Assembly (NCBI GenBank): GCA_024637295.1
Contig: JAGXFL010000008.1
Span: forward strand, 62,001 to 126,000
Length of the DNA stretch: 64,000 nucleotides
Direction: 5' to 3'
DNA from: Sulfuricurvum sp.
GTDB lineage: Bacteria; Campylobacterota; Campylobacteria; Campylobacterales; Sulfurimonadaceae
In this document: positions 1-64,000 of the stretch, in pieces
How positions within the stretch are numbered: the stretch's first letter is position 1
Layout of the letters: each line of letters begins with the position of its first letter
Notes under the pieces: model-generated
Seen by the model: only the letters and a program-made list of their open reading frames with translations
What the model was told of the DNA's origin: nothing
Database searches by the model: none
Translations under genes and position numbers: made by a program

Positions 1-827
1 ACGGAAGCCACATTCAAACATTGTTACTCACATTCTTTTTCCGTTATCTTCCAAAAGTGGTTGAAAACGGCTATTTGTACCTCGCACAGCCACCGCTTTA
101 CCGCTACAAAAAAGGGAAAAAAGAGATCTATTTCAAAGATGATCGTGTTATGAATGCGTTTTTGATTGAAAATGGGATTGAAGCATTGGAATTGGACAAT
201 CTCAATGTCGGTGTTAATGATCTTGTCTCTTACTTTAAAATGGTCGATCATTATCGCAGTACTTTGGATGCTCTAGAGCGTCGATATGCATTGGTTGAAT
301 TGATCCGTTATTTTATTGAAAATCCTGATTTGATCGGGCTACCGATGAAAGAGCTCTATACCCATGTTGAAAGTTTCTTGAATATCAAAGGAAATAACAT
401 CCTTTCAAAAAGTATCAGCGATGATAACATGCATCTGTTTGTACAAACGAAAGAGGGATTAGAAGAACTTCATGTCAATGACGAGCTTTTTGCTTCTCCA
501 CATTTTGCAGAAGCGAATTATATTTTCCAAAAGATACAAGATTGGAACTTACCGCTTGAGGGCGATTTGTTAGAGTTATTGACAACGGTAACCGATTATG
601 CAAAAAAAGGGTCATATATCCAACGCTATAAAGGTCTGGGTGAAATGAATCCTGAACAGCTTTGGGAAACAACAATGACTCCTGAAAATCGTATCTTGCT
701 ACGTATTACGGTAGATGATGCCGAATCAGCAAGTGACTCATTTGGTCTCTTTATGGGTGATGATGTCGAGCCTCGTCGTAACTATATCGAAACGCATGCT
801 AAAGACGTCAAACACTTAGATATCTAG
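1..827 (+). CDS. gyrB: DNA gyrase subunit B, C-terminal part (5' end outside window)
   Basis: This is the C-terminal third of the ATP-hydrolysing subunit of DNA gyrase, which introduces negative supercoils together with GyrA. The frame is open from base 3 and begins inside the TOPRIM metal-binding region with [16 protein letters not shown], so the ATPase and transducer domains lie upstream of the window. The conserved [15 protein letters not shown] stretch sits near base 625, and the protein ends in KHLDI as epsilonproteobacterial GyrB proteins do. Campylobacterota usually lack ParE, so GyrB is preferred over a topoisomerase IV subunit. The stop at 825-827 lies 3 nt before the next start, suggesting cotranscription with the downstream gene. 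Confidence 0.95.
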
Positions 828-830
828 TTT

Positions 831-2225
831 ATGACCTATACCGAGAAAAAAGAACGCTCATATCGTTTTACGTTAGCATTACGGATGGGCTTACCCATCT
901 TTTTGATGAGTATTATCGCCTTGTATGCTCTTTTTTCGCAACCGTACTCTACCCTTGCTTCTCTTATCGTTTTAGCACTACTACTATTTGCTATGGCGGT
1001 CTATTTTCTCTTTTTTCTAATTAATCAAAGCAGCTATGAACATATTACTGAATCCATTACACATACTTTTACCCCTGATTATTTTTTTACCCGTTTTGAT
1101 GATTGGACAAAAGGGAAAATCGGGACATTAGCCATGATAAGCACCGATAATCTTGCTGGAATAAATGAACGCTATGGGGTTAAAAACGGAGACGATGTTC
1201 TTAGAGCTATAGCTGGACAGATTAACAATTTTTTTAGTGATAAAGAGATTAAAAAGTTACCGATTTGTCGTTTTAAGGGGGGTGATTTTATCCTTTTATT
1301 GACAGGAGAAAAAGAAAAAAACAGTGCTTTGATTGAACTTTTTTTAGCTAAATATGATGAAAGTCTGGTCAATGAGATCGAAGTTAAGCTTTCAGCGGTT
1401 TTGCTGGACACCAAACATCTTAAACAACCGCAAGAGATTGTGACACGTCTGTATGAATTACAATACGCTAACAAAGAAAAAAAGACCTTTACGGACCGCG
1501 ATGAAATTATCCCGCAAGAACTTGAAACATCAGTTTTAGAGTCACTGAGTTCACAGCGCTATTCCCTAGCATTGCAAACAGTTGTTTCAGAAAAATTATT
1601 GATAAGCGAGATATCGTTTAAGTTGGTAAATAAAAAGGGAGGTTTTATCCACCAAAGCCGTTTTATCCCTTTTTTAAATCGTATCGGAAAGATACGGGAA
1701 TATGAGAGTAATATTTTAGAGAAAACGGTTCAGCTGGTTTGCGAAGATGATCAATGCTATGTAATAACTATCTCGTCGGTTACCTTGCGTAACGGTTTGT
1801 TTTTTCAGCATGCACTAGAGTTGTTGCAACGCTATCCGGATGCTAAAAATAAAGTGATCATAATGTTTGATGAAAAAGAGTATTCCCCACATATCAAACG
1901 ATTTAAAGAACAAATTGCTCAGTATCGTGCTGTTGGCTATAAAATTGCTTTGGATAAATATGGGGTCAATCATACGACGATGATGTATCTCAAAGAGATA
2001 GAGGTAGATTTTGTCCGTTTTGATCCTCTTTATGCGCGCCATATCAAAGAAGAAAAATATCAAAATATTCTTCAAGGACTCAATATCTCTGCCCATCTTT
2101 GCGGTGTGGCAACATGGATAGGGATGATAGAGGATGAAGAGAGTGATAAAATCGTTAAAGGGTTAAAAATAAATAATCGTCAGGGTAATTTTTACGGAAA
2201 AATAACACTAAAGGAAGAAAAATGA
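831..2225 (+). CDS. Membrane-anchored protein with degenerate GGDEF and EAL domains
   Basis: The 464-residue protein has two hydrophobic segments (about 17-37 and 42-65) that anchor it in the inner membrane. A GGDEF-like domain (about 95-215) follows, then an EAL-like domain (about 225-460). The GGDEF signature is replaced by RFKGGDF, so cyclase activity is unlikely. The EAL signature is also gone (ISEISFKL where EALxR is expected), the DDFG loop reads DKYG, and the final QGYYF-type motif reads RQGNFYG. Both domains therefore look catalytically dead, and the protein is more likely a c-di-GMP-related scaffold or receptor (inference). Its stop overlaps the queF start (ATGA), indicating translational coupling. 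Confidence 0.75.
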   Translation: MTYTEKKERSYRFTLALRMGLPIFLMSIIALYALFSQPYSTLASLIVLALLLFAMAVYFLFFLINQSSYEHITESITHTFTPDYFFTRFDDWTKGKIGTLAMISTDNLAGINERYGVKNGDDVLRAIAGQINNFFSDKEIKKLPICRFKGGDFILLLTGEKEKNSALIELFLAKYDESLVNEIEVKLSAVLLDTKHLKQPQEIVTRLYELQYANKEKKTFTDRDEIIPQELETSVLESLSSQRYSLALQTVVSEKLLISEISFKLVNKKGGFIHQSRFIPFLNRIGKIREYESNILEKTVQLVCEDDQCYVITISSVTLRNGLFFQHALELLQRYPDAKNKVIIMFDEKEYSPHIKRFKEQIAQYRAVGYKIALDKYGVNHTTMMYLKEIEVDFVRFDPLYARHIKEEKYQNILQGLNISAHLCGVATWIGMIEDEESDKIVKGLKINNRQGNFYGKITLKEEK

Positions 2226-2614
2226 AATATGGAGAACAAATCGTTGCCGATTTTGACATTGAAAAAGATTTTGAGATCTGGGCTAATGCTCACGAACGAG
2301 ACTATGTAGTTAAAGTGACTTTGCCAGAGTTCACCTGTCTGTGTCCTCGCAGCGGATATCCCGATTTTGCGACGATCACGATCGAATACACACCGGATAA
2401 GTTTGTCGCAGAGCTCAAAGCTATCAAATTGTATATTAATTCGTTCAGAAACCGCCATATTTCGCACGAAAACAGTGCAAACGAGATCTATAGCCTCTTT
2501 GAAGATAAAATCGCTCCTAAACGCTTAAAAGTGGTTGCAGATTTTTATCCGAGAGGTAATGTTCATACGGTGATCGAGATTGATAGTGAGAGAAATGGAG
2601 CATCTGCCCAATAG
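2222..2614 (+). CDS. queF: NADPH-dependent 7-cyano-7-deazaguanine reductase (QueF, short type)
   Basis: QueF reduces preQ0 to preQ1 with NADPH in the cytoplasm, a step of queuosine tRNA modification. The 130-residue length fits the short, single-domain (YkvM-like) type of the tunnelling-fold family. The nucleophilic Cys lies in FTCLCPRSGYPDF (about residues 36-48), and the family motif ELKAIKLYINSFRNRHISHE follows at about 61-80. The protein ends with a PRGNVHTVIEI strand typical of the family. The start at 2222 overlaps the preceding stop and has GGAAGAAAA upstream. No other queuosine gene is adjacent. Confidence 0.93.
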   Translation: MKYGEQIVADFDIEKDFEIWANAHERDYVVKVTLPEFTCLCPRSGYPDFATITIEYTPDKFVAELKAIKLYINSFRNRHISHENSANEIYSLFEDKIAPKRLKVVADFYPRGNVHTVIEIDSERNGASAQ

Positions 2615-2633
2615 GCAGACTTAGGATGAAAAA

Positions 2634-4589
2634 TTAAAATCTGTAGGTATAGGTCAAATTAGCATTACGACCCCAATGGTGAGGAATGGTGTTGGTCTGA
2701 TTGCCATAGTTGAGATCCGGGGCATAAATATTTTCATCCAGCAGATTATCTAGATACAAAGCAATTAGGGAGCGATTTGCTTTCCCTATTCCCCACATCT
2801 TTGCGGTATCGATTGAGATGTTGGCGGTTAAAAGATTGTAAGCTTTTGCTGTTGGATTGATAGCAGGTGCATTTGTCTTGGTTGCATTGAGATCCGTTGA
2901 TGTTCCGATATAACTGTTAAAGATGCCGATGTTCATTCCATGAATTCGTTCATAGTTGATCCCTGCTTTTGCCATAATGTTTGGGGCGAAGGTACTGTCT
3001 GCTATTTCATTGTTTGTTTTATTACCTTGATAGCTAAGATTTCCGACGAGATTGATCCCCTCGTATACTTCGGTACGACCTTCTAGTTCCACTCCTTGAT
3101 ACCGCACGAATCCTTGATTCTCATGGGATGGAGGAGTAGAACCTGTTCGGACAATCAAGTCTTTGTGCATAGTGTCGTATAGCGTGAGAGCGAGGTAGTT
3201 TTTTGGTGTTTGATAAATGAACTGAAGATCGTATGTTTTAACTTTTTCGGGTGCTAAATTCGGATTTCTGGTCAATGCTGCAGCAACAAGGTAAGTCTCA
3301 ACAAAATTGGGTGAGCGATAGGCTTCACTGTAGAGCAGTTTGATCCAAAAATTATCTCCCAACCCTTGTATAAATCCCGCACGTGTTGAGTAATCTGAAT
3401 CCTTTTCTTGGGGTTTGTTCCATTGTACACCACCGATGATCTTTTGTTTAGGAGAAAGCATATAATCGATTTGGGTGTAAGCACTTAGGTTATGCAGTTC
3501 GATGGGATCAAGAAAGCGGTCAAAGGCAGTACCGTTTTTTACGTAATTAGCACCGAAGAGAATATTCAGATCGGTGTACACATTACCGCGTACAATGGTC
3601 TCAAACATCTCTGAGCGGTCTTTGTAATGATTACGTCCCAGATCTTCTTTGATCTGCCATCCGACACTGCTTACGCTGGTGGTATAGTTTACCGAAGCAT
3701 CCCATCCTGGCGTGATGTCATACACATAGCCAACATCAAAAAAGTATCTTCGTTTATCGACTTGCTCAGAGGGGAGCTGAAAGTTTGAATTGGCGCGGCT
3801 TGGGCTGTTGTCCATGACCAATGCGTTCAATGTAAAGTTTTTATAGCTTCCGTTGATCAGGAGATTGTCACTTTTTTCATCCATGACATAGGTACCTTGA
3901 ATCCCATTCATGTCTGTGATCCCTTCAATAGCATCACCGTGAGATCGTATGGAATTAACACCAATATTAAGAGAATAATCAGCATTTCCTATAAGCGTTG
4001 AAAGCTGAAGTTGACGTCGGTTGAAGCTTCCTGCGCTAAGATCGACTTGAGTCTCACTGATGGAATCTTGAGCATTTTTGGTGATGATATTGATGACTCC
4101 CGCCATCGCATTGGTACCGTAAATGACGGATCCTGGACCCCTAACGACTTCTATATGATCAATGGTCTCAAGCGGAAAACCTTGATAGATATCAAAATTG
4201 ACCCCACCATCGGTCGCTTCTCTCATGGGTCGTCCGTTAAGTAAGATCAATACTGATCCTTCATTGTGTGCGGAATTCATCCCCCGTATAGAAGCCTTTG
4301 TCTCTCCCCATTGATGAGAACTTCCAATTTGCATCCCAACTAGACGGTCAATAACATCACGCAAATGGCGTGCGCCAAATTGGTGTATCTCTTGCGATGA
4401 GACGACCGTGACAATACCAGAAGCCAAGTGTTGAGACTCAGCACGTTTAGAGGTGCTGGTGACTTCGATGTTCATCAGATCTTCGAGTGAAAGAGTGGAG
4501 AGGGCATCCGAGACAGCTTTGGATTCTGTTTGGTCGCTTGCTTGCAGTATCATGCAGCAGGCTAGGGATAAAAAAAGTAATTTGTTCAT
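2634..4589 (-). CDS. TonB-dependent outer-membrane receptor
   Basis: This 651-residue protein has a signal peptide (1-17, MNKLLFLSLACCMILQA). A plug domain (about 40-160) follows with typical features: DLMNIEVTSTSKR near the start, then LRDVIDRLVGMQI, and VVRGPGSVIYGTNAMAGVINIITK. The rest forms a 22-strand-type barrel ending in an aromatic residue (YTYRF), as needed for BAM insertion. Such receptors import iron chelates, cobalamin or other scarce ligands using TonB energy; the substrate cannot be told here. It is the last gene of a minus-strand operon with a histidine kinase, a YfiR-like protein and an EAL response regulator, so it may sense or import the signal for that pathway. No ExbBD/TonB genes are nearby. 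Confidence 0.85.
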   Translation of the reverse strand: MNKLLFLSLACCMILQASDQTESKAVSDALSTLSLEDLMNIEVTSTSKRAESQHLASGIVTVVSSQEIHQFGARHLRDVIDRLVGMQIGSSHQWGETKASIRGMNSAHNEGSVLILLNGRPMREATDGGVNFDIYQGFPLETIDHIEVVRGPGSVIYGTNAMAGVINIITKNAQDSISETQVDLSAGSFNRRQLQLSTLIGNADYSLNIGVNSIRSHGDAIEGITDMNGIQGTYVMDEKSDNLLINGSYKNFTLNALVMDNSPSRANSNFQLPSEQVDKRRYFFDVGYVYDITPGWDASVNYTTSVSSVGWQIKEDLGRNHYKDRSEMFETIVRGNVYTDLNILFGANYVKNGTAFDRFLDPIELHNLSAYTQIDYMLSPKQKIIGGVQWNKPQEKDSDYSTRAGFIQGLGDNFWIKLLYSEAYRSPNFVETYLVAAALTRNPNLAPEKVKTYDLQFIYQTPKNYLALTLYDTMHKDLIVRTGSTPPSHENQGFVRYQGVELEGRTEVYEGINLVGNLSYQGNKTNNEIADSTFAPNIMAKAGINYERIHGMNIGIFNSYIGTSTDLNATKTNAPAINPTAKAYNLLTANISIDTAKMWGIGKANRSLIALYLDNLLDENIYAPDLNYGNQTNTIPHHWGRNANLTYTYRF

Positions 4590-4654
4590 GGTTTAGTTCT
4601 CATCTATAGGTTAATGTAATATAATACAATATTGTTACTTCCCTTTCTTAGGGC

Positions 4655-6226
4655 TTAAAGAGAGATAGCTTGTTGACTTTTTGCCAATAAAAGGGGAATT
4701 GTAATCGTGAACTTTGTCCCTTTACCCGGTTCGCTTTGCAGTGTTATGGTCCCTTTGAGTTTTTGGGTGACAAGATTGTAGATGATATTTAGACCCAGTC
4801 CCGATCCACCGGTATTTCTTTTGGTAGTGGTGAAGGGTTCAAAGGCGATTGCGCGCATGTTATCATCCATACCTTGGCCGTTGTCTGTATAGGTTAACAC
4901 AATGTTGTCCGATTCTATATGATAATCAATGGTAATCGTGGGATCGGATGTCTGGTCGTTAAACCCGTGCAGAAGAGAATTTTGGATGAAATTGGTGAGA
5001 ATTTGAGCATAGACGCCAGGGTATGATTTGAGGGACAATTTGTGATCCCCACTGAGATTTACGGTCACGGGAACTTTTTTTAGGTTGTTGTGAAAGGTAA
5101 GAAGTATCTCCTGCAGGTATTCATATAGGTTAAACTCTCGCATGTCTTCAGCACCTTGATCGACAGAGATGCGTTTAAAACTGCGTATTAAATCAGCTGC
5201 TTGCGTCAAGCTTTTGAGCAAGAGATTAGAGGTTTCGTTCAGAATCTGAAGCCCTTGTTCCATGGTAGATTTTTTTAGGGTTCCCGCTTCCATCAAAGCT
5301 AATAGGTTTTTGCTCTCTTTTAGGATGATAGAGCCGCCGGTAATCGCATTTCCAAGAGGGGTATTGACCTCATGTGCCACACCGCTGACCAGATTTCCCA
5401 AAGCGGCCATTTTTTCGGACTGAACCATTTGAAGTTGTGTTTTTTGAAGGGCATCCAGAGAGTCTTGAAGCTCTTTTGTTCGTAATGCAACGCGGGCTTC
5501 AAGTTGGGTCGTAAGCGATTGCGTTTCATTGAGCAAGTGGTTGAATGAACGGTATAAAGAGGTGATCTCATTATCTGATGCGTACGATACTCGTATCGAA
5601 TAATTGCTGCTATCAGCGATGTTTTGGGCGGTATTGGACAAATCTAAAACGGGCTGAAGTATTTTTTTACTCAAATGACGAGCCATCCCATAGACCAATG
5701 CTAGGAGTATCAACGAAAAAAGGGCAAGAGAAGAGAGCATGTTGAGCAAAAACTTGCTGATTCTATCGCTTTTTCTTTCGATGGAGAGATAACCTAAGAT
5801 CTGTTCCCTTTCTTTGATCTCAATCGTTGTTGTAAGATTTCCAAAAATCCATGGCTTCCAAGTGGTGTTATGATAGGCATTTTGCACGGGAGGCATTGTG
5901 GCGGAGATGGATCTTTTGTTTGTAGGTGAATAGTATGCCAATGGCACTTTTTGTGTATCGTAAACAACGACGCTAAGGATGTCTTGGTTGTTTTTTAGAT
6001 AGTGCAGTTGCTCATTCATCCCTTTCATATCTAAAAAGGCCAGCGAAGCAGCGGTCATATCGGCTATGAGCTGCGCTTCCAGAGCACTTTGGGCTTTGAG
6101 GGTGTGCTTTTCATGGTTGAGGGTATACCAAAGATGAAATACGGTTCCAAAAAGGAGAATGGCAATACTGGTCATAACCAAAGAGAGGATAATCTGAGAC
6201 GTGATAGAATATTTGTTGGTCTGCAT
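4655..6226 (-). CDS. Sensor histidine kinase with CHASE8-like periplasmic domain
   Basis: The 523-residue inner-membrane kinase has TM1 at about 10-33, a periplasmic domain at 45-150, TM2 at 160-182, HAMP at 183-240, a HisKA dimerisation domain with the phospho-accepting His285 in GVAHEVNTPLGN, and a HATPase domain (N box NFIQNSLLHG; G boxes DNGQGMDD and GGSGLGL). The periplasmic stretch AQLIADMTAASLAFLD, followed by DILSVVVYD, resembles the CHASE8 domain of the diguanylate cyclase YfiN/TpbB, which is repressed by YfiR. A YfiR-like gene lies immediately upstream (1 nt gap), so the pair may form the same contact. The cognate regulator is probably the REC-GGDEF-EAL protein two genes upstream (inference). 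Confidence 0.87.
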   Translation of the reverse strand: MQTNKYSITSQIILSLVMTSIAILLFGTVFHLWYTLNHEKHTLKAQSALEAQLIADMTAASLAFLDMKGMNEQLHYLKNNQDILSVVVYDTQKVPLAYYSPTNKRSISATMPPVQNAYHNTTWKPWIFGNLTTTIEIKEREQILGYLSIERKSDRISKFLLNMLSSLALFSLILLALVYGMARHLSKKILQPVLDLSNTAQNIADSSNYSIRVSYASDNEITSLYRSFNHLLNETQSLTTQLEARVALRTKELQDSLDALQKTQLQMVQSEKMAALGNLVSGVAHEVNTPLGNAITGGSIILKESKNLLALMEAGTLKKSTMEQGLQILNETSNLLLKSLTQAADLIRSFKRISVDQGAEDMREFNLYEYLQEILLTFHNNLKKVPVTVNLSGDHKLSLKSYPGVYAQILTNFIQNSLLHGFNDQTSDPTITIDYHIESDNIVLTYTDNGQGMDDNMRAIAFEPFTTTKRNTGGSGLGLNIIYNLVTQKLKGTITLQSEPGKGTKFTITIPLLLAKSQQAISL

Positions 6227-6227
6227 T

Positions 6228-6758
6228 TTACTGTCCTACCGTATCGATAACTGTTGCAAAATTGAGCAACTTGTAGCTGGCATTTAATTTAGCATTGGTC
6301 AGATTACGCTGATTGATGACGAAACGATAAGCATTTTTTTCCAGATAAAAAGAGATCATCCCCCCTTTTTTCGCATCGTCTTTATCATCGCTTACAACCA
6401 ATACATTGTTTTTTTGAAATTTATTTAGCTGAGCGCTGTTTTGTGCGGGTTTAGAGCCCCGGTAATAGAGAATGGTGCACGCAGAGAGATCTTGTGAGGA
6501 TGCCCCCGCAGCTAATGAAAGAACGTTAAGCGGGCGGTTGTTGAAGTAACGGGATGCATAAGCCTTTTCCAAGGTAGTAACAAACGCGTCGTCGTTATAA
6601 ACGCATACGTTGTATCGCTCAATCGGATTGGGCCACTCGATAAACATCGCAAAGCGTTCTAAGTAAGCGGCTTTGATACTCTCTTCGGATAGGGCATACA
6701 TGGCGGTTGTTATAGAGACTTGAAACAATAATCCAAAGAGGAGGCTGGGGTATTTCAT
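6228..6758 (-). CDS. YfiR-like periplasmic protein (DUF4154 family)
   Basis: The protein has a signal peptide (about 1-22) and then SEESIKAAYLERFAMFIEWP, the diagnostic start of the YfiR/DUF4154 family (AAYLxxFxxFxxWP). In Pseudomonas, YfiR sits in the periplasm and represses the diguanylate cyclase YfiN. The ATG at 6756-6758 is preferred over an upstream TTG because it overlaps the previous stop as TGATG, giving coupled translation. The histidine kinase downstream carries a YfiN-like periplasmic domain, so this protein may gate that kinase instead of a cyclase (inference). Length of about 176 residues is normal for the family. Confidence 0.85.
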   Translation of the reverse strand: MKYPSLLFGLLFQVSITTAMYALSEESIKAAYLERFAMFIEWPNPIERYNVCVYNDDAFVTTLEKAYASRYFNNRPLNVLSLAAGASSQDLSACTILYYRGSKPAQNSAQLNKFQKNNVLVVSDDKDDAKKGGMISFYLEKNAYRFVINQRNLTNAKLNASYKLLNFATVIDTVGQ

Positions 6759-8461
6759 CAAATGAGGTCCGGTTTTGGTTCTCCAAAAAAATAACCTTGG
6801 GCATAGTCAATTCCCATGGATTTGACAACTTCATAAACTTCAGCATTATGGACGAATTCCGCAACGGTTTTTACCCCCATTTTTTTGGTAAAAAAGAGAA
6901 TTGACTCAGTAACGGTTCTGGATTTTGGATTGGTGTCGATGTCTTTGATGTAGACTCCGTCTATCTTGATAATGGAGAGGTTGAGGGCACCGATCTGGGC
7001 AAAGTTGGAACATTGCACTCCAAAGTCGTCCAAACAGAGGTTATACCCAAGGGCAGTAAGTTTGTGAAGATTTTCTTCTGCAAGTGGATTGTTTAAGATA
7101 CTGCTTTCTTCGAGAATCTCAAAGTAGATACGATTAGGGGCAATGTCATATTGAAGTCGTATGTTCTCTATAAATTCTATGAAGTTGGGTTCACCGAGGT
7201 CGTGATCAGTAATATTGATCGAAAAAGAGAGGGTGGTATCGGCAAATTTTGCACAGGCTTGGATAAACATTTTTTCGGTGATTTGCTGTAGCAATCCGGC
7301 ATACCGTGCGGTACTTAGAAATTGAAAGGGGGTGTAAATAACCCCATCGCGTTCAAGACGCACCAAGGCCTCATATTTGACGATCTTGCCGGTTTGGCAC
7401 TCCACAATGGGTTGAAAATAAGCGTGTATCTTATTGGTGTCAAGAGCTGTTTTAAGCCATTTTGTCCATTTGGTATTTTCCTTGATTTGTTGGATAACTC
7501 CTAGATCATCTGAGTAATATTGAATCCGATTACGGCTGAGTTTACGTGCTTGGCGAAGAGCGATCTCGGCTTTTTGGATCATGTTACCGACGTCGTGTTC
7601 CACAATACCGATGGTGACATTGACACGATGTTCCACCCCTTGAATGGTGTATGTTTTCATGTAAAGAGCATTTTGGATCTCTTTGACATCCAATTTAAGA
7701 TTTTGACTGGAGGTAAAAGGGGTTAAAATAGCAAAAATATCGGCTTCAAGTCGGTAAATACTCCATCCCTCTTGACCCATTTTTTGTAAAATGTGTGCAA
7801 ATTGGATGAGCATCTGATCCCCGACCTCAAATCCATAGACATCGTTGATCATACTAAACGAGTCAATGTTAAAGAGCATGAGTGACATAGGTTCAGTGAT
7901 GTCCAGAGCAAAGTTGAGTTTTGCCCGATTCCCAAGTCCCGTCAGCGAGTCGGTGATAAGAGCGGTGTATATTTCATCTTTTTTGTTTTCGAGATCGACG
8001 ATGTGCTTATACTGGGAAAGAGAGCTTCGGATGATGGTATACAATCGATCGGTAGTAAGCTCTGTTTTTTCTTTGTAATCGTTGATGTCGTAATGGTCGA
8101 TCACATAGCGTTCAGGGGATACTCCCGGTTGACCTGTGCGGATGATGATTCGAATGCGATCATTGTTGAATCGATGGCGGATGGTTTTGACAAGGTCAAG
8201 CCCAGCTGAATCTGTTTCCATGACTACGTCTAGCAAGACGACCGCTATGTCGCTGCGTTGTTCAAAAATAGTGACCGCTTCTTTGGCACTGTAAGCTGAG
8301 AGAAACAGGATTCCTTTATGCTCATAGGAAAAATCATGAAGGGCGAGCTTGGTAATGGAATGGACTTCACGGTCATCATCCACAATCAATACGATCCATG
8401 TATCCTTTTTGGGAGTGATTTCACTATCCTCTGAAGCAAATAAAAGTTCATCTGAAGACAT
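6758..8461 (-). CDS. Response regulator with degenerate GGDEF and probably active EAL domain
   Basis: The 567-residue cytoplasmic protein starts with a receiver domain (about 20-160; acidic triad VDDD, phospho-acceptor Asp78 in VVLLDVVMETD). A GGDEF domain (about 175-305) follows in which the signature reads YRLEADIF and is therefore inactive. The EAL domain (about 325-565) keeps key residues: KYEALVR, the Asn in SINIT, FEILEE, LDDFG, IKIDG, VAEFV and QGYFF. It is thus likely a c-di-GMP phosphodiesterase controlled by phosphorylation. This receiver subtype (LLDVVMETD, IRTGQPG, DINDYKEKTEL) is also seen in REC-DUF3369 regulators. It is the first gene of the operon that encodes YfiR-like protein, kinase and TonB receptor. 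Confidence 0.88.
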   Translation of the reverse strand: MSSDELLFASEDSEITPKKDTWIVLIVDDDREVHSITKLALHDFSYEHKGILFLSAYSAKEAVTIFEQRSDIAVVLLDVVMETDSAGLDLVKTIRHRFNNDRIRIIIRTGQPGVSPERYVIDHYDINDYKEKTELTTDRLYTIIRSSLSQYKHIVDLENKKDEIYTALITDSLTGLGNRAKLNFALDITEPMSLMLFNIDSFSMINDVYGFEVGDQMLIQFAHILQKMGQEGWSIYRLEADIFAILTPFTSSQNLKLDVKEIQNALYMKTYTIQGVEHRVNVTIGIVEHDVGNMIQKAEIALRQARKLSRNRIQYYSDDLGVIQQIKENTKWTKWLKTALDTNKIHAYFQPIVECQTGKIVKYEALVRLERDGVIYTPFQFLSTARYAGLLQQITEKMFIQACAKFADTTLSFSINITDHDLGEPNFIEFIENIRLQYDIAPNRIYFEILEESSILNNPLAEENLHKLTALGYNLCLDDFGVQCSNFAQIGALNLSIIKIDGVYIKDIDTNPKSRTVTESILFFTKKMGVKTVAEFVHNAEVYEVVKSMGIDYAQGYFFGEPKPDLI

Positions 8462-8507
8462 TTTTCCCCTTTTTTCTCAGTACAGCTAAATATGTATAGG
8501 TTCACTT

Positions 8508-8513
8508 ATTATA
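8508..8513 (-). promoter_or_regulatory. Candidate -10 box for the EAL regulator operon
   Basis: On the minus strand the sequence reads TGCTATAATAAG, with a perfect TATAAT about 47 nt before the ATG at 8461. No clear -35 is visible, as is common for housekeeping promoters in this phylum. AAAAGGGG just before the ATG serves as ribosome binding site. Confidence 0.5.
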
Positions 8514-8543
8514 GCATTGATTGAAAAAAATGGGTAATAAATA

Positions 8544-9329
8544 TCACCCGAATTTACCGGTGATATATTCCTGTGTTAATTTTTCTCTTGGGGTGACAAA
8601 CAGTTTTTCGGTCTCTCCCAATTCGATGAGTTCTCCAAGATACATAAATCCGGTGTAGTCACTAACGCGGGCAGCTTGTTGCATGTTGTGTGTGACGATG
8701 ATGATGCTCACGCGCTCTTTGAGCTCGATGACGAGTCGCTCAATCCCTTGCGTAGAGATTGGGTCAAGTGCCGATGTTGGCTCATCAAAAAGCAATACTT
8801 CCGGTTCTACGGCAATGGCACGGGCGATACAAAGACGCTGTTGCTGTCCCCCTGAAAGACCGTTAGCATCATGCTTAAGGCGATCACCGACTTCTTTCCA
8901 GATAGCTGCATCTTTGAGTGCTTTTTCGACACGGTCGTTTAGCTCGGTTTTATTCTTGATCCCTTGAAGACGCATACCGTAGGCCACGTTATCAAAGATG
9001 GACATAGGAAACGCAGTCGGTTTTTGAAAGATCATCCCGATTTTAGTTCGCAAGTGGATCAAATCCTCTTTGGCACCCAAAATGTTGCGTCCCTCAAATT
9101 CGATCTCACCCGCATAACTGTTACCTGGGTATAGGTCGTGCATACGGTTAAAAGAGCGAAGAAGTGTCGTTTTGCCACATCCTGATGGTCCAATGAGTGC
9201 CGTAATAGAGTGTTTTGCGATGGGCATGGTTACTTTTTTCAAACTGGGAGCCGTGGCACCTTTGTAGGTAAATTCAAAATCACGTACATGCAGTGCGCAC
9301 TCTTCTTTGATATCAATAATACTTGCCAT
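8544..9329 (-). CDS. pstB: Phosphate ABC transporter ATP-binding protein PstB
   Basis: PstB is the ATPase that powers high-affinity phosphate uptake through PstCA. The 261-residue protein shows Walker [18 protein letters not shown] (about 47-63), the ABC signature [14 protein letters not shown], Walker [14 protein letters not shown] and the switch His in [20 protein letters not shown] after Walker A and the [21 protein letters not shown]-loop segment are characteristic of PstB rather than other ABC ATPases. It is the last gene of the pstC-pstA-pstB string, 3 nt after pstA, and phoU lies at the far end of the same strand block. Confidence 0.96.
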
Positions 9330-9332
9330 GAG

Positions 9333-10178
9333 TTATTTCCTTTTCTTTCCGGCGAACAAGATGACTCGCCCTAATATATTGAGACCTAGAATAAACATTG
9401 AGAGGATAAAGGCCGCCGCCCATCCAAGTTGCTGCCAATCTTCGTACGGACTCGTCGCGTAGTTGAAGATTGTGACCGTCAGGGAAGGCATCGCTTCATT
9501 GAGATCGGTGGTAAAAAAGTTATCGTTAAAGGAGGTAAATAGCAATGGAGCTGTTTCTCCACCGACACGTGCGATTCCCAACAGCACACCCGTCAAAATC
9601 CCCGCTTTTGCACCACGGTAAACAACGCTTAAAATAACTTTGTATTTTGGTGCCCCAAGTGCAAATGCCGCTTCACGCAGTTCTCCGGGAACAAGCTGCA
9701 GCATATCGTCGGTGGTGCGCAATATGACCGGAATCATAATGATCCCCAGTGCAATGGCGCCTGCCCAGGCACTGAAGTGTCCCATGGGCATAACGACGAC
9801 CGCGTAGACAAACGCACCGATAACAATAGAGGGTGCAGACATCATGATATCGCTGATATCACGGATAGTGTGGGCAAGTCTGGAATTTTTGCCGTATTCG
9901 CTCAAGTACGTCCCTGCTAAAATACCCAGTGGTACACCAATGGCAGTGGCCAGACCGATCAAAATCCCTTGACCTACCAGTGCGTGTTTGAGACCGCTCT
10001 CCGGATTTCCGGGAGGGGCTCCCTCGAAGATGAAGATGTTCCAGTTAAGGGCACCAACCCCTTTCATCACCAAAACACCTAAGATCCAAAATAAGAAACC
10101 CAAGGCGATAAGGGCACTGAAAGTAGAGAGGGCGAGGGCTATTTTATTGATAATAACACGTTTTTGTACGGCGGTCAT
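9333..10178 (-). CDS. pstA: Phosphate ABC transporter permease PstA
   Basis: This is one of two inner-membrane permease subunits of the Pst phosphate importer. The 281-residue protein has six predicted membrane segments and the binding-protein-dependent permease EAA-like loop REAAFALGAPKYKVILSVV (about 171-189) that docks on PstB. PYEDWQQLGWAAAFIL near the C terminus is typical of PstA. The start overlaps the pstC stop by one base (TAATG), implying coupled translation. Confidence 0.95.
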   Translation of the reverse strand: MTAVQKRVIINKIALALSTFSALIALGFLFWILGVLVMKGVGALNWNIFIFEGAPPGNPESGLKHALVGQGILIGLATAIGVPLGILAGTYLSEYGKNSRLAHTIRDISDIMMSAPSIVIGAFVYAVVVMPMGHFSAWAGAIALGIIMIPVILRTTDDMLQLVPGELREAAFALGAPKYKVILSVVYRGAKAGILTGVLLGIARVGGETAPLLFTSFNDNFFTTDLNEAMPSLTVTIFNYATSPYEDWQQLGWAAAFILSMFILGLNILGRVILFAGKKRK

Positions 10179-11026
10179 TATGCTCTCCTAGCTTTACGTA
10201 AAAAATAAAATTTTGCAACGGCGATAACCACAAAACTCATGATGAGAAGGGTTAATGCTAGACCAAAAAGACTTGAAAAATACAACGATGAATCGGCTTC
10301 ACTAAACTCATTGGCGAGGGTGACGGGAATCGAGGTTGTCGGATCGAGGATTGAGCTTGGGACCTTGTGAACGTTCCCCATTACGAAGGTAACGGCCATC
10401 GTCTCACCAATTGCACGGCCAAGCGCTAGGATGAGTGAGCCGATAATCCCCGCTTTTGCATAGGGGATTATAATGTCCTTGATAACATCCCATTGGGTGC
10501 CACCCAATGCATAGGCGGACTCTTTGAGAATATCGGGAGTCGTGTTCATCGCATCACGGGTAACGGCGGACATAAACGGTAAAACCATAATGGCCAAAAC
10601 GATTCCCGCAGCAAGCAGCCCGATGCCTAAGCCTCCGAAAATATCACGAATAATCGGAACGAAGAAAAACAGACCCCACATTCCATAGATAACTGAGGGG
10701 ATAGCAGCTAAAAGTTCAACACTGATCCCAAAAAAGCCTTTGATTCTATCATGCGCAATTTCACTTAAGAAAATAGCAACACCAATAGCAATGGGGATAG
10801 CAAGCATCATTGCAAGTGTTGTAGAGATAACTGACCCTAAAATTGCAGCATATGCACCAAATTTATCGAGGTTTGGTGCCCATTCATCTTTGGTTATGAA
10901 GTCCAAACCAAACGTGTTCATCGCCTCAAGGGAGTGGTTAAATAAAACCGTAAAAATCCATGCCACAATAATCAGAATCAGCAGCGCACTAAAGCGTGTG
11001 AAGTTGAAAAATATTTTATCGATCAT
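10178..11026 (-). CDS. pstC: Phosphate ABC transporter permease PstC
   Basis: This is the second permease subunit of the Pst importer (282 residues, six membrane segments). The PstB-contacting loop reads LKESAYALGGTQWDVIKDII (about 168-187), followed by ALGRAIGETMAVTFVMGN, a PstC hallmark. The start follows 46 nt after the cca stop, and a weak Pho-box-like repeat with a TACAAT -10 lies in that gap and in the cca 3' end. PstC could therefore have its own phosphate-controlled promoter besides readthrough from phoU. Confidence 0.95.
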   Translation of the reverse strand: MIDKIFFNFTRFSALLILIIVAWIFTVLFNHSLEAMNTFGLDFITKDEWAPNLDKFGAYAAILGSVISTTLAMMLAIPIAIGVAIFLSEIAHDRIKGFFGISVELLAAIPSVIYGMWGLFFFVPIIRDIFGGLGIGLLAAGIVLAIMVLPFMSAVTRDAMNTTPDILKESAYALGGTQWDVIKDIIIPYAKAGIIGSLILALGRAIGETMAVTFVMGNVHKVPSSILDPTTSIPVTLANEFSEADSSLYFSSLFGLALTLLIMSFVVIAVAKFYFLRKARRA

Positions 11027-11054
11027 ACAAAGCCTTGCGTCATTTTGTGGTGAT

Positions 11055-11088
11055 ATTGTAGTACAGTTTCCATTACAAAGCTATTACT
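11055..11088 (-). promoter_or_regulatory. Weak Pho-box-like direct repeat and -10 before pstC
   Basis: Read on the minus strand, AGTAATA, four bases, TGTAATG, ten bases, then TACAAT. The 7-4-7 spacing matches the two strong boxes in front of pstS and the porin, but the repeats deviate (GTAAT for GTAAC) and the gap to the -10 is ten, not nine. The element overlaps the last codons of cca. Confidence 0.4.
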
Positions 11089-12455
11089 AAATGTGTTTTT
11101 AACCAAGCGATAGCCTCTTCTTTAGTAAAAAATAGTTGATTGAGCTGTGCTTGATAGGCTCTGTTCAAAATTTCTTTAAAGTGTTCATTGGGAGTAAGTC
11201 CCAAAGCAATAAGATCTCTACCCATAATCAAGGCTTCGGGGGGAGAAGACAATACTCCAAGCTGTGAAGCTTGAACGTACAACCATTCTCCCGCATTAAA
11301 GGAGGTTTGCGGCGGGTCCTCATCAATTCCTCGACCTAAAAAATCGGCTTGCGCTACAGGAATGAGGTCTTGGATACATACATGCGTACTTAGTTGAAGG
11401 ATTTCTGAGGGGGGTGTTTCATAAAGTTTTCGCACGGCACCGTGATAGCGGATAAGAGGCAAAACATTTTCTATGAGATGGTGTTCATTGGTGATTTTTT
11501 CCAAAAATATTCGACCGACTTCAACGCCAATCAAGGCGTGATGGGGAGCATTGATTTTTCCGTTTTCGATAACGGTGGTGATTGGTTTGGCACAGTCATG
11601 CAATAACACGGCAAACATCCGCGTTATATCACTTTTTGGTTCTCCTGAGCGCAAGGATGCCATGATGTCTAGTGCTTTGAGCGTGTGTATCCAGACATTG
11701 CCTTCGGGGTGAGTAAGAGGATCTTGAGGGGTTGTCTCGTACAAATCCAGAGGGGTGAAAAACGGCAATGCACCCATTTGACGTAGTATTTCCATCCCTA
11801 TAGAAGGTTTTGTGCTTAATAAAAACAGCTTTTTGAGTTCTTCAAAAATGCGCTCTTTAGGAAGCTCCTGTAAAGCGCCATCTGCGATCATTTGGGTACA
11901 GAGTTCTAAAAGCTGTGAATTGCAGGTCAGATCAAACCGTGCGGCAAATTGCACAGCACGTAGCATCCGAAGCGGATCTTGGACAAATGTCATCGGATCG
12001 ACACAAGCAAGCCGTTTTTCCTGCAAGTCATTGGTTCCGCCATAGGGATCCAGTAGTGTCTGTGTTAAGGGGTTATAGCCCATAGCATTAATGGTAAAGT
12101 CCCGCCGTTTTGCTGCAAGGGTGAAATCCAGATCGCTGTAGGTCGTCACTTCAAAACCCTTGTGCCCATGAGATGCTTTCATCTCGGTACGAGGAAGGGA
12201 AAGATCGATGGCGTATGCACCGTATCGCAGTTTGAATACGCCAAACGATTTACCCACTTCATTGATTTTTCCAAACGGTTTTAGTATGGCAGAGAGTTGT
12301 TCCGTATCGTTTAGACCATACAATTCGATATCGATATCAAGGCTCTCGTTACCCAAGAGATGATCACGAACACATCCACCGACAAATATGGGAGTCATAT
12401 TGTGTAGGGTTAGCTGCTCAAGCAGAGGGGCAAGGGCGGCATAACGCTCAATCAT
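11073..12455 (-). CDS. cca: CCA-adding/poly(A) polymerase family tRNA nucleotidyltransferase
   Basis: The enzyme adds or repairs the 3' CCA of tRNAs. The 460-residue protein has the nucleotidyltransferase head (GGCVRDHLLGNESLDIDIEL, about 26-45, with the metal-binding DxD) and the RRDFTINAMGY and LLDPYGG motifs. QDPLRMLRAVQFAARF in the RNA/base-binding region follows. An HD-like metal motif (LLHDCAKP, about 287-294) lies in the C-terminal half, as in HD-containing CCA enzymes. It sits inside the phosphate operon: its ATG overlaps the kinase stop (ATGA), and pstC follows. The one tRNA in this window already encodes CCA, so a repair role is plausible for that tRNA. Confidence 0.9.
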   Translation of the reverse strand: MIERYAALAPLLEQLTLHNMTPIFVGGCVRDHLLGNESLDIDIELYGLNDTEQLSAILKPFGKINEVGKSFGVFKLRYGAYAIDLSLPRTEMKASHGHKGFEVTTYSDLDFTLAAKRRDFTINAMGYNPLTQTLLDPYGGTNDLQEKRLACVDPMTFVQDPLRMLRAVQFAARFDLTCNSQLLELCTQMIADGALQELPKERIFEELKKLFLLSTKPSIGMEILRQMGALPFFTPLDLYETTPQDPLTHPEGNVWIHTLKALDIMASLRSGEPKSDITRMFAVLLHDCAKPITTVIENGKINAPHHALIGVEVGRIFLEKITNEHHLIENVLPLIRYHGAVRKLYETPPSEILQLSTHVCIQDLIPVAQADFLGRGIDEDPPQTSFNAGEWLYVQASQLGVLSSPPEALIMGRDLIALGLTPNEHFKEILNRAYQAQLNQLFFTKEEAIAWLKTHLVIAL

Positions 12456-13867
12456 GGGCGGTGAGAAGAAATGGGTGTTGAGTGAAGCGGGTCAATGGAA
12501 AAGGTGAAGGCAGAGCCTTCACCTAAAATACTGGTGATGGTGAGCTGTGAATGATGCAGTTTGAGGATATAACTGACAATGGCAAGTCCTAATCCCATTG
12601 AGTTGTCCCAGCTATTTTTTTGAACACGGTAGAATTTGGAGGTGATAAGTTCCAGCTCGTTTGGGGCGATACCGATCCCTTTGTCTATGATTTCGATCGT
12701 ATGTTCTGTTAGCTTGAGGATAACTTCGTTTTCTGAGTATTTGATGGCGTTGTCGATGAGATTGGTAATGACGAGGTCAATCATGGTGCGATCGGCATAG
12801 ACCTCTTTGGGATGACCTTCGTAGTTAATGATACGTAGGGGGTACTTTCCTTGTAAGGTTGATGTGACATCACGGCATAATGCATCCAAATCAAAAGTAG
12901 TGGGTTTGATCGAGAAATCATTGTTCTCGAGTTTGACAGAGAGGGCAAGACGATCAAGCATATGGCTGATTTTCATCGCATTAGAATGGATTTTCCCCAA
13001 AAATTTTTCTCGAATAGCGAGGTTAAGATTCCCGTCTTCTTCAAGTGTTTCGGTATACCCAACGATTGCGGCAACGGGATTTTTGAACTCATGGCTGATA
13101 GCGGAGAGGATATCGTTTTGCTGTTTGTTGATCAGACGAAGACGCGCGGTATATTTACGTTTTTGTTTATCACGATTACGGAGCTTTTTGACAAGATTTT
13201 TGAGTAACAGCGTGATTTGTAAAAATTCTCTGAAATGTTCCGGTTTTAAAACTGCCATGTAGTTTTTAGCCGAGATTTCATGAAGATAGTGGGTGATCTG
13301 AGCAATATCGTATTGAGCTTTTTTTGAAATATTATAAGCAGTGAGTAAGGCGATGATGACAAAGAACAAAAAGGTAGCGGCCAGTTTGACCCAAAGCTGA
13401 TAAAAGTATCCCATAACGCTTTTCAAGCTTATCCCAAGCCGTAAAATGACGATATCTCCCGCAAAGGGGACCTGTTTGGCCACAAAAATATAATCTTCAT
13501 CAAATGTTTTGGAATATCGTACCGAAACGCCATAAGGCTCTATGCTTGAGTGCATGATTTCAATGCGATTATGATCCGAATCGACGGTACGCTTATCTAT
13601 ACTGCTTTCTGCAATCACTTGTCCATTGGTATCAAAAATAGTGGTGCGGTAATCGGTTTGATTATGGATGGATTTGGCATAGTGGTCTGTGGTGGCTGAT
13701 TGATTCGCTTTAGTGGCAACCAGCTCGATAGTTCTTTTGAGGTGATTGATATTGTCCTCAATGATCATCCCTTTGAGGGTATAGTAGCCGATAACGGAAG
13801 CAATAACAAGTGTTCCGATAAAAAGGGCAAGCGTATTAAGAAAAAAAAGCTGATGGATTTTTAACAC
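12452..13867 (-). CDS. PhoR-type sensor histidine kinase of the phosphate operon
   Basis: The 471-residue kinase has TM1 at about 9-31, a periplasmic domain of about 130 residues, TM2 at 162-179 and a HAMP-like linker. HisKA with His259 (NDILSAISHEFKNPVAAIVG) and a HATPase (NLIDNAIKYSEN; DKGIGIAP; MGLGLAIV) follow. Location between a PhoB-type regulator and pst genes, with phoU upstream, makes a phosphate-starvation kinase the natural reading (inference). Unlike E. coli PhoR it has a sizeable periplasmic domain, closer to the Campylobacter PhosS type. Its start overlaps the regulator's stop by 7 nt. Confidence 0.83.
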   Translation of the reverse strand: MLKIHQLFFLNTLALFIGTLVIASVIGYYTLKGMIIEDNINHLKRTIELVATKANQSATTDHYAKSIHNQTDYRTTIFDTNGQVIAESSIDKRTVDSDHNRIEIMHSSIEPYGVSVRYSKTFDEDYIFVAKQVPFAGDIVILRLGISLKSVMGYFYQLWVKLAATFLFFVIIALLTAYNISKKAQYDIAQITHYLHEISAKNYMAVLKPEHFREFLQITLLLKNLVKKLRNRDKQKRKYTARLRLINKQQNDILSAISHEFKNPVAAIVGYTETLEEDGNLNLAIREKFLGKIHSNAMKISHMLDRLALSVKLENNDFSIKPTTFDLDALCRDVTSTLQGKYPLRIINYEGHPKEVYADRTMIDLVITNLIDNAIKYSENEVILKLTEHTIEIIDKGIGIAPNELELITSKFYRVQKNSWDNSMGLGLAIVSYILKLHHSQLTITSILGEGSAFTFSIDPLHSTPISSHRP

Positions 13868-14535
13868 AGTGTGTAACCGACTCCTCTCACGGTCTTGAGG
13901 TAGTCTTTGCTTTTATCAGGATCGATCTTGTCTTTGAGTCGATTGATTGCGACATTGACGGTACGATCTTGATACACTTCATCGCTTCCCCATACATTAT
14001 CAAGGAGGTAGTTGCGATCTAGAACGATATTTTGATTCTTGATAAGCTCATAGAGCAGATCAAATTCAAGCTTGGTAAGTTCTATGGAGTTATTTTCGAT
14101 TATCACTGTGCGTGATGCAGGATTGATGATGATGTCTCGATAGGTCACATTTCCTTCATTAGAGGTTTTTTGAGTTCGGCGTAAAATCGCTTTGACCCTC
14201 AAGATGAGCTCTTTCATGCTAAATGGTTTAGTAAGATAGTCATCACCGCCACGCTCAAATCCTTGCTCAATATCCTGATCTTTGTCTTTGGCGCTGATGA
14301 AGATGACGGGAGTATTGATCCCTTGACGTCGTAGGGATGCTACGAACTCACTTCCCTCGGTTCCGGGAAGATTACGATCCATTAAAATAAGATCCACTTT
14401 TTCCTCGGTAAGCACTTCGGCAACTCGCTTGGTATTGAGAAATCCCATTGTCTCAAAACCCTCTTTGGAGAGGTTGAATTCCATCAGTTCTAAAATGTCT
14501 TCTTCGTCTTCGACGATGAGTATGAGTGCATTCAT
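13861..14535 (-). CDS. PhoB/OmpR-family response regulator
   Basis: The 224-residue protein has a receiver domain (acidic pair in VEDEED, phospho-acceptor Asp53 in LILMDRNLPG, Thr/Ser site IFISAKD, Lys in TKPF) and a C-terminal winged helix (about 130-224; ELTKLEFDLLYELI, then VNVAINRLKDKID and TVRGVGYTL). It follows phoU by 12 nt and precedes the kinase, so it is very probably the phosphate-responsive activator. The 7-4-7 direct repeats upstream of pstS and the porin are its likely binding sites, which fits dimeric head-to-tail DNA binding in this family (inference). Confidence 0.87.
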   Translation of the reverse strand: MNALILIVEDEEDILELMEFNLSKEGFETMGFLNTKRVAEVLTEEKVDLILMDRNLPGTEGSEFVASLRRQGINTPVIFISAKDKDQDIEQGFERGGDDYLTKPFSMKELILRVKAILRRTQKTSNEGNVTYRDIIINPASRTVIIENNSIELTKLEFDLLYELIKNQNIVLDRNYLLDNVWGSDEVYQDRTVNVAINRLKDKIDPDKSKDYLKTVRGVGYTLC

Positions 14536-14547
14536 AGGGAGGAGTCC

Positions 14548-15222
14548 TTACGCGTGAAAATTGAGTTCGCCGCCTTGTTGCGCATATAAAAGTAGTGCGG
14601 CAATGTTAACCGTGCGGTCTCCTGTTCTTTCAAGTTTACGTAACGTTGAGAGAACTTTGACGTAATTGGCAGAGAGCTCATGGGACTCAGCGATGAGGTT
14701 AAGAAGATCTTTTTCTATAATAGAGAAAAGATCATCATTTTTGGATTCTTCTACGGATACTTTGCGATAGAGTTCTTCGGCATCCGAAGTACGCATGTTT
14801 TCTAAATACTCGTGGATATAGCGTAATGCATTAAGTGTCGTTTTTTGCAGCTGTATGATGGAAGGGACCATGATGTTAAGATCACATTCGCCTCGGCAAA
14901 GTTCTTGGATTCGATTGTTATATTTTTTCATGTTTTCGCCGACACGGTCAAGCTCATTGGTCATTTTTAAAAAAGCTACGAGAAGACGAAGCTCTTCTGC
15001 TTCAGGACCGTAAAGGGCCAGTGTTTTTATCACTTCGTTATCGATTTTGTTAGCATCTATTTGAATCGTTTTGAGATGAAGCTTGGCACTTTCAAAAAGG
15101 TCACTTTGATTGTTCTCAAATGCGTTTAGCGTCTCTTCGTTAGCGCTCATGATTGAAGCAACAAGTCGTGAGAGCTGCGTTCGGATTTCATTGAGTTTGT
15201 TTTCATAGCGTGGGAGCATCAT
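14548..15222 (-). CDS. phoU: Phosphate uptake regulator PhoU
   Basis: PhoU couples the Pst transporter to the phosphate kinase and keeps the regulon off when phosphate is plentiful. The 224-residue, almost entirely helical protein has two PhoU repeats (about 10-95 and 115-205). Conserved acidic and Asn-rich helices such as NELDRVGENMKKYNNRIQ and LRKLERTGDRTVNIA act as metal-cluster sites in characterised homologues. It is the first gene of the minus-strand phosphate operon and diverges from pstS across a 142-bp intergenic region. Confidence 0.92.
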   Translation of the reverse strand: MMLPRYENKLNEIRTQLSRLVASIMSANEETLNAFENNQSDLFESAKLHLKTIQIDANKIDNEVIKTLALYGPEAEELRLLVAFLKMTNELDRVGENMKKYNNRIQELCRGECDLNIMVPSIIQLQKTTLNALRYIHEYLENMRTSDAEELYRKVSVEESKNDDLFSIIEKDLLNLIAESHELSANYVKVLSTLRKLERTGDRTVNIAALLLYAQQGGELNFHA

Positions 15223-15300
15223 AAAACCTTTATAATAAACATAATAATGGGATTGTAGTACTCTATCATCACCATTTGATTACAATAGTTTACCATACTC

Positions 15301-15333
15301 TGTAACCTTTTTGTTACCTAGGTGCTGTACAAT
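15301..15333 (+). promoter_or_regulatory. Pho-box-like direct repeat and -10 upstream of pstS
   Basis: TGTAACC (15301-15307), TTTT, TGTTACC (15312-15318), nine bases, then TACAAT (15328-15333). Two 7-mers separated by 4 bp, ending about 10 bp before the -10, is the architecture of PhoB-activated promoters in which the box replaces the -35. The same layout recurs before the porin gene. Confidence 0.75.
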
Positions 15334-15364
15334 TTGCTGATCAAAAACTCCACAAGGACAATTT

Positions 15365-16366
15365 ATGCTAACAACAATGACTAAGGGTCTTCTAATTGCT
15401 GCGGTTGCGGCGACATCGATGATCGCTGCGGATAAAATCAACGGTGCAGGTGCTACATTCCCGGCTCCATGTTACTATGACTGGGCATACAGCTATCAAA
15501 AAGCGACCCACACACGTGTGAACTATCAATCAATCGGTTCAGGCGGCGGTATCAAGCAGATTTCTGAGCGTATCGTTGATTTTGGTGCGACTGATGCCCC
15601 AATGACTCCAAAAGAGCTTGATAAAGCAAAATTGACACAGTTTCCTGCAGTTATCGGTTCAATCGTTGTCGCGCATAACCTTCCAGGTGTTGCAGATGAA
15701 AAATTAAAATTGAAAAACAGTGTTGTTGCGGATATCTTTGCAGGTAAAGTAACGATGTGGAATGATGCTGCTATCGCTGCTGACAATGCAGGAATCAAAC
15801 TTCCGGCTGAAAAGATCATCGTGGCACACCGTTCGGATGGGTCAGGTACGACATACGTGTTTACAGATTATTTGAGTGAAGCATCTAAGATGTGGAAAGG
15901 CAAATTCGGTACGGGTAAAGCTATCGGATGGGCTACTGGTGTCGGCGGAAAAGGTAATGAGGGTGTAACAAACCTTATCAAGCAAACTCCGTATTCAATC
16001 GGTTACATCGAAACTTCATACAAAGAGAAGAACAATCTTGCTGCAGCTACATTGCAAACAGCCCAAGGCAAATGGGTTGTTGCTAACAAAGCAACGTTCC
16101 AAGCAGCCGTCAAACAAGCAAAATGGTCTAAGAAAGATCACTTTTACAGCTCACTTGTATTGCAAGACAACGCGTATCCAATCGTTGCGGCAACATTTAT
16201 CTTGATGCCTCGTGATGCAGATAAAGCAGAGACAAGAGACGAAGTCATCAAGTTCTTCGACTATGCATTCCGTAACGGTGATGCAGCGGCTGAAAAACTA
16301 GGATACATCGCTCTTCCGGTTGAAACTACTAACCTTGTACGTCAATACTGGGCTGAAACTAAATAA
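15365..16366 (+). CDS. pstS: Periplasmic phosphate-binding protein PstS
   Basis: PstS captures phosphate in the periplasm and delivers it to PstCA. The 333-residue precursor has a Sec signal peptide (about 1-22, cut near MIAADK). The mature start INGAGATFPAP is the PstS hallmark, and the phosphate-binding loops IGSGGGIKQI, DFGATDAPM and HRSDGSGTTYVF are intact. It is transcribed divergently from the phoU operon that encodes the rest of the transporter, behind a Pho-box-like element. AAGGAC lies before the ATG. Confidence 0.96.
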   Translation: MLTTMTKGLLIAAVAATSMIAADKINGAGATFPAPCYYDWAYSYQKATHTRVNYQSIGSGGGIKQISERIVDFGATDAPMTPKELDKAKLTQFPAVIGSIVVAHNLPGVADEKLKLKNSVVADIFAGKVTMWNDAAIAADNAGIKLPAEKIIVAHRSDGSGTTYVFTDYLSEASKMWKGKFGTGKAIGWATGVGGKGNEGVTNLIKQTPYSIGYIETSYKEKNNLAAATLQTAQGKWVVANKATFQAAVKQAKWSKKDHFYSSLVLQDNAYPIVAATFILMPRDADKAETRDEVIKFFDYAFRNGDAAAEKLGYIALPVETTNLVRQYWAETK

Positions 16367-16503
16367 GTTTCTCCCCTTTCCTTAATTCTCCTCTCCTTTA
16401 ACTTAAGCTTGAAGTCCGTTTTAGCGTATGCACTCGGGCTTTATATTTCATCCTTTACCCTCATCGTTTTCTTTTCATTTCTAAGACCGTAACCATTTCG
16501 TAA
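16367..16503. other. Intergenic spacer between pstS and the porin gene
   Basis: The full gap is 200 bp (16367-16566). Its right part contains the Pho-box-like element; in the pyrimidine-rich left part no convincing terminator or gene is seen. Confidence 0.5.
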
Positions 16504-16536
16504 TGTAACATTCATGTAACCAACTTTTCCTACAAT
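16504..16536 (+). promoter_or_regulatory. Pho-box-like direct repeat and -10 upstream of the porin
   Basis: TGTAACA (16504-16510), TTCA, TGTAACC (16515-16521), nine bases, then TACAAT (16531-16536). Spacing, repeat sequence and -10 are the same as before pstS, which places the porin under the same regulator. The ATG follows about 30 nt after the -10. Confidence 0.75.
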
Positions 16537-16566
16537 GTCGCCATCAATAATCAGGAGTGATAACAA

Positions 16567-17892
16567 ATGAAAAAAGTAGTTTTGTCGGCCCTCGCTGCCA
16601 CAATCGTAACCAGTGCAGTCTATGCAGAAACAATGACCCTTTTCACTGATCCTAAAACAGGTCAAGTATTTACAACCGCTGGTGAAGGGCGTGTTGAGAT
16701 GGGCGATTTTATCGATGCAAAAACGATTGATATGAATCAACGTGAAAGCGAATCAGCATTTTCTGAGTACAAAGACGCACAGAAAAAATTTGTAAATGTA
16801 AAATCAAAGGCAAAAACGCTTGAGTTCAGCGGTACTCACTACTTTGGTTTGACATCGGCTAATCCAGAGACAAATGGTGCAGCAAAGAATCAGTCTACAG
16901 GATTTGAGCTTCGTCGTAACTATCTTCAAGTTAAAGCGTTTTTCAACGACAAAGATTATTTCCGTGTAACAATGGATACGACTAAAGAGCTTGGTTCTAC
17001 AACAACACATGCAAACATGTATGTAAAATACGCATACCTTTGGTTGGATAAAGTTCTTCCATATACAGGCGTAGAAATTGGTATGGCTCACCGTCCTTGG
17101 ATCGACTATGAGGAGCATAACTCATGGAAATACCGTTCATTTAACAAAGTTATTCTAGAGGAAAAAGGTACAACGACAGAAGCTGGTGTTGACTTGATTA
17201 ACTCAGCTGACCTCGGTGTAAACTTTAAAACAAAAACAGAAAACTTCAGTTCTGAGATCGGTGTCTTTAACGGCGAAGGTTACCATGCAGATAAAGCAGC
17301 TAACAATCAGCAAAACAGCCAAGACCTTTCTCTTGAATGGCGTTTGACAGGTCATATCCTTGGAAGTGGTACAAAAGTGGGTAAAAACAAGGTTGATAAA
17401 GATACATATTTGAATGTGTCTACATATGGGTTGATCTCTAAAAATCATAAAGACAACAATACAACGCTTAATGATGCTACCGAATATGATAGAAGCATCT
17501 ACGGTATCCATGCTGTTTATAACCAACCAGAATTCTTGGTTGCTGCTCAATACTTTACAGCAAAAGATGTAGCTCAAAATGAAACTGTTACTGGTGATAA
17601 TAGCAAAAATTATAAAGGTTGGTCAGTGAATGCTGAGTACCGTCCATTTACAGATTGGACTGTTATCGGACGTTACGATGCTTACAAAATTGAAACAGTT
17701 ACTAAAGGAACGGGTGCTACAGCAGTTAGTACTGATGGAACAAAAACGATTGGAGCTTTGGCATACAAATATAACAAGAATGTGAGCTTCATCGGTTCAG
17801 CTAAATTCATCAATGAAGATGGCGCTACTGTTGGGACTGACAGCGGCCAAACCAAAGACGTTTACATGATGACTACCGAAGTTAAATGGTAA
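16567..17892 (+). CDS. OprP/OprO-like phosphate-selective porin
   Basis: The 441-residue outer-membrane protein has a signal peptide (1-20, MKKVVLSALAATIVTSAVYA) and a short N-terminal helical stretch. A beta-barrel domain follows (LEFSGTHYFGLTSA, LRRNYLQVKAFFNDKDYFRV) and ends MTTEVKW with a terminal aromatic residue. Paired RRNYLQVK-type strands and the overall layout match the phosphate-selective porin O/P family. The Pho-box-like promoter and position next to pstS support phosphate entry across the outer membrane. Selectivity for phosphate rather than other anions is inferred from context. Confidence 0.82.
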   Translation: MKKVVLSALAATIVTSAVYAETMTLFTDPKTGQVFTTAGEGRVEMGDFIDAKTIDMNQRESESAFSEYKDAQKKFVNVKSKAKTLEFSGTHYFGLTSANPETNGAAKNQSTGFELRRNYLQVKAFFNDKDYFRVTMDTTKELGSTTTHANMYVKYAYLWLDKVLPYTGVEIGMAHRPWIDYEEHNSWKYRSFNKVILEEKGTTTEAGVDLINSADLGVNFKTKTENFSSEIGVFNGEGYHADKAANNQQNSQDLSLEWRLTGHILGSGTKVGKNKVDKDTYLNVSTYGLISKNHKDNNTTLNDATEYDRSIYGIHAVYNQPEFLVAAQYFTAKDVAQNETVTGDNSKNYKGWSVNAEYRPFTDWTVIGRYDAYKIETVTKGTGATAVSTDGTKTIGALAYKYNKNVSFIGSAKFINEDGATVGTDSGQTKDVYMMTTEVKW

Positions 17893-17920
17893 TCTTCTAA
17901 TAAATTTATTCTCTTCTGAT

Positions 17921-17941
17921 TCTCCCGCATAAAGCGGGAGA
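17921..17941 (+). terminator. Hairpin downstream of the porin gene
   Basis: TCTCCCGC, five-base loop, GCGGGAGA: a perfect 8-bp GC-rich stem 29 nt after the porin stop. The following sequence is pyrimidine-rich rather than a pure T-run, so it is a moderate terminator candidate. Confidence 0.55.
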
Positions 17942-18002
17942 CATTTCTCCTCTCTTTAAAAATACGCTACAATCTTTTCAATTTATATCTCAAAGTGATT
18001 TT

Positions 18003-18386
18003 ATGGATACAGTAACATTACTATTAATCTTCGCAGGTCTGCTCATACTTTTAATCATATTGGTAACCATCTATGTATGGCTTGGTAGATCAAAAAAGCT
18101 CAAGGCTGAGGATATTCCGGAGACGTTTGAGGGGATGGTATCGATGATTAATCGACTCTCTTCTAGTAACAAAGAGCTTAATCATGCAGTGGACGTGATT
18201 ATCAAGCGTTTTTGCAAAATTACCAATTTTGAGATGTATGCATCTGCCCTTGAAAAGTTATGTACTCATCCAAATACCGATTCAAAACTGATCTTGAGGT
18301 TTCAAAAAGCACTCATAACGGCTAATCCAAAAGAGAAAGAAAAGATAGAAAATAGATTGAAGCTTGGATTGGCAGGGAGGAAGTAA
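18003..18386 (+). CDS. Small membrane-anchored protein of unknown function
   Basis: The 127-residue protein has one strong N-terminal membrane segment (about 5-27, rich in Leu and Ile) followed by a charged, helical cytoplasmic part. I do not recognise a family. It contains LNHAVDVIIKRFCKI (about 58-72) and a C terminus rich in Lys and Glu. The plus-strand gene lies alone between the porin hairpin and a convergent SurA-like gene 4 nt beyond its stop. Orthologues in related genomes would confirm it; the codon pattern and length suggest a real gene. Confidence 0.6.
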   Translation: MDTVTLLLIFAGLLILLIILVTIYVWLGRSKKLKAEDIPETFEGMVSMINRLSSSNKELNHAVDVIIKRFCKITNFEMYASALEKLCTHPNTDSKLILRFQKALITANPKEKEKIENRLKLGLAGRK

Positions 18387-18390
18387 AAGC

Positions 18391-18912
18391 TTAGAGCTTT
18401 ACTTCGACTTTGGAAGAGGCGCGTAGGGCATCGGTTGTCTTGGTCATGGAAGTTTTGAATTTCTCCATTTTGATGTACTGCATGATCTCTAGTTTTGCTT
18501 TTTCATAAGGGACAGTTTTCCCTGCTTGTTTCATTTTGTCTTTGTTGGCATCATAAAACGCCTTGACCTCATTTTCAGCAATCGTCACTTTTCCCATTTC
18601 TTTTTTCATCCACATGTCGACGGCCAGATCATCACGTAATGCCGCATACGCGAGTTTGAACTGAGGGGTGTTTTGGATACCGCTTTTTTTGACTTGCCCT
18701 TTGATCAGAGCTTGATTGACGAGCTGATCGACGATTTGACGTTTCATTTTAGGGTCCAGCTTATCAAAGCTCATTCCCGGGATCGCTTTTGCCATAAATT
18801 CGCTGGCATCGTTGGTAGTTATAGCCTGACCGTTGACGGTAGCTAGAGTAGCAGCTGAAGCTAGGGTAAGGGTTGCAGCAGTGGCAATAATAAACGGCAA
18901 ACGTAAGAACAT
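18391..18912 (-). CDS. SurA/PpiC-like periplasmic chaperone lacking a PPIase domain
   Basis: The 173-residue protein has a signal peptide (about 1-20). A SurA N-terminal-like domain follows (LATVNGQAITTNDASEFM, then MKRQIVDQLVNQALIKGQVKK), as in the periplasmic PEB4/SurA family, which escorts outer-membrane proteins. The rotamase (parvulin) domain is absent: after VTIAENEVKAFYDANKDKMK the chain goes directly to the C-terminal helix of such chaperones (YEKAKLEIMQYIKMEKF). It is therefore best described as a chaperone-only member. A ribosome binding site AGGAATCCT precedes the ATG. Confidence 0.68.
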   Translation of the reverse strand: MFLRLPFIIATAATLTLASAATLATVNGQAITTNDASEFMAKAIPGMSFDKLDPKMKRQIVDQLVNQALIKGQVKKSGIQNTPQFKLAYAALRDDLAVDMWMKKEMGKVTIAENEVKAFYDANKDKMKQAGKTVPYEKAKLEIMQYIKMEKFKTSMTKTTDALRASSKVEVKL

Positions 18913-18979
18913 AGGATTCCTTTTTTGGTATTTAATTTAGGGATATTGTAACTAAAATTCGGTTTTCTTTATATGCGGA

Positions 18980-19291
18980 TCAGAAAAACAACCAGATGAG
19001 CAACGCAGCGCCGATTGTGAGGTTCAACCAACTACCGCCATCCTCAAAAAGCATCACCAGTAAGTCGTAATATTGTTTTTCAAACATCGAAGGGGTCAAT
19101 AGCAGCTGTGCTTTGGCAAACGCAGTGATAGGCACACCCCAGATGAACGCTATAATCTCAGGGACGATCAAAAACATCACAATACCTAAAAAGCCCCAAA
19201 TGGATTTTTCAGGCTTCATAGCAGTAAGTGCTTTTTTGGTTGTTGGATGACGGGCAATTTGTTGAGCTTTTGTTTTGAGTTTTTGTTTCAT
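18980..19291 (-). CDS. Small membrane protein of unknown function
   Basis: The 103-residue protein has a basic N terminus (KQKLKTKAQQIARHPTTKK) and two or three hydrophobic segments (about 32-52, 55-70 and 85-103). I do not recognise a family. It lies on the minus strand downstream of the lipoprotein genes of the secretion locus, separated by about 80 bp, and upstream of the SurA-like gene. It could be part of either unit or independent. Confidence 0.5.
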   Translation of the reverse strand: MKQKLKTKAQQIARHPTTKKALTAMKPEKSIWGFLGIVMFLIVPEIIAFIWGVPITAFAKAQLLLTPSMFEKQYYDLLVMLFEDGGSWLNLTIGAALLIWLFF

Positions 19292-19372
19292 GATTGTAGG
19301 GATACCGTTTCGTTTTGTATGGAGCCGATTAAAAGCATGATGATAGCAAAAATAGGGTATGTTTACATTAAG

Positions 19373-19882
19373 CTATGCTGCTTTCTTAAAGCGCTGTAAA
19401 CACCAACGTCCTTCTTCTTTTATCAAGCCAACATCCACATTGATATTTTTTTGTTTCTCAGAGGTCAGTGTAGCTGAGAAACTCAATCTATTAGTATCTG
19501 GACTCGAAAAATCATATATTTTTGTCACATCCAAACAGCTACTATTATCTGCCACAATATCGCCAAATGGAAATTCTATCTCTGCTTTCGTCTCATTCGG
19601 AGTAAAGCTAAATAATGATGCTTTTATGTATTTTTCACTGCCACTACAAACCGCTTTGTTTAATACACCGTAAATGGTTGGTTGCGCGTCATTTATGATT
19701 TGTAACACCTTAGCATCACTCGGCAATTGAGCCGTATTATCGTAATTTACCCGATCTTGTAGATCATGTACACTTACATAGTTTAAGCCGTCCATCATTT
19801 TTAATGCCGTTTTTGTTTGACTGCACCCTGTTACCATTATTACTATGACTAAAATCCATGCTGAAATTTTTATATTACTCAT
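19373..19882 (-). CDS. Lipoprotein 3 of the two-partner secretion locus (unknown function)
   Basis: The protein has a lipoprotein signal peptide with lipobox VTGC. No family is recognised; three later Cys residues and a C-terminal GRWCLQRFKK stretch stand out. The second ATG (19880-19882) is chosen because AAGGA lies 7 nt before it; an ATG two codons upstream leaves no room for that site. It is the last of three non-homologous lipoprotein genes downstream of the giant exoprotein gene, which makes an immunity or accessory role worth testing (inference). Confidence 0.6.
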   Translation of the reverse strand: MSNIKISAWILVIVIMVTGCSQTKTALKMMDGLNYVSVHDLQDRVNYDNTAQLPSDAKVLQIINDAQPTIYGVLNKAVCSGSEKYIKASLFSFTPNETKAEIEFPFGDIVADNSSCLDVTKIYDFSSPDTNRLSFSATLTSEKQKNINVDVGLIKEEGRWCLQRFKKAA

Positions 19883-19905
19883 TGCCATTTCCTTTTATTT
19901 GTAAA

Positions 19906-20388
19906 CTATAGTTCGGATTGTGATTTTTTTAACATCTCTTCAAAGGCTCTTGCTGCACCCGATAATTTTATATCTGTTCCGCTTTGTGGTGATTGTATAA
20001 ATTGAATACTATGTGCATGTAATTCATTATCTTTCGTTCTTTTCACAACCCATACTTCTTTGAATGAAATTGGGTCGGAACTATGGCTTACAAATCTTGT
20101 TTGTATGAGTTCTATATCTTGTGTATCTTCTTTTTGCATGATCAGTTTTAAAGCATCCACTTTTAATATCGAGTCAGCTATAGAAGGTGCAATTTTACCT
20201 ATAAGATACGGTTGGAAACTAACACCATACTGCGATTCATTCGCCACATATCTGACCGGAGAATCATCTTTCTCTAATTTTTCATTCGCGATTTTTACAC
20301 CTGCTAAAGCTGTTGAATTCCCAAGGCCACTACATCCAACTATAAATGTCATCAGTAGTAAACTTCCGATTAATACCTTTATCTTCAT
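19906..20388 (-). CDS. Lipoprotein 2 of the two-partner secretion locus (unknown function)
   Basis: The 160-residue protein has a lipoprotein signal (MKIKVLIGSLLLMTFIVGC, lipobox IVGC). The mature part is hydrophilic with alternating strand- and helix-like stretches, including VWVVKRTKDNELHAHSIQF. No family is recognised and there is no visible similarity to the other two lipoproteins. Short spacing (about 30 nt upstream, 23 nt downstream) argues for one operon with them and the exoprotein gene. Confidence 0.6.
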   Translation of the reverse strand: MKIKVLIGSLLLMTFIVGCSGLGNSTALAGVKIANEKLEKDDSPVRYVANESQYGVSFQPYLIGKIAPSIADSILKVDALKLIMQKEDTQDIELIQTRFVSHSSDPISFKEVWVVKRTKDNELHAHSIQFIQSPQSGTDIKLSGAARAFEEMLKKSQSEL

Positions 20389-20417
20389 GTCAATCCTTTG
20401 TATAACTTAATTTTGTA

Positions 20418-21134
20418 TTACCCGCTCACTTCATCAGGACCAAAATCCTCATCGCTTGGGGTAAAGCTATCCAAACTTTGTTGTGCACGTTGGAGTATGT
20501 CTTGAAAGCTATATTGATTTTTTAAATTTACATTGTTGGGATTTGCTAAATGAGCATAAATATTAATCTGATATTGTTTTAACTTGCCAGTTTTTGTATA
20601 CGAATAAAAATAATATTTTTTCCCGTATTCATCCCATTCTCGATATTTACTATATGTCTCCACTTCTATCGCCGGATAATGATTTACGGTAGTGTAGCGA
20701 GCAGATTTAAAGTCTACTGTTACAGCGTACTTTTTTAAATATTCTTGATCTTTTTTGTTGATAGCTTCCATAGTTTTTAATGCCGTTTCATGAAATCCCA
20801 AAGTTCTTTCTTTATCAAATAGTCCTAACCGCACTTTATAATTCTCAGCATTGCGAGGAGTTATTTCTACACCATAGCTCAACCACATTACGCCATCATG
20901 CATTCTTTTTAGATGAAAGGTAAATGCGTCGGTCGTTTGTGAACGGATAAATTTCCATTGATCAAGTTCATTTTGTTTTATTTCAGGCGGTAAAATAGAG
21001 TAGTGTTTAAAATATGCCCTCTTATTAGAACTATCTATATTAATATTATAAAAAGATGGTGATGGTTCAATCCCTTTACATCCTAAGAACATCAACATGA
21101 CTATCATAAGGAATATCCATTTAGTCTTTCCCAT
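20418..21134 (-). CDS. Lipoprotein 1, overlapping the exoprotein gene; candidate immunity protein
   Basis: The protein starts MGKTKWIFLMIVMLMFLGC, with lipobox FLGC at about residue 19, so it should be a lipid-anchored envelope protein. The ATG at 21134 is chosen over an upstream GTG because AGGTG lies 7 nt before it. The start lies within the last codons of the 2052-residue exoprotein gene (14-nt overlap), which is the position of the immunity gene in contact-dependent inhibition loci. The mature part is rich in Tyr and Lys and has no family I recognise. An envelope-anchored inhibitor would fit a lipase-like toxin (inference). Confidence 0.62.
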   Translation of the reverse strand: MGKTKWIFLMIVMLMFLGCKGIEPSPSFYNINIDSSNKRAYFKHYSILPPEIKQNELDQWKFIRSQTTDAFTFHLKRMHDGVMWLSYGVEITPRNAENYKVRLGLFDKERTLGFHETALKTMEAINKKDQEYLKKYAVTVDFKSARYTTVNHYPAIEVETYSKYREWDEYGKKYYFYSYTKTGKLKQYQINIYAHLANPNNVNLKNQYSFQDILQRAQQSLDSFTPSDEDFGPDEVSG

Positions 21135-24100
21135 TTTTATCACCTGCCTGGTTGAAGTTTGCGAGATCTTTATTTAAATTGTGTTGATCATAAAAATTAT
21201 TCAATAAATCAGGATTTCCATTAATTCCGATATACTCTCCAAGAATAGGTGTCTTCATCTCATCCCCACATCCGATAACGCAGGTATACCCTGAATGCGG
21301 GCTTGGTTTCGTTGGGTCTTTTCCATTTGCGATACTGCTGACTCCGCGACTGAACATATAGCCAAACTCACCGTCCGACATTGACGAATTATTAATCCCC
21401 GCTCCATTTCCTCCGAGAAAGATTGGCAATGTCCCTACCGGATCACCCGGATTGACGGAGGAGCGGAAATACGTTTCAAGCTTGTTATCATCTATAAATT
21501 CTTTAGAATACAAACTGCTAACCAATGCTGATGAGTTCTCAAACCCTATCGGTGAACCGTAAAATCCGACTTTGAAATCAGCCGTAGTTTTATCACTTAG
21601 TAGAGCTTTAAGTTCATCCTCATAGTATTTCATCCCTGCGTAGGTCTCTCCCGTCCCCTCGGAGTGTGCGACTACGGTGAGTTTACCATCTCGGATATCC
21701 GCTAGTTGGGTAATTGTTGAGCCTGTTTGTTTTGCACTTCCGGTTGAGAGAACACCTACTCCTAATTTTTCAACTAGCCATTTATCCTGCATTGTTTCAG
21801 CTGCATCGGGTAAAAATCCGTGTGTTGGGTTATAGTTGACAAGGGTCAATGATGCCCCTCCGGTCTGTTCGTTGCCGTTTGCCAATGCTTCAGGAACGGC
21901 ATTGAGGATACCGTTGGTAAATACATGGGTAATGGATTTAGCGGCATTTTTAGTCACATAGATTTTATAATCGTTTAGGTTTCCGGTTGCTTTAGCCGCA
22001 TCAACTGCTGCTTGATCGGCAAGGATGACTACTGTTTTATTTGGATTGGTAACATAGTGACCATCTTTGGTTTGAATAATATCTTTTGAGTCAACACCCA
22101 TGGCGGCTAATTTTTCAGTAGTAGTGCTTTGAATAACATTACGGTTGTCTCCCGCTAATTGGGAAATTATTTGGGTAATGTAGCCTCCGTTATTGGATTG
22201 TGTCGGAATTATCCCTGTCCCTTTATCTATATATTCCAATCCTTTACCGACCACTCCCGCCAATCCTTCAGCATTAGACCCCGGTAAGTTCTCCGTGATC
22301 TCTTTGTGAACACTAAGTCCCATATCATCGATTGCTTGTCCCCAATCTTTTGCTGTCTGTGTAGGGTTGAGCACCGAATTGATTGAGTTTTGGCTGGCGT
22401 AGATGTCGTAGTTCTCACTCTCGTTTTTGGTGATCTCTTTGGCTTTGCTAATGTCGCGATTTAGGTTGGTCGGTAATGCCTCTTGATTAGCAAGGGTGAT
22501 CGTTCCTCCTCCTATAGTTGCACGATTGATCTGCTCTTTATCACTGTAGCCGTATCCCGCTTCGAGGGTTCCTCCGGTAGTACCTTTACTGTTCGTTTGG
22601 AATTGTGTTGCAGTGATATTTCCAAGACCGATACTCATCGAAGTGGATTTATCGTGATCGCTGATATCGCTTGCGCTCAGTGTCCCAGTTGTAAGATGAA
22701 GGTTATTTACGTCATTACCGTTGGTATCTTTCGTGGCGATGATCGCTCCTTGCAGATCAGTATTTTTGGCAACCGTAATATCGGCTTTTTCAGCAGCGAT
22801 GATACCCGTTTGCTCATTTACCCATGCTTTGGAACTGCTCGATTTTCCTACGCCAGCACTGATGCTTCCTCCGGTACTGATGGCAATACTTTGGCTATCG
22901 CCTTTAGAATTTCCGGTGTCTTGGACACTGATCAGATTTAGATTTCCTCCTACGTTCGCCGTAACCGTATTAGCTGATACATGAGCCCCTTGGAGTGTTG
23001 TATCTCCTGATGTATTGATGAGAACATCTTTTGCTCCCACATAGGTATCTCGTTGGATGGTATCGTTTGAAGTGTTCTTTGATTGCGCATACGATGCGTC
23101 AACTTGACCTTCACGTGTTCCGTACAAAGTGACTTTGAGTGAGCCTGATTTATCCGATGAAAAAGAAGATGCATTCTGTGTAGCAGACGCTAGTTTAATT
23201 GTCTCTGCATTCATGGAGACTTTGTTATCTGCTATGACATCACTGCCTGTAACTGCGATCTCTTTTACAGCATCCAATATCACATCATGCCCAGTAGCAA
23301 TAGTGGAGCTTTGTGCGGAAGTGCTTTGGCTGGATGTTTCGCTTCTTGACATCTCGGCAACTGCATCGAATCCTGCACTTACCGCATGTGACAGGGTATT
23401 AGTGATGAGATCGACTGATTTTAGTACTTTTGATCCTGCACTGACGGCATTATCAGACTTGGGGAGAGACTGAGCCGTACTGGCTAACTCTTGTGCTGCT
23501 TGGGTCACATGTTGCTGTACTCCTACTTTAACTCCGGCCTTGAGTTCTTCGTGAATTTGATTTTTGTACTGAGTCGCATCTTGGGAGAGAATATTGATAT
23601 TTTTATCGGATTGAATAGAAATATCGTTATTGGCAGTAATATTCGATGCAAGAACATTCGTGTTATTACCTGAATGAATAACAATGTTGTCTGCTATCAA
23701 TTGGGTCGCTTTCTCTTGTGTTTGACCTTCTCCAAGTTTATCGGATTTTGTAACTACTCCAGCAAAAATGGATGCTTCGTTCATATTGAGCGTTACTTCA
23801 ATACCTGCTTTAGCGACTGATTCTTTATGATCGTGAGTTGTGCTCTCGGTTGCAGAGAGGAGATTTACATCTCTGTTGGCATTCATATCAATTGTTGAGG
23901 CAACGATAGTGGATCCGATTGATGCAATATCCTGTCCCGCGTTCACTGCTACTGTTTTTCCACTCAAATTTGAGCTTTTTTGAATGATATTTGTTTTGGC
24001 ATCTTTGGTTTGTTTTTCTTCCGCATATGTCAGCATATTGTCGCTAAAACCTAAACTGAGCCCTGATGTTTTACTGTAATGTTTTTGTGTCTTTTGCTCT

Positions 24101-27100
24101 TCATCCGATAGAATATTAACATCTTGCTCTGCTTTTAGTTTAATAGTATCCCCCGCATTTACATTCGACGCCACCACGTTGATATCTTTGCCCGAGTTTA
24201 AGATGATGTTTTGCGCAGTGGTTTTGACGGTGGCTTCATGGAGTTTTACCGCATCGCTGCTATCGAGTGTCATAATCTTGCTAAGTCCCCCAAGAGAGCT
24301 TTTGGACTCTTCGTGCAAAGAGGCTTCTCGGTATGCTTTGGCTAGGAGGTTGATGTCGCCTGTCGCGTTCACTTGGATGTTTTGTTGTGCTGTGAGGTTG
24401 GCGGCTTGAAGTGTCGTATCTTTGCCACTGGTGATATTTATGTTCTCCCCCGTGATGTTCGAAGAGGCAACCGACTCTTTGAGGGTCATATCATGCGAGG
24501 ATTTTTTACTCATAAACCCTTTGGAGCTGGTTTTAATATCTTTGAATTCACGGTTATTACTGGCGGTGACGTTGACATTCTCTCCTGCGGTAACGGCTAC
24601 ATCGTTGCCAGCCGTAATGGTTGAAGAGTTCACCGTAATGTCTTTGGCAGCGTTTAGGTTAACATCCCCTCCTGCATTAAGGGATGCGGCATGTTGTTTG
24701 ACTGATTCAATCTCGCTGGAACCCTTATTCCAAGTTGTTTTATAATGGGAGGATTGTTCTAGGGAGGCTAGGGTGATGTTTTGTGCAGAGAGATCGATAG
24801 TTTCTCCTGCGGCGGTTTCTCCTCCTACAAGGTTGATATTTTTATCCGCATTAGCCACCAAATTACCCTGTGCCCAAATGCCCGCACTCTCACCCACGGT
24901 ATCCAGATGTCCTGTAATGCCTGCATGAGCGGAGAGATCGTGTTGTTTATGATCGGTTTGAGAGGTGATGGAGCCATTGTCACTGACTAGGGCTACATTG
25001 TTACCGCTGATGGAAGCTGAAGCGTTGGTCATATCGCCTGCAGTGTGTAAGAGCATATCACCACTGCTTTTAAGCGACCCTGCATTATTCGTAAGCGTAT
25101 CGGCAGTCGCTACGAGTGTTCCTTCTGCTCTGATAGTTCCTGCGTTGTTGAGTTCACCCGCAACGGCCAAAGCCATATCCCCAAGCGCGACGATCTTACC
25201 CCCATGATCCAAGGTTTGATTTTTTAGACTGGCGAGATAGACAACAGGGACAAGGACTTTATGCCCTGAAACCATACGCTCTTCCATCCAGACGATGTCA
25301 CGATCCAAGGCAGCCAGTTGAGATGAGGAGAGAGAAACCCCAAGGGCTAGCTGGAGATTCCCCGCTACATTGATCGCATTGTCCATGAGGGCTTGGTATT
25401 GCCCCGTGTCGGTTCCAAACCCAGCCAAACGACGCTCACCCGTGAGACGAAATACCGCATCACGTACGAGCTGCGTCTCATAGCGTGCATCTCCCAGACG
25501 TTTGGTGTCGGATGCCATGTTCAGATGCAAGTGGCTCATCATGTAATCCGAACTCATAAAGGTTTTGTAGTTAGTAAAGAGAGGATTGGTCTCGATGAGA
25601 TAGGGCAATGTTGCATCGGGTGTCAGAACAAACTCGCCATTACTCCCATCGGGAAGGGTATAGTTGATCTTTCCTGTGGTGAGATTACGCATATAGGATG
25701 TGGGTGCCACACCCAGAGATGAGTAGTTGGAACCTTGGGTAATATCGGCGTTGTTTACCGTTGCCAAAGCACCAAGTAAATTGCGTCCGGCGCTGATGGT
25801 AGAGAAAACGTGGTCGGTGAGGGTGTCGGTGCGATTCAAAGTACCCCAATAGCTATCATTGACCGTATGCCATCCCCAATCCCATTCACGATGTGAGCGA
25901 TTATAATAGTACTGTGTTTGAATGATGTCATGGGCATTGAGTGCCGCTTCGTTCTTGAGGCTTCCTGAGAGATAGAGATCACGATCTGCGGCGATCATTG
26001 AATAGCGGTTATGAATCGCACCCTCGAGGGACATATCACGACCTGCCAAAAGGTACGCAGGATGATAGTTAGTTTTATCAATACTGTCTAGCCATTTTGT
26101 TGTATGTAGATCATCAGCACCATAGCTAATAACGCTATCTGGCACATAAAGAGTTGTTTTAATCGGCGTCATGCTTGAAAAATTCTCTATCGCTGTTGCT
26201 TGAATACTGAGATCATTAGCCGCTTCGATGTGCCCAGCTTCGTTGCGTAGTGTCCCCGTATCGTGTATCGTGATGTCCCCATCTGAGAGGATCACTGCGT
26301 TGGAAGCCACCGTGAGGGTATCGGTCGCTTTGAGATCCATGGTGTTTTTACTGCGCAAGAGACCATTGACCGTAAGGGATTGTGACGTGGAGCTTACCGT
26401 ACCATCTGATACGGCGGCCCCCAAAACGATCTGCCCGTTGGCATTGAGGGTGAGGGAATCACTGGCATAAGTGATTTGGGGAAGATTGACCCCAACACCG
26501 GTATCCGTGGCGATGAGGGTAATAGCGTTGGCATAGATACCCCCAAGAGCGCTTGAATCGATAGAGTAAGGTTGTGTCCCTGTACCGTTTTGAGCAGCAT
26601 AGGTGCTTCCATCCGCAGCGATGTCGTTATCCCCTGTAATGACGTCGAGGCGTTTGGCATGTATCTGTGCATTGAGTTGAAGGGTCTTGGTATAGAGATC
26701 GACACGGTCGATATTATCGGAGACCATACCATCGCCTTCGATTAGGATATCTCCCCCTCGGACACTCTGCCCCTGATAAACACCGCCGCTGTAGTTAGGC
26801 ATTCCTGTGGAAAGCGTTGCGCGTGGGGTATTGATAAACCCTCCGCCATTGACCGTGATACCGTTAGGGTTTGCGATGATGACATCCGCACTGTGTCCTG
26901 CTACTTCGGTATACCCACGTAGAAGCGTACGAGAGGTTCCCGTTACTTCATTGAGGATTACACGTGCGGGAGTCGTTCCCAGATTGGCATTTCCCTGCAC
27001 CATTCCTCCCAGTTGGGTAGAGGTGATACCCGTGGCATTGTTGAGGATCAGACCTATAGGATTGACGTTAAAATCGCTGAACTTGTTGTGCGACAAACCT

Positions 27101-27279
27101 GAGCCGTTTGGCGTTACGATATTGACCAACGGGACACCATTTGCGGTGACATCCAGCCCCGCTTGATGTGATGCGGCGGCTGCACCGTCAACTGCGAGGT
27201 CTGTGCCATAAAGCATATTGGATAACAGTACGGTGGAGAGGATGCAGGAGATACTTTGGCGGTAGAGGTGGGTAAACAT
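21121..27279 (-). CDS. TpsA filamentous-haemagglutinin-type exoprotein with lipase-like C terminus
   Basis: The 2052-residue protein is the secreted partner of a two-partner (type Vb) system. A signal peptide (1-25) is followed by the TPS secretion domain (about 30-280), with LILNNATGI and VIIANPNGITVNGGGFINTP that the TpsB partner recognises. A long beta-helix follows, with haemagglutinin-type repeats dominating about 780-1500 (recurring GKD/AGxD and HxS-rich units). The final 300 residues differ: HVFTNGILN, then VVAHSEGTGET (Ser1873), VNPGDPVGTLP (Asp1946) and PSPHSGYTC (His1995). These are the order and surroundings of a class-3-lipase-like catalytic triad. The VENN motif of classical CdiA is absent. 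AGGAG lies 8 nt before the ATG. Confidence 0.85.
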   Translation of the reverse strand: MFTHLYRQSISCILSTVLLSNMLYGTDLAVDGAAAASHQAGLDVTANGVPLVNIVTPNGSGLSHNKFSDFNVNPIGLILNNATGITSTQLGGMVQGNANLGTTPARVILNEVTGTSRTLLRGYTEVAGHSADVIIANPNGITVNGGGFINTPRATLSTGMPNYSGGVYQGQSVRGGDILIEGDGMVSDNIDRVDLYTKTLQLNAQIHAKRLDVITGDNDIAADGSTYAAQNGTGTQPYSIDSSALGGIYANAITLIATDTGVGVNLPQITYASDSLTLNANGQIVLGAAVSDGTVSSTSQSLTVNGLLRSKNTMDLKATDTLTVASNAVILSDGDITIHDTGTLRNEAGHIEAANDLSIQATAIENFSSMTPIKTTLYVPDSVISYGADDLHTTKWLDSIDKTNYHPAYLLAGRDMSLEGAIHNRYSMIAADRDLYLSGSLKNEAALNAHDIIQTQYYYNRSHREWDWGWHTVNDSYWGTLNRTDTLTDHVFSTISAGRNLLGALATVNNADITQGSNYSSLGVAPTSYMRNLTTGKINYTLPDGSNGEFVLTPDATLPYLIETNPLFTNYKTFMSSDYMMSHLHLNMASDTKRLGDARYETQLVRDAVFRLTGERRLAGFGTDTGQYQALMDNAINVAGNLQLALGVSLSSSQLAALDRDIVWMEERMVSGHKVLVPVVYLASLKNQTLDHGGKIVALGDMALAVAGELNNAGTIRAEGTLVATADTLTNNAGSLKSSGDMLLHTAGDMTNASASISGNNVALVSDNGSITSQTDHKQHDLSAHAGITGHLDTVGESAGIWAQGNLVANADKNINLVGGETAAGETIDLSAQNITLASLEQSSHYKTTWNKGSSEIESVKQHAASLNAGGDVNLNAAKDITVNSSTITAGNDVAVTAGENVNVTASNNREFKDIKTSSKGFMSKKSSHDMTLKESVASSNITGENINITSGKDTTLQAANLTAQQNIQVNATGDINLLAKAYREASLHEESKSSLGGLSKIMTLDSSDAVKLHEATVKTTAQNIILNSGKDINVVASNVNAGDTIKLKAEQDVNILSDEEQKTQKHYSKTSGLSLGFSDNMLTYAEEKQTKDAKTNIIQKSSNLSGKTVAVNAGQDIASIGSTIVASTIDMNANRDVNLLSATESTTHDHKESVAKAGIEVTLNMNEASIFAGVVTKSDKLGEGQTQEKATQLIADNIVIHSGNNTNVLASNITANNDISIQSDKNINILSQDATQYKNQIHEELKAGVKVGVQQHVTQAAQELASTAQSLPKSDNAVSAGSKVLKSVDLITNTLSHAVSAGFDAVAEMSRSETSSQSTSAQSSTIATGHDVILDAVKEIAVTGSDVIADNKVSMNAETIKLASATQNASSFSSDKSGSLKVTLYGTREGQVDASYAQSKNTSNDTIQRDTYVGAKDVLINTSGDTTLQGAHVSANTVTANVGGNLNLISVQDTGNSKGDSQSIAISTGGSISAGVGKSSSSKAWVNEQTGIIAAEKADITVAKNTDLQGAIIATKDTNGNDVNNLHLTTGTLSASDISDHDKSTSMSIGLGNITATQFQTNSKGTTGGTLEAGYGYSDKEQINRATIGGGTITLANQEALPTNLNRDISKAKEITKNESENYDIYASQNSINSVLNPTQTAKDWGQAIDDMGLSVHKEITENLPGSNAEGLAGVVGKGLEYIDKGTGIIPTQSNNGGYITQIISQLAGDNRNVIQSTTTEKLAAMGVDSKDIIQTKDGHYVTNPNKTVVILADQAAVDAAKATGNLNDYKIYVTKNAAKSITHVFTNGILNAVPEALANGNEQTGGASLTLVNYNPTHGFLPDAAETMQDKWLVEKLGVGVLSTGSAKQTGSTITQLADIRDGKLTVVAHSEGTGETYAGMKYYEDELKALLSDKTTADFKVGFYGSPIGFENSSALVSSLYSKEFIDDNKLETYFRSSVNPGDPVGTLPIFLGGNGAGINNSSMSDGEFGYMFSRGVSSIANGKDPTKPSPHSGYTCVIGCGDEMKTPILGEYIGINGNPDLLNNFYDQHNLNKDLANFNQAGDKNGKD

Positions 27280-27291
27280 GGGGTGAGACTC

Positions 27292-28905
27292 CTAAAAATT
27301 AGCCGATAGATTCACACCCACAAATGGGGCCGTACTAAACGTATCATTGGGATGGTTGAGGGGATTGGCATGGTAAATATCAAGGGAAAAGGCTCGGTAA
27401 TGGCCCCGTAATCCTACGGTTGCGCTGGAAAGGGTTCCCCCCTGGGCAGAAACATCCGATGCGATATGCCCGATGTCATAAGCGATGTACGGGGAGAAAT
27501 AGTCGTTTACGGGGAAGCTTAGATCATTGCGCGTGTACCAGCCGCTGTTGCCGGTGATCCCTTGTTTTTGGAACCCTCGGATACTGTAGGCACCGCCGAT
27601 GCTAATTTGCTCAACGCTGTAGAGAAGATCATGGGTTCGTTGCGCAAAGCCTGAGAATTGATAGGTCATGGGTACGGCCGTATCCAAATATTTGGTAGCA
27701 CCCGCGCTTAGGGTGTATTTGGAGAAATCATGCGGCAACGTTCGACCTCTAGTGGGGCTAAAAGCATTGACTCCTTGATAGTAATTCAACAGAGCAAAAA
27801 GTTCCCATGAGCTTTGGCGATAGACGTATTTGAACCCCATATTGGCGACACTGAGATGATAGGTAGAGGAGTCGATCAAGATCCCATCGATACGGCTTTC
27901 GTTTAGTTTTTTCGCAATCTGGGCATTGAGGTCAATACTGTAGTTACGTGTATGGTGCAGTTTATAGGTAGTGCCAAGTGAGGCTACCGAACTCTCTCCA
28001 TGCGAGATGTACGAATCATTGAGTCCGTTAATGGTCTGATCGTAGGTGAAGCGTGAAAACCCTACTTCCCATAAAGCACTGCCAACGGGGATGGCGTAGG
28101 TGTAAAAATTACCGAAACTTTTTTTCCCTGTTTGCTGTTTGTCGGTGGTATTGATATTGGCGGTAAACACGTCACTCATGCCCATAGGGTTCTCCCACGT
28201 AATCCCACCTGAGAGTTGCAGCTTGCCCGTCGCATCCGAACCGTAGTTATTGACCCCAAGGTTCCCAAACACACTACGGGCCTCTTGGGAATGCAGCATT
28301 ACGATACTTCCCCCTTCTTGGGTTCCAGGTAACAGATCCATCGTCGTTTTATTGGATCGCAGACGGTTGACCTGTTCGAGTGAATTTTCCAATTTAACCA
28401 AATCCAGTGGATTATCGCCTATCCCAAAAAACGCCCCTTTGGTTTTGGCATTATCACTCACCACTTTTTCAACGGTTCCCTCTAGCGCATACAAATCCAC
28501 AATCCCATCGGAAATATCCTGAGGGGTCAAATAGGCTCGTGACGTGATGTACCCATGCTCGATGTAGAGATTGGTAAGCTCTTTGGCGAGGGTATTGAGG
28601 GAGCGGATTCCATTGCATTGGTTTACATAAGGGTTGATCGTCGCATTCACGTCACAGGAGAGAAGTAAGCTGTTGTTGTGTAATAAAATTTGTTTTATGG
28701 GGTAACAGGTCTCGTCTTTAGTAGCGGATGGGATCTCTTCTTTTTGGCGATACACAGAAGAGGGGATGGTCGTGTCGGTGCTTTTAAGTTGCTCAAAGAG
28801 CTGTCGCTGCTGTTCATTCATAAGCGGAAGTTCTGTTGTAGAAGCACCATATGAGCAGGTAAACAGGCAAATGAGTGAAAAGGAGAGGATACGTTTGGGG
28901 AGCAT
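27292..28905 (-). CDS. TpsB outer-membrane transporter (FhaC/ShlB family)
   Basis: The 537-residue protein exports its TpsA partner through the outer membrane. It has a signal peptide (1-20) and a POTRA-2 region (about 65-145; YPIKQILLHNN, ITSRAYLTPQDISDGIVDLYALEG). The ShlB-type 16-strand barrel follows, with a lid-lock-like segment containing ISIGGAYSIRGFQ (about 430-442), the conserved VRGF/Y-type motif of the Omp85 superfamily. It ends in GVNLSANF with a terminal Phe. The gene precedes tpsA by 12 nt, the usual B-A order. Confidence 0.92.
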   Translation of the reverse strand: MLPKRILSFSLICLFTCSYGASTTELPLMNEQQRQLFEQLKSTDTTIPSSVYRQKEEIPSATKDETCYPIKQILLHNNSLLLSCDVNATINPYVNQCNGIRSLNTLAKELTNLYIEHGYITSRAYLTPQDISDGIVDLYALEGTVEKVVSDNAKTKGAFFGIGDNPLDLVKLENSLEQVNRLRSNKTTMDLLPGTQEGGSIVMLHSQEARSVFGNLGVNNYGSDATGKLQLSGGITWENPMGMSDVFTANINTTDKQQTGKKSFGNFYTYAIPVGSALWEVGFSRFTYDQTINGLNDSYISHGESSVASLGTTYKLHHTRNYSIDLNAQIAKKLNESRIDGILIDSSTYHLSVANMGFKYVYRQSSWELFALLNYYQGVNAFSPTRGRTLPHDFSKYTLSAGATKYLDTAVPMTYQFSGFAQRTHDLLYSVEQISIGGAYSIRGFQKQGITGNSGWYTRNDLSFPVNDYFSPYIAYDIGHIASDVSAQGGTLSSATVGLRGHYRAFSLDIYHANPLNHPNDTFSTAPFVGVNLSANF

Positions 28906-28944
28906 GTTTGCCTTGTTTTTACATGTTATATAAAATTTTGTGGC

Positions 28945-28950
28945 ATTATA
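28945..28950 (-). promoter_or_regulatory. Candidate -10 box for the two-partner secretion operon
   Basis: On the minus strand AACGTATAATGCC gives a perfect TATAAT about 40 nt before the tpsB ATG. No convincing -35 is seen in this AT-rich stretch. Confidence 0.45.
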
Positions 28951-29168
28951 CGTTAGAAAACTTAATATAACGGCAATAGTATATTAAAATTAATTTACTA
29001 TAGTTAGTATGCGCCTAACCTAATTTTGGTTATTTATAAAAGAGTTTAGATAAAAAAGTAATAGGAACATTACTAGTACGATGATATAACTAAACCAAAC
29101 ATCGAGATTGAAGACATTCTAAAAAACCATGAAGAAGATAGTGAGTAGGTGTTAAGGGAGCTTGTGGA

Positions 29169-29182
29169 TGGTGGACCCTAGC
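29169..29182 (-). repeat. Duplicate of the tRNA-Ala 3' end (candidate attachment site)
   Basis: TGGTGGACCCTAGC is identical to 31287-31300, the last 14 nt of the tRNA-Ala gene including its CCA. The two copies are in the same orientation and 2118 bp apart. A duplicated tRNA 3' end on the side facing the tRNA terminus is the classic footprint of integrase-mediated insertion. Confidence 0.65.
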
Positions 29183-29306
29183 TCAACCGACGAGTCCCTA
29201 TTTTACGATATTTCGAGAAGTATAGCCCCCCTATAAGTACCCCTAAAAAGCAATGCTTATATGCTTGCTATACCTAACTATTTTATGACTCAATAGTATA
29301 GTATAA

Positions 29307-29476
29307 ATGTCTAAAAAAATGTCTAGTAACGTGTAAAATATTCACATTTAGACATTATATTTTAGGCATAAAAGCTTTCAGTGAGAGCCTTTTTTAAATT
29401 TGAGAAGTGAACCTAATTTTATGGTGAATGTCTAAAAAAATGTCTAAGAATGTCTAAAAAATTAACTTTTAGACAT
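29307..29476. repeat. Cluster of seven TGTCTA-core repeats
   Basis: ATGTCTAAA or a one-base variant occurs at 29307, 29319, 29428, 29440 and 29450, and its reverse complement TTTAGACAT at 29347 and 29468. A 20-bp block is duplicated exactly (29306-29325 and 29427-29446). Spacing within each block is 10-12 bp, about one helical turn, which suggests a protein-binding array. Confidence 0.7.
29374..29395. terminator. Terminator-like hairpin downstream of the AlbA_2 gene
   Basis: GCTTTC, three-base loop, GAGAGC (6-bp stem with one G-T pair), followed by CTTTTTT on the plus strand and preceded by AAAA, so it could work in both directions. On the minus strand it would end transcription of the AlbA_2 gene. 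Confidence 0.4.
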
Positions 29477-29479
29477 TCT
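29447..29479 (-). repeat. Perfect 13-bp inverted repeat across the AlbA_2 stop codon
   Basis: AGAATGTCTAAAA, seven-base loop, TTTTAGACATTCT. The right arm encodes the last codons of the AlbA_2 protein and both arms carry the TGTCTA core. It may act as an operator, a hairpin in the mRNA end, or both. Confidence 0.6.
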
Positions 29480-31120
29480 CCATTCTTTTCCTTCATTGAC
29501 TATTTTTCCCCCAAGACGGAGGGTTTGAAGGTTATTTTTGATTTTATTTTTCTTTTGTTGATCGTCTAAAATACTAGGAAGCTTGCCTAAAAGAACTTTT
29601 TCAAAATCTGATTTTTTCCCTTTTTTATATATTTGGAGATAATCTAATATTACTTTTTGACAATAATCATCATCGATGCCGCGCATTTTTATATATTCAT
29701 CTTTTTGATCGGTTTGTTTGGCTACTTGTGATGAAAGGTGATAGTTAGGTTTTCGTCCCTCAATAAGCCCTTTATCACGAAGATATTTAAGGCTCTCATC
29801 CGTGCTAGGTAGGTGTTTAACGACACGATCCAGTGCAATAACATCGTGCAAACTGAGTTCAGGATTCATAGCCAAAAGCTTGGCATAGCGATCATCTAGT
29901 ATTTGACCGAAAATAGTGACTTCTACTCGATTTGGTTCGATTTTATAGTTTGGCATAGGGAAAAATCGTTGTCGAAGTTTCGAGTAAATCCGTTTTATAC
30001 CACTGCCTATGGTATCGATCATATTAATCTCGACCATTGCCTGACACAAAAACGGATTGCGATACAGTTCAGGCGGTGCGTCACGCTCTATGACATTTTC
30101 AACATTCTCAGGGATGAAGCTTCCGACGTTTGAAAATACGAGTTTATCAGGGAACTCAACAACATTGATACGACCACCCATTTCATAGTCTTGGTGAGCG
30201 ATACAGTTGTGCAGGGCTTCGTAAATGATCCATGGATCGTACTTGTCTATCTCATCGGGGAAAAGCTTGCTGTCCGCCATGTAGCGATATTTGTAATTTC
30301 GGATCTTCGCGTGAACCTTTTGTGCGCTGACAAGCAACGGTAATCCAAAATGCTCATACCCTTGCTCGATTCCGTCACGGTCTTTGAGTACCCATGTGAT
30401 GCGTGGCACTGCGGGGGAGAGTAAATGCACCGATTCCGATTTTCCCAAAAGCAAAAGAGTACTATTGGTGATTTTACTATCAAGCGTGAGCTTGGCTTTG
30501 TTGAGAAAGGTTCGATTGCCCCATTGCGCCACTTCTTCGGCAAGATTGGGGTGTTTGGTGATGTATTCCTCTCTCGCCAAACGGATCGCTTCGGGGTCAA
30601 GATGTTCCAGTGTCGCACCCTCACATAGATGTGCCGACCAATCATCCGCTTTTCCTAGCGGTTCCGCCAAAATAGAAGCTTCTCGTTCGGGTCTAAGTTC
30701 GATTAGGCTATCACCGCTTCGTTGCCAAGCCTTGTTATGAGCGTATATAGGCTTACGTGGCAGATGTTTGGGGATATGGATGATCCAAACTGTCTGTTGC
30801 GTGTCGGTCGTCGTGAGAGCCTCTACAGATAGCCCCTCACTGCTAAGATTTAGGGAAACACCTAATAATCGATGCGGGAGTGTTTCGGGTGTGTAGTCAT
30901 GAAGATTTTCGATGCCTACAATGTCGAGTGTACCATCTTTGACACCGATAACGATATGCCCGCCGTTCATGTTGGCGATAGCTGAAACATACGTGGCTAA
31001 ATCTTTGCCCTTGTCCCCTGAAATACTATGTTTGAGATTTTTAAACTCTTTCCACTCACACGCTTCGTTCTCTTTTGGATAGTGAGCTTTGAGATAGTTT
31101 TGGAGTTCTAAAGCTGTCAT
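29462..31120 (-). CDS. AlbA_2 (Schlafen-type AAA_4) domain protein with HATPase_c_4-like domain
   Basis: The 552-residue protein starts with an AlbA_2/Schlafen domain (about 10-130; CEWKEFKN, ATYVSAIANMNGGHIVIGV). A long linker and an ATP-dependent helicase-like (HATPase_c_4) region (about 290-400; YEALHNCIAHQDYEMGGRIN, then FSNVGSF and IGSGIKRIY) follow. The C-terminal part (about 400-550) appears helical with possible winged-helix features. Such proteins act as transcriptional regulators, and some relatives occur in defence or mobile loci. It is the only gene between tRNA-Ala and the duplicated tRNA end, so it is likely cargo of a mini-island (inference). The TGTCTA array at its 3' end could be its binding site. 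Confidence 0.78.
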   Translation of the reverse strand: MTALELQNYLKAHYPKENEACEWKEFKNLKHSISGDKGKDLATYVSAIANMNGGHIVIGVKDGTLDIVGIENLHDYTPETLPHRLLGVSLNLSSEGLSVEALTTTDTQQTVWIIHIPKHLPRKPIYAHNKAWQRSGDSLIELRPEREASILAEPLGKADDWSAHLCEGATLEHLDPEAIRLAREEYITKHPNLAEEVAQWGNRTFLNKAKLTLDSKITNSTLLLLGKSESVHLLSPAVPRITWVLKDRDGIEQGYEHFGLPLLVSAQKVHAKIRNYKYRYMADSKLFPDEIDKYDPWIIYEALHNCIAHQDYEMGGRINVVEFPDKLVFSNVGSFIPENVENVIERDAPPELYRNPFLCQAMVEINMIDTIGSGIKRIYSKLRQRFFPMPNYKIEPNRVEVTIFGQILDDRYAKLLAMNPELSLHDVIALDRVVKHLPSTDESLKYLRDKGLIEGRKPNYHLSSQVAKQTDQKDEYIKMRGIDDDYCQKVILDYLQIYKKGKKSDFEKVLLGKLPSILDDQQKKNKIKNNLQTLRLGGKIVNEGKEWRMSKS

Positions 31121-31286
31121 TCGTTTTCCAGTTACACAAATTTTAAATATTCATTTTTAGTCGAGAGGGAAAGTGACAAATTCTATGCCTCAATGTTAAA
31201 GTGAGGATATTATAGCGCAATAGAAAATAGAGGATAATTTTTTGGCTTTTACGATGAGTGTAGGTGATTGTTAAATAAAGAAGGAT

Positions 31287-31362
31287 TGGTGGACCCTAGC
31301 GGGATCGAACCGCTGACCTCGTCGCTGCCAGCGACGCGCTCTCCCAGCTGAGCTAAGGGCCC
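31287..31362 (-). tRNA. tRNA-Ala (anticodon GGC)
   Basis: The 76-nt gene folds into a full cloverleaf on the minus strand. Acceptor GGGCCCT pairs with AGGGTCC (one G-T pair), the D arm is GCTC/GAGC, and anticodon stem CGTCG/CGACG encloses CTGGCAG with GGC at 34-36. The T arm is AGCGG-TTCGATC-CCGCT. The discriminator A and CCA are encoded. It reads GCC (and GCU) alanine codons. Its 3' end is duplicated at 29169-29182. Confidence 0.97.
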
Positions 31363-31392
31363 AAAAAGAGATACTTTTTGGAAAGAAATTGA

Positions 31393-31398
31393 ATTATA
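31393..31398 (-). promoter_or_regulatory. Candidate -10 box for tRNA-Ala
   Basis: Minus-strand GCGTATAATTC carries a perfect TATAAT 30 nt before the 5' end of the tRNA, a plausible distance for a processed transcript. Confidence 0.45.
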
Positions 31399-31512
31399 CG
31401 CAGTGTGTTCTTAATTTACGGTTCAAACACGAGATCTTTAAAGTTTTAAAATCACTATGCCGATATAGGGACAATGTTCTCTCAACCAAATGATGTGAAA
31501 AAAGGGTCGGAT

Positions 31513-32112
31513 ATGATGAAAAAAATAGTTTTGATAGCGGTAATGGGGGCGATGGGGCTTTTGTGGGGGTCTGGCGATGTCACGATTCAGGTTATTAATG
31601 CAGTCAAAGAGAAATCGATTACACATGAATTTGATAAACGGTTGGTAAAAAGCGGTTTGGCTATTCATAAGGTAGTTGAAGGCGGTCGGTATATTGTCAC
31701 ATTGGGTACGTATAAAGATGAAAAGTCGGCTCAAGCGGCATTGAAAAAAGCGCGTAAAATCGTAGCTGCAGGTGCGTTTGTCCGTTATGTCAACCGAGAT
31801 AAAATGGCAGCAACTTCGCATGAAACTGCGAAAAATACCGCCGTATCCTCTCACGAAACAGTAAAAGCACAACCGTCATCGGTTCAAAAAGTTGAAGGTA
31901 TAGAGGCAGTGGTTTGTGTAACACCGGTAAACGAGCATGTCGCAACTGTAGAGGTTAAACCGGCTGTTACAGAAGTAAAAGCTCCTGTTAAGACAGCCGA
32001 GATGGCTGCATTTGAGAAAAAAGAGCTGTACAAAAATGAGATTGCGGAAGCAATCAGTTACTATAAAAACTCACCGTATCATCGGTTTGAACCGGTGATG
32101 CTACAGCCGTAA
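31513..32112 (+). CDS. SPOR-like envelope protein
   Basis: The preferred start is the ATG at 31513 (AAAGGG upstream), because the upstream extension is not signal-like. The protein then begins MMKKIVLIAVMGAMGLLWGSG, a signal peptide or anchor. A SPOR-like domain (about 20-95) follows, with IQVINAVKEKS, GRYIVTLGTYKDEKSAQAAL and AGAFVRYVNR. SPOR domains bind denuded peptidoglycan. The rest is a low-complexity Val/Ala/Lys/Thr-rich linker and a charged C terminus. The gene abuts a convergent GGDEF-like gene without a spacer. Confidence 0.6.
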   Translation: MMKKIVLIAVMGAMGLLWGSGDVTIQVINAVKEKSITHEFDKRLVKSGLAIHKVVEGGRYIVTLGTYKDEKSAQAALKKARKIVAAGAFVRYVNRDKMAATSHETAKNTAVSSHETVKAQPSSVQKVEGIEAVVCVTPVNEHVATVEVKPAVTEVKAPVKTAEMAAFEKKELYKNEIAEAISYYKNSPYHRFEPVMLQP

Positions 32113-32535
32113 TCAAGGTTCCTTATTCAAAGCACTGTAGAGACAGTCAAGATCGATGCGGTGCATTTTCTTGGCTTCCATGTGCAATGCTTCAAAAAGT
32201 TCCTGCGCGTTTTCCCCATTGCTTGGATAGCACACGGCACAAGAAGGGATGGCGGATGCGAAACTCTCTTCTATCATCCGTTTGACAATGCCTGTTCCGT
32301 ATCGATCGGTATACGGCATAACAAAGAAATAATAGTTTTCATAGTGAACAATGGAATCCGAAGTTCTTAAAAGATTTGGCAGAAGCGCATCAATGAGTTC
32401 TTGAGAAAACTTGGAGAGGTCGCAAAAAAGAATAGTAAAACTCTCTGAGCGATTTTCATCCAGGCGATATGCCATACCAATGTTGAGATCAATCAACGCC
32501 GCAAAATTATAAAATGAAAAAGTTACACCAGCCAT
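32113..32535 (-). CDS. Small degenerate GGDEF-like protein
   Basis: The 140-residue soluble protein resembles a stand-alone GGDEF fold: FTILFCDLSKFSQELIDALL matches the first strand and helix, and NLLRTSDSIVHYENYYFFVMPYTD matches the region around the signature. The GGDEF motif itself is missing (ENYYFF), so catalysis is unlikely. AGGAGTCAGT before the ATG is a good ribosome binding site. Its stop is directly adjacent to the convergent SPOR-like gene. The family call is moderate; a non-GGDEF alpha/beta fold is possible. Confidence 0.5.
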   Translation of the reverse strand: MAGVTFSFYNFAALIDLNIGMAYRLDENRSESFTILFCDLSKFSQELIDALLPNLLRTSDSIVHYENYYFFVMPYTDRYGTGIVKRMIEESFASAIPSCAVCYPSNGENAQELFEALHMEAKKMHRIDLDCLYSALNKEP

Positions 32536-32587
32536 ACTGACTCCTATAATTACATTCCATAGAGTATAACGTTAATTCTTTAAATTG

Positions 32588-33277
32588 TTACATTGGCAAA
32601 GTGAAAAAATAGGCCAATCCGTAATAGATACTGTAGAGACCGTAAATGAGGATTGCCAGTGCTGCGATGCGGTTCATGCTGCTGCGAAAAGCGATTTCCC
32701 GCATAAAGTTGATCGATTGGCCCAACGCCAAAAGAGCGGGAACGGTCGAGAGTCCAAAAACGGCCATAATAGCACCACCGGTAAGGGGTGATGCGCTGGC
32801 TGCTGCTTTGGCTGCGAAGAAAAAGACAAATCCGCAGGGAAAAAATCCATTCATCATCCCCAACGCAAAAAAACTTCGGATGCTTTTACTTTTGATCAGT
32901 TTTGAAAAGAGGAGTTTAAAAAGGGGCATATTGGAGAATGATCGTTCAAATGAGTGGATGATAGAGGATATTCCCAACATCCCCAATGCGGTAATAATCA
33001 TCAATGCCCCTGCGAGCAAAAACAAAGCGCCATGAAATTCGGGGGTGATTAAAAATAGGGACCCCAAGGTGCCAAACAAGATTCCCAATAAGGTGTAAGA
33101 GCTGACACGTCCTAGGCTATAGGCACTGTGACGCACGAGTTGAGCGCTGTGGCTCATGGATGGATCAATCTTGGTGGAACTGTACGCGAAGACAAAGCCG
33201 CCGCACATCCCGATGCAGTGACCAAAGCTTCCTGCAAATGCAATCGTAATGATCGCCCACCATTCTATTGAACTCAT
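32588..33277 (-). CDS. DsbD_2/UreH-like (sulfite exporter TauE/SafE-type) membrane protein
   Basis: The start is set at the ATG 33275-33277 (MSSIEWW). Sixty-one codons of open frame upstream cross the divergent promoter region and read as non-coding. The 229-residue protein has about six membrane segments and the family motif FAGSFGHCIGMCGGFVFAY near the N terminus, with two Cys in HCIGMCGG. A second motif, NGFFPCGFVFFFAAKAA (about 136-152), contains a third Cys. Relatives are annotated as cytochrome-biogenesis or metal-linked transporters and often occur next to cytochrome oxidase and copper genes. The divergent metal chaperone gene supports a metal or redox role. Confidence 0.72.
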   Translation of the reverse strand: MSSIEWWAIITIAFAGSFGHCIGMCGGFVFAYSSTKIDPSMSHSAQLVRHSAYSLGRVSSYTLLGILFGTLGSLFLITPEFHGALFLLAGALMIITALGMLGISSIIHSFERSFSNMPLFKLLFSKLIKSKSIRSFFALGMMNGFFPCGFVFFFAAKAAASASPLTGGAIMAVFGLSTVPALLALGQSINFMREIAFRSSMNRIAALAILIYGLYSIYYGLAYFFTLPM

Positions 33278-33347
33278 TCTACCCCTCTTAACACTTTTGT
33301 AACAAAGATGTGTAACAATAGCATGAAATGATTTAAAGGACCCGTCA

Positions 33348-33611
33348 ATGAAAAATATTTTTATCGCAATGATTGTGTTGGTTACTATCGCGAGTGCGGA
33401 TAAGTTGGTTAATCTTAAAATTGATGGGATGACGTGCTCGATGTGTATCAACGATATCAAAAGCTCAGTTGGTAAAGTAAAAGGGGTAAACGATACGACG
33501 GTCTATCTCAAAGAGGGGCGTGCTAAGGTCAAAGCGCAAAAAAGCGCAAAGCCTGAAGCGATGTGTGATGAGGTTAAAAAGTTAGGTTACGGTTGTACGG
33601 TCGTTAAATAA
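33348..33611 (+). CDS. Exported heavy-metal-associated (HMA) domain protein
   Basis: The 87-residue protein has a signal peptide (about 1-17, MKNIFIAMIVLVTIASA) and one HMA ferredoxin-like domain with the metal site GMTCSMCINDIKSSV (about 28-42; CxxC). Such proteins bind Cu(I) or other soft metals; export makes it a periplasmic chaperone, unlike cytoplasmic CopZ. It diverges from the DsbD_2-like membrane protein across 70 bp. Its last 8 nt overlap the convergent PP-loop gene. AAAGGA lies 8 nt before the ATG. Confidence 0.83.
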   Translation: MKNIFIAMIVLVTIASADKLVNLKIDGMTCSMCINDIKSSVGKVKGVNDTTVYLKEGRAKVKAQKSAKPEAMCDEVKKLGYGCTVVK

Positions 33612-34578
33612 AATATTGTTGCGCGTCGTTGCGGCTTAGGTCGCAAAGCGTTGTTATGTTTTCTTCACCGAATTGCAAAGTTTGTTCACCGCTAAAATCA
33701 GGCTTACAATAGGCCAATACTAACTTTGCTGCCAATGTTTTGTCTGCTTCGCTTGCACTTAGGGAGATCAAACAGTGAGGGCCAAAAAGTTCGGTATTGA
33801 TGTGCATGAATTTTGGATTCTCAATTTCTTCGAGTTTGTTGTTTTCTTCTTCAGTGCGTCCGATGATTAGCTTTGATCCATCGGGTAGGCGCAATTGTCG
33901 ACCGTATTTAAGCGTTGGAATATCGGCTTTGATAAAGGCATCATCGTGAGCCAAAACGTCACGGATTTTACGGGAAAAATGTTCATCGGTAAGAAGGCAT
34001 CCCCCACCTGGAGCTTCAAAATCTTTGAGACCAAATTCTTGTGCCAGTTCCATTTGACGCTCTCGATTGCGCCCTACAATCTCTTCGAGTTTTTCACGAT
34101 CCACCCAGCCGTTGATCTCTGGGATGGTGGGTTCAAGTGCTTTGGCACTCATCGGGCGCAGCAGCAGCCCCTCACAATCGCTCATTTGGAGCACTTTTTG
34201 CAACGATTCACCGTTTTGGCTCATCGGACGCTGGCCTAATACTTCCCCACTGATAAGAAAATCTGCCCCCTCTTCGACCATGAGCCGTTTAGCCACTTCA
34301 AACATCTTGGCATGACAGTCGATGCAGGGGTTGAAATGTTTTCCGTAGCCGTGTTTTGGGGTAAATAGGACTTTTTCCAAATATTCGTCTTGAATATCGA
34401 CGATACGCAGCGTTGCCCCCACTTGGTCACACATGTTTTGCATATGGGCACGACGGTCTTTGACGGAACCAAATCCTGTGCTGATGTTACAGGCGACGAC
34501 TTCAATGCCTTGATTGATGATAAGTTTCATGGCGAGTGTCGAGTCGAGACCACCACTGAAAAGGGCTATAGCTTTCAT
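33604..34578 (-). CDS. PP-loop ATPase related to tRNA thiolation enzymes
   Basis: The 324-residue cytoplasmic protein opens with the PP-loop SGGLDSTLAMKLI (about 8-20). It has a pair of Cys in FNPCIDCHAKMFEVAKRLM (about 82-100) and the LISGEVLGQRPMSQN loop of ThiI/MnmA-like sulfurtransferases, then GGGCLLTDEHFSRKIRD (about 192-208). The C-terminal 110 residues (LKYGRQLRLPDGSKLIIGRT onward) resemble an NFACT-R/DUF814-like domain. Relatives are often annotated as tRNA 2-thiouridylases but the exact substrate is unproven. It is not a normal MnmA (wrong length and motifs). It lies 11 nt after dnaG in the same direction. Confidence 0.68.
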   Translation of the reverse strand: MKAIALFSGGLDSTLAMKLIINQGIEVVACNISTGFGSVKDRRAHMQNMCDQVGATLRIVDIQDEYLEKVLFTPKHGYGKHFNPCIDCHAKMFEVAKRLMVEEGADFLISGEVLGQRPMSQNGESLQKVLQMSDCEGLLLRPMSAKALEPTIPEINGWVDREKLEEIVGRNRERQMELAQEFGLKDFEAPGGGCLLTDEHFSRKIRDVLAHDDAFIKADIPTLKYGRQLRLPDGSKLIIGRTEEENNKLEEIENPKFMHINTELFGPHCLISLSASEADKTLAAKLVLAYCKPDFSGEQTLQFGEENITTLCDLSRNDAQQYFI

Positions 34579-34589
34579 GGATTTCCTTT

Positions 34590-36236
34590 TTAAGTCAGCG
34601 GTACGAGTTCGCCTCGTTTGAGCCGCGCAATTTTTTCACGCATTTGACGTATTGCGTATGATTTCTGGTCGAATGATAGCGAATTTTCACTGGCAAGTTT
34701 TTTGAGTTCTCGGTTGTAATGGGCACTTAAGAAGGTCATAAGCTCGGCTCGCAAGCCCTCATCACCGTCAAACCCATGGATACGTTCATCCATCATGATC
34801 GCCATAAGCTGAGGGTCATCCGAACGGTTGCCAATGGCCGCGGTAAATTCGTTTGCGTGATACTGTAACAACGAGGCATCGAGATAGTCAAGTAATCCAT
34901 CGGTGATCTGCGGACGCTCTAGGATCGTTTTGATGAGACTAAGCTCCCACATGTCGTGATGGGAGAGTTGAGGGTTTTGAAGCGCTGTTTTGATTGATGA
35001 GGTGTTGGCAACACGTATGAGTGATGGGGATATTCCCAGTTGTGAAGCGATGAATGGACGGTACTCTTCTTGCATGAGGGGTGAGAGAGTCTTGATATAG
35101 CCTAAACACTCATTGAGAGCATTTTCTTTGACCCTCGGATCGCGTAGATCGTAGCTTGAACAGATCTCACTAATGACAAATTCGATAAAAGTAATGGGAC
35201 GATGCAGTAAGGTATTTAGCTCTTCAATAAGTCCTTCCTTGATCATGTCCGCAGGGTCTTTGCCCCCTTCAAAAAGGATGACACCCCCCTCAAATCCACT
35301 CATGCTTAAAAGCTTGGAAGCTTTGAGTGCGGCAGCACGTCCTGCTTTGTCCCCATCATAGGCGACGAGGACACGAGGTTCGCCTTTGCGCAACAGTGGT
35401 AAATGCTCTGCTGTGAGTGCCGTTCCCAGTGTCGCGACACTATGGGTGAACCCTGCTTGATGCAGCATCACGACATCAAGGTACCCTTCGGTGACGATGA
35501 TCTCTTTGTTCTTATAGATCGCGTCACGTGCGAGGGGATAGGCATAAAGCAAACGTGATTTATTAAAAATGGCACTTTGAGACGAATTGACGTATTTGGC
35601 GCTATGACCCGTGATGGTTCGTCCTCCAAAACCGACGATGGAACCGTTAGGGGCATGGATAGGAAATGTGATACGCTCGATAAAACGGGCAAATTCGCGG
35701 CCGCCGTCACTACCGATGGCTCCCTGCTCAACCGATTCTTTGATCGTGTAGCGGTGTTGTTTGAGAAAGTCCAGTGTTTGAGCTGATGAGGGGGCATAGC
35801 CGATACCAAAGCGTTCGATACTGGAAGCAAAAATTCCTCGCTCAGTAAGATAGGATTTGGCGGTTGGCTGTCCATCGAGGAGCTTTTGATACCATCCGCT
35901 AAGTTGATCAAGGAGATTGGAACGTTCGCGGCGCTCATTGTTATCGGTGTATTGAAGCGAATAGTTGACCGAAGATGCCAATTTTTCGATGGCCTCAGGA
36001 TAGTTAAGCTTTTCATATTCCATGACGAAGCTGATCGAATCACCCCCCACACCACATCCGAAACAGTGATATTTTTGACGGGAGGGGTTGACGGTAAAGC
36101 TGGGAGATTTCTCATCGTGAAACGGGCAGGGTGCTTTGAAGTTTGCACCTGCGCGTTTTAGCTCAATATAAGAGCCTACGACATCGACAATGTCAAGACG
36201 GGCTTTGAGCCCTTCGATGGAATCAGTGGTTATCAT
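34590..36236 (-). CDS. dnaG: DNA primase DnaG
   Basis: DnaG makes RNA primers at the replication fork. The 548-residue protein has the N-terminal CHC2 zinc finger (Cys37, His40, Cys58, Cys61 around CPFHDEKSPSF and YHCFGCG) and the RNA polymerase core with TOPRIM domain (about 245-330; IVTEGYLDVVMLHQAGF, LVAYDGDKAGRAAALKA). A helical DnaB-interacting C terminus follows. Length is typical for Campylobacterota. No strong ribosome binding site is seen before the ATG. Confidence 0.96.
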   Translation of the reverse strand: MITTDSIEGLKARLDIVDVVGSYIELKRAGANFKAPCPFHDEKSPSFTVNPSRQKYHCFGCGVGGDSISFVMEYEKLNYPEAIEKLASSVNYSLQYTDNNERRERSNLLDQLSGWYQKLLDGQPTAKSYLTERGIFASSIERFGIGYAPSSAQTLDFLKQHRYTIKESVEQGAIGSDGGREFARFIERITFPIHAPNGSIVGFGGRTITGHSAKYVNSSQSAIFNKSRLLYAYPLARDAIYKNKEIIVTEGYLDVVMLHQAGFTHSVATLGTALTAEHLPLLRKGEPRVLVAYDGDKAGRAAALKASKLLSMSGFEGGVILFEGGKDPADMIKEGLIEELNTLLHRPITFIEFVISEICSSYDLRDPRVKENALNECLGYIKTLSPLMQEEYRPFIASQLGISPSLIRVANTSSIKTALQNPQLSHHDMWELSLIKTILERPQITDGLLDYLDASLLQYHANEFTAAIGNRSDDPQLMAIMMDERIHGFDGDEGLRAELMTFLSAHYNRELKKLASENSLSFDQKSYAIRQMREKIARLKRGELVPLT

Positions 36237-36251
36237 AAGCGTGATTTTAGC

Positions 36252-37916
36252 TTAATGTGTCTTGAATTGTCCTAGTTGGTGATGAAGACTCTCTGCGGAG
36301 TCGGCAATCGCTTTTGCAATGCCTGAGAGATTTTCTACCGAAGATTCATTGAGATTGGCGATAGAGTTAAGCGATTCGATTTGCCCCAGCATAGAGTTGA
36401 TATGCTCTGCAATGAACTTAGAGTTTTCAACGCTTTGGGTCGTGAGTTGGGCTGTTTTTTCCATTGCTGACACGGTTTCATTGATATTGCTATTAACTTT
36501 ATCCGAAATAGCAGTGACATTGCCCATGGCATCAATATTTTGGCGCATCTGTTCGGTCGCATCCGAGATGTTTTGAACGATAACATTGATGGTAGCATTG
36601 ATTTCCACGAGGCTTTTTTGAGTACGTTCGGCAAGTTTTCGTACTTCATCGGCAACGACGGCAAAACCGCGACCGTGTTCCCCAGCACGGGCAGCTTCAA
36701 TCGCGGCATTGAGGGCGAGTAGATTGGTCTGATCGGCAATGTCGCCGATGACTTGGAGAATGCTTTTGACTTGAGAGGCTTCGGTATTGAGATGCTCCAT
36801 TTTTTGACTTAACTCTTCTTCCAGCTCGGCACTGTGATTAATAGTCGAAAGGAGTGCTTCGATCTCTTGGCGTCCGTTGCGTAATTGTAAAAAGGCATAA
36901 TCCATATTTTCCTGCGTATCGGCAAAATCACGAACCCCTTGCTCTACGATGACCTGAATAGAACGGGCATTATCGGTAGAAGTGGCGGCGATAGCGTTTT
37001 CGGTATGAACGCGCTGCTTGATTTCCTCAGACAAGATTCCTAGGCTTTGAGCTGCAGAGAGATTGGCGGTTGCGATTTGTTTGGAATGCCCAGTGGATCT
37101 TTCAATAGCACTTAAAAATTGACCTAGGGAATTGGCCATAGTACCGGTTTCATCTCGGCTAACAACGCAAAAAGATTTGGTGAGATCGAAAAGATCGCTG
37201 CTGAGTTTATGGGTGAGACTGGTGACGGGTTTAGTGACTTGAGATATGAGCAACCCAATGTTAAGGGCAGATATCGCAATTCCAATAGAGGCAACGATGA
37301 TGTTTTTGAGAATTAGATCGTGTAATGTTATGGTCGGATTTTCATACAGTAAGATGACATTTAAAAGAACCAGTAGGGTGCTGTTTCCAATGATTGTGGT
37401 AAACAAAGAGAGGAGCATCTTTTTACCAAAAGAGATGAAAGGATAGCGGGCACTTAAGGGGATAGTATTGGTCCATAATTCTAATTTTTGAACAAAGAGG
37501 ATAAAAACCGGGATGATAAATAAAAAAAGCAGCGGCAAAACAGCTAATTCTGCCAAAAGAAAATGTTCCAGATTCATAAACGGTTTCCCCCAAAGGACGA
37601 CAGCAGGACCGAAGAGGTTATAGGCCATCTGTCCACCTAAAAAATAGTAGGGAAGTTTTCCTATAAGCTGTGTGGCATCTTCATTTTTGTCATTTTGGTG
37701 CAGAAGTTCATTCAATACGGTTAATTTGTTTGAAAATCCAACGAGCATTGCAGCGGTTGCGATGATCATGTAGCCTAGCATCGACCATGAAAATACAATC
37801 TGTATCAGCTCATCCACAGTAAATAGTGAAGAGTAGGAGAGTAAAAACAGCCATCCCATGGGAGGAATCATCATCCCAGTAAATACTAGCCACATTAACG
37901 ATTTTTTAGGTGACAT
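36252..37916 (-). CDS. Methyl-accepting chemotaxis protein with multi-spanning N terminus
   Basis: The 554-residue chemoreceptor lacks the usual large periplasmic sensor. Its first 225 residues instead contain six or so membrane segments, with a short HAMP-like region (about 225-280) after the last. The cytoplasmic signalling domain has the canonical hairpin tip ([20 protein letters not shown], then [20 protein letters not shown]) that contacts CheA and CheW. A membrane-embedded input suggests sensing of a lipophilic ligand, membrane energy state or a partner protein (inference). It lies 15 nt upstream of dnaG on the same strand. Confidence 0.88.
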
Positions 37917-37986
37917 TCAAATTCCTTATAACCAAGTCTCTCATCATAATATCCTCTTTCACGGCTTAAAATTGGTTTAATTATGG

Positions 37987-37992
37987 TATGAT
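37987..37992 (+). promoter_or_regulatory. Candidate -10 box for rpsU
   Basis: TATGAT preceded by TTGGTTT about 15 nt upstream, 41 nt before the rpsU ATG. The match is approximate. Confidence 0.35.
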
Positions 37993-38032
37993 TACGGTTC
38001 GAAAATTTTAAATAGAAAGTGGGTGATTGTAG

Positions 38033-38245
38033 ATGCCTGGAATTATCTTACGCCAAGATGATAATTTTGATGCTGCATACCGTCGTTTCAAGAAGCAAAC
38101 AGATCGTAATCTGGTTGTTACTGAAGCTCGTGCTCGTCGTAACCACGTTACAGAGACCGAAAAACGCAAACAGTTCAAAATCAGCGCTCGCAAAAAGATG
38201 TTAAAACGTCTCTATATGATGCGACGTTACGAATCTCGCCTGTAA
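38033..38245 (+). CDS. rpsU: Small ribosomal subunit protein bS21
   Basis: The 70-residue basic protein starts [20 protein letters not shown] and ends MRRYESRL, the clear S21 pattern. It binds near the anti-Shine-Dalgarno region of 16S rRNA and helps start translation. The gene stands alone, followed directly by a hairpin terminator. Confidence 0.95.
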
Positions 38246-38249
38246 TTTC

Positions 38250-38267
38250 AAAGTGCTTCGGCACTTT
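38250..38267 (+). terminator. Hairpin terminator after rpsU
   Basis: AAAGTGC-TTCG-GCACTTT: a perfect 7-bp stem closed by a stable TTCG tetraloop 5 nt after the rpsU stop. The following GGTTACACCTTT is only weakly T-rich. Confidence 0.65.
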
Positions 38268-38305
38268 GGTTACACCTTTAAACTAACCCTTCCAATTTAC
38301 CCTTT

Positions 38306-38339
38306 TGTAACAAACCCCTTACAAACCCTGTGATACAAT
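38306..38339 (+). promoter_or_regulatory. purT promoter with Pho-box-like spacing (weak)
   Basis: TGTAACA (38306-38312), four bases, CCTTACA, ten bases, TACAAT (38334-38339). The -10 is convincing and sits 33 nt before the ATG. The first 7-mer matches the Pho-like repeats upstream of pstS and the porin; the second matches poorly. Confidence 0.35.
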
Positions 38340-38372
38340 TGCGCTAACTAAATTTTACGCAAGGCTACTCTT

Positions 38373-39536
38373 ATGCTCTTTAGCGCACCTCTTAAAACAA
38401 ACTCCAAAAAAATAATGCTGTTGGGTTCTGGCGAACTCGGTAAAGAAGTTGCTATCGAGGCACAACGTCTAGGGATCGAAGTCATTGCCGTGGATCGTTA
38501 TGAATTTGCTCCGGCACATCTTGTCAGTAATCGTTCGTATGTGATTAATATGCAAGACAAAGAGGCTGTTTTAGAGATTATCCGTCTCGAAAAACCGGAT
38601 TATATCCTCCCAGAGATCGAAGCGATCAGTATTGATGCCTTGTTTGCGGCTGAAGCAGAAGGTTTTTGTGTCATCCCTAATGCTGAAGCGGTCAACAAGA
38701 CGATGAACCGTAAAAATATCCGCCGTTTTGCTGCGGAAGAACTGGGGCTGAAAACAAGCCGTTACCATTTTGTGTGCACGTATGAAGATATGTGTTATGC
38801 AGCAGAAGATGTCGGATTTCCGTGTGTGATCAAGCCGGTCATGAGTTCATCGGGTCATGGTCAAAGCATCGCTAGAACCCCTTTTGATTTGGAAAACTCA
38901 TGGGAAATTGCGAAAGAAGCGCGTGGTGATGCGAGCGAATTGATCGTGGAAGAGTTTATCCGATTTGATTACGAGATCACATTGCTCACAGCACGCAATG
39001 GCAATGAAACGGTATTTTGTGAACCGATCGGGCACATCCAAAAAGAGGGTGACTATATCTACAGCTGGCAGCCTATGGAGATGTCGAAAAAGGCGCTCAA
39101 ACGATCCCAGAAGATTGCCAAAGAGATCACGGACGGATTAGGCGGTAAAGGACTGTTTGGTGTTGAACTGTTTGTCAAAGGAGATGAGGTCTATTTTAGT
39201 GAAGTAAGCCCACGTCCACACGATACGGGGATGGTAACGCTTATCACCCAAAGCCAAAGTGAGTTCGCGCTACACGTTCGTGCTGTACTTGGACTGCCTC
39301 TTGGATTTACGTTCTACGGTGACGGTGCCAGTGCGGCATTTAAGTCAACGGTTGAATCCCATACTCCTGTGATCGATGTGGATGATGCATTGTTCGATGA
39401 TAAGACGTATGTGCGTGTTTTTGGGAAGCCTGAAGCCCATATCGGGCGACGAATGGCCGTAGTATTGGTCTTTGATAAAGTAAATAAAGCTCTCAAAAAA
39501 GCGAAAAAATTGATCAAAGGGATCAAGGACGCATGA
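38373..39536 (+). CDS. purT: Formate-dependent phosphoribosylglycinamide formyltransferase PurT
   Basis: PurT makes formyl-GAR from GAR, formate and ATP in purine synthesis, using no folate. The 387-residue ATP-grasp enzyme shows the N-terminal [20 protein letters not shown], the [16 protein letters not shown] region, the LPEIEAI loop, the ATP-grasp core ([15 protein letters not shown]) and the C-terminal [18 protein letters not shown]. Length and motif order are those of PurT and not PurK. The downstream dehydrogenase overlaps by ATGA. Confidence 0.96.
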
Positions 39537-40471
39537 ACATTGTCCTATTAGACACGCTCACATTTGGAGATACTTCTCTAAAGTTATTTAATACATTAGG
39601 AAGAGTTAGTACCTATACGACTACAACTGCACAAGAAGTAGCACAACGTGTTGCGGATGCAGAGGTCATTGTTACTAACAAAGTCGTTATTAACGCTGAG
39701 GTCATGCACGAAGCTCCTAACCTAAAGCTCATTTGTGTTGCGGCTACGGGGATGAACAATATCGATCATGACGCAGCAGCTCGCTGCGGGATTGCCGTCA
39801 AAAACGTGGCAGGCTATTCGACCGATGCCGTAGTGCAACATACGTTTTCGATGCTCTTTTATCTCATGGGGCATTCGCGCTATTACGATGAGTATGTCAA
39901 AAGCGGTCAATGGCAAAACGAAGCCGTATTTACCCATATCGGCCCCTCGTTTAGTGAACTGCGCGGAAAAACATGGGGAATCATCGGTTTGGGTGAGATT
40001 GGGCGCGGTGTGGCAACTGTCGCAAAAGCATTTGGCGCACACGTGTGTTATTACTCCACTTCGGGAAAAAACGAAAATAGCGAGTTTGAAAAGACAACGT
40101 TGAGCCGTTTGATAGAGAACAGCGATATTATTTCCATTCACGCTCCGTTGAACCCATCGACACAGAATCTGATCTCCCATTCGGAACTGTTACAGATGAA
40201 AGACGGTGCGGTATTGCTCAATCTGGGTCGCGGAGGTATCGTGGATGAAGATGCCCTTTCGGTCATCATCGACGTTAAGCCTATTTATGTCGGTTTGGAT
40301 GTGTTAGTCAAAGAACCGATGAAGAGATCACACCCTCTCTTGGCAGTAAAGCATCCTGAACGTCTTTATATCACTCCGCATATCGCATGGACGTCACGTG
40401 AGGCGAGAGAGCGCCTCATTGCTGCTACGGTAGAAAATATTAAAACATTTGTAACAGCGTCGGCAAAATAA
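39533..40471 (+). CDS. D-2-hydroxyacid dehydrogenase family protein
   Basis: The 312-residue NAD-dependent oxidoreductase has the Rossmann motif [20 protein letters not shown] (about 144-163), [26 protein letters not shown] with the conserved Arg, and the catalytic His in TPHIAWTS (about 284-291). Glycerate or hydroxypyruvate dehydrogenase (HprA-like) is a reasonable guess but the substrate is not fixed by sequence. Its start overlaps purT by 4 nt. Its 3' end overlaps the convergent AEC gene by 32 nt. Confidence 0.85.
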
Positions 40472-41345
40472 ACGCTATTCCCAAAAATAGCACCGATGTG
40501 ACAAACACTTCTGCCGTTACGGTACGGGGTGAACAGTTGTATAGCGAGGCCAGATTAACATTGGCCACTGCAAGCGGAACCATCAGTTCCAAAAATACCA
40601 TCCCTTTGACGGAACTCTCCATCTCTATTTGTCCTAAGACAATCCATGCAATCATCGGAATGAGGATGAATTTTGTCCCGCTAACCCACAGTGAGAGTTT
40701 CGCATTGATTTCCCCTAATTTGATCCCATAAAGATAGATCCCAAACAGCACCAACTGCATCGTCATAGACGCATAGGCTCCCATCATGAGGGTTTTATCA
40801 ACAGCATCACTGGGATGATACCCGATGAGGTTAAGGGCAATAGCCCCCATCGCCGCCCAAAGTACGGGAAGTTTGACGATGTTAAGGAGTGAATCGCGCA
40901 CGCTAAATTCACCGCGTGAATAATAAAAGACACCAATCGTGTAGACGACAAATACATTGACGAGATTGATAAGGGTCAAATACGGGACACTTTGTTCCCC
41001 AAACAGAGCAATACCCAGTGGAATTCCCAAATTTCCCGTGTTACCGATGAGTGCCGCAACGGTGGCGATGGAGCGCTCTTTGGTATCACGAAACAGCAGT
41101 TTGGACAGCGGTATCATCAGCAGTAAAGCCATCAGGGTGATAGCAAGATAGATAGAGGGCGCGAGCAAGAGATTGGTATCGATGGGCCGTTTTAATAATC
41201 CCCAAAAGGTGAGAAAGATTTGTAAAAAATAGATACTCAGCAGGGTTATGGTGCGATCGTCAATCTTGTCTTTGAAGCTGTATTTGGCACCAAAACCGAC
41301 GGCAATAAAGAGATAGATACCGATAATTGAGAATAAGGTTTGCAT
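40440..41345 (-). CDS. AEC (auxin efflux carrier) family transporter
   Basis: The 301-residue inner-membrane protein has about ten membrane segments in two halves, with the broken-helix signature GNTGNLGIPLGIALFG (about 102-117) in the first half and PLAVANVNLASLYN in the second. Bacterial members move small carboxylates such as malate or malonate; the substrate here is unknown. The 3' end overlaps the convergent dehydrogenase gene by 32 bp. Confidence 0.82.
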   Translation of the reverse strand: MQTLFSIIGIYLFIAVGFGAKYSFKDKIDDRTITLLSIYFLQIFLTFWGLLKRPIDTNLLLAPSIYLAITLMALLLMIPLSKLLFRDTKERSIATVAALIGNTGNLGIPLGIALFGEQSVPYLTLINLVNVFVVYTIGVFYYSRGEFSVRDSLLNIVKLPVLWAAMGAIALNLIGYHPSDAVDKTLMMGAYASMTMQLVLFGIYLYGIKLGEINAKLSLWVSGTKFILIPMIAWIVLGQIEMESSVKGMVFLELMVPLAVANVNLASLYNCSPRTVTAEVFVTSVLFLGIAFILPTLLQMF

Positions 41346-41435
41346 TGAAAGTATTGTAGCAAAAATTAGTCTTCATTTTTGAGTGAACGCTAAAACCCAT
41401 TTCGCTACAATCATCCCATTCAAGGAGTCTTTATT

Positions 41436-43037
41436 ATGGCTAAAGTATTAATAATCGGCGGTGGCGGTGCGGGATTGGTGAGTGCACTGTCGGCGCATGA
41501 GGCGGGTGCACAGGTCATTGTTATGACCAAAACGCTTCCGACACGTTCTCAAACCTCGATGGCGCAAGGGGGGATGAATGCGGTTTTGGGAGAAGACGAT
41601 TCGATTGCGAATCACATTGCCGATACACTGAAATCCAGCGCGGGATTGGGAAATGAATCGCGAATCGCATTTTTGTGTGAGAATGCTCCCGATGCCGTAC
41701 GCTGGTGCAACACTCTTGGGTTACCGTTTAGTCGTGATGAATTGGGGGAGATTGCCCGTAGACGTTTGGGCGGTGCCAGTGCACCAAGAGCGTGTTACGC
41801 ACAAGACTACACGGGACTGAAACTGCTTCATACGCTATACGATCAGTGCCTCAAAGCAGGCATCACGTTTATGAACGAGCGATTTTTGCTCAATGTGATT
41901 GTGGATGAAGAGAATAACCGTGTATTGGGAGCGACGTGTTTGAATATCCCTACGGGCGAGGTTGAGGAGATACGTGCCGATGCTGTGATAATGGCTACGG
42001 GCGGATACGGTGCGCTGTATGGAAAGCACTCGACAAATTCCGTAGGCAGTACGGGTGATGGGATCGCTGCTGCGATACGTGCGGGTGCACGACTGGCTGA
42101 TTTGGAGTTTATTCAGTTTCATCCCACAGCTCTCAAAAGTTCTTCGATTCTGATCTCTGAGAGCGCTCGTGGTGCGGGAGGGTATTTGGTCGATGAACAG
42201 GGAGACCGTTTTACGGATGAATTAGCCCCCCGTGATGTGGTGGCGCGCGCGATACATGATGAGATTTCCAAAAGCGGCGGTGTTTATTTAGATATCCGTC
42301 ATTTGGGAGAAGCGTTTATTAATCATGAATTGCCACAAGAACGTAAACTGGCTCAGATTTATGAGGGAATTGATCCCGTGCATGATCTCATCCCGATCAA
42401 ACCTGCGGCTCACTACAGCATGGGGGGAATTGAGGTCAATGAGGAATGTATGACCCGCGTCAACGGTTTATTTGCAGTGGGTGAGTGTGCCAATCACAAG
42501 ACACACGGGGCAAATCGTTTGGGGGGTAACTCTTTGTTGGAACTGGTCGTCTTCGGACGTCATTGCGGAAAATCTGCGGCGGAGTTTGGGGTCAAAAGTC
42601 CTGCTTCAGAATTGGAAAATACGCAACTTGCCAAAGACATTAATTTTATCCGCGATATTATGGGTTTTAGCAACAGGATCGATTTCTATGAAAAACAGGA
42701 GACGCTAGCCAATATCTTCTATAACAACGTGGGCTTGGTGCGTGAGGAGATGGGACTCAAAACCGTGTTAGAAGCAATTTCTCATATGCAAAAAGAGCTC
42801 CCTTTTATGGGTCCAAAAGACAAGTCTAAGATATGCAACACCAACCTAGTGGAATTTATCGAGTTTGGCAATAAAATTGAACTTTCAGAGATTATCGTCA
42901 TCTCTGCGATCAATCGAAGCGAGAGCCGAGGAGCACATTATCGCAGTGATATCCCTACACGAAACGATGTCATGTTTGGGGCGCATACAATTACATGGAG
43001 AGAAGGAGGGATATTATGTGCAGATTTTATGGAATAA
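41436..43037 (+). CDS. sdhA: Succinate dehydrogenase/fumarate reductase flavoprotein subunit
   Basis: This subunit carries FAD and interconverts succinate and fumarate. The 533-residue protein has the FAD-binding start VLIIGGGGAGLVSALSAHEA and QTSMAQGGMNAVLG with a nearby His that may hold FAD. The fold motifs ATGGYGALYGKHSTNSVGST, FIQFHPT and active-site SESARGAGGYLVDEQGDRF (catalytic Arg) follow, then HYSMGGI and GANRLGGNSLLELVVFG. No twin-arginine signal is present, so it acts in the cytoplasm, unlike Wolinella MfrA-type periplasmic enzymes. NadB was considered, but the adjacent iron-sulfur subunit rules it out. Its last 22 nt overlap a small acidic ORF. Confidence 0.88.
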   Translation: MAKVLIIGGGGAGLVSALSAHEAGAQVIVMTKTLPTRSQTSMAQGGMNAVLGEDDSIANHIADTLKSSAGLGNESRIAFLCENAPDAVRWCNTLGLPFSRDELGEIARRRLGGASAPRACYAQDYTGLKLLHTLYDQCLKAGITFMNERFLLNVIVDEENNRVLGATCLNIPTGEVEEIRADAVIMATGGYGALYGKHSTNSVGSTGDGIAAAIRAGARLADLEFIQFHPTALKSSSILISESARGAGGYLVDEQGDRFTDELAPRDVVARAIHDEISKSGGVYLDIRHLGEAFINHELPQERKLAQIYEGIDPVHDLIPIKPAAHYSMGGIEVNEECMTRVNGLFAVGECANHKTHGANRLGGNSLLELVVFGRHCGKSAAEFGVKSPASELENTQLAKDINFIRDIMGFSNRIDFYEKQETLANIFYNNVGLVREEMGLKTVLEAISHMQKELPFMGPKDKSKICNTNLVEFIEFGNKIELSEIIVISAINRSESRGAHYRSDIPTRNDVMFGAHTITWREGGILCADFME

Positions 43038-43111
43038 ATACGATTATTGAGAATGAGGATGATGACGATTTTTATGACGACGAAGATGAAGAAAGAGAGT
43101 GGTGTGACTGA
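43016..43111 (+). CDS. 31-residue acidic ORF between sdhA and sdhB (candidate)
   Basis: The frame starts at ATG 43016 with an excellent ribosome binding site (AGGAGGG, 5-6 nt upstream) inside the sdhA 3' end, and stops at TGA 43109-43111, overlapping the sdhB start as TGATG. The product is MCRFYGINTIIEN followed by about 15 mostly Asp/Glu residues and EREWCD: very acidic, with one Cys near each end. sdhB itself lacks a comparable site, so the ORF may be a coupling leader, a small subunit or assembly factor. Too short for family assignment. Confidence 0.55.
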   Translation: MCRFYGINTIIENEDDDDFYDDEDEEREWCD

Positions 43112-43812
43112 TGAAAGTTTTAGTAAAGCGCAGCCATAACGACGAAGTTCAAGGGTATGAGGTTGATTTTGAAAACGTCACGTTACTGACCGTTCTCAAT
43201 CACGTCAAAACCAAAATTGATTCAACGCTCACCTTTTCTCAAGGATGCCGCAGCGGTGTCTGCGGAAGCTGTGCTGTTCGTGTTAACGGGCGCGAAGTAC
43301 TGATGTGTGAATACAAGCCCAATGATGGTGATCTCGTAGAACCGATGCACAATGCAAGCGTTGTCCGCGATTTGGTAGTGGAAAGTTCTGCTGTCGAGCA
43401 TTTTAGCCGTATGGCAAATACGTGGAGTGAAGCGTCACGAGAGGGTAATGTTAGTGAAGAAGATATGCACAGGATTGAAACACAAAGCGATTGTATTTTG
43501 TGTACAGCGTGTTACAGTGCCTGTCCTGTCTACGCAGTAAATCCAAATTTTATCGGCCCCTTTGCACTCACACGTGTTTGGCGCTACGTGAGTGATCCTC
43601 GCCAAACCAAGAGTGATGCGAAAATAGCGGCAATACAGACAAACGGTATCTGGGACTGTACGCTGTGCGGCGAGTGTGTCCCTGTTTGTCCGCAAGGGAT
43701 CGCTCCCAAACAAGACATCACGATGCTGCGGAGCAAAAGTGCCATGCTGGGATATAACGACCCTAATATGAGCTTTGTAGGAGGGTTGGATTTCGGTGCT
43801 CCTATGTTTTAA
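43111..43812 (+). CDS. sdhB: Succinate dehydrogenase/fumarate reductase iron-sulfur subunit
   Basis: This 233-residue subunit passes electrons between the flavoprotein and the membrane quinone side. It has the plant-type [2Fe-2S] motif CRSGVCGSCAVRVNG (about 47-61) and two C-terminal ferredoxin-type Cys clusters, CILCTACYSACPVY (about 129-142) and CTLCGECVPVCPQG (about 189-202), for the [4Fe-4S] and [3Fe-4S]-type centres. The start overlaps the acidic mini-ORF stop (TGATG). No membrane-anchor subunit gene follows; the next gene is yajQ. Confidence 0.92.
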   Translation: MKVLVKRSHNDEVQGYEVDFENVTLLTVLNHVKTKIDSTLTFSQGCRSGVCGSCAVRVNGREVLMCEYKPNDGDLVEPMHNASVVRDLVVESSAVEHFSRMANTWSEASREGNVSEEDMHRIETQSDCILCTACYSACPVYAVNPNFIGPFALTRVWRYVSDPRQTKSDAKIAAIQTNGIWDCTLCGECVPVCPQGIAPKQDITMLRSKSAMLGYNDPNMSFVGGLDFGAPMF

Positions 43813-43861
43813 TTTGTAGTTTATGTTATACTAACTGTTAGAAAAATGTTAGGAATAGATT

Positions 43862-44359
43862 ATGGCATCTGAACACTCGCTCGATATATCCGCAAAAATT
43901 GATTTACAGGCGTTTAAAGACGCGATGGCCCAATCGGAAAAAGAGGTCATCGGACGTTACGATTTCAAAGGTGTCACATATGAGATCAACTACCGTGAAA
44001 AAGAAAAGCAACTTATTTTAGTAGCATCAAGTGATAATAAACTCGATGCCCTCAAAGACATCGTTATCGGTAAACTCATTAAGCGAGGTCTCTCTTCTAA
44101 AGCACTTGAAGAGCTTAAAACCGAAGACGCAAGTGGTGGAACACGAAAAGCCACGTATAAAATCGTTGACAGTATTGAGTCCAAAGAGGCAAAAAAAATC
44201 ATTGCTGAAATCAAAAATCTAAAGACCAAAGCCTCTGCTGTCATTGAGGGGGACTATATCCGCGTAAAATCCAAACAAATCGATGAACTTCAAAAGATTA
44301 TGGGACATATTAAGGCAATGGAATGGGACGCTCCTTTAGTGTTTGAGAACTTCCGATAA
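43862..44359 (+). CDS. yajQ: YajQ-family nucleotide-binding protein
   Basis: The 165-residue protein begins SEHSLDISAKIDLQAFKDAM and contains GRYDFKGVTYEINY, the hallmarks of the YajQ/DUF520 family of two ferredoxin-like domains. Members bind nucleotides or tRNA, and the Xanthomonas homologue binds c-di-GMP. Two HD-GYP genes follow, consistent with a c-di-GMP link here, though that is inference. The length is standard. Confidence 0.93.
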   Translation: MASEHSLDISAKIDLQAFKDAMAQSEKEVIGRYDFKGVTYEINYREKEKQLILVASSDNKLDALKDIVIGKLIKRGLSSKALEELKTEDASGGTRKATYKIVDSIESKEAKKIIAEIKNLKTKASAVIEGDYIRVKSKQIDELQKIMGHIKAMEWDAPLVFENFR

Positions 44360-44371
44360 AAGGAATCCTGG

Positions 44372-45319
44372 ATGAGCGCTAAATCAAAACGGTATAAATC
44401 GATCGACAAAAGGGTAATTACTGAGGGTGAGAACCTGACGTTTCAGATTTATTTGCCCAATGAAGAAAGAACGAATATGAGCCTTTTTCTTCAAAGCGAT
44501 ACGGTTGTAAATGCTAATGACAAGGTGCGCCTGCGTGAAGTCGAAAAGATTTACATCGATGAGGAAGAAGCGTTAGCGTATGAAGCCTACGTTCAGCAGC
44601 ATATTCAAACTATCGCTCGATCTGAAGATATCTCGTTGGATGATAAAGCGATCATTGTCTATGAAAAAGCAAGTTCGGTTATCGATGAGATGTTTCGCAA
44701 TCCTGAATCATTGGAAATTGCCAAGAATGTCAAGCCGGTTGTGGACAGTTTTGTAAGTATTATTCTGCATGACCCAAAGGCTGTTGAATCGCTTCTTAAA
44801 ATTACTGCACATGATTATTATACCCATACGCACTCTATTAATGTCAGTATCTATACGTTGAGTCTAGGTGCTTTTTTAGGGATAGAGGGGGAAGATCTCA
44901 AAGCATTAGGGATGGCGGCAGTCTTGCATGATATTGGTAAGAGTAAAGTCAATTATGACATTATTAATAAAAACGGCAAGCTCACTGAGATGGAATTTGA
45001 GGAGATGAAAACGCATCCCGAACAAGGGCACAAGATAGCATTGAATATGGGAATTACCGATGAGCGGATTTTGACAGGAATCCGTCATCACCACGAGAAA
45101 CTTGTAGGTGGCGGATATCCTGATGGACATACGGGGAATGAAATCTCACAATTTGCCCGTATCATCGGGGTATGTGATGTGTTTGATGCGCTAACGACCA
45201 AGCGATCTTATAAGGATCCGATGACCACTTTTGACTCCATTAAGTTGATGAAAGAAGCCATGAAAGGGCATTTGGATTTTGACATGGTGAACGCATTGAT
45301 CCGTATGCTTCACAAATAA
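44372..45319 (+). CDS. HD-GYP domain protein 1 (putative c-di-GMP phosphodiesterase)
   Basis: The 315-residue soluble protein has an N-terminal domain (about 1-130) of unknown type and an HD-GYP domain (about 135-310). The metal-binding HD is in VLHDIGKSKV, His residues are in THSINVS and IRHHHEKL, and the GYP motif reads GGGYPDG. ARIIGVCDVFDALTTKRSYK closes the domain. Key residues are present, so hydrolysis of c-di-GMP is likely. The gene lies 12 nt after yajQ and 9 nt before the HTH gene. Confidence 0.85.
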   Translation: MSAKSKRYKSIDKRVITEGENLTFQIYLPNEERTNMSLFLQSDTVVNANDKVRLREVEKIYIDEEEALAYEAYVQQHIQTIARSEDISLDDKAIIVYEKASSVIDEMFRNPESLEIAKNVKPVVDSFVSIILHDPKAVESLLKITAHDYYTHTHSINVSIYTLSLGAFLGIEGEDLKALGMAAVLHDIGKSKVNYDIINKNGKLTEMEFEEMKTHPEQGHKIALNMGITDERILTGIRHHHEKLVGGGYPDGHTGNEISQFARIIGVCDVFDALTTKRSYKDPMTTFDSIKLMKEAMKGHLDFDMVNALIRMLHK

Positions 45320-45328
45320 AGGGACAAT

Positions 45329-45952
45329 ATGAAAAAGTTAACCATCGCGGATGCAGCAGACCATTTTGGAGTCTCCAAGGAGGCAATCCATAATCGTGTT
45401 CGCCGCGGAAGTTTGAATTGTATTGTCGAAGACGGGGTAAAATACGTAACGATTTCCACTCCAAAGGGTACACATACTGCTAATGGTGTGATAGATGCGC
45501 GCTATACGCAGTACATTGAGCAAGAAAACGAGCGTCTTCGCGGGCGGGTGGATGTTTTGGAAAATGAGACGGCACGTCTGCGAGATCAGCGAGAGCAGAT
45601 GCTCATTGATGAGCGTGTGAAAGTAGAGCAGATTTACAAAGAGCGCGATGCACAGCTGCGCAGTGTATTGCATGTGGTCGCAACCAAATTTCTTTCTCAT
45701 GTGAATCCTGAAGCGGTGATGCAAGAGGGTATGGAACAAAGCATGGATGCTATCAATGCAGATATTGTTGAAACCGATGGATGGATATCGCTTAAAGATT
45801 TTTTAAAACTCAAACGCTTCAAAGACCAGGAAAAGAAAAAAACCAAAAAACGCTTTGAAAAGCTGGCGAAAAATGACTCCCGTATTTTCATGCGGGATGA
45901 TAAGATTTTTTTGAATCCTGGAGAGTTTGATTACTCCGATTTAATACGGTAG
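45329..45952 (+). CDS. Helix-turn-helix protein with coiled coil
   Basis: The 207-residue protein starts with a MerR/excisionase-like HTH (IADAADHFGVSKEAIHNRVR, about 5-24). A long coiled coil follows (about 68-115; repeated E, R and L heptads in QENERLRGRVDVLENETARL), then a C-terminal basic segment (KFLKLKRFKDQEKKKTKKR region, about 150-170). It may belong to the epsilonproteobacterial DUF3972 family (from memory, not checked). It sits between two HD-GYP paralogues and is likely cotranscribed with them. DNA binding is probable; targets unknown. Confidence 0.62.
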   Translation: MKKLTIADAADHFGVSKEAIHNRVRRGSLNCIVEDGVKYVTISTPKGTHTANGVIDARYTQYIEQENERLRGRVDVLENETARLRDQREQMLIDERVKVEQIYKERDAQLRSVLHVVATKFLSHVNPEAVMQEGMEQSMDAINADIVETDGWISLKDFLKLKRFKDQEKKKTKKRFEKLAKNDSRIFMRDDKIFLNPGEFDYSDLIR

Positions 45953-45956
45953 CCAT

Positions 45957-46940
45957 TTGCGAAAAGAGATCAGGGTTGATAAATTAACCTCGATTAATAA
46001 GCACGTTGGTCATCTGCGTATTGAAAAATGGCTGCTTGATATTGGCGATATCCTAGAATTTGATCTTTTCCAGCAGTTTGACGGCAGTCATGACAAATAC
46101 ATGTTCTTACCCAAGAATCACCCAATCGATGCAGCGGTAAAGGCAAGGATTGATCACGTAGAGCACCTCTATATCCGTCATAGCGATCTTATTGCGTATG
46201 AAAATTTTATCAGTGAAGCAATACGGGCTGTAGCCGATAATCCCCATATCTCGATTACTAAAAAAGCAGCTGTCATCTATCATGAAGCATCCAATGTTGT
46301 GGATGAATTGTTTGATAATCCCGAAGCGTTGGAAAATGTTCCCAAATCTAAAAAAGTGGTCAACAATTTTATCGATACTATTTTTATGGATAAGCGGGCA
46401 GTTGAATCACTTATGAAAATAGCCTCTTATGACTATTACACGCAGACCCATTCGATCAACGTGTGTGTCTATGCGTTGAGCTTAGGTTCTTATCTTAAGC
46501 TAGGGGATAAAATGCTAGAGAAGTTGGGAATGGCTGCATTACTGCATGATTTGGGCAAAAGCCGGGTATCCGATGCAATCGTAAACAAAAAAGGACATCT
46601 CACCACTGCAGAGTTTGAGCAGATGAAGCTTCACCCTGTGTATGGGCATCAAATAGCATTGAGCATGGGCATTGAGAACAAACAAATGCTTGACGGTATC
46701 CGCCATCACCATGAAAAACTTGATGGAAGCGGTTATCCCGATGGTATTAGAGGAAGAGAGATTTCGTTGTTTGCCCGTATTATCGGAGTATGTGATGTAT
46801 TTGATGCTCTCTCAACAAAATGCTCTTATAAGGATAGGATGGGTTCTTATGCGTCGCTTCATTTGATGAAAGAGACGATGAATCACCATTTGGACATGAT
46901 TTTTATCGATGCGTTTATTCGAATGCAGCACCATGAGTGA
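45957..46940 (+). CDS. HD-GYP domain protein 2 (paralogue of the gene at 44372)
   Basis: This 327-residue paralogue shares the layout of HD-GYP protein 1: an N-terminal domain to about 145, then HD-GYP with LLHDLGKSRV, HHHEKLDGSGYPDG and ARIIGVCDVFDALSTKCSYK. The only usable start is TTG at 45957, since an in-frame stop lies 5 codons upstream and no ATG occurs nearby; no clear ribosome binding site is seen, so coupling with the preceding stop (4 nt away) is likely. Tandem duplication with divergence around the HTH gene is the simplest history. Confidence 0.83.
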   Translation: MRKEIRVDKLTSINKHVGHLRIEKWLLDIGDILEFDLFQQFDGSHDKYMFLPKNHPIDAAVKARIDHVEHLYIRHSDLIAYENFISEAIRAVADNPHISITKKAAVIYHEASNVVDELFDNPEALENVPKSKKVVNNFIDTIFMDKRAVESLMKIASYDYYTQTHSINVCVYALSLGSYLKLGDKMLEKLGMAALLHDLGKSRVSDAIVNKKGHLTTAEFEQMKLHPVYGHQIALSMGIENKQMLDGIRHHHEKLDGSGYPDGIRGREISLFARIIGVCDVFDALSTKCSYKDRMGSYASLHLMKETMNHHLDMIFIDAFIRMQHHE

Positions 46941-46946
46941 GGTGTA

Positions 46947-49766
46947 TTAGTGCCGCTTATAGGCTTTGCTCGGAGTCCTTGGGGTTTGGGCACGTTTTTT
47001 CGCACGGTTGAGAGCATTGAAACAGCTTTGGCAGATGCTAAACTCGCTTCCCGGAGCCAACGGTTTTGTACAGGTCTTGCAACGTGGGGTAAAATGGCTT
47101 TGCTTGAGAGAGTTTTCGATGAAACGGTTAAGGTCGCCTCTAAACGAGCGTGCTTTTTCACTGTCGATAAAATACTCACTCAGGCGATAAGAAAGCCATA
47201 GATACAGAGATATCTCTTTGATCCGATCCTCAGCATCTTGAAGTTCTTCCATCGTGAGGGCATAAGCTCCCAGATGCGCGGGCGCGACGTAGGCGATTGG
47301 TTTACCCTGCTCCAGCGCTTTGACATAGCGTTCAAAGGCAGCCATCACCAAAGGGGACCCTGTGGATAGTGGGGCGGTAGCAAGGGTGAACTTGGTCTTC
47401 ATGTCCAGATCATACCGATCGGCAATAGCGGAAGCTTCACTCATCGATTCGAGGTTGGCGGCACGAAACGGTCCCTCGAACTTCATATTCTCAACAAAGA
47501 ACTCGATAATGGCGGAAAGCGATTTTTCTTCTAAAATAGTGGATACCAGCATGATGTGATCAAAGTTGGCCATAACGTTAAACGGTATGGAGACAGTCTG
47601 GGCTTTTTGGGTGAAAAGAACCCCGATTTTTTTGAGAATATCGCTCGTGATCCCTCCTACATAACCTTGTTCGCTCAGTCCGTACCGTCCTGCACGTCCT
47701 GCTATTTGTTGTACCTCACCGGCACTCAGATCACGTTGGGATTGCCCGTCAAACTTATCGGCTTTTGAGAAGAGGAGTGTTTTGATCGGGAGGTTCAATC
47801 CCATAGCGATGGCATCGGTGGCAACAAGAATATCGGTCTCCCCTTCTCGAAATCGCCGCGCTTCTTCACGGCGTACTTCGGGGCTGAGGTTTCCGTAGAT
47901 GATGCTGGTTTTGTAGGTACTGGATATTTGTTGCTTGATGCGTAATGCACTGGAGCGGCTAAAGGCGATGATGGCCGTTTTGGGCTCTATTTTAGTGAGA
48001 GGAACAGGAACTTTCATCAGTTCCAGCGGATTTTTACGTTCAAATTCTACAATCTCTAGAGGTTCTCCCAGATAGTCGGCTAACGCGATAATCGCATCCA
48101 ATGCATTGGATGATCCGGTCATGACAACGGTTTTGGCAGGGGCTCCGATGATGGCGTTGGCCCACGCCCATCCACGGTCACGGTCCCCGATCATTTGTAC
48201 CTCATCAATAACGCAGACATCGACCTCGACTTCAAAATTGAGCATCTCGATGGTGGAGCTGATGTGGGTGGCATCCTCGTCGAGGATCTGCTCTTCTCCA
48301 GTGATCAAAGATGCATTGATTCCCTCATCTTTGAGGCTCTCATACCCCTCCAGCGCCAACAGTCGCAATGGTGCGAGATAGTAGCCTGTTCCTACGGCGC
48401 GTAGTTTCTCCATTGCCGTATAGGTCTTTCCGCTATTGGTGGGCCCTACATGAAAGACAAGTTTACGGCGCAGTGAACGTGCGAGGGGAAACAGATTTTT
48501 AAAATCGCGGATACTGCGTGCTAGAAGCTCTTGCTTTTGCCGTTTGTGCAATTCTGTAGCTATTTGCTGATCGAAGGCGTAAAGGACTCTTTTTTGGGTT
48601 TTAGCGCCAATATGAAGTGTATCGGATAAATAGGGTGTCAGAAGTTCATAGACGAGCTCATAGAGACGTTTTTCATCTAGATTGAGCAGTTTGGCACGTT
48701 CATCGCATTTTTCGATCAAACTTGCAAGCTCGGAGAGGAAGAACTGTTCGGCTTCATCACTCTGAGCCAATGTCTCTTCGGCAAACGTGATCTCATTGCC
48801 TGCCCAAATGTTTCGGCTCAGCTCAAGAGCATCGAGATGCAGATGCAAGGTATAGTGAAATGGGGTGCCAGAATGGGGGAGATCCAGAGTTTTTTGAATC
48901 TCGATCATCAAATCTTCGCCGTTTAACGAAGTCTTGGCTAATGGAAAATAGGTGGAGAGTACTTTTTGCAGCAGTGTGTTATCCAGAACATTGGTTGTAT
49001 TGGTGCTTGAGGGGGGAGCGCTTTTGAGTGCACTAATGATCTCACTTTCGCTGAGGTAGCGGTGCGTCTGAAGAGGTATGGCGGCTAAAAACTGCTTGAT
49101 CTGCTCTTGTTTTTGAAGCGTTAGGGCTGCTTTTAGTTGTGTGATCTCTTCGCGCAGTATTTCGGGTGCTTCGTCTTGGATCCGTTTGTTCTCTATGGGT
49201 GGTGTTTTAAGGACATGAATCTTGGTGAAATGCTCATTGCCTATATCGTAGTGGATGGAAGCGTAAAATTCTAGAGAGTCATCGTAGTTGAATTTCCCCT
49301 CCAGCAGTTTTTCCAGTTTTTCCCGTTTCAAAGAGACACGGATGTGTTCCAGTTTGGAAGCAATCTTCTCAGGGGTGATTTTACGAAGACGCACATCGAT
49401 AAACGAAGCGTGCAATGCCATGCGCTCATCGGGATTAATCTCAAGACCTTCTAGCAGCTCATCGATTTTTTCTTCTCGTTCTTGCGGTTTTTCTTTGGGT
49501 TTAGGGTTGGGATAGGTACGTCCGTCGTTACGAAAAAAATCGACGATCAACTCACGATTGTCACCATCACCTTCTGACCATAAACGGCGGAAACTTTTAA
49601 CAAGAGTCGCTTTATCGGTCGTTCCGTTGAAAAGTCCCAGTGTATGGGAAAGTGCCATAAGCGTTTCGGTGGGGACACGCTCAATCCCCTCGTCAAATCC
49701 TTCATCGCCGAAAAAATGGCGAATGGATTGATTGAGTTTGATCATTTTTTTCTTTTTCTTAGCCAT
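46947..49766 (-). CDS. Suv3-like DExH RNA helicase
   Basis: The 939-residue protein has a long N-terminal region (1-425) without a clear family, then a helicase core with Walker A HVGPTNSGKTYTA (about 436-448), YYLAPLRLLALEGYE, DEVQMIGDRDRGWAW (about 522) and MTGSS. The second RecA domain follows (YGNLSPEVRREEARRFREG, VATDAIAMGLNLPI, QQIAGRAGRYG). A C-terminal four-Cys zinc-ribbon-like motif (CKTCTKPL, CQSCFNAL, about 900-920) and a basic tail end the chain. Motifs follow the mitochondrial Suv3 degradosome helicase, so RNA turnover is the likely role (inference). Confidence 0.83.
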   Translation of the reverse strand: MAKKKKKMIKLNQSIRHFFGDEGFDEGIERVPTETLMALSHTLGLFNGTTDKATLVKSFRRLWSEGDGDNRELIVDFFRNDGRTYPNPKPKEKPQEREEKIDELLEGLEINPDERMALHASFIDVRLRKITPEKIASKLEHIRVSLKREKLEKLLEGKFNYDDSLEFYASIHYDIGNEHFTKIHVLKTPPIENKRIQDEAPEILREEITQLKAALTLQKQEQIKQFLAAIPLQTHRYLSESEIISALKSAPPSSTNTTNVLDNTLLQKVLSTYFPLAKTSLNGEDLMIEIQKTLDLPHSGTPFHYTLHLHLDALELSRNIWAGNEITFAEETLAQSDEAEQFFLSELASLIEKCDERAKLLNLDEKRLYELVYELLTPYLSDTLHIGAKTQKRVLYAFDQQIATELHKRQKQELLARSIRDFKNLFPLARSLRRKLVFHVGPTNSGKTYTAMEKLRAVGTGYYLAPLRLLALEGYESLKDEGINASLITGEEQILDEDATHISSTIEMLNFEVEVDVCVIDEVQMIGDRDRGWAWANAIIGAPAKTVVMTGSSNALDAIIALADYLGEPLEIVEFERKNPLELMKVPVPLTKIEPKTAIIAFSRSSALRIKQQISSTYKTSIIYGNLSPEVRREEARRFREGETDILVATDAIAMGLNLPIKTLLFSKADKFDGQSQRDLSAGEVQQIAGRAGRYGLSEQGYVGGITSDILKKIGVLFTQKAQTVSIPFNVMANFDHIMLVSTILEEKSLSAIIEFFVENMKFEGPFRAANLESMSEASAIADRYDLDMKTKFTLATAPLSTGSPLVMAAFERYVKALEQGKPIAYVAPAHLGAYALTMEELQDAEDRIKEISLYLWLSYRLSEYFIDSEKARSFRGDLNRFIENSLKQSHFTPRCKTCTKPLAPGSEFSICQSCFNALNRAKKRAQTPRTPSKAYKRH

Positions 49767-49838
49767 AGTGTAAGTGTAGCTAAAAACTCTAAGGGGTATG
49801 CTTTTATAGTTTGTGATAGACTTCTAAAAAACAAGAGA

Positions 49839-50159
49839 ATGGATAAGGTTATGGTCGATTTAACTGTCGATGAATGGACACAAAAAGAGTATTTACACAA
49901 CAAACAGCTGTTAGAGGCGCAAGGAGTCAAGGTCGTTTTGGTCGATACGATCCTAAATAGCATTGAGGGGACACAAACGGTCACATATAGTCCGCCGTTA
50001 TTGAAGCAGGAGCCTGAGGGAAGCGTGTTTGTTTTTTACTGCGATACTGGGAAAAGCTCGCGGGAGCGTTTGGCAGAGTTTCGTGCCAAGTTTCCCGGTC
50101 ATGTGTGTATCAGTTTGAAAGGGGGACGCGGATATTGGCGCAAATATCTTCAACAATAA
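49839..50159 (+). CDS. Small rhodanese-like protein
   Basis: The start is uncertain: ATG 49839 or ATG 49851; the longer open frame upstream runs antisense into the helicase gene and is not credible. The protein of about 105 residues has a rhodanese-like active loop FYCDTGKSSRERLAEFRAKF (about 66-85; Cys in CDTGKSS) followed by HVCISLKGGRGYWRKYL, typical of the end of a rhodanese fold. The N-terminal half is short, so it may be a minimal or divergent member. The DUF309 gene begins within its 3' end. Confidence 0.62.
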   Translation: MDKVMVDLTVDEWTQKEYLHNKQLLEAQGVKVVLVDTILNSIEGTQTVTYSPPLLKQEPEGSVFVFYCDTGKSSRERLAEFRAKFPGHVCISLKGGRGYWRKYLQQ

Positions 50160-50476
50160 CGGCAGCGTGTGATGCGTTTGTAAAATCACTGCAAGAAGAG
50201 CGCTATTACGATGCGCATGAAGACCTTGAAGCATTGTGGTTCCCACGACGGTTTGAAGAGGATGATGAAGTAAAGTTGTGGAAAGGGTTCATCAATGCGG
50301 CGGTGTGTTTTGAACTGATCAAAAAGGGACGGATAAAACCTGCAGAGACTCCATGGAAAACTTACTTGAAATATGTGTCTTTGTTGGACGTTCTGGAAAC
50401 CGAGCATAAACACATATACGTTACAATGGTGCAATTCATACAAAAACAGCGAGGTAAATTATGTCCGATTTCATGA
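50135..50476 (+). CDS. DUF309 family protein
   Basis: The helical protein of about 113 residues carries the DUF309 motif YYDAHEDLEALWFPRRFEED (about 26-45) and LWKGFINAAVCFELIKKG. The function of the family is unknown. A TTG at 50135 is taken as start because GGGGGA lies upstream and the family motif then begins at the usual distance; a more upstream GTG or ATG would extend into the rhodanese-like gene. The 3' end overlaps the nitroreductase start by 16 nt. Confidence 0.7.
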   Translation: MAQISSTITAACDAFVKSLQEERYYDAHEDLEALWFPRRFEEDDEVKLWKGFINAAVCFELIKKGRIKPAETPWKTYLKYVSLLDVLETEHKHIYVTMVQFIQKQRGKLCPIS

Positions 50477-51081
50477 AAGCGATGGCCTTTCGTCATGCAT
50501 GCAAACATTTTGATGCATCTAAAACGATTCCACAAGAGCAATTTGAATCAATTTTGGAAGTGGCACGTATGTCTCCCTCATCCTTTGGAATGGAGCCGTG
50601 GCGATTGATTGTTGTGCGTGATCCCGCTCTACGTAAAGCGCTGAAATCGTCGTGTTGGAATCAAGCTCAGATTACTGAAGCGTCAGAACTGGTCATCTTT
50701 ACGACGGATAATGACGAGGTACGCAGCGGCACACCGTATGTACGCAGTATGTTTGAGCGCAGAGGCTTAGAGGGTGAGAGTTTGGATACTTACATGAGCA
50801 TCTACAAAAACTATCTTTCATTGATCGAATGTCATGAGGACTTGCTCGAAAACTGGACGGCGAAGCAGTGTTACATTGCATGTGCCAACATGATGACCTA
50901 TGCAGCGACACTTCAAATCGACACTTGTCCGATTGAGGGCTTCGAGAAAGAACAAATCGAAGCGGTACTGGATCTTCCACAAGGACGCAGTGCGGCCTTG
51001 ATCTGCGCTTTTGGATATCGTGTTGATCCACAAAGCACGCAAATGAGACTGCCTATGAGTAAAATCGTAGAGTACCGATAA
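50461..51081 (+). CDS. Nitroreductase-family FMN oxidoreductase
   Basis: The 206-residue protein begins FMKAMAFRHACKHFDASKTI and has the FMN-binding MSPSSFGMEPWRLIVVRD (about 38-55) and the distal CPIEGFEKEQIEAVLDL segment (about 155-171), typical of the NfsB/YdjA-type nitroreductase fold. Such enzymes reduce quinones or nitro compounds using NAD(P)H; the natural substrate is unknown. ATG 50461 (GAGGTAAATT upstream) is chosen; an internal ATG four codons on is possible. Confidence 0.88.
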   Translation: MSDFMKAMAFRHACKHFDASKTIPQEQFESILEVARMSPSSFGMEPWRLIVVRDPALRKALKSSCWNQAQITEASELVIFTTDNDEVRSGTPYVRSMFERRGLEGESLDTYMSIYKNYLSLIECHEDLLENWTAKQCYIACANMMTYAATLQIDTCPIEGFEKEQIEAVLDLPQGRSAALICAFGYRVDPQSTQMRLPMSKIVEYR

Positions 51082-51092
51082 GCAGGTCTGTG

Positions 51093-51962
51093 ATGTTGCA
51101 AAAGATTGAACATAATATTCAGCATTACAGTATGAGCGCAGAGTATTACAGCGATTTGGTCATAACGTATGCTACGGAATACGGGATAAAAGTGTTGGGT
51201 GCCATCGCTATTTTTATCATAGGGAGATGGATAGTAAAGGCTGTCTTGAATCTTATGCGCGGGATGATGTCTCGTGCTCACGTGGATGAGACGCTTATTT
51301 CCTTCGCGATTCATGTGGCGTATGCGGCATTGATCCTCGTGGTGATCGCAATGGCTGCGAGTAATATTGGGGTCAATACTACCTCTTTTGTTGCGATTTT
51401 TGCATCGGCGGGATTGGCGATAGGTCTTGCCCTCAAAGACACTTTGGCCAATGTCGGTGCTGCCGTACTCATTATCTTTTTTCGTCCCTTTAAAGTGGGA
51501 GATTCAATCGAAACAGCAGGTGTGGTTGGGACGGTAAGGGCAATCAGCCTTTTTTCCACAACGCTTACCACCGCAGACAACCGTTCGATTATCATCCCCA
51601 ATGGGGCATTGATCGGCGGTAATATTATCAACAACACCGGAAACAGCACTCGCCGAATCGATATGGTTTTTGACATTGACTACAAAGATGATCTAAAGCT
51701 CTCAAAAGAGGTTATCCTGAAGATACTTCTTGAGCATCCAAAGGTTCTCAAAGATCCGGTTTCGGTGGTAGCAATAGGGGCCCTAGGACAAAATTCAGTC
51801 CAAATTTTTGTACGCCCTTGGGTACTTGTAGAAGACTACTTGGATGTGATGTTTGAGATTACCGAATTGGTCAAGCTGGAATTTGACAAGCATCAAATAT
51901 CGATCCCTCTTCCTCAAATGGAACTGCACGTTCGAAGAGAGGAACTTCTCAGCTCTTTGTGA
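51093..51962 (+). CDS. Small-conductance mechanosensitive channel (MscS family)
   Basis: The 289-residue inner-membrane channel opens under membrane tension during osmotic downshock. It has three membrane segments (about 25-45, 70-92 and 95-125), with the pore helix and MscS signature GLALKDTLANVGAAVLIIFF and FRPFKVGDSIETAGVVGTV. The cytoplasmic cage follows, including ADNRSIIIPNGALIGG. The ATG at 51093 is preferred over an adjacent GTG. The 3' end overlaps the convergent MFS gene by 14 bp. Confidence 0.9.
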   Translation: MLQKIEHNIQHYSMSAEYYSDLVITYATEYGIKVLGAIAIFIIGRWIVKAVLNLMRGMMSRAHVDETLISFAIHVAYAALILVVIAMAASNIGVNTTSFVAIFASAGLAIGLALKDTLANVGAAVLIIFFRPFKVGDSIETAGVVGTVRAISLFSTTLTTADNRSIIIPNGALIGGNIINNTGNSTRRIDMVFDIDYKDDLKLSKEVILKILLEHPKVLKDPVSVVAIGALGQNSVQIFVRPWVLVEDYLDVMFEITELVKLEFDKHQISIPLPQMELHVRREELLSSL

Positions 51963-53052
51963 TATTTCCTCTAAATGCGATAGCGGCTCCCAGTGCGGCA
52001 ATCGCACCTCCGAAAAATAGCCAATCGGGTGCATATTGATACAGTATGCCCGCACCCAATGCCCCTATAAATCCCCCAAGCCCGTATGAGATACCAAAGA
52101 AAAATTGTTGTGCAAGCCGTTTTGAACGGTATAAAGAAAATAAGATGCTGATGGCAACGGTATGAAACAGGGCAAAACTCAGTGCATGCAAGCTCTGAGA
52201 GGCAAACAAAAGGGTGATATTGTCGGGGAAAATCGCTACGATAAGCCAGCGAAAGGCGGTAAAAAATGCCGTTAATTGTAAAAGCCTGTAAAGATTCGTC
52301 CGTAAAAGAGGTCCTTGAAAATAAAACATGAGAATTTCGACGATCACTCCAAAACTCCACAGCCATACCGTCATGTCCAGTGAAACGCCGTGGTCGGTAG
52401 CGTAAATGGTAAAAAAGTTGTAAAAAGGGCCGAAACTCACCTGCATCAGCAAAAAGCCTATCCAGAGTCCCAGATGCGCTAAGGGGTTAAAGGTCTGTAT
52501 GTTTTCGGTAATCGCATGTGTCGCGGCATTTTTTTTGTTTTCGAGAGAGCCGATAAATGCTCCAAGTATGCTAGTAGCCAAGGCCATAGCGATGAGAAAA
52601 TCAATCCCGATTTTGGGTTGTTCCAAATAGCGCACAAGAACCAGTGCCACAGCGATGAAGCCAAGTGATCCAAACAGACGAATTTTGCCATAAGACTCTT
52701 TTCCGATGCGCTCAAGTGCAATGACTTCGATATAAGGCAGCAGCAGCGATATGCCAATACCAAACACGATGTTACTGACGAGCAACGGCCAAAAAGAGGC
52801 TAGGGAAGGATAAAAGGCTATTGCCCCCAGAATCATGAGTACAAGCGCTGCGACAAATGCTTTATGATCGAGCTTGAACCCCTTTAAAAATAAGAACGGG
52901 ACCACAAACCGCACTAAGGGCGCAGAGGCGAAGATGATGCCGATGTCAATGGAGCTGTATCCGACCATTGAGAGGATTTTTGGGACGAAGATAATATGAA
53001 CCCCAATAAGGGCAAAATAGAAAAAATAAAAAGCACTGATAGCGAAGGGCAT
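51949..53052 (-). CDS. MFS transporter (PPP/LacY-like, MFS_1_like type)
   Basis: The 367-residue protein has about twelve membrane segments and begins FAISAFYFFYFALIGVHIIF, as in the phenylpropionate permease/LacY-related MFS group. RIGKESYGKIRLFGSLGFIA (about 113-132) is the characteristic loop of that group. The substrate is unknown. It follows the RDD gene by 1 nt and overlaps the convergent mscS 3' end by 14 bp. Confidence 0.82.
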   Translation of the reverse strand: MPFAISAFYFFYFALIGVHIIFVPKILSMVGYSSIDIGIIFASAPLVRFVVPFLFLKGFKLDHKAFVAALVLMILGAIAFYPSLASFWPLLVSNIVFGIGISLLLPYIEVIALERIGKESYGKIRLFGSLGFIAVALVLVRYLEQPKIGIDFLIAMALATSILGAFIGSLENKKNAATHAITENIQTFNPLAHLGLWIGFLLMQVSFGPFYNFFTIYATDHGVSLDMTVWLWSFGVIVEILMFYFQGPLLRTNLYRLLQLTAFFTAFRWLIVAIFPDNITLLFASQSLHALSFALFHTVAISILFSLYRSKRLAQQFFFGISYGLGGFIGALGAGILYQYAPDWLFFGGAIAALGAAIAFRGNITKS

Positions 53053-53053
53053 T

Positions 53054-53560
53054 TTAGGCCTCTGTGATAACGGCAGTACCGCTGATGAGATCGTGAAGAG
53101 TGCGTTTGTCGTTGCGCAAAAGCCCTATAAAGAATCCAACAATTGAGATGAGCGAGAGAAAATAACCCACAAAGCGCAACGAAAGTTTCCCATAGGAGGC
53201 ACGCTGAAGCGTTTTTGCATCGACAACACGAATGTGCGCGAGTTTTTTACCCGGTGTTTGGCCATATCGGTGCCATAGCCCCACGGTGATGACCATAAAT
53301 AAAATGATTTGGAGAATCGAGCTTAGAGGATTAGGCGGGTTTTTGAGAGCTTCTTGATTATGGGTGATGACATCCATTGCTCCGGCAGTGTGCATCTGAT
53401 CGTATCCGAATATGCTCATTAAAATCAGCGAAATAGGTAAGCCAATCATAAAAATATCGGTTAAAAATCCCAATGCACGAGAGGAAAATGGGGCATATTT
53501 GATTGTGGAATTTTGATATGAAATTGATTTGGTGTTTTTCTTGAGAGTTCGCCATCGCAT
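53054..53560 (-). CDS. RDD family membrane protein
   Basis: The 168-residue protein carries the RDD domain: APFSSRALGFLTDIFMIGLP (Arg/Asp pair in the first membrane segment), a second segment at about 80-98, GQTPGKKLAHIRVVDA and a final segment before LRNDKRTLHDLISGTAVI. The family is of unknown transport or assembly role. It is 1 nt upstream of the MFS gene, so the two are one unit. Confidence 0.82.
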   Translation of the reverse strand: MRWRTLKKNTKSISYQNSTIKYAPFSSRALGFLTDIFMIGLPISLILMSIFGYDQMHTAGAMDVITHNQEALKNPPNPLSSILQIILFMVITVGLWHRYGQTPGKKLAHIRVVDAKTLQRASYGKLSLRFVGYFLSLISIVGFFIGLLRNDKRTLHDLISGTAVITEA

Positions 53561-53721
53561 GTATAATTATAGCTAGATTACTATTCATTTACTTTAGTGG
53601 CGCATAATTACAGCATCCCGATTGACAGCAGCAAGTCAAATGGGTGGCTTTTATTTTTCTTTGTATACTCCTTAAGTTTTAAGCATGTCGAGCTTCTCCC
53701 TCGACAGCCATTCCCCTAAAG
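53561..53721. other. Intergenic region between flgE and the RDD gene
   Basis: The 161-bp gap contains the inverted repeat at 53686-53706 and an imperfect second one near 53618-53643 (CCCGATTGAC / GTCAAATGGG). No gene is seen. A minus-strand promoter for the RDD-MFS pair is expected here but is not obvious. Confidence 0.4.
53686..53706 (-). terminator. Hairpin downstream of flgE
   Basis: TGTCGAG, seven-base loop, CTCGACA: a perfect 7-bp stem 16 nt past the flgE stop. No T-run follows on either strand, so a terminator role is tentative. Confidence 0.4.
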
Positions 53722-55932
53722 TTATCGTTTAATTCCCAACAATGTTTCCAGAAGTGTATCGGATGTGGTAATCGTTTTACCGTTGGCCTGGTAACCCCGT
53801 TGGATGATGATGAGGTTGGTCAGTGATTTGGATAGATCGACGTTCGATGCTTCGAGTGCTGACGATTGCATAAATCCACGTCCCGCCGTTGCCGCTGTAC
53901 CGATGATTGGATCCCCTGAGTTAGCGGATTGCAAGAAGACGTTTCCTCCATCACTCACAAGCCCTTCGTTATTGGTAAATTTAGCCATACCGATTTGTGC
54001 AAGACCAAATGAACGTCCATTTGAAAACGATCCGATCAGTGTACCGCTTTGGTCAATACGGATACCGACGATGTCTCCACCTGGGAAACCGTCTTGAGAA
54101 ATACCACTGGTTCCTGAAGTAGCATCAAAACTCGTGATCCCGTCAAATGCATTGGATGTTCCCAACTTGATATTGACATTTTGGTTTGGTGCAGAGCCAT
54201 TGTTTCCTGTAAAGTTGACATTAGTAGGGGTATAGGACGAGAGTGAACCGTCCGAAGAAAAGCTCACTTGACCGTTGATCTCATTGAGCGGAGCGATAGT
54301 ATTGATCTCTCCAGGTACCGGGACAGAGAGCTTCATGCTCCATGTGGCTCCGGTGACAGAGTCAACAGCTGTTTTACGGAAATCCATTTTAAGCGTGTGC
54401 TTACTTCCCAGTGAATCGTAAATATCAATACTCGCTGAGTGCGTTGCCGCATTGAGCGATTGGGAGAGACGAATACCGGTACTGCCTTCGATAAGTGTTC
54501 CGTTAATCCCTTGAATTACATCGGTAAAGCGGCTATTCTTGGTAATATTACCGGTCGCATCTTGAAAAGCGGTCACTTGAAGTTTTAGGTCTTCTTGCGT
54601 GGCATCACCGTCATTATTGTTGGTGATCTTGTATTGTCCGCGGTCATTGATAACGACTTCAACACCTGTAGCGCCCGTAACAAGCTGTGCATGCTCTTGG
54701 AGGATAAGGCGCAGTTGTTCAGTCGTTCTGAATGTGGTATTGATAGGAGTCGCGGTATTGTTGAGATCGACCGATGTATCGTTATAGATGTATTTGTAAG
54801 CGGTAATATTACCGGTATCCCCTGTATTATCGACTACCCCACCAAGCGTTCCAACGATCATGATATTTTTGGTTGCTGCTAGATCACTTTCACGGGCATT
54901 GTCATTTCGCAATGTTATGCCTCCGGTATTTCCACCTGTTGCAGTTGCGACAACTCCGGTAAGTGCTGTTTTAGCATTGATTTGTTGCGCGATGTAGCCG
55001 GCATTGTCATCCGCACTGGTGTTGGGAGCAGTACCGCTAATGGTGGTTCCGTTGATGGTAAAGCTAAACGCACCTGTAGCAGCGGCAATGGTTCTGCTGA
55101 CCGATGAATCGGTGTAACTGACCCATACCCCTTGACCATTTTGCAAGGTCATGGATTTACCTTGCTCGTTAAACATGACTTTCATGTCTTCAGCTGCATT
55201 GGTATTAGCGATATGTGCTGTATTGGCTGCTGCCCATAAGGTTTGTATCGCAGCAGTTGCAGGAGCAGGTACTCCTAAACCTACAGCAGGGACAAATCCG
55301 GCTGATTGCCATGCTGCATAACTGAGATAATTAGCCAAATTATAGCTATCCATAGTCTTGGTTGGACCAAATGTTTCGACGGTTTCCCCTGAGTCAAGAT
55401 TCGCTTTAAGGGTGACAGCAGAGGATGGATTTGCCGGAGTAGTGAGCCCTGGTGGGATTTTGATATTGCTGATGGGTGCGGTAGAATCGACTTTTCCGGT
55501 TGCTTCGTCACGGACCCAGCCTTGGACGACAAATCCGCCGTTATCCACAAAATTTCCGCCTGCATCGAATTTAAAATCACCCGAACGGCTGTATTTATAG
55601 GTACTTCCAGCATCGGAACTGACAATAAAGAAACCATCCCCTTGAATCGCGACATCGGTATTTTTATCAGTGTTTTGGATAGAACCTTGTGTCATGATAC
55701 GCGTTACGGAGTTGATGGTCGTACCCAGACCGATTTGAACGGCATTTTTACCACCCAAGTCTCCTTGCGGTGCTGTAGCGATTTGTGCGGTCTGTGCGAG
55801 CAAATCAGAGAAATTTGCTCTCGAGTATTTATACCCGATCGTGTTGACGTTGGCGATATTATTGGACTCGACGTCCATCGCGATTTGGTGTGCTTGCAAT
55901 CCAGTGACGCCTGCAAAGAGTGATCGTAACAT
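53722..55932 (-). CDS. flgE: Flagellar hook protein FlgE
   Basis: FlgE forms the curved joint between flagellar rod and filament. The 736-residue protein starts LRSLFAGVTGLQAHQIAMDV with the N-terminal rod-type motif SNNIANVNTIGYKYSRANF, and ends TNLIIIQRGYQANGKTITTS plus LETLLGIK, both needed for axial polymerisation. The middle (about 180-560) is a long variable domain as in Campylobacter and Helicobacter hooks. A sigma-54-type promoter lies in front of the gene, so it can be expressed apart from the upstream fliK-flgD-flgE2 genes. Confidence 0.93.
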   Translation of the reverse strand: MLRSLFAGVTGLQAHQIAMDVESNNIANVNTIGYKYSRANFSDLLAQTAQIATAPQGDLGGKNAVQIGLGTTINSVTRIMTQGSIQNTDKNTDVAIQGDGFFIVSSDAGSTYKYSRSGDFKFDAGGNFVDNGGFVVQGWVRDEATGKVDSTAPISNIKIPPGLTTPANPSSAVTLKANLDSGETVETFGPTKTMDSYNLANYLSYAAWQSAGFVPAVGLGVPAPATAAIQTLWAAANTAHIANTNAAEDMKVMFNEQGKSMTLQNGQGVWVSYTDSSVSRTIAAATGAFSFTINGTTISGTAPNTSADDNAGYIAQQINAKTALTGVVATATGGNTGGITLRNDNARESDLAATKNIMIVGTLGGVVDNTGDTGNITAYKYIYNDTSVDLNNTATPINTTFRTTEQLRLILQEHAQLVTGATGVEVVINDRGQYKITNNNDGDATQEDLKLQVTAFQDATGNITKNSRFTDVIQGINGTLIEGSTGIRLSQSLNAATHSASIDIYDSLGSKHTLKMDFRKTAVDSVTGATWSMKLSVPVPGEINTIAPLNEINGQVSFSSDGSLSSYTPTNVNFTGNNGSAPNQNVNIKLGTSNAFDGITSFDATSGTSGISQDGFPGGDIVGIRIDQSGTLIGSFSNGRSFGLAQIGMAKFTNNEGLVSDGGNVFLQSANSGDPIIGTAATAGRGFMQSSALEASNVDLSKSLTNLIIIQRGYQANGKTITTSDTLLETLLGIKR

Positions 55933-55965
55933 AATAAGTCCTTTGATTCACATAGTAAAATTTAT

Positions 55966-55983
55966 AAGCAATAAATATTCCAA
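55966..55983 (-). promoter_or_regulatory. Sigma-54-type promoter upstream of flgE
   Basis: Minus strand TTGGAATATTTATTGCTT: GG and GC separated by exactly 10 bp, with the TTGGAA and TTGCTT halves of the -24/-12 consensus. It lies about 34 nt before the flgE ATG and just below the flgE2 stop. The same halves occur before fliK. Confidence 0.8.
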
Positions 55984-55985
55984 AA

Positions 55986-57638
55986 TTAGCGATGCATTTG
56001 GAGCGCTTTTTGGATCATCTCATCGACGGCTGTCATTGTTTTTGCATTGGCCTGATAGGCGCGCTGCAAGATGATCATGTCTGTGAGTCCTACGTCTAGA
56101 CGGACATTTGAGTTTTCAAGCTGTCCACTGGTAAGTTTTGCCCCGGTTATGGGATTTCCGTTTGTATCGGTCCAAAAGGTAGGTGCTCCGCTGTTTGAGC
56201 TTTGCGCATACAGACTCCCCCCATTGCGTTCAAGCCCTTGCTCATTTTGAAAATGGTAAACGGCAATGCGTCCAATAGCACTTTGTCGACCGTTGGAAAA
56301 ATCGGCGATGATGATCCCATCTTGGCTGATTCCGTATTTGGTCAGTGTCCCCCCCATGCTTCCATTAGAAGTAGAAGAAGCACTAATCGGTACCCCTGAG
56401 GCTGAGATTATTCCACCCAAATAGCTGCTCAAATCAACAGTAACAGGGGAGCCGTCATTGTCCATAATCGGCAATGTGGAGGTCGTAAGCTGACCTGATG
56501 CTCCAAAAATGGCTTGTCCGGTTTGCGTGTCGTAGGTAGTTTGTCCATCCAGAGAGGTAACGGTTGCGGCAATATCCCATGCTACCCCCGTAATAGGCTG
56601 AACGGTGCTTTGGGTGAATACGAGTTTTAGACGATTGCGATCGTTGTTACCGCTGATAACATCGGCACTCATGGTACGAATATCATCGGCGAGTCCCAAA
56701 TTGTTGGCATTGGTGAAATAGTTGCTTGCATCTACAGTCAGTGGCGTGCCGTTATTGTCCATGGCTGGTAATGTAGAGCTTAACAAAACACCGGAATCGG
56801 CAAAAACAACAGTTCCTGATTTTAGGTCGTAGGTGGTCTGCGCATCGGCAGATTTGATGGTCGCTGCAACATCCCATGATGTTCCGACATTTGGTTGAAC
56901 GGCACTTTTGGTAAAGATGAGATTGAGATTATTATGTTCATTAAGCCCATTGATGACCGTAGCATTAACGGTACGAGTACCGGGAGTAAATCCTAAATTA
57001 CCGGAAAATTGTGTCATGGTAGTCGGTTCTACCGGATAGGCCAGTCGCGTTGGAAGTTCCAACGGCCCTTGAGAACCTACATCTGCAAGCGGTACATCAT
57101 TGGTAATGGGACCAACCACAAAAGCACCTAACTGATTAGTTGCCGTAGCATTAACGGCCAATGATTTTTCATAGTTATTAGTAGCATCATAGGTAAAATT
57201 TCCAAGCATCGTCCCAGTGACATACATCCCATCGCCGGTAGTGAGTCTGGCTATCGAAGAATTTGGATCCCCGGCTGTTTTTTGATACTCATCAAAAACA
57301 AAATTTCCGGCACGGGTAAAATAGTTTTTGGTTCCGGTTACAACACCAAACCAACCATTTCCACCGATCGAGAGGTCATTGAATCGATCCGTATTAATAA
57401 GTGTTCCACCGGTGGTATTCATCGTCGTGGCTTGGAGACGAACTCCCATTGTAATATCATTAGAGGTTGGCGTATGACCGCTGGCACTGACGACTTTACT
57501 GGAAAGAAGAGAAGCAAATTCGGTATTTGATCCACGAAAACCAACAGTATTAACGTTAGCTAAATTATCAGAAACAACATCTAAACCGTATTGATTTGTT
57601 TGGAGTCCTGATAATCCTATATAGTATCCGCTTGTCAC
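55986..57638 (-). CDS. Second FlgE-like flagellar hook/basal-body protein with internal duplication
   Basis: This 550-residue hook-type protein has N-terminal SGLQTNQYGLDVVSDNLANV and NTVGFRGSNTEF and the C-terminal LTDMIILQRAYQANAKTMTA axial motifs. Its middle has two tandem copies of a unit of about 90 residues (about 222-310 and 321-407), each running from a V-I-x-G-N/L-N start through a WDVAAT/WDIAAT, TTYD and LP-MDN-G-P-TVD. The GTG start (GGAGG 6 nt upstream) lies 2 nt after the flgD stop. It may be a minor hook or hook-cap variant; many relatives carry two FlgE-like genes. Confidence 0.82.
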   Translation of the reverse strand: MTSGYYIGLSGLQTNQYGLDVVSDNLANVNTVGFRGSNTEFASLLSSKVVSASGHTPTSNDITMGVRLQATTMNTTGGTLINTDRFNDLSIGGNGWFGVVTGTKNYFTRAGNFVFDEYQKTAGDPNSSIARLTTGDGMYVTGTMLGNFTYDATNNYEKSLAVNATATNQLGAFVVGPITNDVPLADVGSQGPLELPTRLAYPVEPTTMTQFSGNLGFTPGTRTVNATVINGLNEHNNLNLIFTKSAVQPNVGTSWDVAATIKSADAQTTYDLKSGTVVFADSGVLLSSTLPAMDNNGTPLTVDASNYFTNANNLGLADDIRTMSADVISGNNDRNRLKLVFTQSTVQPITGVAWDIAATVTSLDGQTTYDTQTGQAIFGASGQLTTSTLPIMDNDGSPVTVDLSSYLGGIISASGVPISASSTSNGSMGGTLTKYGISQDGIIIADFSNGRQSAIGRIAVYHFQNEQGLERNGGSLYAQSSNSGAPTFWTDTNGNPITGAKLTSGQLENSNVRLDVGLTDMIILQRAYQANAKTMTAVDEMIQKALQMHR

Positions 57639-57640
57639 GA

Positions 57641-58306
57641 TCAGCCTCCCACGATCTCTCTAATCGAGTCAAACGGCACATAATTAGAACCCATCTTCAC
57701 TGATGCGGTTCCGTTATCAAATCGAACAGATGTGATAGGATAGGTTCCAAGACGAACAGTATGGTTTTGATGGTTATCATCGGTATAGGTTGACTCAACA
57801 TAATAGGTACCTGCATCAACGGTATTCCCGTTATTGTCCGATCCATTCCAGCTTAAGGGCTGCACCCCTTTTGTTAACGGATCAAGGGGTATTGTCTTGA
57901 CGACAGCTCCGTTGACATCGAGAACATTCACGGAGCCGCTTACTACGTTTGTTGGGTAGTAAATCTCAAAATTAGTAGCTGCCCCTTGTTCGAAGACGAC
58001 GGCATTACTCCCTGTGTCCGCAATTTTACCAATAGCTGAAATGGTAGAAAACTGCATGGATGATGCCAGAGAAGCCGCAAGCGTAGTGAGCGATTTATTG
58101 GTATTTTCAGCCGATTCTAACGTTGCTAGTTGTGACGTCTGGGAAAGAATTTTCTCAGAGTCCATCGGTGAGGTCGGGTCTTGGTACTTGAGTTCCAAGA
58201 GCAGCAGTTTGAGGAAGTCATCTTTACCTAAAACCCCTTTTGGGTTAACGGCTGTTGATGATGAAGCGGCAGTAGCCGCATTGTTACCTACTGAATCGAT
58301 TGCCAT
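57641..58306 (-). CDS. flgD: Flagellar hook capping protein FlgD
   Basis: FlgD is the scaffold that guides FlgE assembly and is later discarded. The 221-residue protein has the N-terminal FlgD motif LGKDDFLKLLLLELKYQDPT (about 25-44) and MDSEKILSQTSQLATLESAE. A C-terminal FlgD Ig-like/Tudor region follows (LSWNGSDNNGNTVDAGTYYV, about 150-169). It lies between fliK (15 nt upstream) and flgE2, forming the usual hook-building order. Confidence 0.92.
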   Translation of the reverse strand: MAIDSVGNNAATAASSSTAVNPKGVLGKDDFLKLLLLELKYQDPTSPMDSEKILSQTSQLATLESAENTNKSLTTLAASLASSMQFSTISAIGKIADTGSNAVVFEQGAATNFEIYYPTNVVSGSVNVLDVNGAVVKTIPLDPLTKGVQPLSWNGSDNNGNTVDAGTYYVESTYTDDNHQNHTVRLGTYPITSVRFDNGTASVKMGSNYVPFDSIREIVGG

Positions 58307-58321
58307 GATAGTCTCCTTGTG

Positions 58322-59704
58322 TTACGCGTAATGCGGAATGATGATTTCAAGAGCGCTTAGCTCTTCGGTACTGTGTTGAAGTTCTTCGAGTGACTGGTAT
58401 GCACGAAAGCGATTCTCATTTTGTTGCTGTTGTTGCTGTTGAGGATTTTGCTGTTGACCGTCTGAACCAGCCATAAAGTTCATTGTTGCATTGGTAACAC
58501 CTTGTTGCACCAGCTGTGCTTTGAGCTCAGTGGCGTTATGCGCTAAGAACGCGACGCTTGCTGTATTGTTGGATTGAATAGTCACATGGACATTGTTTCC
58601 ACGCTGGATAAGGGTAACATCTACTTCACCTAGACGTTCCGGGTTGAGCTTCATCGTTAGACGGGTAAACGGTGGCTTATAGTTTTCAGCCGCTTCTTTG
58701 AGGTCGATGGCAAAATGGCGCATGCTCTGAACCGCTTCTTTATTCTTAACCTCGAGAGAGTCTGCTTTTAATGGCTGATGGGCTTTGGTTGATTCGGTAT
58801 GTGTTTTGATCTCTTCTTTGTTCTGATGCTTATCTGCATCATCTGTATCGCGTAAAAGAGAGCTTAGTGCATCTGTATGTATAACACCAATGACTGGCTT
58901 AGGCGCTTCTTTTGGAAGAACTTGAGTAGCATCAGATGCCTTTTCCAGCCCTTGCAATAAAGATTGCAGAGGTTGTTCCGCTGTTTTTTTAGACTCTTTT
59001 AATGGCTTTGTATCAGACTGTGGTGCCTTGGATTCATTGAGCAGTTGAACAATGGCCTCAAAACCTTTGGTTGGCTCAGCGGGGGTCTCTTTTGAAGGTG
59101 CTTTGAACTCCAATAGTGGCTTTGTAAGCAGAGGTGTTGGAAGCCCTTTGAGTGGATTTGCGAGATCTTTATCAACGGTAGATAGGGTGATTTCACTTAA
59201 ATCAATCCCTATTTTATGGGCAAGTTCAACAAGACCGATGAGTGTTTTAGGAATGGCTTTTTCATCGGCTTTGAGCTGCGGTGATTTTTGTGTGATTGTA
59301 TTTTTGAGGTACTCTTTAGCCTTGGAGATCAATGAGTGGACTTGATCGTTACTCAAGACATCAATCAGTTCTTTTGGCAATGCTTTGGTCTCATCATCTT
59401 TACCCATCAGCAGTTCACTAAGACCCTTAGCGCTGAGTTTTTTAGTATCGATGGGTTTGATATCACTCGATTTGACTTTGGATGTAGTATCGACCGATGA
59501 AGCGGTAGCATCCTTTTTTGGGTCAATAATGGCGGTGAAATCGGCTTTTTTGACCAGTGATTTCACCCCTTTCTTTACTCCATCCAAATTGGAGAGAAGT
59601 TTTGCAAAGGTATCATCTGTCTTATTTTTTTTCGATTTAGACGACCCACCTAGCAATTCCAGCAAAGTAGTAGGCGTTTTGTTGTCTTTGTTTTGTACGA
59701 CCAT
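58322..59704 (-). CDS. fliK: Flagellar hook-length control protein FliK
   Basis: FliK acts as a molecular ruler and switches export specificity when the hook is complete. The start is ATG 59704 (AAGGAT 7-8 nt upstream); a longer open frame upstream crosses the sigma-54-type promoter. The chain of about 460 residues is Lys- and Pro-rich and probably disordered (about 15-330), then the conserved C-terminal Flg_hook domain with LTMKLNPERLGEVDVTLIQR and a Leu/Gln-rich segment. A Gln tract (58420-58455, CAG/CAA repeats) sits near the end. Confidence 0.85.
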   Translation of the reverse strand: MVVQNKDNKTPTTLLELLGGSSKSKKNKTDDTFAKLLSNLDGVKKGVKSLVKKADFTAIIDPKKDATASSVDTTSKVKSSDIKPIDTKKLSAKGLSELLMGKDDETKALPKELIDVLSNDQVHSLISKAKEYLKNTITQKSPQLKADEKAIPKTLIGLVELAHKIGIDLSEITLSTVDKDLANPLKGLPTPLLTKPLLEFKAPSKETPAEPTKGFEAIVQLLNESKAPQSDTKPLKESKKTAEQPLQSLLQGLEKASDATQVLPKEAPKPVIGVIHTDALSSLLRDTDDADKHQNKEEIKTHTESTKAHQPLKADSLEVKNKEAVQSMRHFAIDLKEAAENYKPPFTRLTMKLNPERLGEVDVTLIQRGNNVHVTIQSNNTASVAFLAHNATELKAQLVQQGVTNATMNFMAGSDGQQQNPQQQQQQQNENRFRAYQSLEELQHSTEELSALEIIIPHYA

Positions 59705-59744
59705 AATGCGATCCTTGTACCAAAAGATAGTGGTTAATAATAAC

Positions 59745-59761
59745 AAGCAATAGTTATTCCA
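59745..59761 (-). promoter_or_regulatory. Sigma-54-type promoter upstream of fliK
   Basis: Minus strand TGGAATAACTATTGCTT: GG-N10-GC with TTGC and the TTGCTT half, about 40 nt before the fliK ATG. It would drive fliK-flgD-flgE2(-flgE) as a middle-class flagellar operon. Confidence 0.78.
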
Positions 59762-59807
59762 TATAAGCTTTTAAACTCACTTAAACCATCCTTAACTTTT
59801 AAAAAGG

Positions 59808-59813
59808 TATAAT
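59808..59813 (+). promoter_or_regulatory. Candidate -10 box for typA
   Basis: GGTATAATTC carries a perfect TATAAT 35 nt before the typA GTG. No convincing -35 at normal spacing. Confidence 0.45.
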
Positions 59814-59848
59814 TCGCGAAAATCACGGCCTACCTATAAGGATATTCA

Positions 59849-61654
59849 GTGCAAAAAATTCGTAACATCGCCGTCATCGCGCACGTTGACCATGGTAAAA
59901 CGACTCTAGTTGATGGATTGCTACAGCAATCTGGAACATTTGGCAGCCACGAGCAAGTCAATGAAAGAGCAATGGACTCTAATGCTCTTGAAAAAGAGCG
60001 TGGGATCACGATTCTTTCTAAAAATACCGCAATTCGTTACGGTGATTATAAGATCAACGTTATTGATACTCCGGGTCACGCCGATTTCGGTGGAGAAGTT
60101 GAGCGTGTTTTGAAGATGGTTGACGGAGCATTGATTTTGGTCGATGCTTATGAGGGTGTTATGCCTCAGACTAAGTTCGTTGTTAAAAAGATGTTAGCAC
60201 TTGGGCTCAAGCCAATCGTTGTCATCAACAAAATTGACAAACCATCAGCAGATCCTGAGCGTGTAGTAGACGAAGTATTCGACCTTTTTGTTGCTATGGA
60301 CGCGACAGAAGATCAACTCGATTTCCCAATCATCTATGCTGCAGCACGTGATGGTATGGCGAAGCTCGATATGGCTGATCCGGATGGCGATTTCACATGT
60401 TTGTTTAACACAATCCTTGAAAAAGTACCTGAGCCTACGGGTGATGCTGAAAACCCAACACAATTGCAAGTCTTTACTCTTGACTATGATAACTATGTGG
60501 GTAAAATCGGTATCGCCCGTATTTTCAACGGACGTATTTCAAAAGGGGATAATATCCTTTTGGCAAAAGCAGACGGTGAATTGGTCAAAGGTAAAATCTC
60601 TAAACTCATCGGGTTTATGGGTCTTAACCGTACAGAAATTCAAACCGCAGAAGCGGGTGATATCGTTGCTCTTGCAGGTATTGAAACCGTAGATGTTGGT
60701 GACACTATCTGTGATCCTAATAATCCTATGCCGCTTGACCCTATGCACGTTGAAGAGCCTACGTTGAATGTTTTCTTCTCGGTTAATGATTCTCCACTTG
60801 CGGGTCAAGAAGGAAAGCACATTACCTCTAATAAGATCAAAGAGCGTCTTGAAGCAGAGATGAACACCAACGTTGCAATGCGTTGTGAAGTCATCGGTGA
60901 GGGTAAATTCCAGGTCTCAGGACGTGGAGAACTTCAAATCACTATTTTGGCAGAAAATATGCGTCGTGAGGGCTTCGAGTTTGGTATCGGACGTCCTGAA
61001 GTTATCATCCGTGAAATCGACGGTGTTAAATGTGAGCCGTTTGAGCACCTCGTTGTTGACCTTCCTCAAGATTTTGCAGGAAGCATCATCGAGCGTCTTG
61101 GCCGCCGTAAAGCGGAAATGACAGCAATGGTACCAATGGGTGAGGGCTTTACACGTGTTGAGTTCGTTATCCCTGCGCGTGGCCTTATCGGTTTTCGTGG
61201 ACAATTTTTGACAGAGACCAAGGGTGAGGGTGTTATGAATCACTCTTTCTTGGAGTTCCGTCCATACAGCGCAAGTGGTGTTGAGAGCCGTCAATACGGA
61301 GCATTGACTTCTATGGAAGACGGTGTTACCTTGGCATTCTCCCTTGCAAACTTGCAAGAGCGCGGCGTGTTGTTTGTTAATCCTCAAACAAAAGTTTACA
61401 AAGGGATGATCGTTGGTGAGCATAGCCGTACCAATGACCTTGATGTTAACCCAATCAAAGGAAAAGCACAATCAAACGTCCGTTCATCGGGCGCTGATGA
61501 AGCGATCAAGCTTGTTCCGCCACGTGATATGAACCTCGAGCGTGCGCTTGAGTGGATCGAAGACGATGAGCTTCTTGAAGTAACTCCTCTTAGTATCCGT
61601 ATCCGTAAAAAATACTTAGATCCAAACGACCGTAAGCGTTACGCTAAAAAGTAA
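59849..61654 (+). CDS. typA: Ribosome-associated GTPase TypA/BipA
   Basis: This translational GTPase helps assemble ribosomal subunits and matters at low temperature or under stress. The 601-residue protein has the G domain with [15 protein letters not shown] (G1), GITILSK (G2), DTPGHADF (G3) and NKIDKP (G4). Domains II and III and the TypA-specific C-terminal region follow, with [20 protein letters not shown] and [20 protein letters not shown]. The start is GTG at 59849 with ATAAGGAT upstream. Confidence 0.96.
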
Positions 61655-61657
61655 TTC

Positions 61658-62881
61658 TTACTTCTTAGCCATTTCGCGGCCGGCGATCATACCGCTGGCC
61701 CATGCGAAATTAAAATTATATCCTCCACGCCGTCCGACAATATCCAAAACTTCCCCCGCAAAATAAAGACCTTTAATCAATTTTGATTCCATCGTTTCGT
61801 TATTCACATCTACTGTAGCTACTCCACCGCCGCTGACCTCTGCATGTTTGAATCCATGCGTATCGTTCACTTCAAATTTCCACTCTCTGATGAGTCCGAT
61901 AAGCTTACTGCTCTCTTTGGGTGTGAGTAACGCTACGGTTTTTGCGGGATTAATAACCGCACTTTCACAAAGATAGGCAACTGTTTTAGCAGGGACTAAA
62001 CCGCTCAAAACCGTTTCGAGGGTATGGTTAGGCACTGCGGTGATCAGTTGATGGAAGAGATCATCCAGCTGATGAGCCGTGAAGCGAGGGAGCAAGTTGA
62101 TGCTCAGCATTACTTTTTGATGGTTCAGCAGCGCGCGAGAGGCCTTTTGGCTGATGTCCAAGATGGCCAAACCAGAGATGCCATAGCTGGCGAAGAGAAT
62201 ATCGCCTTGTACTTTTTGGACTTCATTATTATTGACATAAAGGGTAACTTCGGCGAATGTTTTGACCCCGGCCATCTTATGGTGGATTTTTGAGTTTAGA
62301 TGCAGTTGTACCAATGACGCATAGGTAGGGATAATGGTATGACCAAAAGAGGCGGCAAAGCGATAGCCATCATCGGAGGAACCCAGCTGTGGTGCTGCTT
62401 GAGAACCCGTGGCGATGAGAACTTTGTCATAGGTTTTTTTTTCATCCTGGGTATGAACGATAAAGTGATTTTGGGTTTTGGTGATGGAGATGACTTTTTT
62501 TTCAGTGAGTATTTTGACTCCTGCTTCTTTGATGGAGGCACTAAAGGAAAAGAGGACGGACTTTGCCTCATTAGAGAGAGGGTAGCACCGTCCATCTTCC
62601 TTGATGTCGAGTAATAACCCAATGGAATGACAGAAGGTGACAAAATCGGTAAACGGGAGCTGTTGTAGAGCATAGGTGACAAAATCAGAATTAGTCCCGA
62701 AATAATCATCTGCAGTTGCAGTGGTATTAATGATATTGCACCGTCCATTTCCTGAGGCTAAGATCTTTTTCCCGATACTTGTATTGTGTTCATAGAGGGT
62801 GACATCCGCACCTTCACGCGCGGCAACGATGGCGGCCATGAGTCCAGATGCACCTCCGCCGATAATGGCTGTTGTATTCAC
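61658..62881 (-). CDS. HI0933-family NAD(P)/FAD-dependent oxidoreductase
   Basis: The 407-residue flavoprotein has the dinucleotide-binding start TAIIGGGASGLMAAIVAARE, GKKILASGNGRCNIINT (family motif about 38-54), VLIATGSQAAPQLGSSDDGY and the C-terminal GLYFAGEVLDIVGRRGGYNF (about 370-389) plus NFAWASGMIAG. These identify the HI0933/YhiN family; its reaction is not established. The 3' end is 3 nt from the convergent typA stop. Confidence 0.88.
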   Translation of the reverse strand: MNTTAIIGGGASGLMAAIVAAREGADVTLYEHNTSIGKKILASGNGRCNIINTTATADDYFGTNSDFVTYALQQLPFTDFVTFCHSIGLLLDIKEDGRCYPLSNEAKSVLFSFSASIKEAGVKILTEKKVISITKTQNHFIVHTQDEKKTYDKVLIATGSQAAPQLGSSDDGYRFAASFGHTIIPTYASLVQLHLNSKIHHKMAGVKTFAEVTLYVNNNEVQKVQGDILFASYGISGLAILDISQKASRALLNHQKVMLSINLLPRFTAHQLDDLFHQLITAVPNHTLETVLSGLVPAKTVAYLCESAVINPAKTVALLTPKESSKLIGLIREWKFEVNDTHGFKHAEVSGGGVATVDVNNETMESKLIKGLYFAGEVLDIVGRRGGYNFNFAWASGMIAGREMAKK

Positions 62882-62884
62882 AGG

Positions 62885-64000
62885 TTATAGATCCGTGGTC
62901 TTCAATGTAAGACCTTTTAAGTGAGTTACAGGATAAGAATAGGCGATCCCATCACCACTTCCGATGATATCAAGTTTATGCATAACGGCTTTGATGATTT
63001 CATCTACTTTATTACGCGGAACAATAAACATCAGGTTGGAATCCGTTGTTTCAACTTCAAGTCGATTATAAAAATTATCAATTTCTTTAAGTCCCATTCC
63101 GTGGGCAGGCATAATAGTGACTCCACTTGCTCCTGCTTCTTTTGCTGCGAGAAGGGCTTCATCTCTTCGTCCATTTGGAACGATGATGTGAACAGCAGAA
63201 AACTCCATTCTGGCTGAATGTCTTCGGTCAGTCCCATACACATTTACCGTAGAAAGACCCATATTATTTGCATCTTCGAGGGCATGACGAAAATTATTGA
63301 TATTGATGGCTTCAAGCTCTTGAAAGCTTTTGATTCCGATTTTTTCAGTAATAACACCATATGCCATAACGGTAAGCATCGGGAAAAGAGAGGCAAAAGC
63401 AATAAGGCCAAAGCCATCGATCAGAGGATCACGACCAGGAATATTGGTGGCTAATCCAAGTCCTAATGCGGCAACAAGGGGGACGGTAACAGTAGAAGTT
63501 GTAACTCCACCACTGTCATAGGCAATCGGAATAATGTATTTTGGTGCGATGAAGGTGAGTGTGATTACAAACATGTACCCTGTCATAATGTAATAGACGA
63601 TTTCGCCTCCGTTGACTATACGAAAGGACCCCAATGCGATCCCAATCCCTACGCCAAAGGCGACAAAAAGTCGAAGAACAAAATCATTTATTTTTCCATC
63701 ACTAATCTCTTTCGCTTTTTTAGCAATCGCTGTCAGTGCAGGTTCTGCCATAGTGGTTGAAAAACCGATAGCAAATGCAAATGCATAAATTAATGCATTG
63801 TTATTATTAAGCGTAAGCTCATGAGCCATTGTTTGACCGACAGAAAAAAGACCCATTTCGAGTCCTACAATAAATGCGTCAAGACCAAGAATCACTAAAA
63901 TAAAACCGATCATGACTTGTTTTAAATTATCAATCGGTTTTTTGATAATAACATATTGAAAAAACAAAATGACGGCCAAGATAGGTAACACATCTCCGAC
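62885..64000 (-). CDS. DUF1538 membrane protein with PII-like C-terminal domain (5' end outside window)
   Basis: The visible 370 or so residues hold about seven membrane segments in a DUF1538 region (GFILVILGLDAFIVGLEMGL; FAIGFSTTMAEPALTAIAKK; AYDSGGVTTSTVTVPLVAAL). A soluble tail of about 110 residues follows (FSAVHIIVPNGRRDEALLAA, GASGVTIMPAHG, MFIVPRNKVDEIIKAVM) with the look of a PII-like regulatory domain. The reading frame stays open to base 64000, so the GTG at 63991 is an internal Val and the gene continues upstream. DUF1538 proteins are predicted transporters; the tail may gate transport by a nucleotide signal (inference). It is 3 nt upstream of the HI0933-type gene. Confidence 0.78.
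   Translation of the reverse strand, partial: VGDVLPILAVILFFQYVIIKKPIDNLKQVMIGFILVILGLDAFIVGLEMGLFSVGQTMAHELTLNNNNALIYAFAFAIGFSTTMAEPALTAIAKKAKEISDGKINDFVLRLFVAFGVGIGIALGSFRIVNGGEIVYYIMTGYMFVITLTFIAPKYIIPIAYDSGGVTTSTVTVPLVAALGLGLATNIPGRDPLIDGFGLIAFASLFPMLTVMAYGVITEKIGIKSFQELEAININNFRHALEDANNMGLSTVNVYGTDRRHSARMEFSAVHIIVPNGRRDEALLAAKEAGASGVTIMPAHGMGLKEIDNFYNRLEVETTDSNLMFIVPRNKVDEIIKAVMHKLDIIGSGDGIAYSYPVTHLKGLTLKTTDL

What the first reader, a model, noticed from the sequence alone, without database searches (positions are those of the whole stretch)
19373..28905. Two-partner secretion locus ending in a lipase-like domain, followed by three lipoprotein genes
The last 300 residues of the 2052-residue TpsA carry a nucleophile elbow (VVAHSEGTGE, Ser1873), VNPGDPVGTLP (Asp1946) and PSPHSGYTC (His1995). 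The spacing of 73 and 49 residues and the local context resemble class-3 lipases. The next gene starts inside the tpsA 3' end and encodes a lipoprotein, followed by two more unrelated lipoproteins. Lipid-attacking toxins in other secretion systems are often neutralised by envelope lipoproteins, so this could be a contact-delivered phospholipase with one to three immunity proteins. It lacks the VENN motif, so it is not a standard CdiA.
Basis: partly seen in the sequence, partly recalled or inferred. Interest (0 to 1): 0.82.

Follow-up and report, generated by a model that had tools for sequence, protein, structure and literature searches.

The report
Secreted hydrolase toxin with lipoprotein immunity
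A sulfur-oxidising bacterium carries a surface-delivered protein that ends in a serine-hydrolase (probably lipid-attacking) toxin domain, paired with a matching membrane lipoprotein that most likely protects the producer; relatives exchange this toxin half and its lipoprotein as one cassette, with the exchange point inside the enzyme itself.

Summary
In detail: tpsB, a 2052-residue tpsA ending in Ser1873/Asp1946/His1995, then three lipoprotein-type genes, the first overlapping tpsA. The triad plus a Gly-Ser/Ala-Pro motif is kept in 16 of 17 Campylobacterota cassettes, so it is no chance match. Relatives show polymorphic-toxin anatomy: the TpsA C-terminal domain with an overlapping lipoprotein gene, then orphan toxin halves each with its own lipoprotein. 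Toxin tails and lipoproteins co-vary (Mantel r 0.67, p 5e-5). Lipoprotein relatives occur only in toxin-bearing genomes (7 of 7, among 151). The motif set matches Tox-ABhydrolase-2 (Zhang et al. 2012), a predicted toxin of unknown target; a lipoprotein partner points to a periplasmic, envelope-ester target. Main/orphan DNA homology in one relative ends between the Ser and Asp codons and resumes at the lipoprotein 3' end, so swaps seem to cut inside the enzyme. Only the first lipoprotein (20418-21134) qualifies as immunity: the second has relatives in Campylobacter-like genomes unlinked to any such locus; the third has no relatives. Structure models are low-confidence, but their best matches are cutinases. 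Phospholipase activity and contact delivery are unproven. New variant of a known kind.

The parts
27292..28905 (-). tpsB (537 aa), outer-membrane transporter of the two-partner secretion pair
   Evidence: ShlB E 1.4e-69, POTRA_2 E 2.5e-22, POTRA_3 E 2.5e-9; 12 bp upstream of tpsA
21121..27279 (-). tpsA (2052 aa), exoprotein; conserved stalk, variable middle, variable C-terminal toxin domain
   Evidence: TPS E 7.5e-45, Fil_haemagg_2 E 2.3e-53; identity to G037 and G098 homologues 59-88% at residues 901-1700, falling to 34-45% after 1700
26425..27195 (-). TPS secretion domain, residues 29-285
   Evidence: PF05860
21124..22110 (-). C-terminal hydrolase domain, residues 1724-2052
   Evidence: alignment A3, AF2 model, relatives
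21661..21663 (-). Ser1873, putative nucleophile (AHSEGT)
   Evidence: invariant in A3; strand-elbow-helix in both models
21550..21558 (-). Gly1908-Ser-Pro1910 motif after the elbow
   Evidence: G[SA]P kept in every cassette scored
21442..21444 (-). Asp1946, putative acid of the triad
   Evidence: invariant in A3
21295..21297 (-). His1995, putative base of the triad (SPHSGY)
   Evidence: invariant in A3
21268..21282 (-). Cys2000 and Cys2004 (CVIGC), the only cysteines of the mature TpsA, beside the catalytic His
   Evidence: invariant in the 10 sequences of A3
20418..21134 (-). cognate lipoprotein, proposed immunity protein (238 aa from the ATG; tool protein P0002 begins at GTG 21143)
   Evidence: 14-nt overlap with tpsA; homologous to lipoproteins next to toxin cassettes, best L028:4009-4584 E 8e-24; 7 of 7 co-occurrence
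19906..20388 (-). second lipoprotein (160 aa), passenger or accessory, probably not immunity
   Evidence: relatives E 4e-8 to 7e-3 in 9 genomes of other families, beside nrdB in the Campylobacter-type loci read, not TPS-linked
19373..19888 (-). third lipoprotein (171 aa), no known relatives
   Evidence: only its own genome among 347 of the phylum; weak PHROG match of unknown function
29169..29182 (+). 14-bp copy of the tRNA-Ala 3' end, att-like repeat bounding the upstream element
31287..31362 (-). tRNA-Ala(GGC), the site at which the block between 19.3 and 31.3 kb is inserted
   Evidence: empty sites in L051 and L052

Best explanation
This is a two-partner-secretion polymorphic toxin. TpsB exports TpsA to the surface, where the beta-helical stalk displays a C-terminal serine hydrolase of the Tox-ABhydrolase-2 type. 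Delivered to the envelope of a neighbouring cell, the hydrolase attacks an ester in the periplasm, most likely membrane phospholipid, using Ser1873-Asp1946-His1995. The producer is protected by the lipoprotein encoded by the gene overlapping the tpsA 3' end, which sits in its envelope and blocks the hydrolase. Shown by sequence: the TPS pair, the conserved triad residues, the overlapping lipoprotein, orphan toxin/lipoprotein cassettes in relatives, tail-lipoprotein co-variation, and exclusive co-occurrence. Inferred: toxicity, lipid substrate, periplasmic action, contact delivery, and neutralisation by direct binding.
For: Orphan C-terminal toxin halves, each with its own lipoprotein gene, follow tpsA in G098, G097 and L028; G047, G141, G094 and G029 hold orphan toxin/lipoprotein pairs too. 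Tail and lipoprotein similarity correlate, Mantel r 0.67, p 5e-5 over 13 pairs, against r 0.41 for the elbow segment. In G098 and G097 the same two tail types sit in swapped positions and each keeps its lipoprotein type. The lipoprotein profile finds strong matches in 7 of 151 genomes, all toxin-positive (10 of 151 strong). The triad is kept in 16 of 17. The TpsA identity profile is CdiA-like, conserved stalk and variable tip. The motif set NG, [DE], [KR], HSxG, D, H fits Tox-ABhydrolase-2, listed for T5SS, hemagglutinin repeats and epsilon-proteobacteria (PMC3482391). Tle phospholipases of T6SS are neutralised by outer-membrane lipoproteins Tli1 and Tli3 (PMC9860674). VIA matches of the second model: ranks 1-41 all cutinase or lipase, Z 5.1-6.9. 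A displaced neighbouring cassette in G141 is a Lipase_3-type domain over Pfam's cut-off.
Against: Both structure models are low-confidence (mean pLDDT 55 and 50) and the part holding Asp and His is mostly below 50, so triad geometry is untested. No profile places the domain in a characterised lipase family. Zhang et al. state that Tox-ABhydrolase-2 showed no specific relation to known lipases. Co-variation could reflect joint inheritance of neighbours. Lipoproteins can also serve as accessory factors of TPS systems (BcpO, PMC5422565). No inhibition or binding data exist.
Confidence: 0.68

Rival explanations
1. Same toxin-immunity logic, but the hydrolase attacks something other than membrane lipid: a peptide, a cell-wall or lipoprotein acyl ester, or a small thioester or ester in the periplasm.
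For: alpha/beta hydrolases have many substrates and Zhang et al. leave the target of Tox-ABhydrolase-2 open; no lipase family matches by profile.
Against: Closest fold matches of both (weak) models are cutinases and lipases; an array partner in G141 is a Lipase_3-type domain; periplasmic or lipoprotein inhibitors are usual for Tle phospholipases.
Confidence: 0.25
2. A secreted surface enzyme or adhesin for the cell's own use (nutrient ester, biofilm matrix), with the overlapping lipoprotein acting as chaperone, anchor or maturation factor for the TpsA C-terminus and not as immunity.
For: HMW1 and HxuA keep a disulfide-bearing C-terminal anchor in the periplasm (PMC5422565) and this TpsA has a single conserved CxxxC near its end; Burkholderia BcpO can be a lipoprotein needed for BcpA function. 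Co-variation fits any specific partner.
Against: Tandem orphan toxin halves lacking the stalk, each still with its lipoprotein gene, and tandem extra lipoprotein genes without their own toxin half (L032) make sense for toxin switching and immunity banking, not for a chaperone. Sequence diversification is strongest in the tip and lipoprotein.
Confidence: 0.15
3. All three lipoproteins are immunity proteins.
For: All three are co-directional, closely spaced and lie in a block absent from the empty tRNA-Ala sites of G082 and G076. Extra immunity genes are common downstream of CDI loci (PMC9086364).
Against: The second has relatives in unrelated core contexts; the third has no relatives and is not seen in any other cassette.
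Confidence: 0.07
4. The locus targets eukaryotes (for example grazing protists) and the lipoprotein protects the producer's own membrane.
For: Tox-ABhydrolase-2 also occurs in an amoebal endosymbiont without an immunity protein.
Against: Strict lipoprotein pairing and cassette switching are hallmarks of kin-discriminating bacterial toxins (general knowledge; CDI precedent).
Confidence: 0.06

Closest known systems
Tox-ABhydrolase-2 (Zhang et al. 2012, PMC3482391)
   Same: Order and identity of motifs NG, [DE], [KR], HSxG, D, H; C-terminal in hemagglutinin-repeat exoproteins; T5SS listed; epsilon-proteobacteria listed
   Different: Only Imm-SUKH is listed as partner there; here the partner is an envelope lipoprotein. 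Membership rests on motifs, since the original alignment could not be compared
CDI systems (CdiB/CdiA/CdiI)
   Same: Gene order B-A-immunity, TPS domain plus hemagglutinin repeats, conserved stalk and variable tip, orphan toxin/immunity modules downstream
   Different: No VENN motif, lipoprotein and not cytoplasmic immunity, exchange point apparently inside the enzyme and not upstream of the whole toxin; no lipase or hydrolase toxin is mentioned in the 2022 CDI effector review
T6SS lipase effectors Tle1-4 with Tli lipoproteins (PMC9860674)
   Same: Ser-Asp-His hydrolase acting in the periplasm, immunity by a lipoprotein encoded next door
   Different: Delivery by T6SS and not TPS; no detectable sequence relation; GxSxG in Tle, here HSx followed by G, A, S or D
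Lipase_3 (class 3 lipases, PF01764)
   Same: Order Ser, G-x-P, D-x-V, His resembles class 3 lipases; weak hhalign alignment of elbow and GSP
   Different: No profile match in the own genome; hhalign probability only 2-10%
Type Vd and Va lipases (PlpD, EstA; PMC6555100)
   Same: Type V secreted lipases or esterases
   Different: Autotransporters, patatin or GDSL type; that 2019 review lists lipases for Va and Vd only

Membership tests
Two-partner secretion (type Vb) | TpsB with POTRA domains and ShlB barrel next to a TpsA with an N-terminal TPS domain | tested here: met
Tox-ABhydrolase-2 | Motifs NG, [DE], [KR], HSxG, D, H in order | tested here: met
   the G of HSxG is replaced (A, S or D) in three distant relatives
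Tox-ABhydrolase-2 | Homology to the original family alignment | not testable with these tools
CDI (CdiA class) | VENN or other PT motif before the CT | tested here: not met
   no VENN; no PT-VENN Pfam match
CDI (CdiA class) | Candidate immunity gene directly downstream and orphan CT/immunity modules | tested here: met
   the orphan modules are in relatives, and the immunity role itself is inferred
CDI (CdiA class) | Contact-dependent inhibition of non-immune siblings | not testable with these tools
   needs co-culture
Lipase_3 / class 3 lipase | Significant match to PF01764 | tested here: not met
alpha/beta hydrolase fold | Core sheet with strand-Ser elbow-helix, Asp and His on later loops, close in space | tested here: inconclusive
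   elbow topology and best fold matches fit, but pLDDT mostly below 50 around Asp and His
Polymorphic toxin-immunity system | Variable C-terminal domain on a conserved stalk with a co-varying neighbour | tested here: met
Bacterial lipoprotein | Signal sequence with lipobox cysteine | tested here: inconclusive
   present by inspection in all three; no predictor available; Phe at -3 in the first

The most novel reading that the evidence does not exclude
A TPS toxin family whose enzyme is split for recombination: the conserved stalk keeps the nucleophile half, while the Asp/His half, the tail and most of the matching lipoprotein are exchanged as one cassette between homology arms at the elbow and at the lipoprotein 3' end. 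This would make it a TPS-delivered envelope lipase family with lipoprotein immunity, and would place the target of Tox-ABhydrolase-2 in the periplasm.
Probability: 0.4. Interest if true: 0.78.

Novelty: new variant of a known kind. Interest (0 to 1): 0.62.

Why it matters
The reviews of TPS/CDI toxins read here mention no lipase or other hydrolase toxin. A TPS hydrolase with a lipoprotein inhibitor would give Tox-ABhydrolase-2 a likely compartment and target, and would show that one logic (periplasmic lipase neutralised by an envelope lipoprotein) is shared by T6SS and TPS weapons. The exchange point inside the catalytic domain is unusual: CDI is known for swapping whole C-terminal domains. 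It also points to a polymorphic antagonism system in free-living sulfur-oxidising Campylobacterota; the literature searches here found no paper on one.

Tried and rejected
Pfam, NCBIfam, PADLOC and PHROGs scans of the C-terminal domain and lipoproteins gave no family. PDB sequence searches gave nothing. Plasmid and viral-contig searches gave no relatives. Foldseek gave no match better than E 0.05 in PDB or the viral library. A second structure job with another family member as query gave lower confidence, so triad distances could not be measured. hhalign against nine Lipase_3 or lipase-like sequences aligned the elbow and GSP but with probability of only 2-10%; class 3 membership is not claimed. 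The idea that all three lipoproteins are immunity proteins was dropped for the second. Single-sequence searches with the first lipoprotein found nothing beyond its own genome; only the family profile did.

Full report
The observation. The window lies in a 2.17-Mb genome whose genus-mates include a record titled Sulfuricurvum (G098 = L030, same 10,621-bp contig). On the minus strand run tpsB (27292-28905), tpsA (21121-27279) and three genes with lipobox-type N termini (20418-21134, 19906-20388, 19373-19888). TpsB and TpsA are a proper two-partner secretion pair. The first lipoprotein gene starts 14 nt inside tpsA (ATG at 21134). The genome has one TPS-domain protein only.

The C-terminal domain is real and conserved. 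No Pfam or NCBIfam model matches it. Relatives were found in 9 of 151 family genomes with one sequence and in 12 with a profile (10 strongly), and in Sulfurimonas, Sulfurovum, Nautiliaceae and Campylobacteraceae records. In the ten-sequence alignment A3 the Ser, Asp, His and two cysteines beside the His are invariant. Of 17 cassettes with an elbow, 16 keep HS, G[SA]P, Asp and His in order. The glycine after the elbow is replaced in three distant relatives. The two cysteines are the only ones in the mature TpsA, which would fit a disulfide formed outside the cytoplasm (inference).

Fold. Two AlphaFold2 models were made, from the window protein and from a relative. Both are weak (mean pLDDT 55 and 50), with the Asp/His part mostly below 50. 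Both show strand, Ser elbow, helix, and a further strand ending at GSP. The best structural matches are cutinases: Z 5.1 for the first, and ranks 1-41 all cutinase or lipase with Z 5.1-6.9 for the second. Foldseek itself gave nothing better than E 0.05. This favours an alpha/beta hydrolase without proving it.

Toxin anatomy. Window TpsA is 59-88% identical to G037 and G098 TpsA at residues 901-1700 and 34-45% after 1700, with a less conserved middle at about 301-900 in the G098 comparison, the pattern known from CdiA. In G098, G097 and L028 the tpsA gene is followed by a lipoprotein gene and then by orphan toxin halves, each with its own lipoprotein gene. G094 has an orphan domain with its lipoprotein but no tpsBA beside it, plus a second lipoprotein behind a RelB/YafQ pair. 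L032 has three tandem lipoprotein genes. G141 has an orphan relative and a displaced Lipase_3-type domain with a secreted-protein gene behind it.

Pairing. Toxin tails and adjacent lipoproteins fall into matching types. Mantel r is 0.67 (p 5e-5) for tail against lipoprotein, and 0.41 (p 0.017) for the elbow segment against lipoprotein. G098 main pairs with G097 orphan, and G098 orphan with G097 main, for both tail and lipoprotein. The window's own tail type recurs as a tail fragment in L028 (3788-4012) followed by the best relative of the first lipoprotein (L028:4009-4584, E 8e-24). A profile of the lipoprotein family gives strong matches in 7 of 151 genomes and all 7 hold the toxin domain. 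By a simple hand count that ignores shared ancestry, seven of seven inside a set of ten has a chance of about 4e-10. The other three strong toxin genomes (G007, G047, G141) have a second, divergent lipoprotein family in the same place. Four marginal profile matches (E 4e-4 to 9e-4) are partial.

Exchange inside the enzyme. In G097 main and orphan copies are 97% identical over 336 bp, ending between the Ser and Asp codons; similarity resumes in the lipoprotein 3' end (91% over 104 bp). G098 shows the elbow arm (80% over 290 bp, here ending after the Asp codon); L028 shows the lipoprotein 3' arm (96% over 85 bp) and G133 likewise (81% over 260 bp). The simplest reading is that the C-terminal half of the enzyme, the tail and most of the lipoprotein are exchanged as a unit by homologous recombination. 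This was seen in relatives; the window has a single copy.

Genomic setting. Two genus-mates (G082, G076) have the flanking 212-aa gene, tRNA-Ala(GGC) and the 103-aa gene adjacent, without anything between. The window has a 12-kb block there: a Schlafen/AlbA_2 gene (29462-31120) bounded by 14-bp copies of the tRNA 3' end (29169 and 31287), then the TPS locus. In G029 the stretch before the same 103-aa gene holds an orphan toxin/lipoprotein array, and in G086 the AlbA_2 gene without TPS; both carry the tRNA 3'-end repeat, the full tRNA being outside the stretch read. So the locus looks like a genomic-island insertion at a tRNA hotspot.

The other two lipoproteins. The second has 28-36% identical relatives in nine genomes of other families; in the Campylobacter-type contexts read it lies beside nrdB and is not TPS-linked. 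The third has none among 347 genomes. Both lie in the inserted block but lack the signature of cognate immunity.

Comparison with the known. The motif list of Tox-ABhydrolase-2 in Zhang et al. 2012 fits, including T5SS delivery, hemagglutinin repeats and epsilon-proteobacteria; its listed partner is Imm-SUKH and its target was left open (PMC3482391). No other paper in the library uses the name. T6SS Tle phospholipases are periplasmic and are neutralised by outer-membrane lipoproteins (PMC9860674). A 2022 review of CDI effectors contains neither the word lipase nor hydrolase (PMC9086364), and a 2019 type V review lists lipases for Va and Vd only (PMC6555100). Subscription literature was not searchable.

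What is shown and what is inferred. Shown: anatomy, conservation, pairing, co-occurrence, island setting, recombination arms in relatives. Inferred: that the domain is toxic, that it cleaves lipid, that it acts in the periplasm, that delivery needs contact, and that the lipoprotein blocks it by binding. The main rival, a chaperone or anchor lipoprotein for an own-use enzyme, has precedents (HxuA/HMW1 disulfide anchor, BcpO; PMC5422565) but does not explain the orphan arrays.

Noticed in passing
window 29169-31300: Schlafen/AlbA_2 plus HATPase_c_4 gene bounded by 14-bp repeats of the tRNA-Ala 3' end, a separate small integrated element next to the TPS locus; 86% identical copy in G086 without TPS.
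   Followed up: partly
L023:9075-10518: A displaced Lipase_3/DUF726-type toxin domain with a downstream secreted-protein gene that lacks an obvious lipobox; a second lipase class in the same kind of array.
   Followed up: partly
L028:3788-4012: A 74-aa gene fusing a lipoprotein signal sequence to a bare toxin tail (CVIGCGDERITP...), directly before the best relative of the window's first lipoprotein.
   Followed up: no
L018:6209-8358: A RelB/YafQ toxin-antitoxin pair between two orphan lipoprotein genes, with no tpsBA beside them.
   Followed up: no
L050:776-4768: Orphan array in a sister species before the same flanking gene, with an HSQDN toxin variant, a lipase-like fragment and a frameshifted lipoprotein gene.
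   Followed up: partly
window 19373-19888: Third lipoprotein with four cysteines and no relatives in the phylum sample; weak similarity to PHROG 902 of unknown function.
   Followed up: partly
L032:5035-6814: Three tandem, partly near-identical lipoprotein genes behind one tpsA; looks like immunity banking.
   Followed up: no
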